Origin: an uncultured Pelagibacteraceae bacterium
GTDB taxonomy: Bacteria > Pseudomonadota > Alphaproteobacteria > Pelagibacterales > Pelagibacteraceae
Assembly: GCA_902605035.1 (NCBI GenBank)
Contig: CACLBB010000008.1
Location: forward strand, 1 to 64,000
DNA length: 64,000 nt
Direction: 5' to 3'
The notes under the pieces are model-generated. The model searched no databases and was not told where the DNA came from. It saw only the letters and a list, made by a program, of their open reading frames with translations. The position numbers and the translations under genes are program-made. This document shows, piece after piece, positions 1 through 64,000 of this stretch. Position 1 is the stretch's first letter. Each line of letters opens with the position of its first letter.

Positions 1-207
1 TGTAACTCCTAATATAAAAGTAATAAATAAAACCGAAACTAAAATTAATAAAGAATTATTTATGTAATCAAAAAGAAATGTATTTTTTAATACTGTAAAA
101 TAATTGCTCGTTTCCGAAAAAAAACTAAAAAAAACAGTGATAATCGGTAAAGCTACAATTAACGCAATAGTAAAAGAACTAAAAAACCAAAAATTATATT
201 TATTCAT
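1..207 (-). CDS. fbpB: Ferric iron ABC transporter permease (FbpB/SfuB-like), 5' part only
   Basis: The first 69 codons of a leftward gene are visible; the rest lies beyond the window. The protein begins MNKYNFWFF, has one clear hydrophobic helix at about residues 8-28, then a polar loop, and enters a second helix at the edge. This is how binding-protein-dependent permeases begin. Its ATG shares one base with the stop of the preceding mini-gene, and the iron-binding protein gene lies just upstream, so it is most likely the inner-membrane permease for ferric iron. No EAA loop is in view, so the family call rests on context. Confidence 0.7.
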   Translation of the reverse strand, partial: MNKYNFWFFSSFTIALIVALPIITVFFSFFSETSNYFTVLKNTFLFDYINNSLLILVSVLFITFILGVT

Positions 208-377
208 CAATTCTTTTTAAACATTGATGAAACTATATCTTTAATCTCGCTTATCTTTATTTCTGCAATTTTTCTATTCGAAATTTTTTTTTTCATCAAT
301 TCAGCTTCTCTCATACAAGGCGAGCAACCTGTTTTCAACTTATTTAAGTTAATATCTTTCTTGGTTAATCGCCTCAT
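207..377 (-). CDS. 56-residue CxxC mini-protein inside the iron transporter operon
   Basis: An open frame starts with ATG at 377 and stops at 207, where its TGA overlaps the ATG of the permease by one base; it lies 18 bases after the fbpA stop. The product is basic and Lys/Ile-rich, with no signal peptide or membrane helix. It carries one metal-type motif, GCSPC, with cysteines 18 and 21, and a predicted helix after it. I do not recognise a family. One-base coupling to fbpB and the tight operon argue that it is translated. A cytoplasmic thiol or metal-handling role beside the iron importer is inference. Confidence 0.6.
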   Translation of the reverse strand: MRRLTKKDINLNKLKTGCSPCMREAELMKKKISNRKIAEIKISEIKDIVSSMFKKN

Positions 378-395
378 AGAATTAACAAACGTTAA

Positions 396-1412
396 CTATT
401 TCCAACCTGCAGCAGTCATTACCTCTAAAGCATCTGCTTGTCTTTTTCCGTAATTAACTACTTTAGTTTTTAGATCCTGTTTAAAGTCTAATCCCATATT
501 AACTACTAACGGATGCGGAGAAACTCCTGCAATCATTGGGTATTCGAAAGTATTATTTACTATGTGATTTTGAGCTTCTTCACTAAGTAAAAATTCAACC
601 AATTTTATTGCATTTGCTTTATTTGGTGCACCTTTAACTAAACCAGCGCCACTAATATTCATATGTGTTCCTCTTCCATCTTGATTAGGAAAGAATGGTT
701 TTACTTTTTTAGCAGCAGCTTGTTGTTCTGGTCCTTTTTTACCCGATAGCATTAAAGCTAAATAATATGTATTTGCTACTGCAATATCAGCCTCTCCAGC
801 TGCTACTGCGAGAATTTGTGCCCTATCGTTTCCTTTTGGTGATCTAGCCATATTAGAAACCATTCCTTTTGCCCAGTCAGCAACTTTACCTTTTCCATTA
901 TTTTTGATTAATGATGCTACAAGTGATTGGTTGTAAATGTTATTTGAAGCTCTAATAACTAATCTACCCTTCCATTTTGAATCAGCTAAACTTTCGTAAG
1001 TTAAACCAGCTAATTCTGCCCCACTAACTCTTTCAGGAGCAAAATAAACTATTCTTGCTCTTTTTGCTATTCCAACCCATTTATTTGTTCTAAAATTTTT
1101 TGGAACTGCAGATTTAATCGTATCGCTTATAAGTCCACCTTGTAAGTTGGCAGCAAAAGCACCTAGTCTTCCAGCATCAGCTGTAATATAAAGGTCTGCT
1201 TTGCTATCTACTCCCTCTTCTATTATTCTTTTTTCTAAAGCTCCAGATTTTCCTGATATAACATTAACTTTAATTCCAGTTTTTGATGTAAATTTCTCAT
1301 ATAACTGGACATCAGAGTCGTAATGTCTTGCGCTAAATATATTTACCTCATTCGCAAATATACTGGTTGCATAGGTAAAGATAATTATTAAGCTTATTAC
1401 AATTGTTCTCAT
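396..1412 (-). CDS. fbpA: Periplasmic ferric iron-binding protein of an ABC transporter
   Basis: The 338-residue precursor has an N-terminal signal peptide (residues 1-20, cut expected at IFA|N). The mature protein opens with the NIFSARHYDSD segment typical of FbpA/FutA proteins, giving an early tyrosine (Y31). The TYY motif at residues 215-217 supplies the tyrosine pair that binds ferric iron in this family. It would capture Fe3+ in the periplasm and deliver it to the FbpB permease encoded downstream. Two Fur-like sites lie immediately upstream, so iron-repressed expression is likely. Length is normal for the family. Confidence 0.92.
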   Translation of the reverse strand: MRTIVISLIIIFTYATSIFANEVNIFSARHYDSDVQLYEKFTSKTGIKVNVISGKSGALEKRIIEEGVDSKADLYITADAGRLGAFAANLQGGLISDTIKSAVPKNFRTNKWVGIAKRARIVYFAPERVSGAELAGLTYESLADSKWKGRLVIRASNNIYNQSLVASLIKNNGKGKVADWAKGMVSNMARSPKGNDRAQILAVAAGEADIAVANTYYLALMLSGKKGPEQQAAAKKVKPFFPNQDGRGTHMNISGAGLVKGAPNKANAIKLVEFLLSEEAQNHIVNNTFEYPMIAGVSPHPLVVNMGLDFKQDLKTKVVNYGKRQADALEVMTAAGWK

Positions 1413-1429
1413 TTTTCCCTCTTTTTTAG

Positions 1430-1483
1430 TTGATAATGATTATTATTTACAATATATTGATAATGATTATTATTTGCAATATT
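1430..1483 (-). promoter_or_regulatory. Two tandem Fur-like operators upstream of fbpA
   Basis: A 27-base unit occurs twice in direct succession (1430-1456 and 1457-1483), differing at only a couple of positions. Each copy contains GATAATGATTATTATT, whose left half equals the classical Fur half-site GATAATGAT and whose right half approximates its inverted partner. The pair lies 18-71 bases before the fbpA ATG, where a promoter is expected. The iron-dependent repressor that binds could be Fur or another alphaproteobacterial FUR-family member; the sequence does not decide. Confidence 0.7.
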
Positions 1484-1541
1484 GTCGCAACCAAAAGATA
1501 GTATCTGTTGATAACTTTAAGCAAATAAGGTTAATTAAGTG

Positions 1542-1757
1542 ATGCTTCAAATTAATCCAAAAAAATTTAAACATATACAAAATAAAACTATTCCATCTCC
1601 ATTAAGACCTAAATTTAGAAATAACCATGAAACAAATATTTACTTCTTATCTAAGAGAAGATTAGATGGAAAAAAGAAAGAAATATTAAAAAGAAGACTT
1701 AAAATAGGTTTTTCGATTTTATTGGTAGGCTTAGGCGGATACATATTGTCAATTTAA
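1542..1757 (+). CDS. Small basic protein with one C-terminal membrane helix
   Basis: About 71 residues; not recognised. The N-terminal two thirds is strongly basic and proline-containing, and residues about 55-71 form one hydrophobic helix (GFSILLVGLGGYILSI) ending the protein. This suggests a tail-anchored inner-membrane protein with its basic part in the cytoplasm. A GTG directly precedes the ATG at 1542; the ATG is preferred, with AAGG about 12 bases upstream as a weak ribosome site. It is divergent from fbpA, and its stop overlaps the stop of the convergent hydratase gene. It could be a spurious frame. Confidence 0.5.
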   Translation: MLQINPKKFKHIQNKTIPSPLRPKFRNNHETNIYFLSKRRLDGKKKEILKRRLKIGFSILLVGLGGYILSI

Positions 1758-2530
1758 ATAATTTTAGTTGAAACACTACCAAGTTTTTCAATTTTACCAG
1801 AATAAATACCTTTTCCTAAAATGGGAACAACTCCTACAGTGGATCCAGTAAAAACATAAAAATTCTTATTCAATTTAATTTTATCTTTTCTAAGTTTCAT
1901 TAAAACAAATTTTAGGGCATTTATCGGATCAATATAAACAGTGCCGGTATTACCATTAACTGACTGATTTACTTTTTTATTAGAAATATTTGTTTTTAAA
2001 TTATTGAATTTGATATTCCTGAATTTTTTTTTGGCGCCTATTATAAACTTAACGTTAGCTCCAAAATCAGAAGCAAGATCACCTAGGGTTTTAATTCCTT
2101 TTTTTCTTTGTCTATAACCAACAACTTCGATACAAGGAGCCATATGAGATATATATTTTTTTATATTATTTTTAGTAATAAGTTTTTTTAAATTAAAAAA
2201 ATTTGCTTTTATTAAATAACAAACTTCAAGTTCTATTCCTAATGTAAATTCGTTGACTTTAACAGATTTATTATTTTTTAAAAAGTTTTGTTCGTAGACA
2301 GATGCATAAAAAGGTTCCTTTTCTTTTAATTTTTTTAACAGCGCTATACCTGTTCCTCCTGCTTTAAAACCAATAATAGGTTTATTAATTTTTTTTTCAC
2401 AAAATTTTCTAAATTCGTTTGCTTTGTCAATATTTTTACAATATTTAATTGGAATAGGTGAAATGATTTTTTTTTTTAAAAAAGCATCAACTAGTTTATT
2501 AGCCAGCAAATTCATATTTTTATTTCTCAT
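1754..2530 (-). CDS. FAH/MhpD-family hydratase or decarboxylase (2-keto-4-pentenoate hydratase-like)
   Basis: The 258-residue protein matches the fumarylacetoacetate hydrolase fold of the MhpD/4-oxalocrotonate decarboxylase branch. It has GFKAGGTG (54-61), the acidic metal pair in GIELEV (E100, E102), a CIEVVGYR segment and a DLASDFGAN segment matching the IADNAS region of MhpD. Enzymes of this branch use a divalent metal to hydrate or decarboxylate 2-oxo-enoic acids in aromatic degradation. No other meta-cleavage genes are nearby, so the real substrate is unknown. It is divergent from pyk with only 29 bases between them. Confidence 0.75.
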   Translation of the reverse strand: MRNKNMNLLANKLVDAFLKKKIISPIPIKYCKNIDKANEFRKFCEKKINKPIIGFKAGGTGIALLKKLKEKEPFYASVYEQNFLKNNKSVKVNEFTLGIELEVCYLIKANFFNLKKLITKNNIKKYISHMAPCIEVVGYRQRKKGIKTLGDLASDFGANVKFIIGAKKKFRNIKFNNLKTNISNKKVNQSVNGNTGTVYIDPINALKFVLMKLRKDKIKLNKNFYVFTGSTVGVVPILGKGIYSGKIEKLGSVSTKII

Positions 2531-2559
2531 AAATAGTGTTATAACATAATTATAGAGAA

Positions 2560-3972
2560 ATGGAAAAAAAAGCTAAAATAATCGCTACTTTGGGTCCTTC
2601 AATTTATAGCGAAAATAAACTGAAAAAACTTATAGATTTAGGTGTTGATGCATTTAGAGTCAATTTTAGTCATAATACAAAAGACATTAAAAATACAATA
2701 TCTAAAATAAGAAAAATTGAAAAAAAAAAAAATAAAAATATTTCGTTAATAGCTGACCTTCAGGGTGTAAAATTAAGATTAGACAAATTTGAAAATGGTT
2801 TACAAAAAATTAAATTAAATCAAAAATTTAAATTTGACACTATACGTAAAATTGGAAATTCAAAAAGAGTTTTTTTTCCATATTCAAATATTTTAAAAAA
2901 GATAAAAAAGGGTAATAAAATTTTAATCGATGATGGAAAATACCAATTCTTAGTAATAAAAAAGTCAAAAAATTCTATCACCACAAAATGTAAAAGTGAC
3001 AATTGCATTCTTAGAAATAATAATAGTGTTCATATTTCAAACTTAAGCATTTCTTTGAGTAAACTGACTTATAAAGACAAAAATGACATTAAAACTGCCT
3101 TAAAACTTGGATGTAATTGGATTGCTTTATCCTATTTGCAAAATGAAAAATTAATATATCAAACACGAAAACTAATAAAAAAAGATGTTGGTATAATTGC
3201 TAAGATAGAAAACAAGCTTGCGTTAAAGAATATTGATAAAATTATCAATGCAACTGACTCAATTATGATTGCTAGAGGTGATTTAGCAATAGACATTGGT
3301 CACAGTGAAGTTCCGAAGGTACAATTAAGTTTAATAAAAAAATGCTCTCAATTATCTAAATCTGTAATTGTTGCCACACAAATGCTTGAAAGTATGATCT
3401 TAAATTATACTCCTACCCGGGCTGAAATTAATGATGTAGCTACAGCTATATTTCAAGGAGCAGATACAGTCATGTTGTCAGCTGAGACTGCAATTGGAAA
3501 ATATCCAATACAATCTGTGCAAACAATGGTTAAAACTATTATCTCAACGGAAAAATATAAAAGAGACCATATAGAAGACTTCAAAAACTCTATTATCACA
3601 AATCAAGATCCAGTAAAATCTGTATTACTATCTGTTAAGGACATAGCTTACAATCAAGAAGTAAAAACAATTATAGTTTTTTCTAATTCGGGTAACTCAG
3701 CTAAACTAGTGTCAGCTATGAGACCTGCTGTCAAAATTGTAACTATTTCTCCAAATATTAACATTTGTAGACAGGTTTCATTGTTGTGGGGGATCCAATC
3801 TGTAAATAGCAGAGATGCAAATGGATGGAAAGATATGATGAAAATTTCCAAAGAAATTATAAAAAAATTAAAATTTATAAAAAAAAATGATTTTGTAATA
3901 ATTACCGCTGGCTTACCTTTTGGAAAAGCTGGTATGACTAATATGGTAAGACTTTATAAGGTTCAGAATTGA
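2560..3972 (+). CDS. pyk: Pyruvate kinase
   Basis: 470 residues carrying the whole pyruvate kinase signature: KIIATLGPS near the start, NFSHN (35-39), ADLQGVKLRL, IAKIEN (213-218) with the catalytic lysine, MIARGDLA (236-243), and the ATQMLESM...TRAEINDVA segment. It converts phosphoenolpyruvate and ADP to pyruvate and ATP in the cytoplasm, the last step of lower glycolysis. Gap, eno and tpiA also lie in this window. The nucleotide-bridging B domain (about 70-165) is present. The stop codon shares one base with the next small gene, indicating co-translation. Confidence 0.95.
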   Translation: MEKKAKIIATLGPSIYSENKLKKLIDLGVDAFRVNFSHNTKDIKNTISKIRKIEKKKNKNISLIADLQGVKLRLDKFENGLQKIKLNQKFKFDTIRKIGNSKRVFFPYSNILKKIKKGNKILIDDGKYQFLVIKKSKNSITTKCKSDNCILRNNNSVHISNLSISLSKLTYKDKNDIKTALKLGCNWIALSYLQNEKLIYQTRKLIKKDVGIIAKIENKLALKNIDKIINATDSIMIARGDLAIDIGHSEVPKVQLSLIKKCSQLSKSVIVATQMLESMILNYTPTRAEINDVATAIFQGADTVMLSAETAIGKYPIQSVQTMVKTIISTEKYKRDHIEDFKNSIITNQDPVKSVLLSVKDIAYNQEVKTIIVFSNSGNSAKLVSAMRPAVKIVTISPNINICRQVSLLWGIQSVNSRDANGWKDMMKISKEIIKKLKFIKKNDFVIITAGLPFGKAGMTNMVRLYKVQN

Positions 3973-4148
3973 TGAATAATGACTATAGCATAGATGAAAT
4001 TTTAAAAGCTGTTGATGATCTTCAAAAAATTAAGGAGGAAAGAAAAAAAGATTTATCAAATCTTAAAAACCCAAAGATTGACACATCGGATATCCCGAAA
4101 AAAACTTTAAATTTGATTGAAGAGGCTGAAAATTCGAAGCTAGGTTAA
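3972..4148 (+). CDS. 58-residue acidic helical protein coupled to pyk
   Basis: The ATG at 3972 uses the last base of the pyk stop, and the frame ends at 4146-4148, overlapping the 3' end of the convergent gap gene by 9 bases. The product is charged and predicted helical: MNNDYSIDEILKAVDDLQ, a Lys/Glu-rich stretch, then a short proline-containing tail. There is no signal or membrane segment. I do not recognise a family; the opening loosely resembles the short helical N-terminal motif of polar-organising proteins such as PopZ, but too weakly to name. The one-base overlap supports real translation. Confidence 0.55.
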   Translation: MNNDYSIDEILKAVDDLQKIKEERKKDLSNLKNPKIDTSDIPKKTLNLIEEAENSKLG

Positions 4149-5144
4149 TCTGGCTACTTGAATTGCTGTGTCACACATTCTGTTTGAAAAACCCCACTCA
4201 TTATCATACCATGAAAGAACCCTACTAAATTTTCCTTTGATTACCTGTGTTTGAGTAAGATCAAATATTGAGCTATGTGGGTTATGATTAAAATCTTTTG
4301 AAACTAATGGAGCAGAATTTGTCGCCAATATTCCTTTTAAAGGACCTTTAGCTGCTTTACTCATAGCTTCATTAATGCTTTCCGAAGTTACTTCTTTGTT
4401 AGGAACAAAAGTAAGATCAATTAAAGAAACATTAGGTGTGGGTACTCTTATTGCTGTTCCGTCGAGTTTTCCTTTTAGACTTGGTAAAACTAAACTCATA
4501 GCTTTAGCCGCTCCTGTAGAAGTTGGAATCATGGCATCACCCGATGCTCTAGCTCTTCTTAAATCTTTATGAAGTGTATCTAAGAGTTTTTGATCTCCAG
4601 TGTAACTATGAATGGTAGTCATATAACCATATTCAATACCAAAAGTATTTTCTAAAACCATAGCAACAGGTGCTAAACAATTAGTAGTACAAGATCCATT
4701 AGATATAATGTTATGTTCTTTTTTTAAATCTTTGCTATTTACTCCTTGCACAACTGTAAAGTCTACCTCTTTAGCAGGAGCTGATATTATTACTTTTTTT
4801 GCACCAGCCTCTATATGTTTACCAGCTGAACTTTTATCTAAAAAGAAACCAGTGCATTCTAAAACTACATCTGCTTCAATTTTTTCCCAAGGTAATTTAG
4901 CTGGATCTCTTTCAGCAAAAACTTTAATATTTTGATCTCCTATTTGAAAACCTTCTTTTGTTATTTTTACATCTTGATTTAATGTGCCGTGAGTACTGTC
5001 AAATTTTATTAGATGAGCGTTAGCTTCTATGGAGCCCAAATCATTAATACCTACTACTTGAATTTTTCCTTTATAGTTTTCCAATAAAGCTCTCAAGATA
5101 AGACGCCCTATTCTACCAAAACCATTAATTCCTACTTTGACCAT
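4140..5144 (-). CDS. gap: Glyceraldehyde-3-phosphate dehydrogenase, phosphorylating
   Basis: 334 residues with the Rossmann motif GINGFGRIGR (5-14), the GINDL turn typical of NAD-using enzymes, the active site SNGSCTTNCLAP with nucleophile C152, and the catalytic histidine in TTIHSYTGDQ (H179). The usual Ala of SNASC is Gly here, a mild change. It oxidises glyceraldehyde 3-phosphate to 1,3-bisphosphoglycerate. It begins 5 bases after glpU, as the last gene of the glycerol run, placing triose-phosphate oxidation directly behind glycerol uptake. Confidence 0.96.
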   Translation of the reverse strand: MVKVGINGFGRIGRLILRALLENYKGKIQVVGINDLGSIEANAHLIKFDSTHGTLNQDVKITKEGFQIGDQNIKVFAERDPAKLPWEKIEADVVLECTGFFLDKSSAGKHIEAGAKKVIISAPAKEVDFTVVQGVNSKDLKKEHNIISNGSCTTNCLAPVAMVLENTFGIEYGYMTTIHSYTGDQKLLDTLHKDLRRARASGDAMIPTSTGAAKAMSLVLPSLKGKLDGTAIRVPTPNVSLIDLTFVPNKEVTSESINEAMSKAAKGPLKGILATNSAPLVSKDFNHNPHSSIFDLTQTQVIKGKFSRVLSWYDNEWGFSNRMCDTAIQVARLT

Positions 5145-5149
5145 ATGTG

Positions 5150-5503
5150 TTATACGTATTTAAATACAACAATAAAATAAGCAACGCAAATAATTGATGC
5201 TATCCATAAGAGACTGCCTACTAAACCCAACCAAGCTAAATGAATAAATGCGCTACCTAACAAAGATACGAATAGTCTATCACCTCTAGTTGTATCTAAA
5301 CCTAAAATACCTTTTCTTGGAGAGCCTCCAGGTACTTTTTTTTCCCAAATAAGCATTACCGTTATACATAAAGCTATAAAAATGAAAAAAGCTGCTGTTT
5401 GCCATGTCCAGGCCATCCATGAGAACAAATCAAAATCAAAAAAACCTTTTTCTTTTGCTTTGCCAACGTCGCCCCAAGTCGCTGCATATAATTTTGTAAA
5501 CAT
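5150..5503 (-). CDS. glpU: Small membrane subunit of the glycerol ABC transporter (DUF2160, GlpU-like)
   Basis: 117 residues with three hydrophobic helices (about 30-53, 75-97 and 98-116) and the segment WEKKVPGGSPRKGILG typical of the DUF2160 family. In rhizobial glpSTPQUV clusters the same small protein lies next to the glycerol permeases; here it begins at the last base of glpQ. Its role is not established; an accessory membrane subunit is a reasonable inference. The family call rests on sequence resemblance plus position. Confidence 0.82.
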   Translation of the reverse strand: MFTKLYAATWGDVGKAKEKGFFDFDLFSWMAWTWQTAAFFIFIALCITVMLIWEKKVPGGSPRKGILGLDTTRGDRLFVSLLGSAFIHLAWLGLVGSLLWIASIICVAYFIVVFKYV

Positions 5504-6303
5504 TAAACCCTACCCATCGCAAATCCTTTGGCAATATAATTTTTTACAAAATAAATTACAATTGCTCCTGGAATTATTGTTAAAGTTCCTGCTGCAGCTA
5601 ATAAACCTAGCTCATAACCTGAAGTACTTGCAGTTCTAGTCATTGTAGCAGCTATTGGCTTGGCTTCTGTGGCAGTAAGTGTTTTAGCTAATAAAAGCTC
5701 AACCCAAGAAAACATAAAACAGAAAAACATAGTTATTCCTATTCCAGCTGCAATTGTAGGTACAAAAATTTTAAAGAAAAATCTACCAAATGAATATCCA
5801 TCTACATAAGCTGTTTCATCTAATTCTTTAGGAACAGCAGACATAAAACCTTCTAATATCCAAACTGCTAAAGGAATGTTAAATAAGCAATGCGATAGCG
5901 CAACAGCTATATGGGTATCAAACAAATTTACAGACGAATAAAATTGGAAAAAAGGCAAAGCAAAAACTGCTGGGGGAGCCATTCTATTCGTTAATAACCA
6001 AAAGAACAAATGCTTATCACCTAAAAATTTATATCTAGAAAACGCATACGCCGCTGGTAAAGCTGCAGCAACAGAAATAACAGTATTAAATACAGTATAA
6101 GCGATAGAATTTACGTAACCCATATACCAAGTGCTATCTGTAAAGATTTTTACATAATTTTCTGTTGTAAATTTTTGAGGCCATAATGAATAAGTATTAA
6201 TAATTTCTGTTGTGGTTTTAAAAGACATATTGATCAGCCAATAAATCGGAAGCATTAAAAAAATTATATATAATGTAGGTACTAACCACTTATATTTTTT
6301 CAT
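5503..6303 (-). CDS. glpQ: Glycerol ABC transporter permease, MalG-type
   Basis: 266 residues with about six membrane helices and the cytoplasmic EAA loop (ELDETAYVDGYSFGRFFFK) through which permeases dock on their ATPases. It is the second half of the permease pair that passes glycerol from the periplasmic binding protein to the cytoplasm. It overlaps glpP upstream by 4 bases (ATGA) and glpU by one base. The assignment to glycerol rather than another polyol or sugar comes from the conserved glpV-S-T-P-Q-U order next to glpK. Confidence 0.88.
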   Translation of the reverse strand: MKKYKWLVPTLYIIFLMLPIYWLINMSFKTTTEIINTYSLWPQKFTTENYVKIFTDSTWYMGYVNSIAYTVFNTVISVAAALPAAYAFSRYKFLGDKHLFFWLLTNRMAPPAVFALPFFQFYSSVNLFDTHIAVALSHCLFNIPLAVWILEGFMSAVPKELDETAYVDGYSFGRFFFKIFVPTIAAGIGITMFFCFMFSWVELLLAKTLTATEAKPIAATMTRTASTSGYELGLLAAAGTLTIIPGAIVIYFVKNYIAKGFAMGRV

Positions 6304-7166
6304 GACTGAGCCTCATTTTTCATCATTAAATTATAAAATACCCAGCAAACTAAAAGAACTATGAAGAAATAAATCAAAGACATTGCTGCTGCTGGTCCTA
6401 AATCAAATTGACCTAATGCCATTTTAACTAAGTCAATGGATAAGAATGCGGTTGTATTACCTGGGCCACCTCCTGTCAAAACGAATGGTTCCGTATAAAT
6501 CATAAAACTATCCATAAATCTAAGTAGAATAGCTAAGGTTAATACTTTTTTCATTTTTGGTAATTCAATATATCTAAAAGTAGCCCACCTACTTGCACCA
6601 TCTATCTCAGCTGCTTGATAGTATGCTGGCTGGATTGAATTTAGTCCTGCATAAGACAAAAGAACAACCAAAGAGGTCCAGTGCCAAACATCCATTAAAA
6701 TAGTTGTAAACCATGCATCACCGGGTTGTTGAGTAAAGTTATAATCAAAACCAAGTGAGTTTAATGTATGACCAAGAAAACCAATATCTGGAAGCGCAAA
6801 GATATTCCACATAGCTCCAACAACATTCCAGGGTATAAGAAGTGGCATAGACATTAAAATTAAACAAACTGGCACTCCCCAACCTTTTTTTGGCATCGTT
6901 AAAGCAATTGCAATACCTAAAGGTATTTGAATTAGAAGTATTATAAAAGTAAAAGCAAATTGTCTTCCTAGTGCTGCATGGAATCTTTCAGATAATAGAA
7001 TTTGTTTAAACCATCTTGTCCCTTCCCAAGCAAATACGTTATTTCCAAATGTTTCTTGAAATGAGTAATTTACTACAGTCATTAAAGGAATAGCTGCATT
7101 AAATGCTACAAGAATAAATACGGGGATTACAAAATACCAGGCTTTTTGATTAATTGTTTTATTCAT
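6300..7166 (-). CDS. glpP: Glycerol ABC transporter permease, MalF-type
   Basis: 288 residues, six predicted membrane helices and an EAA loop reading QAAEIDGASRWATFRYIELP. It pairs with GlpQ to form the membrane channel. Its ATG shares the last base of the glpT stop, and its own end overlaps glpQ by 4 bases, so the subunits are translationally coupled. The long periplasmic region between helices 1 and 2 seen in E. coli MalF is absent, as expected for this subfamily. Confidence 0.88.
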   Translation of the reverse strand: MNKTINQKAWYFVIPVFILVAFNAAIPLMTVVNYSFQETFGNNVFAWEGTRWFKQILLSERFHAALGRQFAFTFIILLIQIPLGIAIALTMPKKGWGVPVCLILMSMPLLIPWNVVGAMWNIFALPDIGFLGHTLNSLGFDYNFTQQPGDAWFTTILMDVWHWTSLVVLLSYAGLNSIQPAYYQAAEIDGASRWATFRYIELPKMKKVLTLAILLRFMDSFMIYTEPFVLTGGGPGNTTAFLSIDLVKMALGQFDLGPAAAMSLIYFFIVLLVCWVFYNLMMKNEAQS

Positions 7167-8230
7167 TATTCTATGATCCAGTTATCTCCATAAATGTAAG
7201 TATATTTTTGATTGAAAGTAATATGAGCACTTCCACTTGGTATTTCAGTGGATGCATTAGATAATATTTTAACATTTTCCCCATTAGTTTCTGTATCAAT
7301 AATTTTGTGTCTTCCTGTATTACTTACTCTTTTAATTTTAACTGGGATTCCATCCTTAGAAAAATTAATAAACTCTGGTCTTATGCCTATTTGAGTTTTA
7401 CTAAAATTTAAATTTTTTATTTTTTTATGAGTTGATATTTTTTGACCACTAAAACTAATTTCTCCGTTTTTAATATCGCATGGAAGTATGTTCATTCCAG
7501 GTGAACCAATAAAGTGGCCGACAAATGTGTGTTTTGGTTTCTCAAATAATTCAACAGGTGTTCCAATTTGAACAATTTGACCATCATGCATAACAACAAC
7601 TTGGTCAGCAAAAGTTAATGCTTCTGTTTGATCATGTGTAACATAAATCATTGTACGATTAATTTTTTGATGTAATTCTTTTAATTTAGATCTTAGAACC
7701 CATTTTAAGTGAGGATCTATTACAGTTAAAGGTTCATCAAACATAATGACATTTACATCTGATCTAACAAGTCCTCTGCCTAATGAGATTTTTTGTTTTC
7801 CATCAGCTGTTAAACCTGATGCTCTATTATTTAATGTAGATGTTAATTCAAGCATCTCAGCAATTTCTTTAACTTTTGATGCAACCGCCGAGTCAGAAAG
7901 GCCTCTATTTTTTAATGGGAATGCTAAATTGTCATAAACAGACATGGTGTCATAAATAACTGGAAATTGAAATATCTGAGCAATATCTCTTTCAACAGGG
8001 TCAAGTAAAGTAATATCCTTGTCATCAAATAATACATTTCCTTTAGTTGGCTTTAATAAACCTGAGACAATATTTAATAATGTTGTCTTTCCACATCCAG
8101 ATGGACCTAAAAGTGCATACGCGCCGCCGTCTTTCCAGTCAATATTAACATCTCTTAAAGCCCAGTCAGAATTATTATTCTGTTTTTCTAAATAACTGTG
8201 ACTTAAATCTTTTAAAGTTATCTTAGCCAT
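7166..8230 (-). CDS. glpT: Glycerol ABC transporter ATPase with degenerate signature motif
   Basis: 354 residues: an ABC ATPase domain followed by a MalK-type regulatory (TOBE) domain from about residue 240. Walker A (GPSGCGKTT, 42-50), Walker B (VIMFDEP, 161-167) and the switch histidine (VTHDQTEA, H199) are intact. The ABC signature, normally LSGGQ, reads LTADG (140-144), and the D-loop reads TVID. It begins 8 bases before the glpS stop. Together with GlpS, whose motif losses are the reverse, it should form a heterodimer with one working ATP site. The name follows the rhizobial glycerol system and is not the E. coli glycerol-3-phosphate antiporter GlpT. Confidence 0.9.
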   Translation of the reverse strand: MAKITLKDLSHSYLEKQNNNSDWALRDVNIDWKDGGAYALLGPSGCGKTTLLNIVSGLLKPTKGNVLFDDKDITLLDPVERDIAQIFQFPVIYDTMSVYDNLAFPLKNRGLSDSAVASKVKEIAEMLELTSTLNNRASGLTADGKQKISLGRGLVRSDVNVIMFDEPLTVIDPHLKWVLRSKLKELHQKINRTMIYVTHDQTEALTFADQVVVMHDGQIVQIGTPVELFEKPKHTFVGHFIGSPGMNILPCDIKNGEISFSGQKISTHKKIKNLNFSKTQIGIRPEFINFSKDGIPVKIKRVSNTGRHKIIDTETNGENVKILSNASTEIPSGSAHITFNQKYTYIYGDNWIIE

Positions 8231-9287
8231 TATTTACCAATCTGTTATTTTGATCAAAATATAAAAACTCATCTGTGTTCATATATAATTTAGTATCTTC
8301 TCCAACATTTTTTTGTTGAGTTCCATTAGATAATGAAACCCAGTTTAAATTTCCATTAGTAAAGTGTATTAAGCTTTCTGATCCACTAAGTTCAGAAATT
8401 TGAACTTTACCATTAATTTCAACTGAGTTATTTCCCTCTTTATAAGTGGTAATGTTATGAGGTCTTATACCTATTTTATAAGTACCATCTTTAATTTTTG
8501 CTGCTGATTTCCATTGAACATTATTATCTGTAAATTTACAATTTTCTCCACTTTTTGTGACCTCAGCTATGTTCATTGGTGGATCGCTAAAAACTTTAGC
8601 TGAAACTAAATTTTCAGGTTTATTATAAACTTCTAAAGTTTTTCCGTATTGGATTATCTTGCCTTCTAATAATGTTGCTGTGTTTCCTCCTATCATTAAA
8701 GCATCAGATGGCTCTGTTGTTGCATAAACAACTATACAATCTCTATCTTCAAATAATTTCGGCAGTTCTTCTCTTAGCTCTTCTCTAAGTTTAAAATCTA
8801 AGTTTGCCAAAGGTTCGTCTAATAAAATTAAATCAGAGTCCTTTACTAAAGCTCTTGCCAAAGCTGTTCTTTGTTGTTGACCACCTGATAATTCATCAGG
8901 TTTTTTATTTAACATTGCAGATAATTTTAAAAGTTCAGCTACTTTGCCAACTCTTTGTTTAATTTCATCTGTTTTAACACCCGTTATTGTTAATGGAGAT
9001 GCAATATTCTCATACACAGTATAATTTGGATAATTTATAAATTGCTGATAAACCATCGAACAATTTCTCTTTTGAACCTTCAAGCCAGTAACGTTTTCTC
9101 CATTAAACCATATCTCTCCTGAGGTAGGTTTGTCCAACCCGGCCATTATTTGCATTAATGTTGTCTTCCCTGCTAAGGTTGATCCAAGAAGTACATTTAT
9201 AGTATTTTTTTCTAATCTAAGACTTGTAGGATAAATATGAGTGGCTATTCCAACTTTTTTTTCTATTTTTTTTAATTCTAGACTCAT
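8223..9287 (-). CDS. glpS: Glycerol ABC transporter ATPase lacking the switch histidine
   Basis: 354 residues with an ABC domain and a C-terminal TOBE-like domain. Walker A is GSTLAGKTT (35-43), the signature is canonical LSGGQ (133-137), and Walker B is LILLDEP with D-loop ANLD. At the H-loop, where relatives read THDQ, this protein reads ATTEPSDA, so Thr191 stands in place of the catalytic histidine. GlpS and GlpT differ throughout, so they are an obligate pair rather than a recent duplication. The gene follows a terminator-like hairpin that separates it from glpV. Confidence 0.9.
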   Translation of the reverse strand: MSLELKKIEKKVGIATHIYPTSLRLEKNTINVLLGSTLAGKTTLMQIMAGLDKPTSGEIWFNGENVTGLKVQKRNCSMVYQQFINYPNYTVYENIASPLTITGVKTDEIKQRVGKVAELLKLSAMLNKKPDELSGGQQQRTALARALVKDSDLILLDEPLANLDFKLREELREELPKLFEDRDCIVVYATTEPSDALMIGGNTATLLEGKIIQYGKTLEVYNKPENLVSAKVFSDPPMNIAEVTKSGENCKFTDNNVQWKSAAKIKDGTYKIGIRPHNITTYKEGNNSVEINGKVQISELSGSESLIHFTNGNLNWVSLSNGTQQKNVGEDTKLYMNTDEFLYFDQNNRLVNNG

Positions 9288-9308
9288 AATTTAAAATTTA
9301 GTTTTAAA

Positions 9309-9335
9309 AAAAGGGGGCAGCAAGTGCCCCCTTTT
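9309..9335 (-). terminator. Hairpin terminator/attenuator between glpV and glpS
   Basis: On the transcribed strand AAAAGGGGGCA pairs with TGCCCCCTTTT (11 base pairs, five-base loop), followed by a run of seven T. The five consecutive G:C pairs stand out in this AT-rich region. It lies 20 bases after the glpV stop and before the ATPase genes, as in many ABC operons where partial termination gives more binding protein than membrane subunits. Stabilisation of the upstream mRNA end is an alternative role. Confidence 0.85.
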
Positions 9336-9355
9336 CAATTTAGATTAACCTCTTA

Positions 9356-11071
9356 CTATTTCCAAGCTTTCGCGTATGGAACAGTTTTACCTTGAGGTTT
9401 CTCATCACGTTTAGCTTTTGGTGAACCTTTCTTATTTAACCAAAAAGAAGCTTCTCTTGGTTTATTAAGTCTTGGTCCACATCCACCGTATGCATTGCTA
9501 CCTTTATCAGCAGCTTCCATACGAGACATAACTAAGTCCATCTCTTCAGCAAGACGATCCATAGCTTGTTGTGGAGTAAACGCACCTGAGTTTACATCTC
9601 CAATTTGTTGCCACCAGATTTGTGCTAGTTTCGGATAATCCGGAACGTTTACACCTGTTGGTGACCAAATATTTCTGTTGTTTGATCTGTAGAACTCAAC
9701 AAGTCCACCAAGTGCTGGTGCTCTTTCTGTGAAAGATTTGTGGTCTATTGAACTATCTCTAATGATAGTTAAACCTACGTGACTTTTCTTAAGGTCTACT
9801 GTTTTTGATACAACGAATTGAGCGTACAACCAAGCAGCTTTTCTATTTTTAACTGGTGTAGACTTAAATAAAGTCCATGATCCAGCATCTTGATATCCAA
9901 GCTTCATGCCTTCTTCCCAATAAGGTCCTTTTGGTGACGGACCCATTCTCCATAACGGCATACCGTTAGCATCAACAACTTTGTTATTAGGATTTTTTCC
10001 TACTAAAGAAGCTGTGAAAGCTGTGTACCAGAATATTTGCTGAGCAACGTTTCCAGAAGATAGTGACGGTAGAGACTGATAGAAGTCCATAGCCGCAGCA
10101 CCTGGAGGTGCGTAGTTTCTTAACCACTCATCCCATTTTCTGATTGCGTATACAGCAGCAGGACCATTAGCAGCTCCACCTCTTGTTACTGAAGCTCCAA
10201 CAGGGTTACAAGAACCTTTTTCCATTCTTATTCCCCACTCGTCCACTGGTATTCCATTAGGTTTTCCAACATCACCTGCTCCAGCCATTGATAACCACGC
10301 GTCAGTCATTCTCCAACCTAAGTCAGGAGCTCTTTTACCGTAGTCCATGTGACCATAAATTCTAACACCGTCAATATTTTTCACATCTTCTGAGAAATAT
10401 TTAGCGATGTCTTCATAAGCAGACCAATTTAATGGCACACCTAAATCGTATCCATATTTGGCTTTAAAACCTTTTTTGATTTCAGGTCTGTCAAACCAAT
10501 CTTTTCTAAACCAATAAAGGTTAGCGAATTGTTGGTCAGGCATTTGGTATAAGTCGCCATCTGGACCTGTAGTAAACTGTTTACCAATGAAATCATCTAA
10601 ATCTAAAGTTGGTAAAGTAACATCTTTACCTTCTCCAGCCATCCATTTAGTTAAGTTTACAGCTTGTTGCATTCTAGCGTGTGTACCGATTAAATCAGAG
10701 TCGTTGATATAAGCATCGTAAATACTTACGTTAGTTTGCATTTGAGTTTGCACAGCCATTACTACATCACCTTCACCAAGTAACTGGTGATTAACTTTAA
10801 TCCCAGTAATTTCTTCAAAAGCTTTAGTTAAAACCTTTGATTCATACTCGTGTGTCGGAATAGTTTCAGATAAAACTTTGATAGACATTCCTTTGAATGG
10901 CTTCGCAGCATCTTGGAACCATTTTAGTTCTTTAACTCTCTCTTTTTTAGATAGAGTAGAAAGACTAAATTCTCCACTTGCCCACTTTTCTATTGCATTA
11001 GCAAATAGAGAAGTTGATAGAAGAGACGATGTAACAGCAACAGCTATTATAGTTTTCAATGTTTTAAACAT
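9356..11071 (-). CDS. glpV: Periplasmic glycerol-binding protein
   Basis: 571 residues, large for a solute-binding protein and matching the size of rhizobial GlpV. A signal peptide spans about residues 1-25 (cut near LFA|NA). The mature protein has the extracellular solute-binding layout, with aromatic-rich regions such as NLYWFRKDWF that can line a polyol site. A strong ribosome site (GGGGGA) lies 6 bases before the ATG, consistent with high expression. Its codon use is noticeably less AT-biased than its neighbours, also typical of abundant binding proteins. Substrate assignment rests on cluster order and the adjacent glpK. Confidence 0.88.
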   Translation of the reverse strand: MFKTLKTIIAVAVTSSLLSTSLFANAIEKWASGEFSLSTLSKKERVKELKWFQDAAKPFKGMSIKVLSETIPTHEYESKVLTKAFEEITGIKVNHQLLGEGDVVMAVQTQMQTNVSIYDAYINDSDLIGTHARMQQAVNLTKWMAGEGKDVTLPTLDLDDFIGKQFTTGPDGDLYQMPDQQFANLYWFRKDWFDRPEIKKGFKAKYGYDLGVPLNWSAYEDIAKYFSEDVKNIDGVRIYGHMDYGKRAPDLGWRMTDAWLSMAGAGDVGKPNGIPVDEWGIRMEKGSCNPVGASVTRGGAANGPAAVYAIRKWDEWLRNYAPPGAAAMDFYQSLPSLSSGNVAQQIFWYTAFTASLVGKNPNNKVVDANGMPLWRMGPSPKGPYWEEGMKLGYQDAGSWTLFKSTPVKNRKAAWLYAQFVVSKTVDLKKSHVGLTIIRDSSIDHKSFTERAPALGGLVEFYRSNNRNIWSPTGVNVPDYPKLAQIWWQQIGDVNSGAFTPQQAMDRLAEEMDLVMSRMEAADKGSNAYGGCGPRLNKPREASFWLNKKGSPKAKRDEKPQGKTVPYAKAWK

Positions 11072-11166
11072 TAATTCCCCCGTTGTTGTTTATTAATTTC
11101 TTAATTGAAACAAAATCTAACAAAATTGTACAGATGTTTCTTTGGTATATACAACTAGAGATTGAT

Positions 11167-12648
11167 TTAATTAATTAATGTTCTTTTAATTGCTGTAGAC
11201 CAACCTTTTATTAAAAAATTTCTTTTCTTTAGTTTCATTTTTGGTGAAAATTTTTTATCTATTTGCCAATTTTGAGAAATATCTTTCAAAGATTTGTATA
11301 CGCCTATTTTTAATCCAGCCATAAAAGCAGCTCCTGCAGCTGTTGTTTCTTGAACTTTCGGCCTAAGAACTTTTACATTTACAACATCTGATAAAAATTG
11401 TGAAAACCAATTATTCATGACCATTCCTCCATCAACTTTTACTATTTTTGGTCTCAATCCATCATGTTTCATTGCTTCAAATAGATCGTAAGTTTGATAA
11501 GCTACTGCTTCTATTGTAGCTCTTATTATTTCTTCAGGACTTGTGTCTCTTGTTATGCCGCTTAATACACCTCTAGAATTTGCATTCCAGTGTGGTGCTC
11601 CAAGCCCAGTAAATGCAGGAACTAAATAAATTCCGTTATTATCTTTAAGTTTCTTGATAATTTTTTCAGTCTCGGGAGCTTTTTTAAAAAATTTCATTCT
11701 ATCCCTTAACCATTGAACACCCGCGCCTGCTATAAAAATTGACCCTTCCATAGCATAAGTTGTTTTATTATTAATTCTATATGCAATTGTGGTTAACAAT
11801 CTATTTTTTGAAAAAATCTTTTTATGGCCAGTATTAAGCAAAACAAACGCGCCTGTTCCATAGGTGCTTTTTAGAGTACCTGGTTCAAAACAACATTGAC
11901 CTATAGTAGCCGATTGCTGATCTCCAACAACACCATTTATTGGTATTGATATGCCAGTAATTGTTTGATGAGTATAGCCATAGTCGTCAGCACAATCTTT
12001 TACTTCGGGTAGGATATGTTTCTTGATTCTTAAAAGTCTTAAAATTGCATCATCCCATTTATTAGATGATATGTTAAAAATCATAGTTCTGCTAGCATTG
12101 GTAGCATCAGTTGCATGCACTTTGCCTTTAGTAAGCTTCCAGATCAAAAAGCTATCAATCGTTCCAAATAACAATTGTTTTTTATTCATTAGCTTTTTAG
12201 CTTTTGGAACATTATCTAAGATCCATTTGATTTTTGTTCCAGAAAAATATGAATCAATTAATAAACCAGTTTTATTAAAAATCATCGTATCTTTATTTTG
12301 TTTTCTTAATTTCTTACAAAACTCTTCTTGTCTTCTGTCTTGCCAAACAATTGCCTTATAAACAGTCTTTCCAGTTTTTTTATCCCATAAGACTGTTGTT
12401 TCTCTTTGATTTGTAATCCCTATACTTAAAATTTTACCTCTTAATTTTTTGGCTTTAGCAATTACATCTTTTAATGTTTTAATAGAAGTTTTCCAAATCT
12501 CATCTGGATCATGTTCTACCCAACCGCTTTTAGGAAAATATTGAGTAAATTCTTTTTGTACTGAGTAAACAGGTTTTCCTCTTAGGTCGAATAAAATCGA
12601 TCTATTTGATGTAGTACCTGCATCAATCGAAATTATAAATTTTTTCAT
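11167..12648 (-). CDS. glpK: Glycerol kinase
   Basis: 493 residues with FGGY-kinase motifs: DAGTTSNRS phosphate loop at the N-terminus, GWVEHDP, TNQRETTVLWD and WQDRR (the glycerol-contacting region), GVVGDQQSA, and VDGGMVMNNWF near the C-terminus. It phosphorylates glycerol to sn-glycerol 3-phosphate with ATP, trapping it inside. It starts one base after the SHOCT gene. A 95-base gap follows before glpV, the only sizeable break in the run and a possible site for a secondary promoter for the transporter. Confidence 0.95.
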   Translation of the reverse strand: MKKFIISIDAGTTSNRSILFDLRGKPVYSVQKEFTQYFPKSGWVEHDPDEIWKTSIKTLKDVIAKAKKLRGKILSIGITNQRETTVLWDKKTGKTVYKAIVWQDRRQEEFCKKLRKQNKDTMIFNKTGLLIDSYFSGTKIKWILDNVPKAKKLMNKKQLLFGTIDSFLIWKLTKGKVHATDATNASRTMIFNISSNKWDDAILRLLRIKKHILPEVKDCADDYGYTHQTITGISIPINGVVGDQQSATIGQCCFEPGTLKSTYGTGAFVLLNTGHKKIFSKNRLLTTIAYRINNKTTYAMEGSIFIAGAGVQWLRDRMKFFKKAPETEKIIKKLKDNNGIYLVPAFTGLGAPHWNANSRGVLSGITRDTSPEEIIRATIEAVAYQTYDLFEAMKHDGLRPKIVKVDGGMVMNNWFSQFLSDVVNVKVLRPKVQETTAAGAAFMAGLKIGVYKSLKDISQNWQIDKKFSPKMKLKKRNFLIKGWSTAIKRTLIN

Positions 12649-12649
12649 A

Positions 12650-12838
12650 TTATTTATTCAAAATTTTTTTTTTTTCTTTTTCATATTCATATCCACTCAA
12701 TACACCAGACTTATAAAGATCCTGTAAAATTTTGAGTTGATCAGAAATATTAGTAGTAGCTTTTAAATCTTGGTTATCATTAGCCAATAATTTTGAATGA
12801 ATAAATAATATAAAAAATATTATCAAAAATTTTTTCAT
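12650..12838 (-). CDS. Small secreted protein with a SHOCT-type C-terminal helix pair
   Basis: 62 residues. Residues 1-19 are a signal peptide (cut near LLA|ND), followed by a short linker. The C-terminal segment LKILQDLYKSGVLSGYEYEK then Lys-rich residues matches the SHOCT pattern (two short helices around a G-[IV]-[LI]-[ST] turn). SHOCT segments often end membrane or secreted proteins and may mediate oligomerisation. Here the domain forms nearly the whole mature protein. It overlaps the upstream hydrolase by 4 bases and lies one base from glpK. Its function is unknown. Confidence 0.72.
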   Translation of the reverse strand: MKKFLIIFFILFIHSKLLANDNQDLKATTNISDQLKILQDLYKSGVLSGYEYEKEKKKILNK

Positions 12839-13770
12839 GAAATTCTACCTTCAATATATTTTAATATTTCAGTATTATAATATTGAAAACATAAACCTTG
12901 GTTCATTTCGTGGCCTGGATTTTTTCTAGCTGAAATATTTTCTTGCCAATTATCTCCTTTTACGACACAAGACTTTCCATTAATTTTATAATCTTCAGAA
13001 ATGACAATTCTTTTTACTCCTGGCACTTCTTCCAACCAATCAGACAACAATCCTTCCCACTTATCTTTAGGATGTGTGAAAGCTAAAACGGGAACATTAT
13101 TTGATTTTTTAATTTTATTAATTTGTCTTTCTCTTAGTTCAGCAGGACCTGGGTTTTTCTTGGCAAATTTAGCTAAAGCTGCTTCAGGACCAACTTTTTT
13201 TACTTTGTATTTAGAAGAAAGTTTTCCAAAACATGCTTGCATGTATGATATACCTCCACCTACTTTATTAGGGTGAGCAGATAGTAACATTAAGGTTAAT
13301 AGTCCTCCACAAGAATGACCTGAAATAATGATTTGTTTTCTTGGTACGCCCATAGTTACAAATTTTTCAACTAATTCTAAATTTTTTTCAACTCGTTTAT
13401 CTAATTTATGTTTGCCTACATAAGGAGTTTTTGATTTCCACCAACTTTTTTTCAGCGACATGTCTCCAGCAAAATCATTTGAACAAAAATTATAAACCAT
13501 AATTTTTTTACCATTTATTTCCTCATCTACTAATGAGGCTTGATTATTTATTTGATTAACCCATATACATTCATTCTTTTTAGCTCTATCGTTGGTATTT
13601 TGTCCATGATTATAAATAATTATAATTTTATTTTTAGGATCGATTATCTCAATACCACTTTTTACTTGTGATTGCTTATTAATAAACCCACTGATAAGTA
13701 TTTTACCATTAGCATACGAAAAATTAGATATTAGAATATTTAATATTAAAATTGTAATAATCTTTTTCAT
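12835..13770 (-). CDS. Secreted alpha/beta hydrolase (dienelactone hydrolase/esterase-like)
   Basis: 311 residues from the ATG at 13770, chosen because it gives an ATGA overlap with gpsA and puts MKKIITILIL at the start of a proper signal peptide; an upstream ATG at 13785 would add five residues. The alpha/beta-hydrolase motifs are IIIIYNHGQN (oxyanion region), GHSCGG with nucleophile Ser153, and a late NPGHE that could supply the histidine. It would act in the periplasm on an ester or related bond. Its place between gpsA and glpK suggests, but does not prove, release of glycerol-containing substrates. Confidence 0.8.
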   Translation of the reverse strand: MKKIITILILNILISNFSYANGKILISGFINKQSQVKSGIEIIDPKNKIIIIYNHGQNTNDRAKKNECIWVNQINNQASLVDEEINGKKIMVYNFCSNDFAGDMSLKKSWWKSKTPYVGKHKLDKRVEKNLELVEKFVTMGVPRKQIIISGHSCGGLLTLMLLSAHPNKVGGGISYMQACFGKLSSKYKVKKVGPEAALAKFAKKNPGPAELRERQINKIKKSNNVPVLAFTHPKDKWEGLLSDWLEEVPGVKRIVISEDYKINGKSCVVKGDNWQENISARKNPGHEMNQGLCFQYYNTEILKYIEGRIS

Positions 13771-14813
13771 CTGAATAGCTCCCAATTAAGTTCGAGTTCT
13801 TTATCTTCAATAATTGCATTAATCATAGCAAGCATCAAAGGTAATTTTTTATTATCAAAATCTTGATTTACTTTTTTTCCTATTTCCATTGCCAAATCTG
13901 CTCCTTCTATAGTTGTTTTTTCCATTTTGTTTTTTTTAGCCTCAGAAAATGTTAAACCTTGTCCTATATAAGAGCCCATTTTAGCATTTCTTCCTCCTCC
14001 CGAGCTTACATATAAATCACCTAGGCCGGCCAATCCCTTTACAGTTTCTTTTTTGCCTTTTAGATGTTCTACAAATACTTCCATTTCATATATTGACTGT
14101 TTTATTAGAGCAGATGATGTATTTAAATAATTTTTTTCACGAATTTCCTCTGATGCATTTTTACTACATAACCCTTTAGCTGCTCCAACAGCCATAGAGA
14201 AAATGTTTTTAATTGCCGCAGAAACCTCTACACCGTTTAAATCCTCAGAATAAGAAGGATGGTAATAATTAGTATTTAACATATTGGAAATTTCTTTAGC
14301 AGTTTGAATATTATTGTTAGCTATCACTACGCTACTATGGATTCTATTAGCTAAACCGGCAGCTAAACATGGTCCACCTACTGCAGAAATATTTATTTTA
14401 GATAGTCCTTCTTTTGATAGTAATCTTTTTATTTTATCAACTAAAAGTTCATATTCATTTTTATATATACTTAAGCCTTTGGTTAACAATAAAATTTTTG
14501 GCACTTCTTTGTTTTTAAAAATTCGAACAAGTTGTTCAGCTGCCCATTCTATTCCTTTTGAACTTATCCCAAGTACAATTAAATCAGTTTTTGATTGAAA
14601 AAGTTTATCGAAGGTTTCAAACTTAAAAATTTTAATTCCAGTAGGAAGTTGAGTATTAATTCCTTGATGAAAATTATTATTATCTTTTATTTTATTAATA
14701 AAATCATTTTCAAGATGCGTGCCAACTATATTTGTATCATGATTATTGTCTACACAAGGAAATGAAAAAGCAGATCCCATAGCACCAGCGCCTATAATTA
14801 TTATTTTTGACAT
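13767..14813 (-). CDS. gpsA: NAD(P)-dependent glycerol-3-phosphate dehydrogenase
   Basis: 348 residues with the N-terminal nucleotide fold (IIIGAGAMGSAF), TKGL, GGPCLA, the active-site region EVSAAIKNIFSMAVGAAKG with its lysine, and GLGDLYVSSGGGRNAKMG. It interconverts sn-glycerol 3-phosphate and dihydroxyacetone phosphate. It is usually anabolic, supplying phospholipid backbone. Here it is tightly linked to glpK and a glycerol importer and no glpD is present, so a catabolic direction is plausible. The sequence is somewhat divergent from standard GpsA (SSGGGRN where TC-S--SRN is usual). Confidence 0.87.
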   Translation of the reverse strand: MSKIIIIGAGAMGSAFSFPCVDNNHDTNIVGTHLENDFINKIKDNNNFHQGINTQLPTGIKIFKFETFDKLFQSKTDLIVLGISSKGIEWAAEQLVRIFKNKEVPKILLLTKGLSIYKNEYELLVDKIKRLLSKEGLSKINISAVGGPCLAAGLANRIHSSVVIANNNIQTAKEISNMLNTNYYHPSYSEDLNGVEVSAAIKNIFSMAVGAAKGLCSKNASEEIREKNYLNTSSALIKQSIYEMEVFVEHLKGKKETVKGLAGLGDLYVSSGGGRNAKMGSYIGQGLTFSEAKKNKMEKTTIEGADLAMEIGKKVNQDFDNKKLPLMLAMINAIIEDKELELNWELFR

Positions 14814-14814
14814 G

Positions 14815-16227
14815 TTAATCTTTTAAAAAAAATTTTTTTACCAAAAGAAAAGCTGATATTAGCTCAATTTTACCAATAATCATAAACATAATAAGACTTA
14901 ATTTAGAAGATATTTGTAAATTTTCAAAATTCATTTGTTCTATTGCAAACATTCCTGATGTTGTTGTGTTGGTAATAGTTAATATAGAAAGTTTAAAAGA
15001 TTTTTCAAATCCAATATTATCAACTATTAGAATACTTGAAAGTATAAATAAACTTACAAAAAAAGAAATAAAAACTAAAAATGATATCTTAATATTTTCA
15101 TCTGTGATTTTCTTTTCTGAGGAGAATATATTTTTATTGATAACACTATTTGGGCTAATTAACTTATTTATTTCAGATGACGCTGTTTTTAAAAGAATAT
15201 ATATCCTTGTAAATTTTATTCCTGATGTATTAGATATTAAAGATCCGCCAATTATTGTTATCAATATGAAATATAAACTTAAATTATTATCAACGTTAAT
15301 CAATGCTAATCCAGAGTTGCTTAAACTACTAAGAACACTAATAATGATTTCCAAACCATCAAAATTATTGAAAGATACTAGAAGAATTAATACTATTGAT
15401 AATACAATTAAATAGAAATCTTCTTTATGTTCTCGAATAATTATTTTTTTTTGGAAAATGTTAAAGATAAGAAAAAAATTTAACATAGAAATAAGCAAAG
15501 AAATAATTAAAACTAGTTTTTGTAAGTTTGAACGAATAATTGTATTTAAGGAATCTGTTGGTAAAAATCCTCCAGTTGATACTAAACTCATACTAAGATT
15601 TAAAGAATTGTACATTCTAATTCCTGAAATATTTAATAGAATAAATATTAAGAAACTTAATATTATGTACAAAATAAATATTCTAAATAATAGATTTCTA
15701 ATATTATTTTCTGAATTAATGCCGCCATCGCCTGAATAAGTCAGTTCATTCATTTTAAAACTAAATTGCTTATTTGAAAAAATAATAATCAAAAAAAATA
15801 AAAAATATAAGCCGCCTATCCACTGTGAAGATGATCTCCAAAGTATCAAAGTTGGATCAAGATACTTTATATTGCCAAATATAGAAAATCCTGTGCTAGT
15901 CAATCCTGAAATAGCTTCAAAGAAAGAATTTGTAAAAGTAACCTGATAATTGCTAAGATAGAAAGGTAAAGATATTAAGAAACCTACCAATAAATAAACT
16001 AAAAGTATTAAAAATATTTGCTCTAAAAAATTAATCCTTCTTAAAGATTTTTTTCCGAAAAAAAAAAGAATGAAACCTATTGTAGATGAAATTATAAGAG
16101 TCGTAATATAAGAATTTATGCTTAAAAAATAATCAAAGTACGATGAATAAAGTATATTTATAAAAGATAAAATACTAATAGGAAAACAAAATAAACCTAA
16201 GTAATAACTTATACTTTTCAAATTCAT
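14815..16227 (-). CDS. trkH: Trk potassium uptake channel subunit
   Basis: 470 residues, highly hydrophobic, with the fourfold repeated membrane-pore-membrane architecture. Filter-like segments are readable: GLTSTGFSIFG, VSTGGFLPTDS, LSNSGLALIN and TNTTTSGMFA, whose glycines form the potassium selectivity filter in TrkH/KtrB channels. It works with the cytoplasmic gate TrkA encoded two bases upstream. The protein starts in the inner membrane without a cleavable signal. Confidence 0.9.
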   Translation of the reverse strand: MNLKSISYYLGLFCFPISILSFINILYSSYFDYFLSINSYITTLIISSTIGFILFFFGKKSLRRINFLEQIFLILLVYLLVGFLISLPFYLSNYQVTFTNSFFEAISGLTSTGFSIFGNIKYLDPTLILWRSSSQWIGGLYFLFFLIIIFSNKQFSFKMNELTYSGDGGINSENNIRNLLFRIFILYIILSFLIFILLNISGIRMYNSLNLSMSLVSTGGFLPTDSLNTIIRSNLQKLVLIISLLISMLNFFLIFNIFQKKIIIREHKEDFYLIVLSIVLILLVSFNNFDGLEIIISVLSSLSNSGLALINVDNNLSLYFILITIIGGSLISNTSGIKFTRIYILLKTASSEINKLISPNSVINKNIFSSEKKITDENIKISFLVFISFFVSLFILSSILIVDNIGFEKSFKLSILTITNTTTSGMFAIEQMNFENLQISSKLSLIMFMIIGKIELISAFLLVKKFFLKD

Positions 16228-16229
16228 TA

Positions 16230-17603
16230 TTATATAGAGCTTACACTAAATATACTTTCGACTTCTTTCATCAGTTCTCTTTTTGCTAAAAATACTACAA
16301 GATCATCTTTCTCGAAAATAAAATTTGATCGTGGAATGATAACTTTATCTTTTCTTAAAATTGCACCTATTCTTATATCCTCTGGTAAGTTTGAGTCTCT
16401 TATAGTTTTGTTCAATAGCTCTGATTTTTCTAATATTTTCGCTTCAATAAATTCGTATTCCCCGTCAAGTAAAGAATATACCGTTCCAATAGTCCCTCTG
16501 TGTACATGTTCCATTATTCTTGAAACTGTTGTCATTCTTGGATCAACTAAATCATCAATATTAAGTGAGTCTTGCAGCAAATTATAATTAGTTTTATTTA
16601 CAATTGCTATTGTTCTTTTTTTTTGTCCAGTTTTTTCGGCCAAAACACATGCCATCATATTATTTTCATCATCGTTGGTTAGGGCTAATACTGTTTCAGA
16701 GTCTTCAAGATTTGCCTCTTTTAGGATATCTTCATCTAATGCATCTCCTTTTATTACTATGGATGATGACAATTCACCAGCTATCAATTCTGCTCTTTCT
16801 TTATCTTTTTCGATAATTTTTACTCTTACATCTTCGAAATTTGTTTCTAACATTTTAGCTAAATTTAATCCTATATTTCCTCCACCTATAATTAAAATAT
16901 TCTTTGCTATTTTTTCTTCATGTCCAAAAGCTTTAAGTATTGCATTTAACTGTTCGCTACTAACTACTACGTAAACGTTATCACCATCTAAAATTTTGTC
17001 ATTTTTTTTTAAATAAATAAATTTTTCTTTTCTAACCGCTCCAAGTATATTTGCTTTAAAATCTGGAAATTTTTTTGTTAAATCTTTTAAAGGAAGGTTT
17101 TTGATAGGACAATTTTTTTCAATTGAAATTTCTAACATTTTTAATTTATCTTTTGCAAAGGGAACATTGTCTAATGCTCCAGGCGCTTCTAATCTCCTGT
17201 ATAATGATTTAGCTACTTCAAGTTCAGGGGAAATAATTACATCTATAGGTATGTTAGATTTATTATAGAGCTTACCCCATTTACCCTCTAAAAAATCTTG
17301 AGTTCTAATTCTCGCAATTTTTTTTGAAACATTAAATAATGAACTAGCTAATTGGCAAACTATCATATTTGTTTCATCATTACGGGTAACTGCTATAACC
17401 ATGTCTGCATTTTCTGCCCCAGCGTTTTCTAAAACAGTTGGTAGAGTTGCTCGTCCTACAACTCCTTTAACATCCTGAGTATCGTTAATTTTTTTTATAT
17501 CTTCAGATGATTGATCAATTACTGTTACAGAATGACCTTGAGCAGATAATTGTTTACTTATTGAAAAGCCAACTTTGCCGGCTCCACATATAATTACGTT
17601 CAT
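16230..17603 (-). CDS. trkA: Trk potassium uptake regulatory subunit
   Basis: 457 residues made of two tandem RCK units, each a Rossmann domain (CGAGKVGFSISKQL at the start; IIGGGNIGLNLAKML in the middle) plus a TrkA-C domain. This duplicated form is the standard TrkA that binds NAD(H) and gates TrkH. The gene lies one base after ntrX and two before trkH. An ntrX-trkA junction is common in alphaproteobacteria. Confidence 0.94.
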   Translation of the reverse strand: MNVIICGAGKVGFSISKQLSAQGHSVTVIDQSSEDIKKINDTQDVKGVVGRATLPTVLENAGAENADMVIAVTRNDETNMIVCQLASSLFNVSKKIARIRTQDFLEGKWGKLYNKSNIPIDVIISPELEVAKSLYRRLEAPGALDNVPFAKDKLKMLEISIEKNCPIKNLPLKDLTKKFPDFKANILGAVRKEKFIYLKKNDKILDGDNVYVVVSSEQLNAILKAFGHEEKIAKNILIIGGGNIGLNLAKMLETNFEDVRVKIIEKDKERAELIAGELSSSIVIKGDALDEDILKEANLEDSETVLALTNDDENNMMACVLAEKTGQKKRTIAIVNKTNYNLLQDSLNIDDLVDPRMTTVSRIMEHVHRGTIGTVYSLLDGEYEFIEAKILEKSELLNKTIRDSNLPEDIRIGAILRKDKVIIPRSNFIFEKDDLVVFLAKRELMKEVESIFSVSSI

Positions 17604-17604
17604 T

Positions 17605-18969
17605 TTAATTTATACCTTTAATTCCTAACGATTTAAGTTTTCTGTGAAGAGCTGATCTCTCCATACCTATGAAATCAGCTGTTTTTGAGATATTGCCATG
17701 GTTTTTTTTTAATTGTTTCATTAAATACTCTTTTTCAAAACTTTCTCTAGCCTCTTTTAATGGAGATGTGAATGATTTTTCTAGCATAGACTGGTGGGAC
17801 TCAGTTGATGAGGATGTTAATACATCGTCCATTAATTTATCAATGTTCTTTTTACTTTCATTAGCCGACAAAATGGTGACCCTTTCAACTAAATTTCTTA
17901 GTTCTCTCACATTACCAGGCCACCCATATGTATATAAATTGTCGTTTTTTATATCAATCTTCGGTTGTTGAACACCATTAATTTCAGAAAGCCTGTCTTT
18001 AAAGTATTCTATTAGCAGAGGGATATCTTCAGTCCTTGAATTAAGAGGACTAAGTTCAATTGGCACTACATTTAAACGATGAAATAGGTCTTCTCTAAAT
18101 TTACCTGCTTCTATAAGTTCTTTTAAATTTTTAGAAGTAGAGGAAATTAATCTTATATTTACATTAATGTATTTTGAACTATTAAGACGTTTAAATTTCT
18201 GATCAATAAGAACTCTAAGTACATTAGCTTGAGTTTCTATTGGTATCTCAGAGACTTCGTCAATTAATAAAGTTCCTTTATTAGCTCTTTCTAATGCTCC
18301 AAGTGAAACATTCCCATCTTCAAAATCTTGACCAAATAATTCTTTTTCGTAAGTTTGCTCTTTAAGTAAAGCAGCATTTATAATTATAAAAGGTTCTTTA
18401 GATCTTGAGGAATTTTTATGAATTTTTCTTGCCACTAGTTCTTTACCTGATCCTGTTGGTCCAGAAATCAAAACTCTACTTTCAGAGGCAGATAATTTTT
18501 CAATAGTCTTCTTAATCTTTACTATTGAGGGACTTTTTCCGATAAGATCAAAGGAATGAAATAATTTATTCTCTATGATATCTTTTTCTTGTTTAAGAGA
18601 TGCATTTTCTAAAGCTCTTTTTACATAGTTTAAAATTTTTTCTGTTGAGAATGGCTTCTCAATAAATTCGTATGCTCCTAATCTTATAGCCTCTACGGCT
18701 ATTTGAACCGTTGCATGTCCAGAAATCATAATTACAGGAATAAGTTTATTTTTACTAATTATTAATTTTAACAGATCGATACCATCTTTGTCTGCTTTAT
18801 CTAATTTAATGTCTACAACAGCTAAATCAGGTAGTTTTTTGTCAATTTCAATTACCGCTTGGTCGTAATTTGCAGCTGAACGAACATTAAAATTTTGTTC
18901 TTTTAAAATATTGCAAATTAAAAACCGAATATCTGGATTATCATCTATAACTAGTATGTCTTTATGCAT
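17605..18969 (-). CDS. ntrX: NtrX-type response regulator without the sigma-54 contact loop
   Basis: 454 residues: receiver domain (acidic pocket D9/D10, phospho-acceptor D53), AAA+ domain with Walker A GPTGSGKE (170-177) and Walker B GTLLIDE (232-238), and a C-terminal Fis-type helix-turn-helix ending GMERSALHRKLKSLGI. Between LFG (211-213) and Walker B, sigma-54 activators carry GAFTGA; here the stretch is five residues shorter and reads QDFEDGNVSLGALERANK, so the loop is gone. It probably regulates sigma-70 promoters directly. It overlaps ntrY by 8 bases. Confidence 0.9.
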   Translation of the reverse strand: MHKDILVIDDNPDIRFLICNILKEQNFNVRSAANYDQAVIEIDKKLPDLAVVDIKLDKADKDGIDLLKLIISKNKLIPVIMISGHATVQIAVEAIRLGAYEFIEKPFSTEKILNYVKRALENASLKQEKDIIENKLFHSFDLIGKSPSIVKIKKTIEKLSASESRVLISGPTGSGKELVARKIHKNSSRSKEPFIIINAALLKEQTYEKELFGQDFEDGNVSLGALERANKGTLLIDEVSEIPIETQANVLRVLIDQKFKRLNSSKYINVNIRLISSTSKNLKELIEAGKFREDLFHRLNVVPIELSPLNSRTEDIPLLIEYFKDRLSEINGVQQPKIDIKNDNLYTYGWPGNVRELRNLVERVTILSANESKKNIDKLMDDVLTSSSTESHQSMLEKSFTSPLKEARESFEKEYLMKQLKKNHGNISKTADFIGMERSALHRKLKSLGIKGIN

Positions 18970-20743
18970 TTATTTTTGGAAAAGAAATTTCAATTTTGAC
19001 TCCATCCTCTTTTTTTTTATTTTCTATTAAGAAATCTCCTGAATGTTCATTAATTATTTTACTAACGATTGGTAATCCTAATCCAGTGCCTTTAATCTTG
19101 GTTGTAAAATAAGGCGTCATTACTTTTTTTGTATCTGAAATACCCGTGCCATTATCTGTTATTCTAACCACTATATAGTCATTATCATTAATAATTGCTA
19201 TATCAATTTTACCTTTAAAATTGGTGTTTTTTTTAATTATTTCAAGAAAAGCTTCTTCTGAGTTTTTAATTAAATTGATAAAAACTCTATTTAGTTGTTC
19301 AGTATCTCCATTTATTATCAATTTTTTATTATCTGCATTAATTTTTATCTCATTGTTAGATGACATCCTGATAAAATCTACTGACCTTTTTATTATATCA
19401 AAAATATTAATTTTTTTGAATATTGGTCGTGGCATTCTTGCAAAATTTGAAAATTCGTTAACTAGACCTTCAATATCTTTGATTTGTCTATTAATGGTCT
19501 CTAGGTAATTTTCAAAATCTTTACTTTCACCTGAAATTTTATTTGAATATTTTTCTCTTAAACGATCAATTGATAATTGAATTGGCGTCAAAGGATTTTT
19601 AATTTCATGAGCTAATTTTCTCGCAACAGTTTCCCAAGCCTCATATCTTTCGGTTACAAGTAATTTATCTTGTTGCTTTTTAAGTCTATCTATCATTGAA
19701 TTAAAATTTGCATTTAATTGTTTAAATTCATCATCAGACTCAATGTTTGGAACTTTAACATCTAGTGCGCCTTTACTAATTGATTTTGACGCACTTATTA
19801 AATTTATTATGGGTTTAGTTAATCTTGAGGCGAATGTTATAGCAATAGACGTTGAAAGAAATAATAATAAAGTAACCACAATAATGTAAATTATTGCAAA
19901 GGTTACTTTAATGCCGGTTTGACTATTTTCTACTGAATAATAAAAACTTACAGCTTCTTCGGTCTCATTTAAATATCTTAAAATTTCAGGGTCTATATTT
20001 CTTGAAATATATAAATAAGTATCTACTAAAGAAGAAAGCTTAATCATTACGGTAGTTTTATTTTCAAGATTATTAGTTATGAAAACTTGTTTGCCTTCTA
20101 ATGCTTGGTCATAATCCGCTTCTGAAGGAATTACAAATTCCTCAGTTATATCTCTCACGTTTGACATTAATATATTTCCTAGACTATCAATTAAATAAAC
20201 ATCATCGATTCTTCTTAAAAGTTTTTCTGAATTCATGATAGACATAAACCTATTTGGATTTGAATAATATAAATTGGAAGCCCTGTTCAAACCAACACTC
20301 ATTAATATTACATCGGCCTGAACATTTTTTTTACTTTCGTCTAAATAATTTTTAGCTACATCATAAGAATTATTTACAGCACTAGTAATTTGTTTATCAA
20401 AATAGTTTTGTACCCCAAAATTAAAAATAAATAACGAAAAAATAGCTACTACTAAAGAGGGTATTACAGTGAAAACAGAAAAGATAGAAATATATTTTAA
20501 GTTTGTTTGAGAACCAGTTTTATTCCTCTTACCTGCATAATAAAATCTATAAAAATTTTTGAAAATTAAACTAAAAAAAACGAGTAATAAAATAATATCA
20601 ACAATTAATAGAATTTGTAAATTTTTATCTGTTAGGGGAACAAATCCTTCATTTATGAAGGTTAAAAATGTTACAATCCCCATAAAAATACACAAAAATG
20701 AAGATAAAATAATCCAATTAAAATTTTTTATAATTTTAAACAT
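18962..20743 (-). CDS. ntrY: NtrY-type membrane sensor histidine kinase
   Basis: 593 residues. Membrane helices at about 10-30, 45-65, 88-110 and 280-305 frame a periplasmic sensor region of about 170 residues. A HAMP domain (306-360), a dimerisation/phosphorylation domain with LAHEIKNPLTP (His379), and an ATPase domain (LIKNSEEAF, DNGTGI, GTGLGLPIV) follow. The membrane-helix arrangement matches NtrY. It phosphorylates NtrX, encoded downstream with an 8-base overlap. The PAS domain seen in many NtrY proteins is not evident between HAMP and the kinase core. Confidence 0.9.
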   Translation of the reverse strand: MFKIIKNFNWIILSSFLCIFMGIVTFLTFINEGFVPLTDKNLQILLIVDIILLLVFFSLIFKNFYRFYYAGKRNKTGSQTNLKYISIFSVFTVIPSLVVAIFSLFIFNFGVQNYFDKQITSAVNNSYDVAKNYLDESKKNVQADVILMSVGLNRASNLYYSNPNRFMSIMNSEKLLRRIDDVYLIDSLGNILMSNVRDITEEFVIPSEADYDQALEGKQVFITNNLENKTTVMIKLSSLVDTYLYISRNIDPEILRYLNETEEAVSFYYSVENSQTGIKVTFAIIYIIVVTLLLFLSTSIAITFASRLTKPIINLISASKSISKGALDVKVPNIESDDEFKQLNANFNSMIDRLKKQQDKLLVTERYEAWETVARKLAHEIKNPLTPIQLSIDRLREKYSNKISGESKDFENYLETINRQIKDIEGLVNEFSNFARMPRPIFKKINIFDIIKRSVDFIRMSSNNEIKINADNKKLIINGDTEQLNRVFINLIKNSEEAFLEIIKKNTNFKGKIDIAIINDNDYIVVRITDNGTGISDTKKVMTPYFTTKIKGTGLGLPIVSKIINEHSGDFLIENKKKEDGVKIEISFPKINA

Positions 20744-20791
20744 TTTAAATAAGCGTTAATTATTCATATAAATATAATATAAGTTTATACA
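20744..20791. promoter_or_regulatory. Divergent promoter region between ntrY and ispDF
   Basis: Only 48 bases separate two divergent starts, so both promoters must lie in or reach out of this gap. A consensus -10 hexamer TATAAT is present at 20773-20778, 13 bases before the ispDF ATG, giving a very short leader. No good -35 element is visible for either direction. Confidence 0.4.
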
Positions 20792-21937
20792 ATGAGTTTT
20801 TGTTTTATCATTCTTGCAGGGGGAAATAGCCATAGATTTAAATCTAATATAGGCAAACCATATCAAAAAATAGCTGGTAAATCATTAGTGGAAATTAATA
20901 TCGATAAAGCTCGTAAATTTAAACAAATAAAAAAGATAATTCTTGTATATAATAAAAAAGACTCAAAAAGGGTAAAATCTCTTAAATTAAAAAATATAAA
21001 ATTAGTCATTGGGGGAAAAAGTAGACAGCAATCTACTTTCAACGCTTTGAAATATTTAAACAATTCTCAACAAACCTCAAAAGTTTTAATACATGATGTA
21101 GCAAGGCCAAATTTTTCATTAAAACTAATTAAGCTTATCTTAAAAAACATGAAGAAAGCTAGAGCTGTAGTTCCAAAAATAGATATTCACGATGCAGTTA
21201 AACAAAAAATAGAATCAAGTTTAAATGAGTATATTCTGGGTAAAAATAGAGATAATTTATTTCTTACACAAACTCCTCAAGCTTTTAATTTTAAAGAAAT
21301 TTATTCTTTGCATAAAACTAACGCGAGTAAATATAAAGATGATGATATCTCGCTTTATATGGATTTGAACAAGATTAAATTTATACAAGGTGAGAAAAAT
21401 AATTTTAAGATTACTGATCTAGCAGACTTTCAAAATTTAAAAAATATCTATAAATCAAATCAAAGTGTAGGAATAGGCTTTGATGTTCATAGACTTGTTC
21501 CAAATAGAAAACTTTATTTAGCAGGATTAAAAATTAAATCATCCTTGGGAACATTAGGTCACTCAGACGGAGATCCAGTTTTACATTCAATCACAGATGC
21601 AATTCTTGGTGCTTGCAAAATGGGAGATATAGGTCAGATGTTTTCTGATAAAAGCAAGAAATTCAAAAATATAAGATCGACAATTTTGCTTCAAAAAGTA
21701 ATGAAAAAAATAAAAGCCGAAGGTTATATTATAAATAATATAGATATTAACATTATTACCCAAACTCCCAAAATTAAGAATTATAAAAATCAAATGATCT
21801 ATAATATCTCTAAACTTTGTGAAATTTCAAAAAATAAAATTAATATAAAAGGCAAAACAACAGAAAAATTAGGTGTTATAGGAAAAGAAAAAGCTATAGC
21901 TTGTGAAGTAATAGCTTCAGTGATCAAGTATGATTAA
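20792..21937 (+). CDS. ispDF: Bifunctional IspD/IspF of the MEP isoprenoid pathway
   Basis: 381 residues combining two enzymes. Residues about 1-220 are the IspD cytidylyltransferase (ILAGGNSHRFKSNIGKPY, HDVARP, TQTPQAF). Residues about 228-381 are IspF cyclodiphosphate synthase (GIGFDVHRL metal site, LGHSDGDPVLHSITDAILGA, GDIGQMF). It makes CDP-methylerythritol and later the 2,4-cyclodiphosphate. Fused ispDF is frequent in alphaproteobacteria. The gene overlaps pgpA by 8 bases. Dxr, another enzyme of this pathway, is encoded at 47.5-48.7 kb. Confidence 0.95.
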   Translation: MSFCFIILAGGNSHRFKSNIGKPYQKIAGKSLVEINIDKARKFKQIKKIILVYNKKDSKRVKSLKLKNIKLVIGGKSRQQSTFNALKYLNNSQQTSKVLIHDVARPNFSLKLIKLILKNMKKARAVVPKIDIHDAVKQKIESSLNEYILGKNRDNLFLTQTPQAFNFKEIYSLHKTNASKYKDDDISLYMDLNKIKFIQGEKNNFKITDLADFQNLKNIYKSNQSVGIGFDVHRLVPNRKLYLAGLKIKSSLGTLGHSDGDPVLHSITDAILGACKMGDIGQMFSDKSKKFKNIRSTILLQKVMKKIKAEGYIINNIDINIITQTPKIKNYKNQMIYNISKLCEISKNKINIKGKTTEKLGVIGKEKAIACEVIASVIKYD

Positions 21938-22436
21938 AAATATAAATTTTTTATTTGTTACTTTTTTTGGGATTGGAACTATTAGATATGCTCCTGGTAC
22001 AATTGCTTCATTAATTACTACTGTTTTTTTATTTAGTACATTCCATATTTTAAACTTACCTAATACTATCATCTTGATAATTCTTCTTATAATTTTTTTT
22101 TCTTCCTTTTACGCTGTTTCAAATTATATAAATGATCTTTCCGATAAAGATCCAAAAGAAGTAGTAATAGACGAGGTTATTGGTCAATCGTTACCTATTT
22201 ATCTATACGAGGTAGCACACGGAACAACTAAAGAATTTGGAGAATCTATTTTATTTTATATATATATTTTTATTTTATTTAGATTTTTTGATATTAAAAA
22301 ACCTTTTCCAATTAATTACTTTGATAAAAAATTTAAAAATAGTTTTGGAGTTATCTTTGATGATATAGTTGCTGGTTTATATGTTGTACTAACACTAATA
22401 ATATTTATGATCTTTAAAACAAATTTTTTTACATGA
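21930..22436 (+). CDS. pgpA: Phosphatidylglycerophosphatase A
   Basis: 168 residues with several membrane helices and PgpA motifs: FGIGTIRYAPGTIASL at the N-terminus, DKDPKEVVIDEVIGQ, the RFFDIKKPFP segment, and FGVIFDDIVAG near the end. It dephosphorylates phosphatidylglycerol phosphate to phosphatidylglycerol in the inner membrane. It overlaps both ispDF and pncC, so the three are one translational unit. Confidence 0.92.
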   Translation: MIKNINFLFVTFFGIGTIRYAPGTIASLITTVFLFSTFHILNLPNTIILIILLIIFFSSFYAVSNYINDLSDKDPKEVVIDEVIGQSLPIYLYEVAHGTTKEFGESILFYIYIFILFRFFDIKKPFPINYFDKKFKNSFGVIFDDIVAGLYVVLTLIIFMIFKTNFFT

Positions 22437-22900
22437 GTTTAAATAAAAAAATCGTATCAATATTAAAAAAGAAAAAATTAAAGATAGCTGTTGCTGAGTC
22501 TTGTACTGGTGGAATGCTCTCAAGCATTATTGTTTCTGTCAGTGGAGCCTCTCAAGTATTTTCAATGGGTTTAGTCACCTACTCAAATCAGGCTAAAATG
22601 AGTATTTTAAAAGTTCCTAAAAAAATTATACATAAATATGGTGCTGTAAGTACTCAGTGTTGTCTATCTATGGTTAATGGTCTTAGAGAAATTAGTAAGA
22701 GCAATGTATGTGTTTCTATAACTGGAATAGCTGGACCTAAAGGAGGCTCTAAACTGAAGCCTGTTGGACTTGTTTATATTGGTGTTAAAAATGGAAAGAA
22801 AATTGTAGTTAGTAAAAACCAATTTAAAAATAAAGGAAGATCTGCAATTCAAAAAGCCACTGTCAAAAAAGCGCTCAATTTAATCTCAAAACACCTATAA
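22433..22900 (+). CDS. pncC: Nicotinamide-nucleotide amidohydrolase (CinA C-terminal domain)
   Basis: 155 residues corresponding only to the CinA C-terminal amidase domain, without the N-terminal MoaB-like half. Motifs: AVAESCTGGMLSS with the catalytic serine, VTYSNQAK, YGAVS, and SITGIAGPKGGS...KPVGLVYIG. It deamidates nicotinamide mononucleotide in NAD recycling. It follows pgpA with a 4-base overlap, a common alphaproteobacterial neighbour. Confidence 0.93.
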   Translation: MSLNKKIVSILKKKKLKIAVAESCTGGMLSSIIVSVSGASQVFSMGLVTYSNQAKMSILKVPKKIIHKYGAVSTQCCLSMVNGLREISKSNVCVSITGIAGPKGGSKLKPVGLVYIGVKNGKKIVVSKNQFKNKGRSAIQKATVKKALNLISKHL

Positions 22901-22903
22901 TAT

Positions 22904-23221
22904 TTAAACCGGGTAGCTAAATTTTTTAAACTCTACAATAACATCTAACAAATGAGCTAGAAAACTATTAAAAGTTAAGAAAATTAAAAACACACTTATG
23001 TAAAGAGCAAAAATTAGAGCGTTTCTTTTTCTTTTTCTTTTAATCAAAGAAATATCTTCTGGAATCCACTCTTTTCTATTTTTTGGTTTAAAGTCGTAAG
23101 AAAACATCCAGTATGTAATATTACTTTCGTTTGGATCACCAGTTCTAATTTTTTTGATGTATTGTGCCAAGAATCTGCAAAGAACTATTAAAATTAATAA
23201 AATAAGAGTTACAGTTATCAT
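22904..23221 (-). CDS. Hypothetical protein with two membrane helices
   Basis: 105 residues. Hydrophobic helices at about 2-18 and 68-92 flank a polar, basic middle section containing WMFSYDFKPKNRKEWIPED, with a cluster of Arg/Lys before the second helix. No family is recognised. It abuts ratA (a one-base overlap, stop to start) as the last gene of the leftward eno-lipA block and is convergent with pncC, so it is probably expressed from that operon. Confidence 0.65.
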   Translation of the reverse strand: MITVTLILLILIVLCRFLAQYIKKIRTGDPNESNITYWMFSYDFKPKNRKEWIPEDISLIKRKRKRNALIFALYISVFLIFLTFNSFLAHLLDVIVEFKKFSYPV

Positions 23222-23664
23222 TATTTATATAAATTTATTGCCCTTAGTTCAAAAGCTTTTGCAATTTTATTAAGACCCAATTCAAAAGATTTTTTCATAA
23301 TTGAGTTAAGTATAGGATTTTTTAATTCAAAATCTATAAAAAATTCTAATTGTGTGGCATTATTTACTTCTTTGAAATTCCATTCATTCTTTAAATGTTT
23401 TAAAGGTCCTTCCAAATTAGTCACAATAATTTTGTCTTTTTCCTTATGATACGTAACATGACTAGAAAAAGTTTCATTTAAAAAACTCTTGCCTACTTTT
23501 AAATCTCCATTGAAAGTTATCAAATCTTTACCCTCATTTTTATCAATTACTTTGCCTTCAATGCACCATGGAACAAATTCGGGATATTTTTCAATATCTA
23601 AAACCATTTCAATAAGTTGTTTTTTTTTACAGGGAATTATTTTTTTTATAGACGCTGATGACAT
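23221..23664 (-). CDS. ratA: START/COQ10-family lipid-binding protein (RatA-like)
   Basis: 147 residues with the SRPBCC/START pattern of the COQ10 family: [22 protein letters not shown] near the N-terminus followed by EFVPWC, central beta strands, and a C-terminal amphipathic helix ([20 protein letters not shown]). Members bind ubiquinone or act as the RatA ribosome-associated protein in enterics; the respiratory quinone role is more likely in alphaproteobacteria. The start overlaps lipA by 19 bases, a common neighbour. Confidence 0.85.
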
Positions 23665-24590
23665 TCAAATTGCTTGTTTCTTACGTCTTGTAACTTTTTG
23701 AAATCTTCATCTGCGTGGTAGGACGATCTTGTAAGCGGTGATGAAGAAACTAACAAAAATCCTTTTGTTTTAGCTATACTTTCAAGTTCTTTAAATTCAT
23801 CTGGATGATAATATCTGTTAAGAGGATGGTGTTTCTCAGTTGGTTGTAAATATTGACCAATTGTAATGAAATCTACTTGGGCTGATCTTAAATCATCCAT
23901 TACCTGGATGATTTCCTCTTTGTTTTCCCCTAAACCAACCATTATCCCTGATTTAGTGAAAACTTTTTTGTTTAAACTCTTAGCATTTTTTAAGAGTTCT
24001 AATGATGCAAAATATCTAGCTCCTGGTCTTACAACTGTGTAAAGTCTTGGCACTGTTTCTATATTATGGTTAAATACATCAGGGTTCGCCTCAAGGACCT
24101 TTTTATAAGCATCTCCTTTTCTTAAAAAATCTGGCGTCAAAACCTCGATTGAAGTTTTTGGGTTGTTTTTTCTAGTCTCTTCAATAACGTTAAAAAAATG
24201 ATTAGCTCCTCCATCTTTAAGATCGTCTCTATCTACTGAAGTTATAACCACGTGTTTTAGTTTTAATTTGTTAACTGCTTTAGAAATTTTAATAGGTTCG
24301 AAAATATCTAAGCTATCTGGCTTTCCTGTTTTTACATCACAAAACGAACAGGCTCTTGTACAAGTATCTCCCATGATCATAAATGTTGCGTGTTTTTTAC
24401 TCCAACATTCTGTAATATTTGGACAGTTCGCTTCTTGGCATACAGTTACAAGGTTATTTTGATTTACCACCTGTTTAGTCTTAAAAAAAATCTTAGAGTC
24501 AACAATTTTAGATCTAATCCAATGAGGTTTTTTTTTAATTGGATTGACTGGTTTATTTACTTTCTCAGGATGTCTAATTTTACTTTTCAT
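23646..24590 (-). CDS. lipA: Lipoyl synthase
   Basis: 314 residues with both iron-sulfur motifs: CX4CX5C ([12 protein letters not shown]) for the auxiliary cluster and the radical-SAM CX3CX2C (CTRACSFC). [20 protein letters not shown] and the late [12 protein letters not shown] arginine/serine motif confirm LipA rather than another radical-SAM enzyme. It inserts sulfur into octanoyl groups on the lipoyl domains of pyruvate and 2-oxoglutarate dehydrogenases and the glycine cleavage H protein. Confidence 0.97.
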
Positions 24591-24880
24591 TTTAGTTTAA
24601 TAACAATCTCATCACTCGTTCCATATTTTAACTTCTCTCTGTATAACATGTCTAAATAATCAAAATCATTTTTATTTATCAAATTTATTTTACTTTCCAA
24701 ACTCAAAAGTTGAGTCTCAATAGTCTCTTTTTTGTCAACCAATTCTTGATAAACATTTTTTTTATCAAAGTAAGAAAATAATCCTCTTTCTCCTCCAACT
24801 AGATTGATCAAAATATATAGAGTCAAGAATGTATTAAATAATATAAATTTTCTTTTTTTAAAACTTTCAATTAGCCGCAT
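24587..24880 (-). CDS. ftsB: FtsB/DivIC-family cell division protein
   Basis: 97 residues: a short cytoplasmic start, one membrane helix (about 13-30), and a periplasmic coiled coil (about 42-72) with heptad leucines and glutamates ([20 protein letters not shown]). The end carries the [14 protein letters not shown] segment matching the E-R-L-G end of septum formation initiators. It sits between eno and lipA; eno-ftsB linkage is widespread. It would help scaffold the FtsQLB divisome complex. Confidence 0.85.
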
Positions 24881-24883
24881 TAA

Positions 24884-26140
24884 TTAGATTCTAGCCATTT
24901 TAGCTTGATTGCCAAGTTCTTCTTCGATACGTAATAATCTATTATATTTGGCTACTCTTTCTGATCTAGCTAACGATCCAGTTTTAATTTGAGAAGACAT
25001 TGTAGCCACTGCCAAATCAGCAATAAAAGTGTCCTCTGAATCTCCCGATCTGTGTGAAATAATAATATTAAAATTTGCTTTTTTTGCCATACCAACAACA
25101 TCTAAGGTTTCAGTTAATGTTCCTATCTGATTAGGTTTAATTAAAATACTATTAGCTGATTTTTCTTTAGTGCCCTTATTTAATCTTTTACTATTAGTGA
25201 CAAATAAATCATCTCCTACTATTTGAATATTTTTTCCTAATTCCCCAGTAATTTTTTTCCAAGAGTCCCAGTCTTCTTCTGCGAAAGGATCTTCTATAGA
25301 TTTAATTGGATAATTCGAGACTAGTTTTTTATAATAATTTATAACATCTAATGATGGTACAAAATTCTTTGATTGAATAGAGTAATATCCTTTTCCATTT
25401 TTTAATTCATTGGCTGCAACATCTAAACAAATCACAACATCTCTTCCAGGTGTTAATTTTGACATTTCTATAGCATTTACAATTAATTCTAAAGCTTCCT
25501 CATTAGTATTTATTGATGGTGCAAATCCACCTTCATCACCTACATTTGTTAACATTTTTTTAGATATCAATAAATTTTTTAGATTTTGAATTACTAAATA
25601 ACACTTTTCTATCGCATCCATAAAATCTCTAGCAGAGTCAGGTCTAATCATAAATTCTTGAATGTTTAGATCATTGTCAGCATGAACGCCTCCATTAATG
25701 ATATTCATCAACGGAATTGGTAAAGAAAAACTATTTCCTAAATTCTTAAAAAGAGATTTATTATTTGATAAAGCTGAACATTTAGAATTTGCTAGTGATA
25801 CTGCGAGAGTTGCATTAGCACCAAGATTTTTTTTATTCTCACTTCCATCTGCATCTAATAAAACTTTATCAATATTTTTTTGATCATCAGCATTTAAGCC
25901 TTCAAGTCTGTTAGAAATCTTATTGTTAATATTTTTAATTGCATTAAATACACTTTTTCCTAGGAATTGGTTTTTATCTTGGTCTCTTAGTTCATATGCC
26001 TCAAATGCTCCAGTAGATGCGCCCGATGGAGAAATTGCTGTCGCAGAAATCCCGTTTTCTAAAAAAACTTCTGCTTCCACCGTTGGGTTTCCTCTGCTGT
26101 CAAAGACTTGTCTGCCTTTTACACTTTTAATTTTTGCCAT
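24884..26140 (-). CDS. eno: Enolase
   Basis: 418 residues with DSRGNPTVEAEV, SGASTGAFEA, the metal site region IEDPFAEEDWDSW, KPNQIGTLTET and SHRSGDSEDTFIADLAV. It converts 2-phosphoglycerate to phosphoenolpyruvate, the step before the pyruvate kinase encoded near 2.6 kb. It lies 2 bases after kdsA. Confidence 0.97.
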   Translation of the reverse strand: MAKIKSVKGRQVFDSRGNPTVEAEVFLENGISATAISPSGASTGAFEAYELRDQDKNQFLGKSVFNAIKNINNKISNRLEGLNADDQKNIDKVLLDADGSENKKNLGANATLAVSLANSKCSALSNNKSLFKNLGNSFSLPIPLMNIINGGVHADNDLNIQEFMIRPDSARDFMDAIEKCYLVIQNLKNLLISKKMLTNVGDEGGFAPSINTNEEALELIVNAIEMSKLTPGRDVVICLDVAANELKNGKGYYSIQSKNFVPSLDVINYYKKLVSNYPIKSIEDPFAEEDWDSWKKITGELGKNIQIVGDDLFVTNSKRLNKGTKEKSANSILIKPNQIGTLTETLDVVGMAKKANFNIIISHRSGDSEDTFIADLAVATMSSQIKTGSLARSERVAKYNRLLRIEEELGNQAKMARI

Positions 26141-26142
26141 TT

Positions 26143-26964
26143 CTATTTTATTAATTTATCGATCTCAGTTAATTTTTTTAATAAACTCTTTACTTCCTTT
26201 AATGGGACCATGTTTGGTCCATCAGATGGTGCATTATCTGGGTCCTCATGTGTTTCCATAAAAATTGCTCCAACACCAACTGCGATTGCAGCACGAGCTA
26301 GATAGGAAACAAATTCTCTTTGGCCTCCACTTTTCTCTCCCATTCCACCAGGTTGTTGAACTGAGTGAGTTGCATCGAAAACAATTGGAAAACCGAACTT
26401 AGACATAATCGGTAAAGCCCTCATATCAGAGACAAGGGTATTGTAACCGAAACTCGCTCCTCGCTCAGTAATTAAAATATTTTTATTTCCTGATTCCTCT
26501 ATTTTTTTTATTACGTTTTTCATATCCCATGGAGCTAAAAATTGACCTTTCTTAACATTAATTATTTTTCCTGTTTTAGCTGCTGCAATTAATAGATCTG
26601 TTTGTCTACAAAGAAATGCTGGGATTTGCAAAACATCAACATGACTTGAAACAATTGAGCACTGTTCTGCAGTATGAACATCTGTTAAAACTGGAACTCC
26701 GATATCATTTCTAATCTTATCAAAAATGGGGAGAGATTTGTCTAAGCCTAAACCTCTCTTCCCTTTAAGGCTTGTTCTATTGGCCTTATCAAAGGATGTT
26801 TTATAAATTAAATTTATTCCCAGTTCACTTGTAATTTTCTTTAGCTCAGTAGAAATCTTAATTGCATGCCCTTCATTTTCAAGCTGACATGGCCCAGCTA
26901 TCAAAGTAAATGGTTTATCATTAGCTATCTCAAAATTAGAACATTTTACCTTATGATTAGTCAT
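26143..26964 (-). CDS. kdsA: KDO-8-phosphate synthase
   Basis: 273 residues with [12 protein letters not shown], the [12 protein letters not shown] motif, [18 protein letters not shown] and [12 protein letters not shown]. It condenses phosphoenolpyruvate with arabinose 5-phosphate to give Kdo 8-phosphate for lipopolysaccharide core. It overlaps the pyrG end by 8 bases. With the lpx genes in the same window it supports a Kdo-bearing lipid A. Confidence 0.96.
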
Positions 26965-28582
26965 TTTTTTTTTTTATCTTTGCAGCCTTAATAAATGAAG
27001 AGAATAAAGGATGCGGTGATAAAGGTCTAGATTTAAATTCAGGATGAAATTGAACTCCTATAAACCAAGGATGGTCTTTTAATTCTATAATTTCTGGCAA
27101 TTTATTATCTGGGGACACTCCTGAAAAAATCATACCTCTATTTTCAAATTTGTTTTTATAATTAATATTAACTTCATATCTGTGACGATGCCTTTCGTGT
27201 ATTCTTGACGAATTATAAATCTTGCTTATTTTTGTGTCTTTTTTAAGTCTAGCCTCATAACTTCCTAAACGCATAGTTCCACCAAGATCTTTATCTGTTC
27301 CTTTTATTAGTTTTCCATCCTTTGACCATTCACTCATTAACCCAACAACTGAAGCTTTAGATGAGCCAAACTCACTTGATGTTGCTTTCTTTATGTTTAA
27401 TTTATTTCTTGCGAACTCTATAATTGCCATTTGCATACCGAAACAAATACCTAAAAATGGGATTTTATTTTTTCTAGCAAAGTTTATGGCTGCTATTTTT
27501 CCTTCAGTGCCCCTTTTACCAAAACCTCCTGGTATAAGTATACCAGAAACATTAGTCAATTTTTTTTTAATTAATTTTGGCTTCAAATAATCCGACTCAA
27601 TTCTAACAAGATTTACTTTTAAATTATTTGCTATGCCCCCATGTGTTAAAGCTTCATCTAAAGATTTATAAGCATCTTTTAGCTCAACATATTTTCCAAT
27701 AATAGCTATATTTACTTTTTTTTTTGAATTCAAAATTAATTTTGTAATTTTTTTCCATGGTTTTAAATTAGCTTTCTTTTTAGACTTTATTTTAAAGAAA
27801 TTTAATACTCTTTTGTCTAATTTCTCTTTATTGAAACTTATAGGGGCCTCATAAATAGTTTTTACATCTACTGTTTCAATTACATCTTTAATATCAACAT
27901 TACAAAATAACGATATTTTTTTTCTTTGATCTAAAGGAATCGTTCTTTCGGATCTACAAATAATGATATCTGGTTGAATACCAATGCTTCTAAGCTCTTT
28001 GACAGAATGCTGAGTTGGCTTTGTTTTTATTTCATCAGATGCCCTCATGTACGGAACTAAAGTCAAATGAATGAACAATGTATTTCTTCTGCCTATCTCA
28101 TTTGAAAATTGTCTTATAGCTTCTAAAAAAGGAAGACTCTCTATGTCTCCAACAGTCCCGCCTATCTCACAAATAACAAAATCCTCTTTAGTGACATCAT
28201 TTTTGATAAATTCTTTTATTCTATTTGTAATATGTGGAATTACTTGAACAGTTTTTCCTAAATATTTTCCCTGACGCTCTCTTTTGATAACATCATTATA
28301 AATTTTTCCTGTTGTAATATTGTCGGTTTTCTTCGAAGAAATTCCTGAAAATCTTTCATAATGTCCTAAGTCTAAATCGGTTTCTGCTCCATCATCTGTT
28401 ACAAATACTTCACCATGCTGAAATGGGCTCATTGTTCCAGGATCAACGTTTAAATAAGGATCAAGTTTTCTAATTCTAACTTTATAACCTCTGGATTGTA
28501 ATAAGTATGCTAGTGAAGCAGATGATAATCCTTTGCCCAAAGATGAAACCACGCCGCCAGTAACGAAAATATATCGCGCCAT
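26957..28582 (-). CDS. pyrG: CTP synthase
   Basis: 541 residues: an N-terminal amidoligase domain ([52 protein letters not shown]) and a C-terminal class-I glutaminase with GICFGMQ (nucleophile cysteine) and FHPEF. It makes CTP from UTP, glutamine and ATP. The pyrG-kdsA-eno order is widely conserved in proteobacteria. Confidence 0.97.
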
Positions 28583-28626
28583 GGAAGTATGTTATACTTC
28601 ATAAAGAGATAATTACAAAGTCTTAA

Positions 28627-28926
28627 TTACTTAGATTGAGGGATTTGTGGAAGACTAGAATTTTCTTCTTCCTCTTTTTCTAAAACTGATTGTGTTTCAC
28701 GGAATTCATCTCTAGAAATTGAAACTATAGCAATACTACATATAATAAATAAAGCGGCAATAATGGAAGTAAATTTTGTTAAAAAGTTTCCTACTGATCT
28801 TGCTGATGTGAAATTATCTTGTGAAACACCTAAGCCTAAAGCACCACCTTCAGATTTTTGTAATAGGACTGAAATTACTAAAATTATTGCTAGAATAATG
28901 TTGATTGTAATTAAAAGACTTTCCAT
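28627..28926 (-). CDS. secG: Preprotein translocase subunit SecG
   Basis: 99 residues with two membrane helices (about 3-22 and 50-70) and the SecG signature VLLQKSEGGALGLG between them. The tail is acidic and low in complexity. It is the accessory channel subunit of SecYEG. It starts 5 bases after tpiA, the usual tpiA-secG-pyrG arrangement. Confidence 0.93.
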   Translation of the reverse strand: MESLLITINIILAIILVISVLLQKSEGGALGLGVSQDNFTSARSVGNFLTKFTSIIAALFIICSIAIVSISRDEFRETQSVLEKEEEENSSLPQIPQSK

Positions 28927-28931
28927 GATGT

Positions 28932-29678
28932 TTATCTATAGTAATTTTTTATTATATCAATAAATTTTTTTGACGATTTTGAAGCTCCTCCTATTAAAAA
29001 ACCATCTATTTCATTAATTTCTTTAAATATTTTTATACTCTTTTCATCTACCGAGCCTCCATAAAGCACAGCGGGACTTTTTCGTTTAAAAATATTTTTT
29101 AGTATCTTTTTAATTTGTATTGCAGTCTTTTTTAATTCGAGTGAAGTTGGTAGTTTTCCTGTTCCAATTGACCATATTGGTTCATAAGCAATAATTATAT
29201 CCTTTTTATTAAATTTTTTTTCTAAAACATTTTGCAATTGTTTCTTTAAGACAACTATGGTTTTTTTATTCTTTTTCTCAACTTTATTTTCACCAATGCA
29301 AAATATGACCTTTAATTTATTTTTTAAAGCAAATTGAACTTTACTCTTTAGTAAGTGATCATTATCACCTTCGTTTCTATTATCTGAATGACCTATTAAT
29401 GTATATTTGGCCCCAACACTTTTAATCATGTAAGGACTTACAGCAGATGTATTAGAAGAAAATGGGTCCTTGTGATAACAATTTTGAGAGCCTATAGAAA
29501 TTTTTTTATCCTTAAAAATTTTTGCAAATTTCTCAATCAAAGTAAATGGAGGGGTAATGATTACTCTATATTTTTTTCTATTTTTATCTTTAGAGCAAAA
29601 AGTATTAATTTTTTTGAGTATATAAATAGAGTTTGGAACACCAAACATTTTCCAATTTCCAATAAAATACTTCATCAT
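28932..29678 (-). CDS. tpiA: Triose-phosphate isomerase
   Basis: 248 residues with GNWKMFG at the start (catalytic lysine), LIGHSDNRN (catalytic histidine; the usual GHSERR is altered) and IAYEPIWSIGTG (catalytic glutamate), plus LYGGSVDEKS and DGFLIGGAS at the phosphate site. It interconverts dihydroxyacetone phosphate and glyceraldehyde 3-phosphate, the link between GpsA and Gap. It is divergent from ppiD across 62 bases. Confidence 0.95.
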   Translation of the reverse strand: MMKYFIGNWKMFGVPNSIYILKKINTFCSKDKNRKKYRVIITPPFTLIEKFAKIFKDKKISIGSQNCYHKDPFSSNTSAVSPYMIKSVGAKYTLIGHSDNRNEGDNDHLLKSKVQFALKNKLKVIFCIGENKVEKKNKKTIVVLKKQLQNVLEKKFNKKDIIIAYEPIWSIGTGKLPTSLELKKTAIQIKKILKNIFKRKSPAVLYGGSVDEKSIKIFKEINEIDGFLIGGASKSSKKFIDIIKNYYR

Positions 29679-29740
29679 TTGCCTTAATTATAAATTTGAT
29701 TTATAGGTGTATAATTTTAAACACTTATTAAATTAATAAA
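29679..29740. promoter_or_regulatory. Divergent promoter region between tpiA and ppiD
   Basis: Two long operons diverge from this 62-base gap. A consensus TATAAT occurs at 29710-29715 on the plus strand, 26 bases before the ppiD ATG, with no good -35 element. The opposite promoter for tpiA could not be placed. Confidence 0.35.
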
Positions 29741-31195
29741 ATGGCAACTTCAATAGGAAAATTATCTAAATCATTTTTTGTAAAATTACTTGTAGGAATT
29801 ATAATTCTACCTTTTGTTTTCTGGGGTATGGGTGATGTGTTTAGAGGTGGAAATCAAAATATAATTGCCACAATTGGTTCTAAAAAAATAAACACTCAAG
29901 AATTTTTAAACTATTTTAATAGACTTGATCTCAATCAAAATGATTTAAAAAATATAAAAAAATCAGATTTATTTGAACAAGTTTTGTCAGAATACATTGG
30001 AAAACAAGTCATGGCTTTAGAGATAGAAAAATCTGGTATTGTGATTTCCGACAATTCTTTAAGAGACATAATAAAAAATGAAAAAATATTTTTTAAAAAT
30101 GATAAGTTTTCAAGAACAGAATATGAAAAATTTCTTTTGAAAAGTGGAGTTACAGCTCCTACTTTTGAGAAAAATATTATTGAGCAAGAATCAAAAAGAC
30201 AATATTTGGACTCTTTAGCAGGCGGAATAACAATTTCTAAAATTTTAGTTGAAAAAGAATTTAAAAAAGAAAACCAGATCAAAAAAATTGAATATATTGA
30301 TTTAAATAAATACTATTTAAATCAAAAACCTTCAAAAGAACAAATTAAAGAAATTTATGAAAAGAATAAAAAGTTATTCATCAAAGAATATAAATCAATA
30401 CAATACGCAGAGATAACACCAAAATTGATCGTAAATATAAACGAATATAATGAACTTTTTTTTAAACAATTAGATGCAATAGAAAATAATGTTTTAGACG
30501 GTCAACCATTTGAAGAAACTGCAAGAGAAAATAATTTAAAAGTAATAACAGTTGAAAAAATTGATGCAAATAAAAAAGATGTAAACGACAATAAGAATTC
30601 TACGGTACCGGATAAACTTTTTAGAAAAATTTTTTTAATTAAAGAAGAAAAAATACCAGAAGTAGTAAAGGTAAATAATAAATATTATCTTGTAGAGGTT
30701 AAATCTATAACAAAAAAAAATCTTTCGATAAATAATCCAGATGTTTTAAAGATAGTAAATAATCAAATAGATATACAAAATAAGATAAAAAATAACACCT
30801 CTATTGCTAAAGATATAGGAATGGGTGCTTTTGATAAGACAAAAATGGAAAAATTTGCCTCAGATAATAATTTAGAAATTAAAAAATATGAAATATTAAA
30901 TTTAAAACAAAATGAAATATTTTCAGAGGGAATAATTAAAAATATTTTTTTAATCAGTGACGGTGAAATTACGTTAATTACAGATAGTAATTTAAGTAAA
31001 AATTTTTTAATTCAAGTTATAAATACTAAATATAAAAAATTGGAAAATAATTCTAATGAATTTGAAAAATATGAAGCAAAGGCTAGGTTAAATCTAGTTA
31101 ATAAAATTTACAAAACTTTTGATGAAAATATTAATAAAAAATATAAAGTAGAATTAAATAAAAAAACTATTGAGCGTGTCAAAAATTCATTTTAA
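29741..31195 (+). CDS. ppiD: Membrane-anchored periplasmic chaperone/peptidyl-prolyl isomerase (PpiD-like)
   Basis: 484 residues. A single N-terminal helix (about 13-29, FVKLLVGIIILPFVFWGMGD) anchors it, followed by the SurA-N/PpiD region (IATIGSKKINTQEFLNYFNR) and a divergent parvulin-like centre. The C-terminal half is Lys/Asn-rich and helical. It would assist folding of proteins leaving the Sec channel. Placement directly before trpE is seen in many alphaproteobacteria. The parvulin active-site residues are not clear, so chaperone activity is safer than isomerase activity. Confidence 0.85.
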   Translation: MATSIGKLSKSFFVKLLVGIIILPFVFWGMGDVFRGGNQNIIATIGSKKINTQEFLNYFNRLDLNQNDLKNIKKSDLFEQVLSEYIGKQVMALEIEKSGIVISDNSLRDIIKNEKIFFKNDKFSRTEYEKFLLKSGVTAPTFEKNIIEQESKRQYLDSLAGGITISKILVEKEFKKENQIKKIEYIDLNKYYLNQKPSKEQIKEIYEKNKKLFIKEYKSIQYAEITPKLIVNINEYNELFFKQLDAIENNVLDGQPFEETARENNLKVITVEKIDANKKDVNDNKNSTVPDKLFRKIFLIKEEKIPEVVKVNNKYYLVEVKSITKKNLSINNPDVLKIVNNQIDIQNKIKNNTSIAKDIGMGAFDKTKMEKFASDNNLEIKKYEILNLKQNEIFSEGIIKNIFLISDGEITLITDSNLSKNFLIQVINTKYKKLENNSNEFEKYEAKARLNLVNKIYKTFDENINKKYKVELNKKTIERVKNSF

Positions 31196-32652
31196 TGAAA
31201 AATAATTTAAGCTTTAAAGACTACAAAAATAATCATTTAAGAAAAAAGCACCAAATCATTTTTAGATCAAAAAATTGTAGAAATTATAGTAAAGTTGAAA
31301 ACTTATTTAAGTTCCTTTTAGCTGAAAAAAATAGTTTTATTTTTGAATCTGTGGAAAAAGGAACCACTAGAGGTCGTTACACTATTATAGGTCTTAATCC
31401 CGATAAAATTTGGGATATTAATAAAGATATGGTTGTTTTAAATCACTTAGGGAAAAAAACTAAAATTAAAACTAATCCATTAAAATTTATTAACAAATTA
31501 ATTAAAGATTTTAGGATAAAAATACCTAATTCTTTACCGTCAATGTCTTCAATGTTAGTGGGGTATTTTTCTTACGATATAATTCGTTATATAGAAAAAA
31601 TTCCAAATAATTGTAAAGACGATTTAAATATTCCAGACGTAAGACTTTCAAGACCTAGAAATTTAGTAATTTACGATAATATAAAAAAGAGGATACATTA
31701 TATCGAAAATATTTATGCCGATACGAAAATTAACAATTATTTTGAATTATACCAAGATATAAGAAATAAATTTGATTTATATGAAAATTTAGAAAAAATC
31801 AGAATACCTGACCAGGTAACATTTGAAAATAACAAGAACTTAGTTAAATCAAATATAAATAAAATTAAATTTAAATCTTTGGTTAAACAAGCAAAAAAAT
31901 ACATTAGAAAAGGAGATATTTTCCAAGTAGTCTTAAGTCAAAGATTTGAAAGAAAAATAAATAAAAGGCCAATTGAAATCTATAATTATTTAAGAAAATC
32001 AAATCCTTCTCCATTTATGTTTTATTTTAATTACGATGATTTCAATATTCTAGGAAGCAGTCCAGAAATACTTGTCAGACTTAGAAAAGGTCAGGTTACA
32101 ATTAGACCTATAGCTGGTACGAGACCAAGAGGAAAAAATAATAAGCAAGATAAAAAATATGAGTTTGAACTTCTAAAAGATAAAAAAGAAATAGCTGAAC
32201 ATTTAATGTTATTAGATCTAGGTAGAAATGATGTTGGAAAAGTTTCGAAAGTTAATACAGTAAAGGTTACAGAAAAGTTTAGAGTAGAAAAATATTCACA
32301 TGTTATGCATATTGTATCAAATGTAATTGGTAAATTTAACAAAAAATTTTCAACATTTGAAACACTCTTGTCTGGTTTCCCTGCAGGGACGGTTAGCGGT
32401 GCACCAAAAATAAGAGCGATGGAAATTATTGATGAACTTGAAAAAAATAAAAGAAAATTATATGCAGGTGGTATTGGCTATTTCACCCCTAACAATGAAT
32501 TTGATACTTGTATAGCTTTAAGAACTGCACTCATTAAAAATAAAAAATTTTACGTACAAGCTGGTGCAGGTATAGTTGCTGATAGTAAACCTGAAAAGGA
32601 ATATATTGAAACAATAAATAAGGCAAAAGCTTTAATGAAAGCGGTAGATTAG
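31195..32652 (+). CDS. trpE: Anthranilate synthase component I
   Basis: 485 residues. The N-terminal regulatory part includes FESVEKGTTRGRYTIIGLNP, whose serine belongs to the tryptophan feedback site. The chorismate-binding C-terminal part has GDIFQVVLSQRF, GSSPEILVR, IRPIAGTRPRG, LLDLGRNDVGKV, GFPAGTVSGAPKIRAMEII and ALRTAL. It makes anthranilate from chorismate with ammonia from TrpG. It shares one base with the ppiD stop. No tryptophan leader peptide or attenuator precedes it. Confidence 0.96.
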   Translation: MKNNLSFKDYKNNHLRKKHQIIFRSKNCRNYSKVENLFKFLLAEKNSFIFESVEKGTTRGRYTIIGLNPDKIWDINKDMVVLNHLGKKTKIKTNPLKFINKLIKDFRIKIPNSLPSMSSMLVGYFSYDIIRYIEKIPNNCKDDLNIPDVRLSRPRNLVIYDNIKKRIHYIENIYADTKINNYFELYQDIRNKFDLYENLEKIRIPDQVTFENNKNLVKSNINKIKFKSLVKQAKKYIRKGDIFQVVLSQRFERKINKRPIEIYNYLRKSNPSPFMFYFNYDDFNILGSSPEILVRLRKGQVTIRPIAGTRPRGKNNKQDKKYEFELLKDKKEIAEHLMLLDLGRNDVGKVSKVNTVKVTEKFRVEKYSHVMHIVSNVIGKFNKKFSTFETLLSGFPAGTVSGAPKIRAMEIIDELEKNKRKLYAGGIGYFTPNNEFDTCIALRTALIKNKKFYVQAGAGIVADSKPEKEYIETINKAKALMKAVD

Positions 32653-33219
32653 ATGAAAATACTATTAATAGATAACTATGATAGTTTCACTTATAATTTA
32701 TTTCATTATATTTCAAAATTTAAAAAAGATGTTGACGTAGTTAGAAACGACAAAATAGATGGAAAAAAAATTTTAAAAAAGAAATACGACAAAATCGTTA
32801 TTTCTCCAGGGCCAGGAAATCCAGATCAAGCAGGGAATTGTCTTAAAATTGTAAAAACTGTTCACAAAAAAATTCCTATACTCGGTGTTTGTTTAGGTCA
32901 TCAAATTATTGGTCAAGTGTTCGGAGGAAAAATTATTAGTGCAAAAAATTTAATGCATGGGAAAACAAGTAAAATAATTCATTATAAGAAAGGCTTATTT
33001 AAAAATATTCAAAATAATTTCGAAGCAACAAGATACCATAGTTTGGTAGTAGATCGTAAAAAATTACCGAAAAATCTTGTCATTACCGCTGAAACAAAAA
33101 ATAATACAATTATGGGATTAATGCACAAAGTTTACAATATTCATGGATTTCAATTTCATCCTGAGAGTATTAGTACTAAGGTAGGTATAAAATTAATTAA
33201 AAATTTTATAAATAATTAA
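32653..33219 (+). CDS. trpG: Anthranilate synthase component II (glutamine amidotransferase)
   Basis: 188 residues, a class-I glutaminase: DNYDSFTYNLFHY at the start, ISPGPGNPDQAG, GVCLGHQ with the nucleophile cysteine, and HGFQFHPES for the His-Glu of the triad. It supplies ammonia to TrpE and may also serve PabB for folate. It starts immediately after trpE with no intervening base. Confidence 0.95.
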   Translation: MKILLIDNYDSFTYNLFHYISKFKKDVDVVRNDKIDGKKILKKKYDKIVISPGPGNPDQAGNCLKIVKTVHKKIPILGVCLGHQIIGQVFGGKIISAKNLMHGKTSKIIHYKKGLFKNIQNNFEATRYHSLVVDRKKLPKNLVITAETKNNTIMGLMHKVYNIHGFQFHPESISTKVGIKLIKNFINN

Positions 33220-33220
33220 C

Positions 33221-34219
33221 ATGTCAAATATCGTAGAAAAATTAAAAAAAGGCGAAAACCTTTCTTTTGAACAAAGTAAATTTCTTTTTACAGAACTAAT
33301 GGAGGGTAAGTATGATGAAAACTCTATAATTGAAATATTAGAAGCTCTATTAAATAAAGGCGAAACTAAAGACGAATTAGCTGGAGGTATTTTTGTTTTA
33401 AGAAATAAAGCTAGTAAAGTAAATATAGACCAAGAGACTATAGATACTTGTGGAACTGGTGGAGACGGTCAAAACTCTCTAAATATTTCAACAGCTGCAG
33501 CTATTGTTTTAGCTAGTATGGGAGTAAAAGTAGCTAAGCATGGAAATAAAGCTGTTTCATCTAACTGTGGATCGGCTGATGTACTAGAAGCTTTAAAAAT
33601 AAATATTAATTTAAATCCTAAAGAAGTGGAAGAAAGTATCAAAAATTTTAACTTTGCTTTTATGTTTGCTCCAAATTATCACTCAGCAATGAAACATGTC
33701 GGTCCAGCTAGAAAAAAAATGGGGAAAAAAACAATTTTTAATTTGATAGGACCTTTGAGTAGCCCAGCACAAGTAAAAAGGCAAGTAGTAGGAGTGTATG
33801 ATAAAAAATGGATGATACCCTTTGCTGAAGCACTAAAAGAAAATAACGTTGTTCACGCATACATTGTTCATAGTGAAGACGGGATGGATGAAATATCACC
33901 CTTTGCAAATACAAACATAGTAGAGCTTAAAAATGGAAGTATTAATGAATTTGCTATTAATCCAAATAGTCTTGGTATTAATCTTACAAATAAAAAAAAT
34001 TTAGAAGGGAAAAATGCTGCATTTAATTCTGAGAAAATTATTGAGATTTATAAAGGAAATACAAATGAGTTTTCTCAATCAGTAGCATTAAATGCTGCTG
34101 CAGGATTAATAGTTTCTGGAAAGGAAAGAAATTTTAAAGAAGCTTTCGAGAAAGCTTTAAATCATTTAAGTTCTGGAAATGTCTATAAACATTTAAATAA
34201 AATTCAATCAGCTCAATGA
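33221..34219 (+). CDS. trpD: Anthranilate phosphoribosyltransferase
   Basis: 332 residues with the DTCGTGGDGQNSLNISTAAA phosphoribosyl-diphosphate site, KHGNKAVSSNCGSADVLEALG-type motif (here ending EALKI), and HYHSAMKHVGPARKKMGKK reading slightly altered as NYHSAMKH. It transfers phosphoribose to anthranilate. One base separates it from trpG, and it overlaps trpC by 4 bases. Confidence 0.95.
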   Translation: MSNIVEKLKKGENLSFEQSKFLFTELMEGKYDENSIIEILEALLNKGETKDELAGGIFVLRNKASKVNIDQETIDTCGTGGDGQNSLNISTAAAIVLASMGVKVAKHGNKAVSSNCGSADVLEALKININLNPKEVEESIKNFNFAFMFAPNYHSAMKHVGPARKKMGKKTIFNLIGPLSSPAQVKRQVVGVYDKKWMIPFAEALKENNVVHAYIVHSEDGMDEISPFANTNIVELKNGSINEFAINPNSLGINLTNKKNLEGKNAAFNSEKIIEIYKGNTNEFSQSVALNAAAGLIVSGKERNFKEAFEKALNHLSSGNVYKHLNKIQSAQ

Positions 34220-35007
34220 CTAACATTTTAGAAAAAATTATAAATGATAAAAAAGAAACTTTGAGTCTTATTAAAAAAGAAAAATCAATTGATTTTTTAG
34301 AAAAAAACATAAAAGAATCAAATCATTTAAATTTTAAAAAAATGATCGAAAAAAACAAAGGGATTTCTTTAATATCAGAAATAAAAAAAGCTAGTCCGTC
34401 CGCAGGTATATTGATTAAAGATTTTAATCATTTAAATATTGCGAAAACTTATATAGATAACGGAGCAACTTGTCTCTCGGTACTCACTGAAGAAAAACAC
34501 TTTTTGGGTAAATTAGATTATATTCAAGATATTAAAAATGAATTTAAGATACCTATATTGGCAAAAGATTTTTTTATTGATCCTTATCAAGTTGCTTTAT
34601 CGAAAAGTTATGGGTGTGATTGTATATTGATTATTATTGCTGCGCTTAATGGGGGTCAAGCTGATGAAATATACTCTGAAGCCCTTAAACATAATTTGTC
34701 TGTAATAGTCGAAGTTCATGATAAAAAAGAAGCTGAAAAAGCATTAAAATATGAACAAGCTATAATTGGAATTAATAATAGAAACTTAAAAACGCTAGAG
34801 GTATCTCTTGATAATACGATTTCAATTTTCGAAACTATCAAAAAACACAAAGGCCCTCTTATCTCTGAAAGCGGCATTAAAAATGTAATTGATGCGAAAT
34901 ATATCTTTGATAAAACTGGAATTAAAAATTTCTTGGTTGGAGAATCACTTCTGAAATCTGACAAACCACAAGAGTTAATGAAAGAGTTATTTCAAATAAT
35001 TCAATAA
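34216..35007 (+). CDS. trpC: Indole-3-glycerol-phosphate synthase
   Basis: 263 residues in a TIM barrel with ISEIKKASPSAG (catalytic Glu/Lys), LSVLTEEKHFLGKLD, ILAKDFFIDPYQV, IIGINNRNLKTLEV and ISESGI. It closes carboxyphenylaminodeoxyribulose phosphate to indole glycerol phosphate. TrpF, TrpA and TrpB are not in this window, so the later pathway steps must lie elsewhere. Confidence 0.95.
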   Translation: MTNILEKIINDKKETLSLIKKEKSIDFLEKNIKESNHLNFKKMIEKNKGISLISEIKKASPSAGILIKDFNHLNIAKTYIDNGATCLSVLTEEKHFLGKLDYIQDIKNEFKIPILAKDFFIDPYQVALSKSYGCDCILIIIAALNGGQADEIYSEALKHNLSVIVEVHDKKEAEKALKYEQAIIGINNRNLKTLEVSLDNTISIFETIKKHKGPLISESGIKNVIDAKYIFDKTGIKNFLVGESLLKSDKPQELMKELFQIIQ

Positions 35008-35040
35008 AATAGCCATTAATTTAAAGTTGTAATTTAAAAA

Positions 35041-35055
35041 GAACTTTTATAGAAC
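35041..35055. promoter_or_regulatory. LexA (SOS) operator upstream of lexA
   Basis: GAAC-TTTTATA-GAAC, which on the other strand is GTTC-N7-GTTC, the direct-repeat operator recognised by alphaproteobacterial LexA. It lies 23 bases before the preferred lexA ATG at 35078, positioned for autoregulation. Both half-sites are perfect. Confidence 0.85.
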
Positions 35056-35077
35056 ATTAATGTACGAGGTTTGTTCT

Positions 35078-35752
35078 ATGCTTACAAAAAAACAAAAAAA
35101 TTTATTAATATTCATTAATAAAAAAATAAGGTCGAGCGGAGTATCTCCGTCATATGAAGAGATGAAAAATTCTCTCAACTTGAAGTCGAAATCTGGGATC
35201 CACAGACTTATATCAGCCCTAGAAGAAAGAGGGTTTGTCAAAAGACTTGCTCACAAGGCAAGAGCATTAGAGGTAATTAAGTTACCAGAAAATGCTAGCG
35301 CCAATGATATTTTCAACACTTTTACACCTAGTGTAATTAAAGGTGGTCTAGAAAAAAATAACAATAAATCTACGGACGTTTCAGTTTTAGGAAGCATAGC
35401 TGCAGGCACTCCAATAGAAGCTATTCAACAAGAAGTTGATAGAGTTGCTCTGCCTGAAGATTTGCAAAATAATGGTGAACATTACGGATTAAAAGTAAAA
35501 GGAGACTCAATGGTTGAAGCAGGAATTGCAGATGGCGATACTGTTATTGTTAAAAAAACATCGAATGTAGATAGTGGTCAAATTGCAGTTGTGTTAATAG
35601 ATGACCAGGAGGCAACATTAAAAAGAGTGAGAAAAAAAGGAAATACCATTGCTCTTGAAGCAGCAAATCGTAATTATGGAACTAAAATTTACGCTGCAAA
35701 TAGAATTAAGATTCAAGGTAAACTTGTTTCTTTATATAGAAACTTTCACTAA
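35078..35752 (+). CDS. lexA: LexA repressor of the SOS response
   Basis: About 224 residues from the ATG at 35078, preferred because it begins MLTKKQKNLLIFI exactly where LexA proteins begin; an ATG at 35060 would add six residues. The N-terminal winged helix includes SPSYEEMKNSLNLKSKSGIH. The self-cleavage Ala-Gly is in GSIAAGTP (residues 109-110), with catalytic Ser144 (GDSMVEAGI) and Lys182 (ATLKRV). RecA nucleoprotein filaments trigger its cleavage. A LexA box just upstream indicates autoregulation. Confidence 0.95.
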   Translation: MLTKKQKNLLIFINKKIRSSGVSPSYEEMKNSLNLKSKSGIHRLISALEERGFVKRLAHKARALEVIKLPENASANDIFNTFTPSVIKGGLEKNNNKSTDVSVLGSIAAGTPIEAIQQEVDRVALPEDLQNNGEHYGLKVKGDSMVEAGIADGDTVIVKKTSNVDSGQIAVVLIDDQEATLKRVRKKGNTIALEAANRNYGTKIYAANRIKIQGKLVSLYRNFH

Positions 35753-35771
35753 AATAGTCTAATTAATATAA

Positions 35772-37160
35772 ATGTCATTTAATTGTAGGTTTGCGCCCTC
35801 TCCTACTGGGCCTCTTCATATCGGCGGTGTAAGAACAGCTTTATTTAATTGGCTGCTAGCAAAAAAAAATAAAGGTAAATATTTTTTACGAATAGAGGAT
35901 ACTGATCAAGAAAGATCTAAAGAAGAATTCAAAAATCAAATTATCTCTTCACTTTCTTGGCTAGGTATTGAACATGACGGTAAGGAATATATTCAATCAA
36001 AAAATATCTCTAAGCATGTTGCCGTAGTAGAAGAGCTTCTAAAAAAAGGATTTGCATATAAATGTTATTGCTCAGAAGAAGAAATCCAAGAACAAAAGGA
36101 ACAATGTAAAAAACAAGGTATACCGTATGTTTATAATAGAAAGTGGAGAGACGTAAAAGACCTTAAAATTCCAGAAGGTGTAAAACCAGTAATAAGATTT
36201 AAAAGTAAAATTTCAGGAAATACAATTATAAAAGATCTGGTTCAAGGGGAGAGAAATATTTCAAATTCTACAATTGAAGATTTTGTAATATTGAGAAAAG
36301 ATAAATCACCAACATATCAATTATCAGCAACAGCAGATGATCACGAGATGAAAATTACTCATGTGATTAGAGGTGATGATCATATGATTAATTCTTTTAA
36401 ACAAAAGCAGATCTATGATGCAATGGGTTGGGAAGTTCCAAACTTTGCTCATATTCCATTAATTCATAGTGAGCAAGGAAAAAAATTATCTAAAAGAGAT
36501 AACGCATCCACCCTTGAAGATTATGTTAAAATTGGAATTATTTCAGACGCTTTAAGAAATTATTTATTAAGATTAGGATGGTCCTATAAAGATAAAGAGA
36601 TTTTTACTAAACAAGAAAGCATTGATTTATTTGATTTAAGCGGTGTTGGTAAATCGCCCTCAAAATTAGATATGAATAGGATTTATTCAATTAATGAAAC
36701 GTATATAAAAAAAATGGATGAAAAAGATCTATTTAATTTCTTTAAAGAATACGTTTCGAAATACAAAAAACCTATAGATCAAGCAAAAGAAAATGTTCTT
36801 CTAAAATCAATGAGTTTCTTGAAGAATAAAGCAAAAACTTTAGAAGATATTTGGAACAATTCTCAATACATTTTTAATAATAAAATTGAGATTAGCTCAG
36901 ATGATAAAAAACTAATTGATGATTTATCTAAGATAGTAATTAAAGACTTTATAAATGAATATGAAAAACTATCCTCTTTGTCTAGAGAAACATTAGAGCC
37001 TATAATTAAATCTCTCATTGATAAACATAAGACTAATTTTAAAGGTGTGGGACAACCTTTAAGAATAGCGTTAGTAGGTTCAAGATTTGGGCCAGGTTTA
37101 TATGATTTGATCTTATCTTTAGACAAGGCAGAGGTAATAAAAAGATTAAGTAAAATTTAA
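35772..37160 (+). CDS. gltX: Glutamyl-tRNA synthetase
   Basis: 462 residues, class I: FAPSPTGPLHIGGVRTALFN (HIGH-type motif) and KKLSKRD (KMSKS-type motif), with the RIEDTDQERS segment and a partial cysteine zinc site CYCSEEEI...C. Charges tRNA-Glu and, in organisms lacking GlnRS, tRNA-Gln for later amidation. It shares a base with the next gene. Many alphaproteobacteria have two gltX copies, so which one this is cannot be told here. Confidence 0.95.
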   Translation: MSFNCRFAPSPTGPLHIGGVRTALFNWLLAKKNKGKYFLRIEDTDQERSKEEFKNQIISSLSWLGIEHDGKEYIQSKNISKHVAVVEELLKKGFAYKCYCSEEEIQEQKEQCKKQGIPYVYNRKWRDVKDLKIPEGVKPVIRFKSKISGNTIIKDLVQGERNISNSTIEDFVILRKDKSPTYQLSATADDHEMKITHVIRGDDHMINSFKQKQIYDAMGWEVPNFAHIPLIHSEQGKKLSKRDNASTLEDYVKIGIISDALRNYLLRLGWSYKDKEIFTKQESIDLFDLSGVGKSPSKLDMNRIYSINETYIKKMDEKDLFNFFKEYVSKYKKPIDQAKENVLLKSMSFLKNKAKTLEDIWNNSQYIFNNKIEISSDDKKLIDDLSKIVIKDFINEYEKLSSLSRETLEPIIKSLIDKHKTNFKGVGQPLRIALVGSRFGPGLYDLILSLDKAEVIKRLSKI

Positions 37161-37930
37161 TGAAAGATGCATCATCTTTTAGAAAAAGAAAAAGTTCTTT
37201 TTATGATAAAAAGTCTAATTCACCTTTTAAGATAAGTAGATCTAAATTTTTTAATTTCCTAAGTTGTAAACGATGTTTCTACTTAGATCGTGTCAAGGGT
37301 TTAAAAGAACCATCAATGCCAGGATGGGCTCTTAATATTGCAGTAGATGAATTACTTAAAAAGGAATTTGATCAATATCGAAAAATACAAAAACCTCATC
37401 CAATAATGGTTAAGCATAATTTGAATTTCGTTCCTTATATGCACAAAGATTTAGATGTTTGGAGAAATTCATTAAAAGGTGGAATTTCATATCTTGATGA
37501 AAAAACAAATTTAATTATTTATGGTGGAATTGATGATGTTTGGTTTGATTTAAAAGAAAAAAAATTAGTTGTAGTTGATTATAAAGCTCAATCATCAAAT
37601 TACCCTATTACTATTTCGTCATACTTAGATGCAGAATGGCATTTGAGTTATAAACTTCAAATGGATATATATGTACATATCTTAAGAAAAATGAATTTTA
37701 AAGTTTCCAATTTATCATACTTTTATGTTTGTAATGGACTCAAAACAAATGATAAATTCAATAATAAAATAGAATTTTCAACAACATTAATACCTTATCG
37801 TGTTGATACTTCATGGATTGAAAATAAATTATCTGAAATGAAAGATGTTTTGAATTCCGAAAAAGTTCCAGATACAGAAAAAAACTGCGAAAAATGTGCG
37901 TACCTAAAAGGTGGAAAAGATTTTTTTTGA
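37160..37930 (+). CDS. PD-(D/E)XK nuclease-like protein with two CxxC pairs
   Basis: 256 residues resembling RecB/Cas4-type nucleases. SRSKFFNFLSCKRCFYLDR near the N-terminus matches the S-x-S-x-[LF]...C-P-x-x-[FY] opening of these enzymes. The catalytic core is readable as GGIDDVW followed by VVDYKAQSS, i.e. D...D-x-K. Cysteine pairs C36/C39 and C243/C246 at the two ends could hold a 4Fe-4S cluster as in Cas4/AddB nucleases. It overlaps gltX by one base; no cas or recombination genes are nearby. Substrate unknown; DNA repair after lexA-linked damage is speculation. Confidence 0.75.
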   Translation: MKDASSFRKRKSSFYDKKSNSPFKISRSKFFNFLSCKRCFYLDRVKGLKEPSMPGWALNIAVDELLKKEFDQYRKIQKPHPIMVKHNLNFVPYMHKDLDVWRNSLKGGISYLDEKTNLIIYGGIDDVWFDLKEKKLVVVDYKAQSSNYPITISSYLDAEWHLSYKLQMDIYVHILRKMNFKVSNLSYFYVCNGLKTNDKFNNKIEFSTTLIPYRVDTSWIENKLSEMKDVLNSEKVPDTEKNCEKCAYLKGGKDFF

Positions 37931-37936
37931 AATTAT

Positions 37937-38593
37937 CTATCTATTATTATTCTCATTATCATCTTTAGATGATTGATCGGAATTCTCTGATTGATTTTCT
38001 TCTTGTTGCTCTGGTTCCGGTGTTGGCTCTGGTTCCGGTGTTGGCTCTGGTTCCGGTGTTGGCTCTGGTTCAGGTGTTGGCTCTGGTTCCGGTTGTTGAT
38101 TTGACTCCTCTCGTCCAATGTCTGCCGCTGTCTTAGGTTCAGGCTCTCTTCTCATAAAGAAATAAATTCCTGCTGCGATAACAGCTATTGCTCCTAAGAT
38201 ATAAAGAACTAAGTTTAACCAACCGGCTTCTTCTTCTTCTGCCTCTTGAGTTGGTGTAAGTTCAGGTTCTTCAGGCTTAGCTTCTTGTTCCTGAGATTGT
38301 TCTTGATTTACCTCTTCTTCATTAGGTTCTGTTTCTTTAGCTGGTTCTGGCTCTGGTTCAGGCGTTGGCTCGGGCTCAGGCTCGGGCTGAGGCTCAGGCT
38401 CGGGCTCGGGCTCAGGCTCAGGCTCAGGCTCGGGCTCAGGCTCGGGCTCAGGCTTTATTTCTGGAGGAGAAGTAATAACTTCTTCAGTTTTAACAACTTC
38501 CGCTTCAGCTACTTCATCATCTTTAGGCTTTGGTGAGATAACACCCGTGGCTACTAAAATCGCACCTATACCAATTACGATAATAAAGTCCAT
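37937..38593 (-). CDS. Glu/Pro-repeat protein with two membrane helices
   Basis: 218 residues. Helix 1 is at the very N-terminus (about 3-19), followed by an acidic stretch and a long Glu-Pro dipeptide array (about 48-84). After an acidic Gln/Glu region comes helix 2 (about 125-147, [20 protein letters not shown]) with a basic MRRE stop. A second array of EPEPTP units (about 168-195) is followed by a Ser/Asn/Asp tail. Glu-Pro arrays are stiff, as in TonB, so it might span the periplasm, but there is no TonB C-terminal domain. Not recognised as a family. The DNA is strikingly GC-rich for this genome. Confidence 0.75.
38009..38094. repeat. 18-base tandem repeat encoding the second Glu-Pro array
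   Basis: The unit CTCTGGTTCCGGTGTTGG is repeated four times from 38009 (38009-38080) with one C/A variant in the fourth copy, then a partial fifth copy. In the minus-strand gene each unit encodes PTPEPE. The near identity of copies suggests recent slippage or recombination expansion. Confidence 0.9.
38341..38453. repeat. 6/12-base tandem repeat encoding the first Glu-Pro array
   Basis: Units of GGCTCA and GGCTCG alternate irregularly across about 110 bases, encoding Glu-Pro dipeptides on the minus strand with occasional Gln or Thr. GC content is far above the surroundings. The mixture of two synonymous units (GAG CCT/GAG CCC-type) argues for repeated slippage with later point changes. Confidence 0.9.
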
Positions 38594-38672
38594 GGAATCA
38601 CTATATTTTATTAAGTATTAATTTCTATTATATTTTACGATCTGTATGTACGATTTGGGGTGTTGTGGATAT

Positions 38673-39599
38673 TTAATTATTTAATGCTAATAAATGCTGC
38701 TTAATACTTTCTGATAGAGCTAACAAATCATAACCACCCTCCAAAAATGAAATTATTCTACCCTCAGAATGTATATTTCCTAGATCAACAATTTTTTTTG
38801 TTATTTTGTAAAAATCTTCTGATTCTAAATTAATATTTGCTAGAGGGTCTCTAACATGGGCATCAAATCCAGCAGAGATTAAAATTATCTCTGGTTTGAA
38901 TTTATCTATTGGTCTCAGTATTTTTTGATCAAATATTTTTAAAAATTCTTTACCTTTCATCCCATTTTTCAATGGTGCGTTAAAAATATTGCCTACGCCT
39001 GTTTCTTGTTCAGAACCTGTACCTGGAAATAATGGAAATTCATGGGACGAGGCATATAATATAGTTTCATCATTATAAAAAATCTCTTGTGTTCCATTAC
39101 CATGATGTACGTCGAAATCTATTATAGCTATTTTGTTAACTTTGTACTTATTCTGCAAATATTTAGCCGTAACCGCAATATTATTTACAAAACAAAAACC
39201 CATAGCTTTTGTTGCCTCGGCATGATGCCCTGGGGGTCTAATAGCACAAAATACTCTTTCATTTTTTTTCATTAAATCATCAGCTGCAGCGATTCCAGCT
39301 CCACAGGATCTTAAAATAGCTTTTTTACTATTAGGACAAAGCATAGTGTCTGCATAAGGTTCTTTTTCTACACCTATCAATCCTGATTTAGGTATATTAG
39401 AAAATATTTTTTCAATATGATTTTTGGGATGAACTAAAGAAATTGTTTCAATATCAGCAAGAGGAGCATCCTTAAAATTAATTTCAAAATCTTTTATTTG
39501 TTTAATAGATTCTAAGATACTATCTATTCTTTCTTTTCTTTCGGGATGATTAAATCCATTATCTTTGAGCAAACAATCGCTGTGTTTATAAACTAACAT
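38673..39599 (-). CDS. Histone deacetylase-family amidohydrolase
   Basis: 308 residues with the class-II-like deacetylase motifs RPPGHHAE (catalytic histidines), GFCFVNNIAV, IDFDVHHGNGTQ (zinc ligands D and H), and ISAGFDAHVRDPL (third zinc ligand). Bacterial members deacetylate acetylpolyamines, acetylated lysines or other amides; the substrate here is not evident. The start shares one base with the lpxB stop, so it is carried at the end of the lipid A operon. Confidence 0.88.
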   Translation of the reverse strand: MLVYKHSDCLLKDNGFNHPERKERIDSILESIKQIKDFEINFKDAPLADIETISLVHPKNHIEKIFSNIPKSGLIGVEKEPYADTMLCPNSKKAILRSCGAGIAAADDLMKKNERVFCAIRPPGHHAEATKAMGFCFVNNIAVTAKYLQNKYKVNKIAIIDFDVHHGNGTQEIFYNDETILYASSHEFPLFPGTGSEQETGVGNIFNAPLKNGMKGKEFLKIFDQKILRPIDKFKPEIILISAGFDAHVRDPLANINLESEDFYKITKKIVDLGNIHSEGRIISFLEGGYDLLALSESIKQHLLALNN

Positions 39600-40729
39600 T
39601 ACAAAAATTTATTTAATGATAAACTTGCTAATTCTGAAGAAGATCCATTAATTTTAAGTTTATCCAAGATACTTTGAACTCTATTAACTTGTTCTTTAAT
39701 TTTATTTGGATCTTCTAAAAAATTACTTACATGTTTGAAAATATTCTTAGAATTACAATTAGATTGAAGAAGTTCAGGTATAATTTCTTCATTAGCTGCA
39801 AAGTTTATAATATTTGCATATTTTGTTTTAACTAGGCTTTTAACTATCATAAAATTTATAAAACCCATCTTATAAAGAATAATTGAAGGTATTTTTGCAT
39901 TTGAGATTTCTAAAGAAACTGTTCCCGATTTTGCAACAGCAAACACAGATTTTTGTAAAATATGAGATTTAATTTTGTCGTCACTTACTATTTCACAATT
40001 TTTTAGACTGCTTTCATTGATGAAGGATTTGATGAGATTTGAATATTCTCTTGTAGAATGAAACACATAGGTCATATCTGTATACTTTTTATTCATCAAT
40101 TTTATAAAATCCAATAAAATTGGCATTAAGACAATAATCTCTGACTTACGACTTCCGGCAAACACTGAGATTAAGGCTTTATTTTTTCCTATGATTTGAT
40201 TGATATCAATTTTACTTCTTTCCTTATTTTGTAATAATGGATGGCCAACAAATTCACAGCTTACATTTTCTTTTTCAAAATATTTTTTTTCAAAATTAAA
40301 TAATAATAAAATATGATCTATAAAATTTTTAATCTTTTTAACTCTTCCTTCTCTCCACACCCAAACTTGTGGGGCTACATAGTGAACAGTTTTAATTTTA
40401 ACATTTATCTTTTTTACTTTTTCAGCAACCCTAAGAGTAAAATCAGGACTATCAACTGTAAACAGTACATCTGGATTATAATCTACAATTGATTTTACAG
40501 TTTCGTTAATTTTTCTATTTATCCTAAATATGTTTAAAATTACATTAGTAAAACCTAAATAGGTAATCTCTTTTAAGTCATAAATAGATTTTATACCCAA
40601 AGATTGAAGGTGTTCTCCTCCAACAGATAAAAATTCTATATTTTGATTTATTTTTTTTAAATCACTAATTACTTTTGAAGCTAATTTGTCTCCTGATGAC
40701 TCGCCTGTAAGAATAAATAACTTTTTCAT
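39599..40729 (-). CDS. lpxB: Lipid-A-disaccharide synthase
   Basis: 376 residues with ILTGESSGDKLASKVI at the start, YVAPQVWVWREGRVKKI, FVGHPLL and FAGSRKSEI motifs of the GT19 family. It joins UDP-diacylglucosamine to lipid X, giving the lipid A disaccharide on the inner face of the inner membrane. Its ATG overlaps the stop of the sugar dehydrogenase gene by 4 bases. Confidence 0.95.
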   Translation of the reverse strand: MKKLFILTGESSGDKLASKVISDLKKINQNIEFLSVGGEHLQSLGIKSIYDLKEITYLGFTNVILNIFRINRKINETVKSIVDYNPDVLFTVDSPDFTLRVAEKVKKINVKIKTVHYVAPQVWVWREGRVKKIKNFIDHILLLFNFEKKYFEKENVSCEFVGHPLLQNKERSKIDINQIIGKNKALISVFAGSRKSEIIVLMPILLDFIKLMNKKYTDMTYVFHSTREYSNLIKSFINESSLKNCEIVSDDKIKSHILQKSVFAVAKSGTVSLEISNAKIPSIILYKMGFINFMIVKSLVKTKYANIINFAANEEIIPELLQSNCNSKNIFKHVSNFLEDPNKIKEQVNRVQSILDKLKINGSSSELASLSLNKFL

Positions 40730-41787
40730 TTATACATTCTCCAAAGTTCTCCATTATCTGATAACATATAAAGGTCTCCGGTTTCTTTATGTATTTTTAT
40801 ATCTCTTATTCTACCTATATTACCTTTAAAAATAATTTCCTCATTTAAAAATATATTGTTTTTAAATTTAATTTTTCTCAAAGATTGATCTTTTAATGAA
40901 GCAATTAAAGCGTCTCCATTCCATTCTTTAAATGTGGTTCCATTATAAATTGTCATTGCACTGACTGCTATTGAAGGAACCCAATATTTAATTGCTTTTG
41001 TAAAACCAGGTTTCCACTTTGGTCCTATTTTGGTTCCAGAATAATTGGTTCCACCCCAACCTAATATTTTCCATCCATAATTTTCTCCAAAATTTGCTGT
41101 ACCAAACCAATCCCCACCTTTAGCTCCGTGATTAGTCATATATATTTTATCGTCAAACGGAGAAAGAGCTAATCCCTGTGGGTTTCTAACTCCAATTTGA
41201 AAAATTTCAGGCAACCAATCTTTTTTGCTTTTAAATTTTGGATTATCTTTAGGGATGGAACCGTCTAAATTAATTCTAATAACACTTCCAGGATGTTTAC
41301 TGGCATCTTGAGCTATCATTCCTTGTCCACGTTCGCCTGCAGTTATATATAAGTGATCATCCTTAATAGCCAATCTTGAACCAAAATGATAACCTGAGTT
41401 TATTGGAGGCTCTGCTCTAAAAATATTTATAAACTCAATATTTTTGCTATTAAATTTTCCTTTTGCTACGGAAGTGCTTGTCTTCCAATTACCTCTATTT
41501 TCAGAATATGAGATATAAACATGCTCTTTATCATATAAAACGTCAAGTAATCCGCCTTGCCCATCTTCTAAAACTGAAAGATTATGTTTAATTTCTGAAA
41601 TTTTTTTATCTATTAAATTTAAAGTAAATAATTTTCCTGACTTTTCCGTAATCAAAACGTTTTCTTGATCGATAAAAGAAAGACTCCATGGTTTTTTTAA
41701 ACTATCAACAATTTTTTCTAACTTGATTTCAGAAGCGTGTAAATTAGACAAACTAAAAAAAAATAAGATGATAATTAATTTTTTCAT
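40726..41787 (-). CDS. Periplasmic PQQ-type sugar dehydrogenase (YliI/Asd-like)
   Basis: 353 residues with an N-terminal signal peptide (about 1-18, cut near LHA|SE). It is a beta-propeller of the glucose/sorbosone dehydrogenase family: LEKIVDSLKKPWSLSFID, EDGQGGLLDV, YHFGSRLAI, TAGERGQGMIAQ, HPGSVIRINLDG and VRNPQGLALSP. Family members oxidise aldose sugars using pyrroloquinoline quinone; no pqq biosynthesis genes are in this window. It lies between lpxI and lpxB, overlapping both by 4 bases, an unusual neighbour for lipid A genes. Confidence 0.85.
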   Translation of the reverse strand: MKKLIIILFFFSLSNLHASEIKLEKIVDSLKKPWSLSFIDQENVLITEKSGKLFTLNLIDKKISEIKHNLSVLEDGQGGLLDVLYDKEHVYISYSENRGNWKTSTSVAKGKFNSKNIEFINIFRAEPPINSGYHFGSRLAIKDDHLYITAGERGQGMIAQDASKHPGSVIRINLDGSIPKDNPKFKSKKDWLPEIFQIGVRNPQGLALSPFDDKIYMTNHGAKGGDWFGTANFGENYGWKILGWGGTNYSGTKIGPKWKPGFTKAIKYWVPSIAVSAMTIYNGTTFKEWNGDALIASLKDQSLRKIKFKNNIFLNEEIIFKGNIGRIRDIKIHKETGDLYMLSDNGELWRMYK

Positions 41788-42575
41788 TTTACAGAGATAA
41801 ACATTCTATTTTTATTAGCAAAATTAATACATTTTTTTCTTTCCAAAAAAATGTTTTGTCTGCTTTTTAGAACAATTCCTTTAAGTCCTGCTAACTTACA
41901 CTGTTTAAAAGTTTGTAACCCGACAGCAGGTAAATCAATCCTAAGGTCCTGTTTTTTTTTTGGCAATTTAACTAAAACACCTTTATTTCTAAATTTTTTA
42001 CTTTTACAATTTTTAAGCATTTTTTGAGTTCCGCTTTTGCCTTCTATAGCTATCACTTTTTTATTTCTAACAACCGCTGCCTGACTAAAAGTATATTTAC
42101 CTAAACGATTTAAAGTTTTTATAGCTTTATTAATATCAAGCTTATCAACCCTGTTAGGTTTTATTGTTGTATAATTTCCTTTTTTTAAAGTTAATTCAGG
42201 ATTAAACGCTAAAGAGCTAATCGTTTTAATCTTTTCTTTTTTCAAAATATAAATTATTTCTTTTAAAATAGCTGCATCGCCTAGTTTAGAACTTTTTATT
42301 ATTCTAGGCATATAATAAACTGCTTTTAAATCCAGACGCAGTTTAGATAATTTTGGCTTTTTTACTTTTCCAGCAAATAATACTTTTTTACAATTATTTT
42401 CTTTAAAAATTTTTATGATCTTTCCAAATTGACCCAAAGATACTGAATGCGAAAATTTATCTTTTTTAAAAATTTTTTTTTTCGATAGATCAATGATTAG
42501 ATATCTTTTTTTATTCTTAATTTTTTTTAAGATTTGTTTTGGAAAATCAGTTTCCCCAAATATTAGACCGATCAT
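41784..42575 (-). CDS. lpxI: UDP-2,3-diacylglucosamine pyrophosphatase, LpxI type
   Basis: 263 residues matching the LpxI family: IGLIFGETDFPKQIL at the start, VLFAGKVKKP, the central SQAAVVRNKKVIAIEG and GTQKML, and the C-terminal RIDLPAVGLQTFKQC and LAGLKGIVL. LpxI is the alphaproteobacterial replacement for LpxH and makes lipid X by attack on the other phosphate. Seven bases separate it from lpxA. Confidence 0.92.
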   Translation of the reverse strand: MIGLIFGETDFPKQILKKIKNKKRYLIIDLSKKKIFKKDKFSHSVSLGQFGKIIKIFKENNCKKVLFAGKVKKPKLSKLRLDLKAVYYMPRIIKSSKLGDAAILKEIIYILKKEKIKTISSLAFNPELTLKKGNYTTIKPNRVDKLDINKAIKTLNRLGKYTFSQAAVVRNKKVIAIEGKSGTQKMLKNCKSKKFRNKGVLVKLPKKKQDLRIDLPAVGLQTFKQCKLAGLKGIVLKSRQNIFLERKKCINFANKNRMFISVK

Positions 42576-42582
42576 AATTATC

Positions 42583-43374
42583 TTAACTCAATGGTGAACA
42601 AATAGGTCTTTTTTTATCTTTTTCTATGAAAGTTATTACTTCGTTTACCAATTCGTTACCTTTGTGTTCGCCATTAATTTTACTTAAATTTTCATGAAAA
42701 TTTTTTGATGCAAAAATTTCTTTATAAGCTTTACTTAAACCCATTATTTTTTGATTATCATATTTCTTTCTTCTTAATCCTATTAAATTCAATCCTTGTA
42801 GGTGGTTTCTATTTCCTACAGATAAACCAAAGGGAATAACATCCTTTAATACTCCTGTCATTCCTCCTATCATTGCCAATCTACCAATTCTTGTAAATTG
42901 TTGAACCGCTGAGTTACCTCCAATAACAACCGAGTCCTCAATTGTTACATGGCCTCCTAAAGGAACATTATTAGCAATTATTACGTTATTACCAATCTTA
43001 CAATCGTGAGCTATATGAGAAGAAATCATAAATAAACAGTTATTACCAATTTTTGTTTTCAAACCTCCACCTTCTGTGCCTGGATTTATTGTTACATACT
43101 CACGAATTAGATTGTTCTCACCGATATCTAAACTATTTTTTTCACCTTTAAATTTTAAGTCTTGGGGTTGAGTTCCAATACTGGCAAATGGAAAAATTCT
43201 AGTTCCTTTTCCTATAGCTGTATTGCCTTCAACATGCACATTAGAGACTAGCTCTACATTTTCATTGAGAATAACATTTGGACCAACATAACAGAATGGA
43301 CCAATTTTAACATTAGTTGAGACTCTTGCTTTAGGGTCTATTATACTCGATTTATGAATCATTTTTTCTGTCAA
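42583..43374 (-). CDS. lpxA: UDP-N-acetylglucosamine acyltransferase
   Basis: 263 residues with the left-handed beta-helix hexapeptide repeats throughout the first two thirds and the catalytic SSHIAHDCKIGNN histidine. GGMTGVLKDVIPFGLSVGN and LQGLNLIGLRRK match LpxA C-terminal regions. It performs the first step of lipid A synthesis. It begins 22 bases before the fabZ stop, a long overlap; an internal ATG two codons downstream (MIHKSS) is a possible alternative start. Confidence 0.95.
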   Translation of the reverse strand: MTEKMIHKSSIIDPKARVSTNVKIGPFCYVGPNVILNENVELVSNVHVEGNTAIGKGTRIFPFASIGTQPQDLKFKGEKNSLDIGENNLIREYVTINPGTEGGGLKTKIGNNCLFMISSHIAHDCKIGNNVIIANNVPLGGHVTIEDSVVIGGNSAVQQFTRIGRLAMIGGMTGVLKDVIPFGLSVGNRNHLQGLNLIGLRRKKYDNQKIMGLSKAYKEIFASKNFHENLSKINGEHKGNELVNEVITFIEKDKKRPICSPLS

Positions 43375-43813
43375 CTATAGTTGCTGACCATTCAGCATCA
43401 GCCATTTTCTTTCCATCAACTTTTGCTAAACCTTTATATTTCCAAACTCTCCCATGCGATCTGACCGCTTCTATTTCTAGATGAAGCTCACAATCAGGAA
43501 TAATTGGACTTCTAAATCTAGCTTTGTCCACACTCATTAAATAAACTAATTTGTTTGCATATTCTTTTGGATCAATGCCATGAGCAGTCAAAGCTGCAGC
43601 GGCCTGCCCGAAAGCTTCTACGATTAGAACTCCTGGCATTACTGGTTGACCCGGAAAATGGCCTTGAACATAAAAACCGTTTTTTTTTACATACATTATT
43701 GCTGTAGCAGATTTTAAAGGAACTATTTTAATAAGCTTATCAATTAATAGCATTGGTTCTCTATGAGGTAATAAACTCTCAATTTTTTTTTTATCAATTT
43801 CAGTTTCGTTCAT
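43352..43813 (-). CDS. fabZ: 3-hydroxyacyl-ACP dehydratase
   Basis: 153 residues in a hot-dog fold with [12 protein letters not shown], the active-site helix [19 protein letters not shown] (His and Glu) and [14 protein letters not shown]. It dehydrates 3-hydroxyacyl-ACP in fatty acid elongation and competes with LpxA/LpxD for hydroxyacyl-ACP, which explains the conserved lpxD-fabZ-lpxA order. It overlaps lpxD by 14 bases and lpxA by 23. Confidence 0.96.
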
Positions 43814-44780
43814 TTTTTTTCCAATTTTTTATAAAATTTTTAAAAGGTACGGCTGGATATCCCATTACTACTTGATTGTCTTCAATATCTTTTACAACTC
43901 CACTTCCTCCACCAATTTTGACATTATTTCCAACGGTCAAATGTCCTGAAATACCAGCTTGTCCACCGATTGAAACATTGTTTCCTATAGTTGAACTTCC
44001 TGCAAAACCAACCTGTCCAGCTATCATGCAATTTGAACCAATTTTTACATTGTGTGCTAAGTGAACCTGATTATCTAAAAAAGTATTTTTTCCAATTTCT
44101 GTATCGTCAACTGAACCACGATCAATAGTGCAACCAGATGCAATTTCAACGTTGTCATCAATTAAAACACGGCCAATATGAGGAAATTTTAAATTTTTAT
44201 CTTTTAATGGTATAAAACCAAATCCCTTCAATCCAATTTTACAACCATCTTGTATCACAACATTATCACCCAGTATTGTATTTTTTAAAACAACTTGTGA
44301 ACCAATCGTGCAATTATTGCCAATAACAACATCGTGTTCTATGATAGTATTAGTTCCAATAATGCTATTCTTACCAATTCTAGCATTTTTACCAATTAAA
44401 ACATTATTACCAAATTTTACACTTTTATAATTATATTTACTTGAAGATTTCAATGTTAAATCTGGATAATCCACATCAGCGTTGGGATAAAGTTTCTTCA
44501 GAACTTTTGCAAGTTCAAATAGAACATTTTTTACCACTATCTTTTTTACTGTTTGAGGTAAAAACTTTTCTAATTTATAATTTGTAATACAATACGAAGC
44601 CTTAGTATTATTAGCGAATGATTTATATTTTATAGAGTCAAAAAAAGTCAGATCATATTTTTTTGATTTATTAAGAGGTCTTATTTCATTAATTTTTAAT
44701 TTTTTTTTTAAATTTAAATTAGGAAAAAAATCGCTTATAAAATAATTTTTATTTTTTTTGAAAAATGTAAGATCTTTCAT
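43800..44780 (-). CDS. lpxD: UDP-3-O-acylglucosamine N-acyltransferase
   Basis: 326 residues: an N-terminal uridine-binding domain (about 1-105) followed by a hexapeptide beta-helix rich in G-N/K-N-x-x-I-G turns. The catalytic region is [19 protein letters not shown], with [17 protein letters not shown] after it. It adds the N-linked hydroxyacyl chain in lipid A synthesis. It lies 7 bases after the skp-like gene. Confidence 0.95.
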
Positions 44781-44787
44781 TAAACTA

Positions 44788-45312
44788 CTAGTTTAATTTA
44801 ATTGATTTAAGTTTTTTATTTAAAATATCTATTATATCTTTCGTGATATTTAGACTTTCGTCAGCCAATAATAAGCTTTTTTTATCTATAACCATTCTAA
44901 TTTTTTTTTCTTGCATATATTCTTTTATAATTGGATTTAAATGTTTGAGAAGTTCAGATTTAGCCTTTGTTCTCTGTTTAGCTACACTTTCAAGAAGGTT
45001 ATTTCTTTCTTTTTGTAGAGAAGCTACTTTATTTCTTAAAGTTGTAACTTTTTTTTTATATTCTTCTGCTGTAATAATTTTTTTTTGCTTTATAATTTCT
45101 TTTTCCTCTTCCTGAAGTTTTTTCTCAGTTTCTTTTAGTTTCGTAATACCTTTGTCTAATTTATTTTTTAAAAAATTTTGAGCTCCCTTTCCAGCTTTAC
45201 TTTCGTTTAAAATATATCTAAAATCTAAATAATGAGCGTTATCAGCGCTTAAATTGTTTTGGAAAATAAAAACTATTGTAAAAATGTAAAAAATTTTTTT
45301 AAATAGTTGCAT
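44788..45312 (-). CDS. skp: OmpH/Skp-family periplasmic chaperone
   Basis: 174 residues with a signal peptide (about 1-22, cut near LSA|DN). A short beta segment ([20 protein letters not shown]) precedes a long Lys/Glu-rich coiled coil (about 50-130) and a C-terminal strand ([15 protein letters not shown]). This matches the jellyfish-like Skp trimer that carries unfolded outer-membrane proteins to BamA. It lies one base after bamA. Confidence 0.9.
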
Positions 45313-45313
45313 T

Positions 45314-47545
45314 TTAGAAAGTTGTTCCTAGATTAAAATTGAAACTTTCTGTTTCATCTGATGATGCTTTGCTTATATTTGTTGATAATATAAATGTCAT
45401 CGGTCCTAATGGTGAATTCCAACTCGCTGCTACTCCAGTCGATGATCTAATTTTATTACTTTCATCAATTGTACTATCATAATCAACCCCCCAAACATTT
45501 CCAAAATCTAAAAATAATCCTATATCCGTTCTTGAGTCTTCTGGTAAAAAATTGGGTAAGTTAGCTTCGAAATTTAAAGCTGCCGCATAATTTCCTCCAA
45601 CGTGATCTGTGCCATCAACTGGTCCCACTTTCCCTCTCTCAAATCCTCTAAGTTTATTTCGGTTTAATCCAATTCTTTTACTTAATCTCACATCATCATC
45701 TAATCCCGTAATTGTTTTTATATGAAATTTGGTAGCTCCTATAATGTTTTCAGAAATAGTTCTGTATAAACTACTAGAAAAAGTATTTCCTAGAGCAGCT
45801 CTATCAGAGTATAAAGGTAATTCTTGGCTAAAAGAAGTTATAAAACCATCTGTTGGCATAAATGATCTGTTTCTTTTGTCATAAGTAAAACCGTAAAGAC
45901 CTGATAAATCAGTAAACGTACCACTATGTTTTTTTAAAGAGGCAGATGCACTATCATCTGTTTGTAAATCATCATAGTTTAAAGATAAACCTAAATTTGC
46001 ATAAAGATCTTTAAACTGTTCAAATCTAGTATTAATCCCTGCGCCAACCAAAGTATTTTCGTACCCTTGGTTTGGTTTATCGTTATTATTGCTGTAAACA
46101 GAGTAGTTAATAGAATTTCCTAAATAGTCATAGTTTGGATTTGTATAATTAAGTTTTCCTTTTAACGATTCATCACTTAATTCTATTTCAAAACCTACTT
46201 TTTTACCTTCCCCTAACCAGTTATTTTCTTGAACATTAAATGCTATACTTCCTCCACTAGTACCAATCCCAGCACCTGCACTTATCTCCCCAGTTGCTTT
46301 CTCTTCAACGCTTATATCTATTACCTTTAAATTTGATGAACTGCCTTCAGATGTTTTAGAAGTAACTTCACCAAAAATATTCCTAGCTTTAATTTTTGAT
46401 ATTGATTTATCCAGACTTAAATTTGTAAATGGATCTCCTTCATCCAGTAAAAGTTCACCTCTAATAACTGACTCATTAGTAACATTATTTCCTAAAATAT
46501 TAATTCTCTCAACCAATATTTTTTTTCCTTCAAATATATTAAATTGTATAATGATTGAAGAGCCATCTAAAATTTCTTCAACATTATGTTCTACGAATTG
46601 TAAATTTTTTTGTTCGACTAAATTATCAATATCTTCTAATAATCTCTTTATTTTAAAAGGAGAGTAATAATCACCTATAATTTTTTGATAATTTTTTTTT
46701 AAAGACGCAAATAATTCTTTATCAAAAACTGGATCGACATTAGTTGTTATCTTTTTTATTATATACCTTGTACCAGCATCTATAGAGTAAATTAATTCAA
46801 CATTACCACTTTTTTTTAATTCTGCAGAGTTTGAAGTAATTTTTACGTCATAATAACCTAAAGATTTATAATAATTTGTAAGTAAACGAAGATCTAAGTT
46901 TACAAGATTTTGACTAAACCTTGTATTTCTTGAAATAAATTTCCAAAATTTATCCTCTTCACTAGCAACAATATCTCTTAATCTTTTTTCTCTAACCTTT
47001 TTATCCCCTAAAAAAGAAATTTTAGATATTTTTGTTATTTCACCTCTATTTATTTCAAAAATTAAATCAATTTTATCTTTATTATCTGACTCTCTAATTT
47101 TAGTGTCAACTGTAGCAAAATTATAGCCAACTGAAGAATAAAGTTTTTTTATTAATTCAACATCTCTACTGATGTTGTTTTTTATAAAAGAATCTTTTTC
47201 TTTAGATAGTATAATCTTTTTTATTTCTTCTTTATATTTATTACTCTTTTCTCCTAATAGGATTAGAGTATTAATTACTGGATATTCAATTAAATTTACT
47301 TTTAAATTTCCATTAGTCAATTCTACTCTTACATCTCTAAAAAAATTGGTTGAATATAAATCATTCAAAACTTTATCGAGATCTTGCTCACTGTAATTTT
47401 TGCCAATTTTTATATTTCCGTAAATTTTTATAGTTTCTTCACTAACACGTTTATTACCTGAAATAGTAACTTGTTTAATTATCTCTGCTTTTACAAATGA
47501 TGTAAGCAAAAATGATATAAATGTTATAAAAAATATTTTTCGCAT
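45314..47545 (-). CDS. bamA: Outer membrane protein assembly factor BamA
   Basis: 743 residues: signal peptide (1-20), five POTRA domains (about 22-400; for example IKQVTISGNKRVSEETI, VERINILGNNVTNESVIRGE), then a beta-barrel that ends in phenylalanine (LGTTF), the outer-membrane signature. The RGF motif of loop 6 reads NKLRGFERGKVGP. It inserts outer-membrane proteins. It starts 2 bases after dxr; the rseP gene usually found between them is absent. Confidence 0.96.
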   Translation of the reverse strand: MRKIFFITFISFLLTSFVKAEIIKQVTISGNKRVSEETIKIYGNIKIGKNYSEQDLDKVLNDLYSTNFFRDVRVELTNGNLKVNLIEYPVINTLILLGEKSNKYKEEIKKIILSKEKDSFIKNNISRDVELIKKLYSSVGYNFATVDTKIRESDNKDKIDLIFEINRGEITKISKISFLGDKKVREKRLRDIVASEEDKFWKFISRNTRFSQNLVNLDLRLLTNYYKSLGYYDVKITSNSAELKKSGNVELIYSIDAGTRYIIKKITTNVDPVFDKELFASLKKNYQKIIGDYYSPFKIKRLLEDIDNLVEQKNLQFVEHNVEEILDGSSIIIQFNIFEGKKILVERINILGNNVTNESVIRGELLLDEGDPFTNLSLDKSISKIKARNIFGEVTSKTSEGSSSNLKVIDISVEEKATGEISAGAGIGTSGGSIAFNVQENNWLGEGKKVGFEIELSDESLKGKLNYTNPNYDYLGNSINYSVYSNNNDKPNQGYENTLVGAGINTRFEQFKDLYANLGLSLNYDDLQTDDSASASLKKHSGTFTDLSGLYGFTYDKRNRSFMPTDGFITSFSQELPLYSDRAALGNTFSSSLYRTISENIIGATKFHIKTITGLDDDVRLSKRIGLNRNKLRGFERGKVGPVDGTDHVGGNYAAALNFEANLPNFLPEDSRTDIGLFLDFGNVWGVDYDSTIDESNKIRSSTGVAASWNSPLGPMTFILSTNISKASSDETESFNFNLGTTF

Positions 47546-47547
47546 TT

Positions 47548-48720
47548 TTAATTTCTAATCTTTTTATAAACAGTATTCCTTGACCATTCATCAATTGCAA
47601 ATACTTGATTTATATTTTTAGGTACTTTTATAGCATATTTTTTATAATTTCTATCATTCAGTACTCTTAAAATGTAACTGTAAAAAGAGTTAAATGGTAT
47701 TTTTTTCTTCAAAAATTGATCAACTAATATTTCATTAACTGCATTAATAATTATCGGAGTGGAATAATATTCATTTATACGAGATTTGAGATTTATTATT
47801 GGATATCTCTTTTTATTTACTTGTTGAAAATTCAAATTTTCAAAAAAGATTTTTTTATTGTTCAATTCGGGTTTTAAAAAATCATTAATGAATACGTCAT
47901 TTTCAAAAATAGCATTAGCTAATGGTATACTCATTGTGGTTTTATGATAAATAAATTTATATAAACCATTTTTAAATTCAACAATAGCATGTATCAATGA
48001 TTGAGGATGTATTACTATATCAATTTTTTCCGCACTAATTGAAAAAATTTTTTGTGCTTCAATAAGTTCAAGTAATTTGTTCATTAATGTGGCTGAGTCT
48101 ACTGATATTTTTTTTCCCATTTTCCATTTAGGATGTCTAATTGCCTGATATGGTTTAATACTTTTAAATTTTGAAAGTTTGTATCTTAGAAAAGGACCGC
48201 CAGAAGCTGTAAGGAAAATTTTTCTTACTTCTGTCATTTTATGACTTTCTATCAATCTCATTATAGAAAAATGTTCAGAATCAATTGGGATAATTTTAGT
48301 TTTATTTTTTAAAGCTGCTTTTTTTATAAGATCCCAACCACATATTACTGACTCCTTGTTTGCAATAAGAATTTTTTTACTTTTTTTTGTAAGTGTAATT
48401 GTGGGTTCAAGACCAGCTATACCTGGTATTGCTGCAATCGTAATATCAGATTTTCTAAGCAATTTTTTTTGATAATTAAAAGTATTAAAAATTTGAACTT
48501 TATTGTTTTTAAACTTCTTTTTAACTTTTTCGAAAACTTTATTATTATTAATTATAAAAATTTGTGGTTTAAATTCTTTAATTTGTTTGCATATTAATTG
48601 ATAATTTTTATCAGCGGCTAAAACATAAAATTTAAAAAATTTTTTTTTACTATTGAAAATTTTAAGTGAGTGAACGCCTATAGAACCTGTTGATCCTAAA
48701 ATTGATATAATTTTTTTCAT
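47548..48720 (-). CDS. dxr: 1-deoxy-D-xylulose-5-phosphate reductoisomerase
   Basis: 390 residues with the NADPH motif ILGSTGSIGVHSLKI, LIANKESVICG, the metal and substrate residues in IPIDSEHFSIM, TASGGPF, RHPKWKMGKKISVDSATLMNK and HPQSLIHAIVEF. It makes methylerythritol phosphate, the committed isoprenoid step that feeds IspDF. It lies one base after cdsA. Confidence 0.96.
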   Translation of the reverse strand: MKKIISILGSTGSIGVHSLKIFNSKKKFFKFYVLAADKNYQLICKQIKEFKPQIFIINNNKVFEKVKKKFKNNKVQIFNTFNYQKKLLRKSDITIAAIPGIAGLEPTITLTKKSKKILIANKESVICGWDLIKKAALKNKTKIIPIDSEHFSIMRLIESHKMTEVRKIFLTASGGPFLRYKLSKFKSIKPYQAIRHPKWKMGKKISVDSATLMNKLLELIEAQKIFSISAEKIDIVIHPQSLIHAIVEFKNGLYKFIYHKTTMSIPLANAIFENDVFINDFLKPELNNKKIFFENLNFQQVNKKRYPIINLKSRINEYYSTPIIINAVNEILVDQFLKKKIPFNSFYSYILRVLNDRNYKKYAIKVPKNINQVFAIDEWSRNTVYKKIRN

Positions 48721-48721
48721 T

Positions 48722-49372
48722 TTAATAAAGTATTAATAAAGTAAAAAAACCTACCGGTACACCTATAAGAATTCCATCAATTCTATCTAGAACACCTCCA
48801 TGTCCAGGAAGAAAATTACCTGTGTCCTTTAATTTTGATTTTCTTTTAAGATATGAAAATGATAAATCTCCAATTTGACAGCTGATAGAGGTAATAAAAC
48901 CTATAAGTATAATATTAAAATCTAAATTTTTTGTTAAATAGTAAACTATAGAAAATATTGTCACTGATGATAATATTAACGATCCTAAAGCACCTGAAAC
49001 TGTTTTGTTTGGACTAATTTTTGCTAATTTTGGTCCTTGAAAAAATTTTCCAAACACAAAACCTCCAATGTCTGAAGCTATGCACGTTAATAAAAGTATA
49101 AAGATCAATAGTTTAAAATACGTGAAGTTTGAAAGAACTATTAAAGCAGAACAAAAAACAAAAATGTAAGTGATAAAGATACAATTTATCAAAAAAGCTT
49201 TTATATTTTCGTTATTAAAAATTTTTAGGATCATTCGAAAAAACTCTAATATAGAAATAACTCCTATTACTATTAAAAAATACGCTAAAATATAATTATC
49301 AATTAACATTAAAAATAAAATTAAGAATAAGATTATAGATGTATAAATTCTTTTTTTAGTATTATTTGTCAT
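48722..49372 (-). CDS. cdsA: Phosphatidate cytidylyltransferase
   Basis: 216 residues, shorter than the enteric enzyme, with about six to seven membrane helices. The C-terminal signature is SYLKRKSKLKDTGNFLPGHG followed by GVLDRIDG, carrying the metal-binding aspartates. CIASDIGGFVFGKFFQGPKL supplies the conserved middle segment. It makes CDP-diacylglycerol for phospholipids, including the phosphatidylglycerol route that uses PgpA. Confidence 0.93.
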   Translation of the reverse strand: MTNNTKKRIYTSIILFLILFLMLIDNYILAYFLIVIGVISILEFFRMILKIFNNENIKAFLINCIFITYIFVFCSALIVLSNFTYFKLLIFILLLTCIASDIGGFVFGKFFQGPKLAKISPNKTVSGALGSLILSSVTIFSIVYYLTKNLDFNIILIGFITSISCQIGDLSFSYLKRKSKLKDTGNFLPGHGGVLDRIDGILIGVPVGFFTLLILY

Positions 49373-50041
49373 TTAAATAGCTCCAAAATTTCTTTTAATC
49401 TTTTTATAATTATTGATTATTTTTATAAAATCTTTTGATTTAAAATCTGGCCACAATTTATCTAAAAAATACAGCTCTGCATAAGCTAATTGCCACAACA
49501 TAAAATTACTCAGTCGTTTGTGGCCACCGGTCCTTATTAAAATATCTGGATTAGGTAAATTGCTAGTATATAAATTTTTTTCAACATTTTTAATTGTGAT
49601 ATTTTTTTTACTTTTTTTTAATGCTCTTATAATTTCATCTTTTGATCCATAATTTAGAGCTAAATTTACTATTATTCTTTTATTTTTTTTTGTTAAAATA
49701 ACAGCTTGTTTTAAAACAGACTTTATTTGTTTGGGAAGAACTTCAATTTTACCTAAAATATTTATTTTGACGCCGTTAGATATTACGCTATTTAATTCAT
49801 TTTTGAAATATATTGTAATTAACTTAAATAAAAAGCTAATTTCTGATCTTGGTCTTTTCCAGTTTTCTGTAGAAAAGACATAAAATGTTAAAATTGGAAT
49901 TTTTAATTTTACCGCACTCTCAACTGTTTTTTTTACTGCTTTAACGCCATTGACATGTCCGAAATTTCTATCCTTTCTTTTCTTTTGGCCCCACCTACCA
50001 TTACCATCCATTATAAAGGCAACGTGGTTGAGTTTATTCAT
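49373..50041 (-). CDS. uppS: Undecaprenyl diphosphate synthase
   Basis: 222 residues with the cis-prenyltransferase motifs HVAFIMDGNGRWGQKK, FGHVNGVKAV, FSTENWKRP, NYGSKDEI, and LIRTGGHKRLSNFMLWQ...YAELYF. The usual SGE in RTSGExRxSNF is replaced by GGH here. It builds the C55 carrier lipid for peptidoglycan and LPS. It overlaps frr by 4 bases. Confidence 0.95.
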   Translation of the reverse strand: MNKLNHVAFIMDGNGRWGQKKRKDRNFGHVNGVKAVKKTVESAVKLKIPILTFYVFSTENWKRPRSEISFLFKLITIYFKNELNSVISNGVKINILGKIEVLPKQIKSVLKQAVILTKKNKRIIVNLALNYGSKDEIIRALKKSKKNITIKNVEKNLYTSNLPNPDILIRTGGHKRLSNFMLWQLAYAELYFLDKLWPDFKSKDFIKIINNYKKIKRNFGAI

Positions 50042-50598
50042 ATCTGCAGTATCTCTTTTTCTTTTCCCGATAAAATTTTATCTATATTTTGAATATTTAT
50101 ATCAGTTAGTTTTTGAACATTTTTTTCGAAGTTTTTATTTTCATCCTCTGTAATATTTTTATCTTTTAATTTTTTTTTTAATTCCTCATTCGCTTCTCTT
50201 CTTATATTTCTTATGGATATTTTTCCTTTTTCTCCCATATTTTTCAAAATTTTAATTAAATCTTTTCGTCTTTCTTCAGTTAAATCAGGAATCCTTAATC
50301 TAATTATTTGTCCGTCAACTTGAGGATTTATACCTAATTCTGATTTTTGTATTGCAGAATCTATTAACGCTATATTTCCTTTATCCCAAACCTGTATTGA
50401 AATTAATCTAGCTTCAGGTACGCTTACTGTTGCAAGCTGTTCAATTGGCATTAGCTGTCCATAAACATCAATTTTAATAGTGTCTAGCATATTTGCATTT
50501 GCTCTTCCTGTTCTTAAAGTAGATATATCCTTTTTAAAAGATTGAATGCTCTTATCCATCTTTAAAGAATAATTTTTTTCATTAAACTCTGAACTCAT
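50038..50598 (-). CDS. frr: Ribosome recycling factor
   Basis: 186 residues with LRTGRANANMLDTIKIDVYG near the N-terminus, QLATVSVPEARLISIQVWD, LGINPQVDGQIIRLRIPDLT and EERRKDL, the standard RRF motifs. The length is normal. It separates ribosomal subunits after termination with EF-G. It follows tsf by 2 bases, with no pyrH between. Confidence 0.97.
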   Translation of the reverse strand: MSSEFNEKNYSLKMDKSIQSFKKDISTLRTGRANANMLDTIKIDVYGQLMPIEQLATVSVPEARLISIQVWDKGNIALIDSAIQKSELGINPQVDGQIIRLRIPDLTEERRKDLIKILKNMGEKGKISIRNIRREANEELKKKLKDKNITEDENKNFEKNVQKLTDINIQNIDKILSGKEKEILQI

Positions 50599-50600
50599 TA

Positions 50601-51467
50601 TTAAACTCCTTCACCAACTTTATATCTTATAAAATCAATTACTTTTAGCTCTTTGTCTACCTTATTTTCTTTAAGTACATCTAATACCTTTTTTTTTGGG
50701 TCCATTATCCAGATCTGATTTAAAAGAGTATTATCGTTTACAAATTTTGAAATTTTACCTTGAGAGATTTTTTCTGCCATTTCCTTAGGCTTACCAGAAT
50801 TTAAGATTTCTGCTTTTATAATTTCTAATTCTTTGTCTACAACATCTTTCTTAATACCTGATGAGTCAATTGCTAAAGGATTTGAGGCAGCTATATGCAT
50901 CGAAATTTTACTTCCAATATCATCATTTTTTCCTTTAATTATCCCATCAATTTGTACAATTGAAATAATTTTTCCTATGTTTTTTTCAAGGGCCGAATGC
51001 ACATAATAGAAATTTGAGCCTCGACTATTATCAAAGTAATTTGCTCTTCTAATAGTTATTTTTTCACCAATTTTAGCAATTAGATTTACCAAGGCCTCTT
51101 TAACTAAAGTTCCATTTTTCATTTTAGTGTTATTAAGTTCTTCTAAATTTCCTTTAACCCGAAAATTTAAATCAGACAATTCTTTACAAAAGGAAATGAA
51201 ATCTTTATTTTTTGCCACAAAATCTGTTTCGCTATTTATTTCTATTATTGATACTTCGCCTTTTTCTTGTTTCACTAAAACAAGCCCCTCAGAGGCTATA
51301 CGACTCATTTTTTTTGATGCTTTAGCTATTCCTTTTTTTCTTAAAAACTCAATTGATTTTTCTAAATCTCCATTAGTTTCGTCTAAAGCTAACTTGCAGT
51401 CTTTAAAACCAACGCCAGTTAACTCCCTTAACTTCTTTATGTTATCTAGTAAATCTTTATTTGACAT
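50601..51467 (-). CDS. tsf: Translation elongation factor Ts
   Basis: 288 residues: an N-terminal UBA-like domain (KLRELTGVGFKDCKLALDET) followed by IEFLRKKG and the core ENGE-type region INSETDFVAKNKDF, then two further core subdomains. It regenerates EF-Tu-GTP. It sits 17 bases after rpsB as usual. Confidence 0.96.
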   Translation of the reverse strand: MSNKDLLDNIKKLRELTGVGFKDCKLALDETNGDLEKSIEFLRKKGIAKASKKMSRIASEGLVLVKQEKGEVSIIEINSETDFVAKNKDFISFCKELSDLNFRVKGNLEELNNTKMKNGTLVKEALVNLIAKIGEKITIRRANYFDNSRGSNFYYVHSALEKNIGKIISIVQIDGIIKGKNDDIGSKISMHIAASNPLAIDSSGIKKDVVDKELEIIKAEILNSGKPKEMAEKISQGKISKFVNDNTLLNQIWIMDPKKKVLDVLKENKVDKELKVIDFIRYKVGEGV

Positions 51468-51484
51468 TTAATTAATAGATAAAA

Positions 51485-52258
51485 CTAATCTTTTTTTTTA
51501 TCAATTTTTTTTTCTGATTTTTTTTCTGACTTCTTGTCCAACTTTTTTTCTTCCTCTAGTTTAGTATCTTTTATAAATTTTTCAGCATCCTTAATAGTTT
51601 CTTTAATTAATTCGCAATATAAGTTTATTGATCTTCGCGCATCATCATTACCAGGTATTGGAAAGTCAATATCTGTTGGGTCAGAATTAGTATCTAAAAC
51701 AGCAATAATTGGTATTTTAAGTTTTTTCGCTTCTGCTACAGCTAGGGACTCAATGTTTGTATCAATTATAAAAATAAGATCCGGAGTTTTTTTCATATCA
51801 GATATACCTCCTAAAGATCTTTGAAGTTTTTCTTTCTCCTTTCCAAATTTTAAAATTTCTTTCTTAGTAAATCCAATATTTTCTTTTGACAATTGTTCAT
51901 TTAATTTCTTTAACCTTTTAATTGAATTTTGAATTGTGTTCCAATTTGTAAGCATCCCACCCAGCCATCTATAGTTTACAAAAAATTGTCCCGTTTCTTG
52001 AGCTAAGTCACTGACTTGCTCTGATGCCTGTTTTTTTGTTGAAACAATAAGCATCTTACCCCCACTGGATATAGTTTTATGAACTTGAACTAAAGCATTT
52101 TTAAGGAATTCTACAGTTTGAGTTAAATCAATTATATGAATAGAATTTTTTTCACCAAAAATATATTGCTTCATTTTTGGGTTCCATCTTAATGTTTTGT
52201 GTCCTAGATGAACTCCTGCTTCGAGTAATTGTTTTATATCAACTTTTGGTACGTTCAT
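51485..52258 (-). CDS. rpsB: 30S ribosomal protein S2
   Basis: 257 residues with [53 protein letters not shown] and [10 protein letters not shown]. The C-terminal about 25 residues are a Lys/Glu/Asp/Ser extension absent from many S2 proteins. The gene is preceded by a structured leader and a likely promoter and heads the rpsB-tsf-frr envelope cluster. Confidence 0.97.
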
Positions 52259-52345
52259 GTTTTTTTCCGGTTAATCCACCACAGTTACTCCAATTTAATG
52301 GACCGGGAGGGCTTTGCCCTAAATACTGTGTGCGAAATTAGTTAC
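52259..52345 (-). promoter_or_regulatory. Structured 5' leader of rpsB (candidate S2 autoregulatory RNA)
   Basis: This stretch is clearly richer in GC than its surroundings. In the minus-strand RNA, CACAGU (52330-52325) pairs with ACUGUG (52285-52280), enclosing a hairpin AGGGC-AAA-GCCCU (52320-52308) and a CCCGGUCC segment. GGAAAAAAAC just before the ATG is the ribosome site. A candidate regulatory RNA before the S2 gene of Pelagibacter was reported from comparative genomics (Meyer et al. 2009); this fits by position, but I cannot align the two here. Confidence 0.65.
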
Positions 52346-52346
52346 T

Positions 52347-52374
52347 GATATATAGAAACAATTCAAAAAATCAA
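52347..52374 (-). promoter_or_regulatory. Possible rpsB promoter
   Basis: On the minus strand TTGATT (52374-52369) is followed after 16 bases by TATATC (52352-52347), a plausible -35/-10 pair directly after the dnaE stop. Transcription would begin around 52340, giving a leader of about 80 bases that contains the structured element. AT-rich sequence makes chance matches likely. Confidence 0.35.
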
Positions 52375-52378
52375 CTAC

Positions 52379-55300
52379 CTAAACTGTTATTTTTTTTACA
52401 TATTCCTTATTTTTGATCATTTTCAATAGATTGAAATCGAATTTTCTAGGTTTTTGAAGATTGTAATGAATTTTTTTATTTTGTTCGTATATAATCAAAC
52501 TTACTTCCGTTTGGCCCTCGTTTCGCAGTATATTTTTCAACTCGGCTAAATTATAATTTTTATTTAACTCTATTGTAATTTTTGAATAAGGCTTATTAAT
52601 TAAATCATTCAAGCTTAATATCTTTTTAATATTTATTCTTCTTTGAGACATATCATTTCTTAGCTTATCTTTATGTAAAGTGAGAACAAAAGACTCAGAC
52701 TCTCTAATCTTGTCTCTATTATCTACTAATATTTCTGCAAAAAGAAATAATTCAAATTCACCAGTATTATCGCTAAATTTAATTATAGCAAATGGAGTGC
52801 CTTTAGAACTTTTTTTCTCTTGTATAGACATTATAGTTCCAGCAACTACAGCCTCGCTATCACTATTCTTTAAAAAATCATTATAAGAAATTATTTTAAG
52901 TTGATTAAATATTTCATTATATTCATTAAGAGGATGATCAGATATATAAAAACCTAGGGATTTGAATTCTTCAAAAAGAAACTCCTTTTTTGTCCATTTT
53001 TTTGATTTAACGTAATCAAAATCATCAGAGCTACTTAGATTTTCACCAAATAAATTTGTCTGATTATTTAATTTATCATCGTTAATATTTTTAACTTGTT
53101 GAATTATTTTTGGTATTGAGTTTAAAATTTTGTTTCTGTCAACATCAAACTCATCAAATGCTCCGGACTTTACTAAACCTTCTAATTGTAATTTGTTTAT
53201 ATCTTTAGAATCAACTCGATTAATAAAATCTTTAATAGATTTAAATTTACCGTTTTTTTCTCTTTCATTAATTATGTTTGATACCGCCTCATACCCTACA
53301 TTTTTAATAGCGCCTAAACCATAATAAATTTTGCCCTTTTCAGCCTTGAAATCTGCAAAACATTTATTAATGGATGGTCTTATAATTTGAATTTTTAATC
53401 TTTTAAGTTCTTCAACAAATTCTCTGAGTTTTGAGGTATTGGTTAATTCAGTCGACATTGTAGAAGCAATGAAATCTTCTTTATAATATGTTTTTAAGAA
53501 TGCTGTTTGATAAGCAATCAACGCGTATGCTGCAGCATGACTTTTATTAAACCCATATTGTGCAAAGGGTTCTATTTTAGTAAAAACATAGCTTGCTACG
53601 TCTCTATTGATTCCGTTTTTAATTGCTCCATTAATAAATCTTTCTTTTTGTTTATCTAACTCAGCTTTCTTTTTCTTTCCCATAGCTCTTCTTAAAATAT
53701 CTGCTTCTCCAGCAGTAAAACCGCCTAAAATTTGCGCAATCTGCATAACTTGCTCTTGGTATATTATAATTCCATAAGTAGGTTTTAATATTTTTTCTAA
53801 AGTTGGATGGATATAGTCAGGTTTTTTACCTCCATTTTTACAATCATTATAAATAGGTATGTTACTCATCGGTCCTGGTCTATAAAGAGCTACTAATGCT
53901 ATAATGTCATCAAACTTATTAGGTTTCATTTGTTTAATAGCTTCTCTCATACCAGTGCTTTCTAATTGAAACAAACCAGTAGTTTCACCAGTTGACAAAA
54001 GATTATATACTTTTTCATCTCCGAGATTAATCTTAGTTATATCTAAATTAATCTTTTTAAGATTTAATCTCTTTAACGTTTTGTTTATTACTGTTAAAGT
54101 TTTTAGACCTAATAGATCAAATTTTACTAACCCAGCATTTTCTGAGGAGTACATGTCGTATTGTGTTGAAGGTAAAATAAGATTTGAACTTTGATCTATA
54201 TAAAGAGGAAATTGTTCTGCTAACTTATTGCCAGCTATCACAACTCCAGCCGCGTGGGTTGCCATGTTACGGTTTAATCCCTCTAATTTAAGAGAGAGAT
54301 CAATTAGCTTTTTAACTTTAATATTATTTTTTATTTCTTCCTTGAATCTTGGTTCTCTATCTATTGATTCTTGTAAAGTGAGAGGCCTTGAAGGATCAAA
54401 TGGTATCATTTTACATATTCTATCGACATGCCCATAAGACAGTCCAAGAACTCTTCCAACATCTCTTAATGCCATTCTGGCTTTTAATTTTCCAAAAGTA
54501 ATTATATGTGCTACACCGTCTTTATATTTAGATTTTAGATATTCAAAAACTTTGTCTCTTTGTTCCTCACAAAAATCTATATCAAAATCTGGCATTGAAA
54601 TTCTATCTGGGTTTAAAAATCTCTCAAAAATTAAATCAAATTCAATAGGATCAAGATCTGTAATATCTAAACAATATGCCACCAATGATCCAGCACCAGA
54701 TCCTCGTCCAGGTCCAACAGGTATAGAATTATTCTTTGCCCATTTAATGTAATCAGACACTATCAAAAAGTAGCTTGAATAATTCATTGAACTTATAATA
54801 TCTATTTCATGTAATAACCTATCCTCATAAATTTTCTTAATTTCATCTTTCGATTTGTTGATATTTTTTTTAAAAATAAAATCTTTTAATCTTATGTTTA
54901 AGCCTATTTTAGCTTGATCGGTTAGTACGTCTTCAGCTGATACTTTCTTGTTACTAGAAATAGATGGTAATATTGGCTTTGATTTCTTTGGTTTAAAACT
55001 AAACCTCAAAGGAAAATTATAATTATTTTCTAGAGCTTCAGGTATATCTTTAAATATTTTTTCGATTTCTTCAGTTTTTTTTAAATAATGTTCCCTATTA
55101 TATCGTAATCTATTTTTATTTTCTAAAAAATCTTTTTCTCTAATACAAATAAGAGCATCATGTGCCTCGGCCATTTCTGGATTTATATAAAAAACTTCTT
55201 GTCCTGCAATTAATGGTAAATCGTGCTTATTTGAAATCTCTAATAAATAATTTTCATAATTACTTTCATGAGGCTCGGAATGTCTTTGTATTTCTATATA

Positions 55301-55795
55301 AAAACGATTTTTGAAACAAGATTTAAGTTTTAATACCGTTTTTTCAAAAAACTTCAATTTATTTGCAAAAAACAACTTTCCAAAAAAATCATTATAGTTT
55401 CCAGAAAGTATTATTATATCTTGGTTATTATTGATTAAATCTTCTAACTCACAATATGGATCATCAGATTTTTTATTTTTCAAATAACTTAAAGAGGAAA
55501 GTTTTGTTAAGTTTTTATATCCTGTTTCAGAAGTAGCATATAATGTAATTTTACCTAATAAATTATCGTTCAACAAATTTATTTGGGTTCCAATTATAGG
55601 TTGCGTACCAACTTTACTTATTTTTTCAGCAAATTCTAAAGCACCGCAGAGATTAAAGCTATCTGCTAGTCCTACAGCTTTAATTTTGTTTTTTTTACAA
55701 TAATCAGCTAATTCATCAATTTTTACAGCACCTTCACAAATTGAATACTGAGTATGTATTTTAATATTATTAAATTGTTTATTCTGAGCGAGCAT
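52379..55795 (-). CDS. dnaE: DNA polymerase III alpha subunit
   Basis: 1138 residues, class C polymerase: N-terminal PHP domain (IHTQYSICEGAVKIDELADY), the palm with catalytic aspartates in MPDFDIDFCEEQRD and GPGRGSGAGSLVAYCL, GLFQLESTGMREA, YRPGPMSNIP, YQEQVMQIAQ, and FNKSHAAAYALIAYQTA. The C-terminal region holds an OB fold (VVAGTIMSIQEKKSSKGTPF). It is the replicative polymerase. It overlaps lolD by 17 bases. Confidence 0.97.
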   Translation of the reverse strand: MLAQNKQFNNIKIHTQYSICEGAVKIDELADYCKKNKIKAVGLADSFNLCGALEFAEKISKVGTQPIIGTQINLLNDNLLGKITLYATSETGYKNLTKLSSLSYLKNKKSDDPYCELEDLINNNQDIIILSGNYNDFFGKLFFANKLKFFEKTVLKLKSCFKNRFYIEIQRHSEPHESNYENYLLEISNKHDLPLIAGQEVFYINPEMAEAHDALICIREKDFLENKNRLRYNREHYLKKTEEIEKIFKDIPEALENNYNFPLRFSFKPKKSKPILPSISSNKKVSAEDVLTDQAKIGLNIRLKDFIFKKNINKSKDEIKKIYEDRLLHEIDIISSMNYSSYFLIVSDYIKWAKNNSIPVGPGRGSGAGSLVAYCLDITDLDPIEFDLIFERFLNPDRISMPDFDIDFCEEQRDKVFEYLKSKYKDGVAHIITFGKLKARMALRDVGRVLGLSYGHVDRICKMIPFDPSRPLTLQESIDREPRFKEEIKNNIKVKKLIDLSLKLEGLNRNMATHAAGVVIAGNKLAEQFPLYIDQSSNLILPSTQYDMYSSENAGLVKFDLLGLKTLTVINKTLKRLNLKKINLDITKINLGDEKVYNLLSTGETTGLFQLESTGMREAIKQMKPNKFDDIIALVALYRPGPMSNIPIYNDCKNGGKKPDYIHPTLEKILKPTYGIIIYQEQVMQIAQILGGFTAGEADILRRAMGKKKKAELDKQKERFINGAIKNGINRDVASYVFTKIEPFAQYGFNKSHAAAYALIAYQTAFLKTYYKEDFIASTMSTELTNTSKLREFVEELKRLKIQIIRPSINKCFADFKAEKGKIYYGLGAIKNVGYEAVSNIINEREKNGKFKSIKDFINRVDSKDINKLQLEGLVKSGAFDEFDVDRNKILNSIPKIIQQVKNINDDKLNNQTNLFGENLSSSDDFDYVKSKKWTKKEFLFEEFKSLGFYISDHPLNEYNEIFNQLKIISYNDFLKNSDSEAVVAGTIMSIQEKKSSKGTPFAIIKFSDNTGEFELFLFAEILVDNRDKIRESESFVLTLHKDKLRNDMSQRRINIKKILSLNDLINKPYSKITIELNKNYNLAELKNILRNEGQTEVSLIIYEQNKKIHYNLQKPRKFDFNLLKMIKNKEYVKKITV

Positions 55796-56471
55796 TAGCC
55801 CGTTTTATATTACCCTTTAAAATACTCAACTTATAATCTGCCTTGTTAGCAAGTTCTCTATTGTGAGTTGCAAAAATAACTGTTTTATTTAACTTTTTTA
55901 ATTTCAAAAAATATGAAAATATTTCTAAAGAAGTTTTATAATCTAAATTTCCTGTTGGTTCATCTGCTAAGATTAAATCTGTTTCAGATATTAATGCTCT
56001 AGCGATCGCCACTCTTTGTTGTTCGCCTCCCGACAATTCATTTGGAAAGTGATTAATTCTGTTTGAAATTTTCACGTACTCTAATAATTTTTTTGCTTTT
56101 TCTTTTGAAACTTTAGGTTTTTCTCCTTTTATAATTAAAGGCATTGCCACATTTTCAATTGCAGTAAAATCTGACAGCAAATTATTATCCTGAAATATCA
56201 TTGAAATATTTTTTTGTCTAATTAGATCTTTTTGTTCTTCAGGTAAATCTTTTGAATCTTTATTTTTAAATAGAATATTTCCTTTTGTAGGATGATCTAA
56301 AAACGCTAATAAATGCAAAAATGATGACTTGCCTGAACCAGAGGGTCCTACGAGAGCAATCAAATCTCCACGTTTAATCTTTATATTAACATTGTTAAAT
56401 AAGTTGATATTACCATTTCTATGAGCAAATGTTTTTTTTAAATTTTTTGTTTCTAATAAGTTTTTAGTCAT
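55779..56471 (-). CDS. lolD: Lipoprotein-releasing ABC transporter ATPase
   Basis: 230 residues: Walker A GPSGSGKSS, Q-loop IFQDNNLL, signature LSGGEQQRVAIARAL, Walker B LILADEPTGNLD and switch histidine ATHNREL. All motifs are intact. It powers LolC/E extraction of outer-membrane lipoproteins from the inner membrane. It overlaps the lolC gene by 8 bases, which with dnaE downstream is the alphaproteobacterial order. Confidence 0.93.
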   Translation of the reverse strand: MTKNLLETKNLKKTFAHRNGNINLFNNVNIKIKRGDLIALVGPSGSGKSSFLHLLAFLDHPTKGNILFKNKDSKDLPEEQKDLIRQKNISMIFQDNNLLSDFTAIENVAMPLIIKGEKPKVSKEKAKKLLEYVKISNRINHFPNELSGGEQQRVAIARALISETDLILADEPTGNLDYKTSLEIFSYFLKLKKLNKTVIFATHNRELANKADYKLSILKGNIKRANARSE

Positions 56472-57696
56472 ATTTTAAAGCTTTTAATGTATCCATTTTT
56501 GAAATCTTCATTGCAGGTAGATAAGAGGCTAAGGCCGATATTGTTAGTGAAAATAAAAATATTATTAATGTTGAATATAAGTTTATTTCACTAGGTAATT
56601 GTTCTAAAAAATAAACATCAGATGGAAAAATTTCAAAGTTGAAAATATCAGATAATAAAGATCGAATTTTCTCAATATTTAAAGAAAATATTATACCTAA
56701 AAAAATTCCTGAAATTGAAGCTACAAATCCTATGGTAAACCCCGTTAAAAAAAATGATTTTTTTATCGATTTATTGCTTAATCCTAAGGTCTTTAAAATA
56801 GCTATTTCTTTAGTTTTATTCTTAATCAAAATAGTAAGTCCAGAGATGATATTAAATGCTGCAACTATTAGAATTAAAGTTAGTATAATAAACATAACAT
56901 TTCGCTCAACTTTTAAAGCACTAAAAAAAGATTTATTCAAATCTGACCAAGAATATACGAAATATTTTTCATCCAATTTTTGTATTTGGCTTTTTATAAT
57001 ATCTGCCTTCATAGGTTCTTTAAGATATATTTCAACATTTTGATCATTGTTTTCTTTACCAAATATAGATAAAGCATCATTAATATTTAAAAAAACAAAG
57101 TTTTGATCAAATTCATAAAACCCAGTATTAAAAATCCCTGCTACAAGCAATGTTTCTTGTTTAGGCATTTCTCCAAATGGAGAAGATATAAATGAAGAAG
57201 ACATTAAATTAATTTTATCGCCAACTTTTAAATTAAGATTATAAGATAATTCAACACCAATTAAGGCTGTGTTTTTTTTAAAATTTTCAAGTTCTCCGCT
57301 AGAAATTTTATTTTTAAAAAAATTTAAATCCTTTTGAAAATTAGGATTGATACCTTTTATAATTATTCCTTTGGCACTTCCTTTATTGATTATTATGCCT
57401 TCTCCTGAAAATGTTTTAGTAATTTGAATATTTACAATGCTTTTTTTTAATCTTTTTATAAATTCGTCCTCTATCTTAAATCCATTAGAATCTATAATAA
57501 TATGAGGGTTCAAACCTAATATCTTTTTTGTTAAATCAGTTTTAAAACCGTTCATAACTGACATAACAATAATCAATATCGCTACTCCAAGCATAATTCC
57601 TAAAAAAGAAAAAACAGAAATGACTTTAAGAAAACCCTCTTTTTTCTTAGGACGTAAATTTCTTGTTGAAATTAATCTTTCAGCTGTGCTAAACAA
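56464..57696 (-). CDS. lolC: Lipoprotein-releasing ABC transporter permease (LolC/LolE-like)
   Basis: 410 residues with the FtsX/MacB layout: an N-terminal helix (about 24-48, VISVFSFLGIMLGVAILIIV), a large periplasmic domain (about 50-265), and three C-terminal helices (about 268-295, 315-340, 372-395). The opening SAERLISTRNLRPKKKEG matches LolC/E. Only one such gene is present, so it likely forms a homodimer like LolF-type systems. One base separates it from proS. Confidence 0.92.
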   Translation of the reverse strand: MFSTAERLISTRNLRPKKKEGFLKVISVFSFLGIMLGVAILIIVMSVMNGFKTDLTKKILGLNPHIIIDSNGFKIEDEFIKRLKKSIVNIQITKTFSGEGIIINKGSAKGIIIKGINPNFQKDLNFFKNKISSGELENFKKNTALIGVELSYNLNLKVGDKINLMSSSFISSPFGEMPKQETLLVAGIFNTGFYEFDQNFVFLNINDALSIFGKENNDQNVEIYLKEPMKADIIKSQIQKLDEKYFVYSWSDLNKSFFSALKVERNVMFIILTLILIVAAFNIISGLTILIKNKTKEIAILKTLGLSNKSIKKSFFLTGFTIGFVASISGIFLGIIFSLNIEKIRSLLSDIFNFEIFPSDVYFLEQLPSEINLYSTLIIFLFSLTISALASYLPAMKISKMDTLKALKYD

Positions 57697-57697
57697 T

Positions 57698-59014
57698 TTA
57701 TTTATTTTTAAGTTTTGATTTAATATCTTCCAAACTTAACAATTCACTTTTATAATTAAGTTCTTTAAATTCAATTTTGTCATTAACTGATTTTGAACCT
57801 AATATTATCTGGTAAGGAATACCGATTAAATCATGTTTTTTAAATTTATTTGACATATTTTCATCTACATCGTCTAACAATGCGTCAATATTTTGTTTTT
57901 TTAGATCTTTGTATATTTTCTCAGCTTTTTGGATGTTTTCGTTATTATTTTTACTTATACTTGGGATAATTACTACGTCGAATGGTGAGATAGATTTAGG
58001 CCATTTCATTACATTATTATTAAAGTTTGCTTCTATCGTAGCTCCAACCAACCTTGATACACCTATTCCATAAGAACCCATTTTAACTGCAACTTTTTTT
58101 CCATCTTGTGTGTCGATTAATCCATTTAATGGTTTTGAGTATTTATCACCAAAATAAAAAATATGTCCTACTTCGATACCTTTTGTTTTAATTTGATTTT
58201 CTTTTTTTACTTTTTTTTCAAATTCATTGGAATTAAACTTTTCATCAGTTGCTGCGTACATCAGAGAAAAATCATTTCTCATTTTTTTCAGTGAATTATC
58301 TGAATAATCATAATTATCTAAATTAATTTCAAATATTCTTTTATCTGCATAAATTTGACTTTCACCAGTATCTGCTAAAATTATAAATTCATGAGATAAA
58401 TCTCCTCCTATAGGCCCAGTTTCAGCTGCCATAGGAATTGCTTTTAATCCAAGGCGATTGAAAGTCCTTATGTAAGAATAAAACATTTTGTTGTAAGATT
58501 TTTTTGCCTCATCGTCATTTAAATCAAAAGAGTATGCGTCTTTCATATAAAATTCTCTACATCTCATTACACCGAATCTCGGTCTTATTTCATCTCTAAA
58601 TTTCCATTGTATATGATATAAAATTTGAGGAAGGGACTTGTAAGACTTTATGCTAGATCTAAATATATCGGTTACAAGCTCCTCATTAGTAGGCCCATAA
58701 AGCATTTCTCTTCCTTGTCTATCTTTTATTCTTAGCATCTCTTCTCCATAATCTTCATATCTTCCACTTTCTTTCCATATTTCTGAAGATTGAATAGTTG
58801 GCATTAACATTTCTTGAGCACCGACTAAATTTTGTTCTTCTCTAACAATTTGTTCAATTTTTTTCATAATTTTAAAGCCCATAGGCAGCCAAGAGTAAAT
58901 TCCAGCTGAAGATTGCTTTATCATACCAGTTCTAAGCATTAACTGATGAGACTTTATTTTTGCCTCAGCAGGTACATCTTTAGTAGTTGGTATAAAAAGT
59001 TTAGACAAATACAT
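57698..59014 (-). CDS. proS: Prolyl-tRNA synthetase (short, no editing insert)
   Basis: 438 residues, class II: LMLRTGMIKQSSAGIYSWLP, the GPTNEE motif, motif-2 region KFRDEIRPRFGVMRCREF, MKDAYSFD, and GSYGIGVSR motif 3, then an anticodon-binding domain. The length lacks the roughly 180-residue editing domain of the E. coli enzyme, normal for alphaproteobacteria. Its ATG shares one base with the DUF1467 stop. Confidence 0.95.
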   Translation of the reverse strand: MYLSKLFIPTTKDVPAEAKIKSHQLMLRTGMIKQSSAGIYSWLPMGFKIMKKIEQIVREEQNLVGAQEMLMPTIQSSEIWKESGRYEDYGEEMLRIKDRQGREMLYGPTNEELVTDIFRSSIKSYKSLPQILYHIQWKFRDEIRPRFGVMRCREFYMKDAYSFDLNDDEAKKSYNKMFYSYIRTFNRLGLKAIPMAAETGPIGGDLSHEFIILADTGESQIYADKRIFEINLDNYDYSDNSLKKMRNDFSLMYAATDEKFNSNEFEKKVKKENQIKTKGIEVGHIFYFGDKYSKPLNGLIDTQDGKKVAVKMGSYGIGVSRLVGATIEANFNNNVMKWPKSISPFDVVIIPSISKNNNENIQKAEKIYKDLKKQNIDALLDDVDENMSNKFKKHDLIGIPYQIILGSKSVNDKIEFKELNYKSELLSLEDIKSKLKNK

Positions 59015-59268
59015 TACTGTAAAAAGTTCCTTAAATTTAAGACCCCAATATTTACTAAATAATATATCATAATAAATAATATTGAAGTAATTATAGTAGT
59101 TATTAAAAATTTTTTAGCGATTTTTGGGTTTTTTGGAGCTCCAGGATCTGATCCTTCGAGTGTTTCTTTAAATGTTTTGTTATTAGATTTAATACCTACT
59201 GGTAAAATAGAAAAAAAAACGACCCACCAAATCATTACATAAATAATTATTGATCCAGTTGCACCCAT
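59014..59268 (-). CDS. DUF1467-family small membrane protein
   Basis: 84 residues with two membrane helices (about 6-24 and 53-73). The segments YVMIWWVVFFSILPVGIKS and EGSDPGAPKNP are hallmarks of DUF1467. This family sits between rnj and proS in many alphaproteobacteria; the function is unknown. It shares boundary bases with both neighbours. Confidence 0.9.
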   Translation of the reverse strand: MGATGSIIIYVMIWWVVFFSILPVGIKSNNKTFKETLEGSDPGAPKNPKIAKKFLITTIITSILFIMIYYLVNIGVLNLRNFLQ

Positions 59269-60929
59269 TAAATCCTTGCAATATTTATATTTGTAAAAGG
59301 TTTTTTTCCTATTTTATCTTTTACAATTTTTCTACAATTTTGTTTTATAGTCTCAATTAAATTTTTTTCTTGACTCTTACTTTCTAAAGAAAAAGTTCTA
59401 CAAATATTTAAAATTTCATCCTCTATATCGAAAATAAAATTCTCACTTTCGTCATTTTCGGGTAGTCCTTTAAATGAAATAACAGGTTTTTTTACTTTTC
59501 CATTGTTAGCAATAATAATTGTAATTTCTAAATAACCATTAACAGAGAGATTTTTTCTATCTTTAATTGATTGAGAGTCACCATCCACGCCTAAATTACC
59601 ATCTAAGTATAGTCTTCCAGATGGAGCTTTATCTATTATTTTAGGTTCATTGCCAGGGAGAAGCCTAATTATATCTCCATTTTCTATTAAAAGTGTTTTT
59701 GGAATTTGCATCTCTTTTGCGAATGCCACATGTTCTTTCATGTGTCTGTGCTCTCCATGTACAGGTATAATACATCTTGGTTTTACCCACTTATACATAT
59801 CTTTAAGATCATCTCTGTTTGGGTGTCCGGAAACATGCACAAATGCATTTTCTTCAGTAATTATTTCTATATCATTTTTGACAATTTGATTTTGTAGTTG
59901 GTATAACTTTTTTTCATTACCAGGGATGATTTTCGAAGAAAAAATAACACAATCACCGGACTCTAAAAAAACTTCTTGATGAGTGTTATTTATAATTCTA
60001 TTCATGGCACCCATAACTTCTCCCTGACTCCCAGTAGCTAAATATAAAATCTTATTTTTTGGGATATTTCTTGCATGTTTCGGCTCAATCGGTTCTAGTA
60101 AATTTTCCAAATAACCACACTTCCTCGCAGCCTTGTAAATTCTTTGCATTGACCTTCCAACTAAACATATAGATCTCCCAATATTCTTTGCACAATAAAA
60201 AATTGACTCCATTCTTGCTACATTAGAAGCAAAAGATGTTACCAATATTCTATTAGATTTGGTTTCCATAATTTTTAGTAGACTGTCTCTTACATCGGCC
60301 TCTGAACCAGCTCGTCCGGGATTAAAAATATTTGTAGAGTCACATATCATAGTTATATTTCCTTTATCTCCAATTTCTTTTAATTTTTTTTCATCAATAT
60401 TTCCTCCTATAAGAGGATTAGGATCTATTTTCCAATCTCCAGTGTGTAAAATTGTACCTAGAGGAGTTTTTATACTTAGTCCATTAGGTTCTAAAATCGA
60501 GTGAGTAAGTGTTACAAAGTCAATTTCAAAAGCGCCTAATTTTACATTTCCATTCAGTGGAACAATGTTCAAATATTTTGAAATATCAATTTTTTTCTCT
60601 TTGAATTTTTCTTGAATCAATACAGCAGTAAATGGAGTGGCAAATATTTTACATTTTAGATTAGGCCAAATATGAGCTATTGCTCCAATATGATCCTCGT
60701 GAGCATGAGTCAATACAATCCCCAATAAATCATCTTTTTTGTCTAAAATAAATCCTGGGTCTGGAAAAATTAAATCTATACCTGGAATAGAGTCATCAGC
60801 AAACGTTACTCCAATATCAACAATAATCCATTTTTGATTTTCTTGAGTGCCATAAGCAAATAAGTTCATATTCATTCCTATTTCACCTGAACCACCCAAT
60901 GGACAAAAAATCAATTCCTCTTTACTCAT
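59268..60929 (-). CDS. rnj: Ribonuclease J
   Basis: 553 residues: a metallo-beta-lactamase domain with LTHAHEDHIGAI zinc motif, HTGDWKIDPNP and a beta-CASP insertion (CDSTNIFNPGRAGSE, TSFASNVARM, SGHPNRDDLK, PVHGEHRHM). A short C-terminal domain follows. It degrades and processes RNA from the 5' end. It overlaps coaX by 4 bases. Confidence 0.95.
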   Translation of the reverse strand: MSKEELIFCPLGGSGEIGMNMNLFAYGTQENQKWIIVDIGVTFADDSIPGIDLIFPDPGFILDKKDDLLGIVLTHAHEDHIGAIAHIWPNLKCKIFATPFTAVLIQEKFKEKKIDISKYLNIVPLNGNVKLGAFEIDFVTLTHSILEPNGLSIKTPLGTILHTGDWKIDPNPLIGGNIDEKKLKEIGDKGNITMICDSTNIFNPGRAGSEADVRDSLLKIMETKSNRILVTSFASNVARMESIFYCAKNIGRSICLVGRSMQRIYKAARKCGYLENLLEPIEPKHARNIPKNKILYLATGSQGEVMGAMNRIINNTHQEVFLESGDCVIFSSKIIPGNEKKLYQLQNQIVKNDIEIITEENAFVHVSGHPNRDDLKDMYKWVKPRCIIPVHGEHRHMKEHVAFAKEMQIPKTLLIENGDIIRLLPGNEPKIIDKAPSGRLYLDGNLGVDGDSQSIKDRKNLSVNGYLEITIIIANNGKVKKPVISFKGLPENDESENFIFDIEDEILNICRTFSLESKSQEKNLIETIKQNCRKIVKDKIGKKPFTNINIARI

Positions 60930-61672
60930 ATCAGTTCTTTAAAAATTTTTGCTAGCCCTTTAATTGTTATATTTTGATCAATAATATTCTTTTTGTTAAT
61001 ATACTTGCTAAATATTTTAGCATATCCACCAGTTAAAATAATTTTGTAATTTACTTTAGTCTTAAAAATAATTTTCTTAATAATGTTATTTATTAGACCC
61101 TCGTAACCCCATAGAAATCCAGCGTTTAGAGCTTCGGCTGTATTTTTTCCAAAACTTTTTTGTTTTTTTTTTAGATTAATTAAAGGCAGTAGAGCTGTTG
61201 ATTTATTTAAATTTGAAATAGATAATTTTATACCTGGAGAAATTACTCCACCGACATATACACAATTTTTTAAAATGTCGAATGTTGTAGCAGTTCCAAA
61301 ATCGATTATTAAACAATTTTTATATTTAAGAGATCCTACAGCGTTTGCAATTCTATCAGAACCCAATTGATTATAATTTCTCACCTTTATAGATAATAGT
61401 TTTTTAACATGTAAATCTTTAATTTCAAAAACTTTGAATTTTTTTTGTGAAAAATATCTTTTAAGAATATTAAAAGCTTTAGGTACTACACTTGAAAAAA
61501 CGACATTGTTATTTAAATCTTTATTTAAAAATTTTTTTAGAAAAAATCTTTTGATTTTATCATTAACTATTTTTTTTGTTTCGATAGTATATGAATTTTT
61601 TATTTTATAATTGTTATCTAAAACAGAAAATTTAATTAATGTATTGCCTATATCGCCTACTAAGTAGTTCAT
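60926..61672 (-). CDS. coaX: Type III pantothenate kinase
   Basis: 248 residues with the ASKHA phosphate loop DIGNTLIKF, QLGSDRIANAVG, the catalytic DFGTATTFD, GGVISPGIKLSI and a late ILTGGYAKIFS. It phosphorylates pantothenate to start coenzyme A synthesis. The birA-coaX-rnj order is typical of alphaproteobacteria. Confidence 0.94.
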   Translation of the reverse strand: MNYLVGDIGNTLIKFSVLDNNYKIKNSYTIETKKIVNDKIKRFFLKKFLNKDLNNNVVFSSVVPKAFNILKRYFSQKKFKVFEIKDLHVKKLLSIKVRNYNQLGSDRIANAVGSLKYKNCLIIDFGTATTFDILKNCVYVGGVISPGIKLSISNLNKSTALLPLINLKKKQKSFGKNTAEALNAGFLWGYEGLINNIIKKIIFKTKVNYKIILTGGYAKIFSKYINKKNIIDQNITIKGLAKIFKELI

Positions 61673-61673
61673 T

Positions 61674-62243
61674 TTAATTATTCTTATAAGTTTTTAATAA
61701 ATATGATAATTGTTGTTTTTTTGTTTCATCTATAAATTTTTCATAGTTTTTTTTAATATCCTTTAAAATCTTATTATTATCTAAATTTTTTTTTGAGTGA
61801 TCATTTAAACAAGAAGTTTTGCAACCAGAGATATAAGGTGAAAAGTAAGAGTTTATCCCGACACCAACTATTAAAAAATTTTTTTTTTTAAAACTTATAA
61901 CTTCTTGTAAAATACCGCAAATTTTTTTTTTTTCAATTAGCAAATCGTTTGGCCATTTAATTTTTATCTTTTTATTTATGTATTTTGATATAATCTTTTT
62001 AACCAAAAATGCGTTTAAAGTTGCATAATGTTTAAAATTGATTTTTTTTGGATTAATCTCAAAAAAGATTGAAAAGAAAATATTCCCTTTTTTTGATATC
62101 CATTTTTTTCCCATGGTTCCTCTTCCTTTGGTTTGAATTTTTGATGTGACCATAGTTGGTTTATATAGGTTTTTTTTTATTAGTTGGTGTGCTGTATCAT
62201 TTGTACTTTTTAAAATATTAAATTTTCTTAATTTTAATCTCAT
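61674..62243 (-). CDS. birA: Minimal biotin-protein ligase
   Basis: 189 residues containing only the catalytic domain: KSTNDTAHQLI, the biotinyl-AMP loop KGRGTMGKKWISKKGNIFFS, KWPNDLLIEKKKICGILQE and VGVGINSYF. There is no N-terminal DNA-binding domain, and the sequence ends soon after the central domain, leaving no room for the usual C-terminal SH3-like domain. It attaches biotin to carboxylase carrier proteins. It abuts nuoN by one base. Confidence 0.92.
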   Translation of the reverse strand: MRLKLRKFNILKSTNDTAHQLIKKNLYKPTMVTSKIQTKGRGTMGKKWISKKGNIFFSIFFEINPKKINFKHYATLNAFLVKKIISKYINKKIKIKWPNDLLIEKKKICGILQEVISFKKKNFLIVGVGINSYFSPYISGCKTSCLNDHSKKNLDNNKILKDIKKNYEKFIDETKKQQLSYLLKTYKNN

Positions 62244-63658
62244 TAATTTATAAATAAAGTATTAACAATATTATTCAAAAATGATGGGTATAGAAAAAAA
62301 GTAAGTAATACTGTGCAACTTATCAAAATCGTGACTTTAGCTGTCTTATCTTTCATATCGTCGAAAGTAATTCCACTCTCCTCAAAGTAAATTGTTTTTA
62401 TAATCTTTAGATAATAAAAAGCAGATATAACCGTTGTTAAAAGACCTATAACTGCCAAAGCGTACATTTTTTGTTCAACAACAGAAGCAAAAATATAAAA
62501 TTTAGCAAAAAAACCAGCTAGCGGAGGTATACCTGCTAAAGAAAATAAAATAATTAATAAAGATATAGCTAAAATTGGATGCTTTTTTGAAATACCCGAA
62601 AGATCTGAAATATTTTCTTTATACATTCCATCTTTTCTCATTAAATACAAACATGAGAAAGCTCCAACATTCATTACTACATAAATAGATATATATACGA
62701 CGGAACTCTCGTATCCAGAGGTGGATGCAGTTGCAACTCCAGCAAGAGCATATCCAATATGTCCAATAGAACTATATGCTAATAGTCTTTTTATATTTTT
62801 TTGCACAATAGCTGCAACAGCTCCCAGGATCATTGATGCAACTGAAATAAAAATAATTATCGTTTGCCATTCAAAAATTATATTTGAGAAAGGTACAAAC
62901 ATAAACTTAATTAAAAGTGCTAAACCTGTTGCTTTAGGTACAACAGCAAAAAAACTAGTTATAGAGGTAGGTGCTCCTTCATATACATCTGGTGTCCACA
63001 TATGAAAAGGTACTGCAGAAACTTTAAATGCTAAACCCACTAATATAAATACCATCGCAAATATTGCCCCAGTATTTTCTTTATTGAGTTGCTCAGCAAT
63101 TAATTCAAAATTAGTAGACCCAGTATAACCATACAATAACGAACAACCATACAACAAAAGTCCAGAAGATAGTGCGCTTAAAACAAAATATTTAATTCCA
63201 GACTCAGAAGATCTAGAATTATCTCGATCAATCGATGCTAAAATATAGAGAGCTAAAGATTGAAGCTCAAGACCTAAATAAAATAAAATCAAGTCATTGG
63301 AGCTTAACATAAAAAACATCCCTAAAATTGAAATTAAAATAATAATAGGGTATTCAAACTTATCAATTTTATTTTCAATAATAAATTTTTTTGAAGAATT
63401 TAAAACAAATAAACTAGAAATAAGAATTAAAATTTTAAAAAAATTAGAAAACGAATCTTTTACAAAACTATTTAAAAAGATTTTTTCTACATCATTTGAA
63501 GAGTTTAATATTAAAGCAATTGCGATTAATAAAATTAAAGAAGATGAATTAAAAATCAAATTAAAACTTTTTTTTGTAAAAACTCCAACCATTAAAATAG
63601 AAAATATTGATAAAGTTAAAAAAATTTCAGGTAAAAGAATATTTAAGTTGTTAATCAT
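62243..63658 (-). CDS. nuoN: NADH-quinone oxidoreductase subunit N
   Basis: 471 residues with about 13-14 membrane helices. NuoN motifs: LELQSLALYILAS, SGIKYFVLSALSSGLLLYG, LAFKVSAVPFHMWTPDVYEG (lysine and histidine of the proton path), AYSSIGHIGYALAG, and LSLAGIPPLAGFFAKF. It is an antiporter-like proton-pumping subunit of complex I. It overlaps nuoM by 8 bases. Confidence 0.95.
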   Translation of the reverse strand: MINNLNILLPEIFLTLSIFSILMVGVFTKKSFNLIFNSSSLILLIAIALILNSSNDVEKIFLNSFVKDSFSNFFKILILISSLFVLNSSKKFIIENKIDKFEYPIIILISILGMFFMLSSNDLILFYLGLELQSLALYILASIDRDNSRSSESGIKYFVLSALSSGLLLYGCSLLYGYTGSTNFELIAEQLNKENTGAIFAMVFILVGLAFKVSAVPFHMWTPDVYEGAPTSITSFFAVVPKATGLALLIKFMFVPFSNIIFEWQTIIIFISVASMILGAVAAIVQKNIKRLLAYSSIGHIGYALAGVATASTSGYESSVVYISIYVVMNVGAFSCLYLMRKDGMYKENISDLSGISKKHPILAISLLIILFSLAGIPPLAGFFAKFYIFASVVEQKMYALAVIGLLTTVISAFYYLKIIKTIYFEESGITFDDMKDKTAKVTILISCTVLLTFFLYPSFLNNIVNTLFIN

Positions 63659-64000
63659 TTTTCGCCAAATTAAAATAGTTTAAGTCTTGATTATAATTAG
63701 TAATAAGATTGTCGACAGAAATGTTAATTGTTTCCATCAAAGGAGCTGGGTAAAATCCAAAAAAAATAATAAAAAAAGCTAAAGATGACAACATCATTAT
63801 CTCTAGATTATTTGTATCTTTCAAAGTTTTGATATCTTCATTTGTTGTTTTACCAAATAGAACCCTTTTAGTTAACCACAACATATAAGCTGCTCCTAGC
63901 ACTACTCCAAAAGTTGCTAACATAGCTACTATATAGTTTTTTTGAAAACTTCCTGTTAAAACTAAGAACTCTCCAAGAAATCCAGTTGTACCAGGTAAAC
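63651..64000 (-). CDS. nuoM: NADH-quinone oxidoreductase subunit M, 3' part only
   Basis: The last 115 or so codons of nuoM; the start lies beyond the right edge. The visible part opens in frame with LPGTTGFLGEFLVLTGSF, the conserved NuoM segment, then two membrane helices (one with GAAYMLWLTKRVLFG) and an acidic-basic end. It is a proton-pumping subunit of complex I, upstream of nuoN in the usual order. The frame is open to the edge without a stop. Confidence 0.93.
   Translation of the reverse strand, partial: LPGTTGFLGEFLVLTGSFQKNYIVAMLATFGVVLGAAYMLWLTKRVLFGKTTNEDIKTLKDTNNLEIMMLSSLAFFIIFFGFYPAPLMETINISVDNLITNYNQDLNYFNLAKND

Follow-up and report, generated by a model that had tools for sequence, protein, structure and literature searches.

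Several described proteins resemble parts of a protein encoded in the window, by which we mean the whole analysed stretch of 64,000 nucleotides from an uncultured member of the Pelagibacteraceae. The linker of TonB is proline-rich with Glu-Pro repeats, as described in the accessible part of PMC10771500. In TonB an inner-membrane anchor is followed by these repeats, and the same order is seen in the window protein; however, the window protein has no C-terminal TonB domain and shows a conserved second helix and a probably cytoplasmic tail instead. The Ala-Lys-Glu helical domain of TolA is resembled by the linker of a group of Ala-Glu relatives, but these relatives lack the C-terminal domain of TolA and likewise carry a second helix and a tail. 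Trypanosome procyclin (PARP) is like the window protein in its Glu-Pro dipeptide repeats only, as are other proteins with such repeats. Caulobacter PbpC binds BacA via a cytoplasmic region in which a conserved terminal peptide is followed by a stretch rich in proline, another conserved peptide and a basic part next to the membrane, a layout that parallels the tail of the window protein (PMC12448750, in the part of its text that is accessible). PbpC differs in being a cell-wall synthase with an N-terminal tail, whereas the window protein has no enzymatic domain, and linkage to bactofilin is seen in only two genomes of the window family.

SAR11 bacteria are the most abundant bacteria in the ocean, and their genomes are strongly reduced. 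Despite this reduction, the repeat-expandable gene reported here has been retained by most of the genomes sampled from its genus. No description of the protein was found among the titles and abstracts that searches on SAR11/Pelagibacter and on such linkers gave, or in the accessible parts of PMC9426551, PMC2217521 and PMC7542561. The gene, its parts and its neighbours are as follows.

37937..38593, minus strand: gene of the 218-aa two-helix Glu-Pro protein (ATG start, stop codon included)
38540..38590, minus strand: hydrophobic segment 1, residues 2-18 (AlphaFold helix 3-15; no Lys/Arg ahead; pN/pS 0.475)
38345..38455, minus strand: array 1, Glu-Pro, residues 47-83, between both helices (predicted to be periplasmic; TRF, length variable in relatives)
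38150..38221, minus strand: hydrophobic segment 2, about residues 125-148 (AlphaFold helix 120-148; pN/pS 0.084)
38111..38152, minus strand: conserved juxtamembrane stretch, predicted short helix (putatively cytoplasmic; AlphaFold, conservation)
38004..38098, minus strand: array 2, 18-bp units encoding Pro-Glu-Pro-Glu-Pro-Thr, in the C-terminal tail (putatively cytoplasmic; TRF)
37940..37978, minus strand: conserved C-terminal peptide DQSS..D..ENNNR (pN/pS 0.173, 38 sequences)
38673..39599, minus strand: histone-deacetylase-family protein, conserved upstream neighbour (Pfam Hist_deacetyl, 1.7e-87)
37160..37930, plus strand: PD-(D/E)XK nuclease superfamily protein, conserved convergent neighbour (Pfam PDDEXK_1, 4.3e-10)

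Judged by its conservation, the open reading frame at 37937-38593 is a real, conserved gene. The frames of its relatives are open over their full length, which supports this assignment on the minus strand, and no stop or frameshift occurs in the family members inspected; the original prediction of a maintained protein, which frameshifts in relatives would contradict, is thus borne out. The window protein follows the plan of the family, with an N-terminal hydrophobic helix, a low-complexity linker, a helix 2 ending in YF(F/Y)xR and an acidic tail. In L006, L010, L013 and their relatives, the frame continues without a stop for some 37 codons ahead of the ATG used here, and an earlier start is possible in this group. 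On the plus strand, an antisense open reading frame of 96 aa (38246-38536), rich in Leu, Arg and Phe, runs through array 1 and is most likely a by-product of the repeat.

Relatives are present in 25 of 61 genomes (the window's own and its relatives). In a sample of 398 genomes from the order, a helix-2 profile matches 38 of the 51 genomes of the window's genus; the other 13 give no match, so that the family is patchy. Among named genomes, 109 stretches fit the sequence pattern, 92 were confirmed and 80 were kept, and all 80 titles kept are Pelagibacter, Pelagibacteraceae or Pelagibacterales, with HIMB058 among them. The sample of the class gave matches in two of 386 genomes besides the window's own; one of them (L205) is a 165-aa frame of a different kind, and the other sits within a 1403-aa frame. 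By these searches, the two-helix linker family is restricted to the Pelagibacteraceae. Two sets of matches were not counted as members. The first consists of 19 of the 21 matches in genus g7, which are 316-326 aa long; the one inspected (L116) is a transporter-like frame that matches in its last helix only. The remaining two g7 matches (G446 and G368) are Ala-Glu members. The second set, L068 and L069, are ribosomal-protein-like frames with Ala-rich tails.

The Glu-Pro arrays are the strongest tandem repeats in the window. TRF reports array 2 with a period of 18 at 38004-38098 (5.3 copies, score 167) and array 1 with a period of 6/24 at 38349-38454 and 38367-38454 (scores 128 and 148), whereas the next-highest score in the window is 99, for a two-copy repeat, and the maximum across 20 first-order Markov windows used as a control is 45-93. 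Array 1 consists of 6-bp units mixed into a 24-bp higher unit. The arrangement originally proposed, with two arrays flanking helix 2, stands on the evidence of the reading frame, TRF and the AlphaFold helices, but array 1 shows no clean 12-base unit, given the 24-bp higher unit. In the close relative L002, array 1 is built of 18-bp Pro-Thr-Pro-Glu-Pro-Glu units like those of the window's array 2, and exchange between arrays 1 and 2 may have occurred. Many relatives keep the acidic Pro/Glu/Gln tail without the 18-bp array.

The gene is GC-rich in an AT-rich genome, as first noted, with a GC content of 0.461 versus 0.285 for the window. The value is 0.381 for the gene without its arrays, 0.694 for array 1 and 0.595 for array 2. 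At third codon positions, GC reaches 0.62 in array 1 but is 0.29 in array 2, against a value of 0.18 for ten neighbouring genes; therefore, the GC peak is mostly a matter of amino-acid choice, that is, of Glu and Pro codon content, and a synonymous GC excess is confined to array 1. There, Glu is encoded by GAG in 14 of 16 codons, compared with 39 of 195 in the ten neighbouring genes.

AlphaFold run on 14 sequences gives a model of low confidence (mean pLDDT 59) with helices at 3-15, 120-148 and 156-165 and no regular structure in the Glu-Pro linker. Over the 15 residues flanking helix 2, the mean charge is -4.4 before and +1.1 after the helix, with the same direction in all 87 members. The positive-inside rule orients membrane helices with their positively charged flank towards the cytoplasm; therefore, this bias would place the tail in the cytoplasm and the loop in the periplasm. 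Array 1 is accordingly predicted to be periplasmic and array 2 is probably cytoplasmic, so that the idea of Glu-Pro segments acting as a periplasmic spacer would hold for array 1 but not for array 2. Helix 1 has no positive N-terminal region (Lys or Arg occurs in the first four residues of none of the 87 members), a feature not usually seen in N-in anchors or signal peptides.

Sequence constraint is distributed unevenly along the protein. In the Glu-Pro members, pN/pS (pooled pairwise and uncorrected) is 0.084 for helix 2 (42 sequences), 0.173 for the last 12 residues (38 sequences) and 0.236 for the juxtamembrane stretch (42 sequences), and it is 0.475 for helix 1 (41 sequences) and 0.549 for the 21 residues ahead of helix 2 (42 sequences). 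The core of helix 2 is identical in 34 of 42 sequences, and Asp206, Gln207, Ser208 and Ser209 are invariant in alignment A2. Purifying selection is strong on helix 2 and on the C-terminal peptide, and it also acts on the juxtamembrane stretch.

The linker behaves differently in length. Among the distinct frames collected for the family, 89 have the helix-2 motif, 87 of them complete. In these 87 Glu-Pro members, the loop measures 83-130 aa (mean 109.5, SD 7.9) and its array part 16-56 aa. Of 30 near-identical pairs (which are not independent), 25 are unequal in loop length, and it differs even between members that are at least 98% identical in the helix-2 region. The steps are multiples of 6 bp in 19 of the 25 differing pairs, and the other six all involve L048. 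The Glu-Pro array thus grows and shrinks by 6-bp steps. Most family genomes are single-cell or metagenome assemblies, and the copies in G028, G033, G020 and G170 are split at contig ends inside the repeat; exact copy numbers are therefore provisional. The expectation that array length varies is supported for close relatives, and a fixed copy number was not seen. L048 is mosaic in structure. It shares its C-terminal part and downstream flank with L062 at 99.7 and 99.5% identity, respectively, and its N-terminal part has no match in L062. This places the junction within or close to the Glu-Pro array, and L047 shows a similar but weaker pattern.

A contingency locus, switched by changes in repeat length, would be expected to change its copy number as rapidly as this one does, but the steps are of 6 bp or otherwise in frame and leave every inspected member free of stops and frameshifts; we disfavour this explanation as very improbable. 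The tolerant linker length also argues against a strict ruler, and in this strict form the ruler role that had been suggested for the Glu-Pro segments is not supported. Of the readings considered, that of a spacer has the best support. Within the loop, array and non-array parts show a weak tendency to compensate each other in length (r -0.37, p 0.059, permutation p 0.02; 27 divergent representatives). Stronger correlations among divergent representatives (r -0.62 and r -0.66) were rejected, because interrupted arrays and early PEP motifs had been counted in the wrong part, and the way the array was cut inflated the values.

Comparison with known families bears on a related proposal, a periplasm-spanning ruler or force transmitter like TonB or TolA. 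In NCBIfam, the TonB model gives a match to the Glu-Pro region at 5.9e-11, and the TolA model gives one to the Ala-Glu linker of L024 at 2.6e-8. However, the scores of 42.7 bits against a cut-off of 315 and 33.5 bits against a cut-off of 59.45 are far below what these models require, and the matches cover the array and the linker only. There is no C-terminal receptor-binding domain: Pfam gives no match to the C-terminal TonB domain, and the C-terminus is a short, acidic, low-complexity tail after the second helix. Together with the variable loop length, this makes such a ruler or force transmitter improbable. The other similarities are also confined to repeats. Pfam Trypan_PARP (9.2e-05, 22.9 bits against a cut-off of 100) matches the repeat only, and the strongest sequence matches in the PDB cover the Glu-Pro arrays. 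No Pfam model reaches its cut-off among the members scanned and none does so in NCBIfam, in keeping with the earlier statement that no known domain is attached.

Distant relatives in the Pelagibacteraceae keep the helix-linker-helix-tail plan with linkers of other chemistry. L024 (G026) has an Ala-Glu linker, and a search with it retrieved more members of this type: L073 (G131, same genus) and L072, L114 and L115 (another genus). Lys-Pro linkers are found in L066 (G065), L209 (G121) and L070 (G127), the last on a contig that begins within the gene, and L067 (G072) has a mixed Lys/Pro/Gln/Val linker. Homologues with the two helices but without a repeat linker were sought, and none was found. 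Because linkers can mislead, we ran a profile of helix 2 alone, built from 55 Glu-Pro sequences. It matches the Ala-Glu members L073 (1.5e-6), L024 (3.9e-6), and L115 and L114 (1.5e-3), as well as the Lys-Pro member L066 (2.2e-4), whereas the best of 172 control frames has an E-value of 5.3 (the full set of 173 includes the window gene itself). This profile missed the mixed type of G072 (E 16), and L072 and L209 are not among its listed matches. A Lys-Pro profile, which matches in ten of 397 genomes overall, finds the Ala-Glu member of G131 (3.8e-8), the mixed-type member of G072 (3.4e-7) and seven Glu-Pro members, the best at 2.6e-6 and the window's at 5.2e-5. Homology between the linker types, as judged from these profiles, rests on more than the linkers.

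The linker types differ in their predicted physics. AlphaFold run on five Ala-Glu sequences gives a model, again of low confidence (mean pLDDT 62), with a 76-residue linker helix at 35-110. With textbook rises, the extended length would be about 11-12 nm for a polyproline II array of 40 residues and likewise for a helix of 76 residues. Other Ala-Glu members are much shorter (L115 has 171 aa in total), and a fixed linker length is therefore not claimed. Lys-Pro linkers are opposite in charge to the Glu-Pro type; therefore, no charge-based role can be common to all types.

We tentatively favour a SAR11-restricted inner-membrane tether in which helix 2 and the conserved cytoplasmic tail would do the work and the linker would be an extended, length-tolerant spacer. 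This explanation draws on sequence, charges and models, and the function is a predicted one. The protein would consist of a short N-terminal hydrophobic helix, a low-complexity linker of about 60-130 residues, a highly conserved second helix and an acidic disordered tail, the linker being periplasmic and the tail cytoplasmic. Extension of the linker may matter more than its exact length or sequence, helix 2 may pack with a partner or with itself, and a cytoplasmic partner may dock at the end of the tail; the protein would thus tether at the membrane and carry a spacer on each side of it. The arrays could instead be slippage-prone neutral filler that merely connects the two helices, so that any soluble linker would serve. 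Array length and chemistry do vary freely, and selection is concentrated outside the linker, as neutral filler would have it. However, all 87 complete Glu-Pro members have a long, biased linker (array part of at least 16 aa), the replacement linkers are again extended or helical and of low complexity, and the permutation result (p 0.02) points to some residual constraint on total length; we regard neutral filler as possible but rather unlikely.

Returning to the tether, a more far-reaching version is conceivable, although we consider it doubtful. One family may have swapped its spacer physics several times, among a polyproline rod of Glu-Pro, a single helix of Ala-Glu and a chain of Lys-Pro, with helix 2 and the tail still recognisable. 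Selection by the cell would then be for an extended spacer regardless of sequence, charge and exact length, and the tail would tether a cytoplasmic scaffold to the envelope; in at least one genus this scaffold would be bactofilin. At the level of sequence, the family is an uncharacterised and lineage-restricted one, in which anchor and tail are conserved and the spacer is plastic. It offers a natural series of linkers, differing in stiffness, charge and length on one conserved anchor, that can be used to ask what linkers must provide, and it is a candidate component of the envelope in cells where the biology of that structure is poorly understood.

The bactofilin lead comes from G065 and G121, which belong to one genus and in which the member lies directly after two bactofilin genes (two of the three member-bearing genomes of the genus). 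The pairs are located at 518-1873 of L066 and 1441-2839 of L209, with Pfam bactofilin matches of 2.2e-18 and 4.6e-18, and the two members are 35% identical. The protein might accordingly be a membrane client or anchor of bactofilin, the conserved end peptide of its cytoplasmic tail binding bactofilin and so tying cell-shape filaments to the envelope. A QSS..DDEN-like C-terminal end occurs both in the G065 member, which is of the Lys-Pro type, and in the Glu-Pro members. PbpC of Caulobacter binds BacA via a comparable cytoplasmic region (accessible part of PMC12448750), and a single bactofilin gene is present in 25 of the 26 genomes tested from the window's genus; in all, bactofilin was found in 27 of 40 genomes tested. 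However, no bactofilin was detected in the member-bearing genomes G253, G446, G368 and G072 (none of four; g7/g15), and in six of eight further genomes from the G065 genus the bactofilin pair precedes a gene called helicase-like on the basis of its sequence motifs, and no member is present. In the window's genus, the two genes are unlinked, and bactofilin is present regardless of the member. A bactofilin client is therefore unlikely, and a general link between member and bactofilin is not upheld as a rule, given the bactofilin pairs without a member and the members in genomes without detected bactofilin. The member of G072 also comes after a helicase-like gene, which hints at an old shared neighbourhood.

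Both the deacetylase-family gene and the PD-(D/E)XK gene are present at 20 of the 25 loci checked and one of them at three loci, where contigs end nearby; the two loci with neither are those of the Ala-Glu relatives. In L074 and L077 an extra gene is inserted between, and in L076 a different frame replaces the nuclease gene. The PD-(D/E)XK gene is patchy in the order (57 of 398 genomes), and a functional link to it was rejected, since each gene occurs without the other; its place beside the member in the window's genus is taken as synteny alone. The PD-(D/E)XK protein itself (37160-37930) carries paired cysteines near both ends (SCKRC and CEKC).
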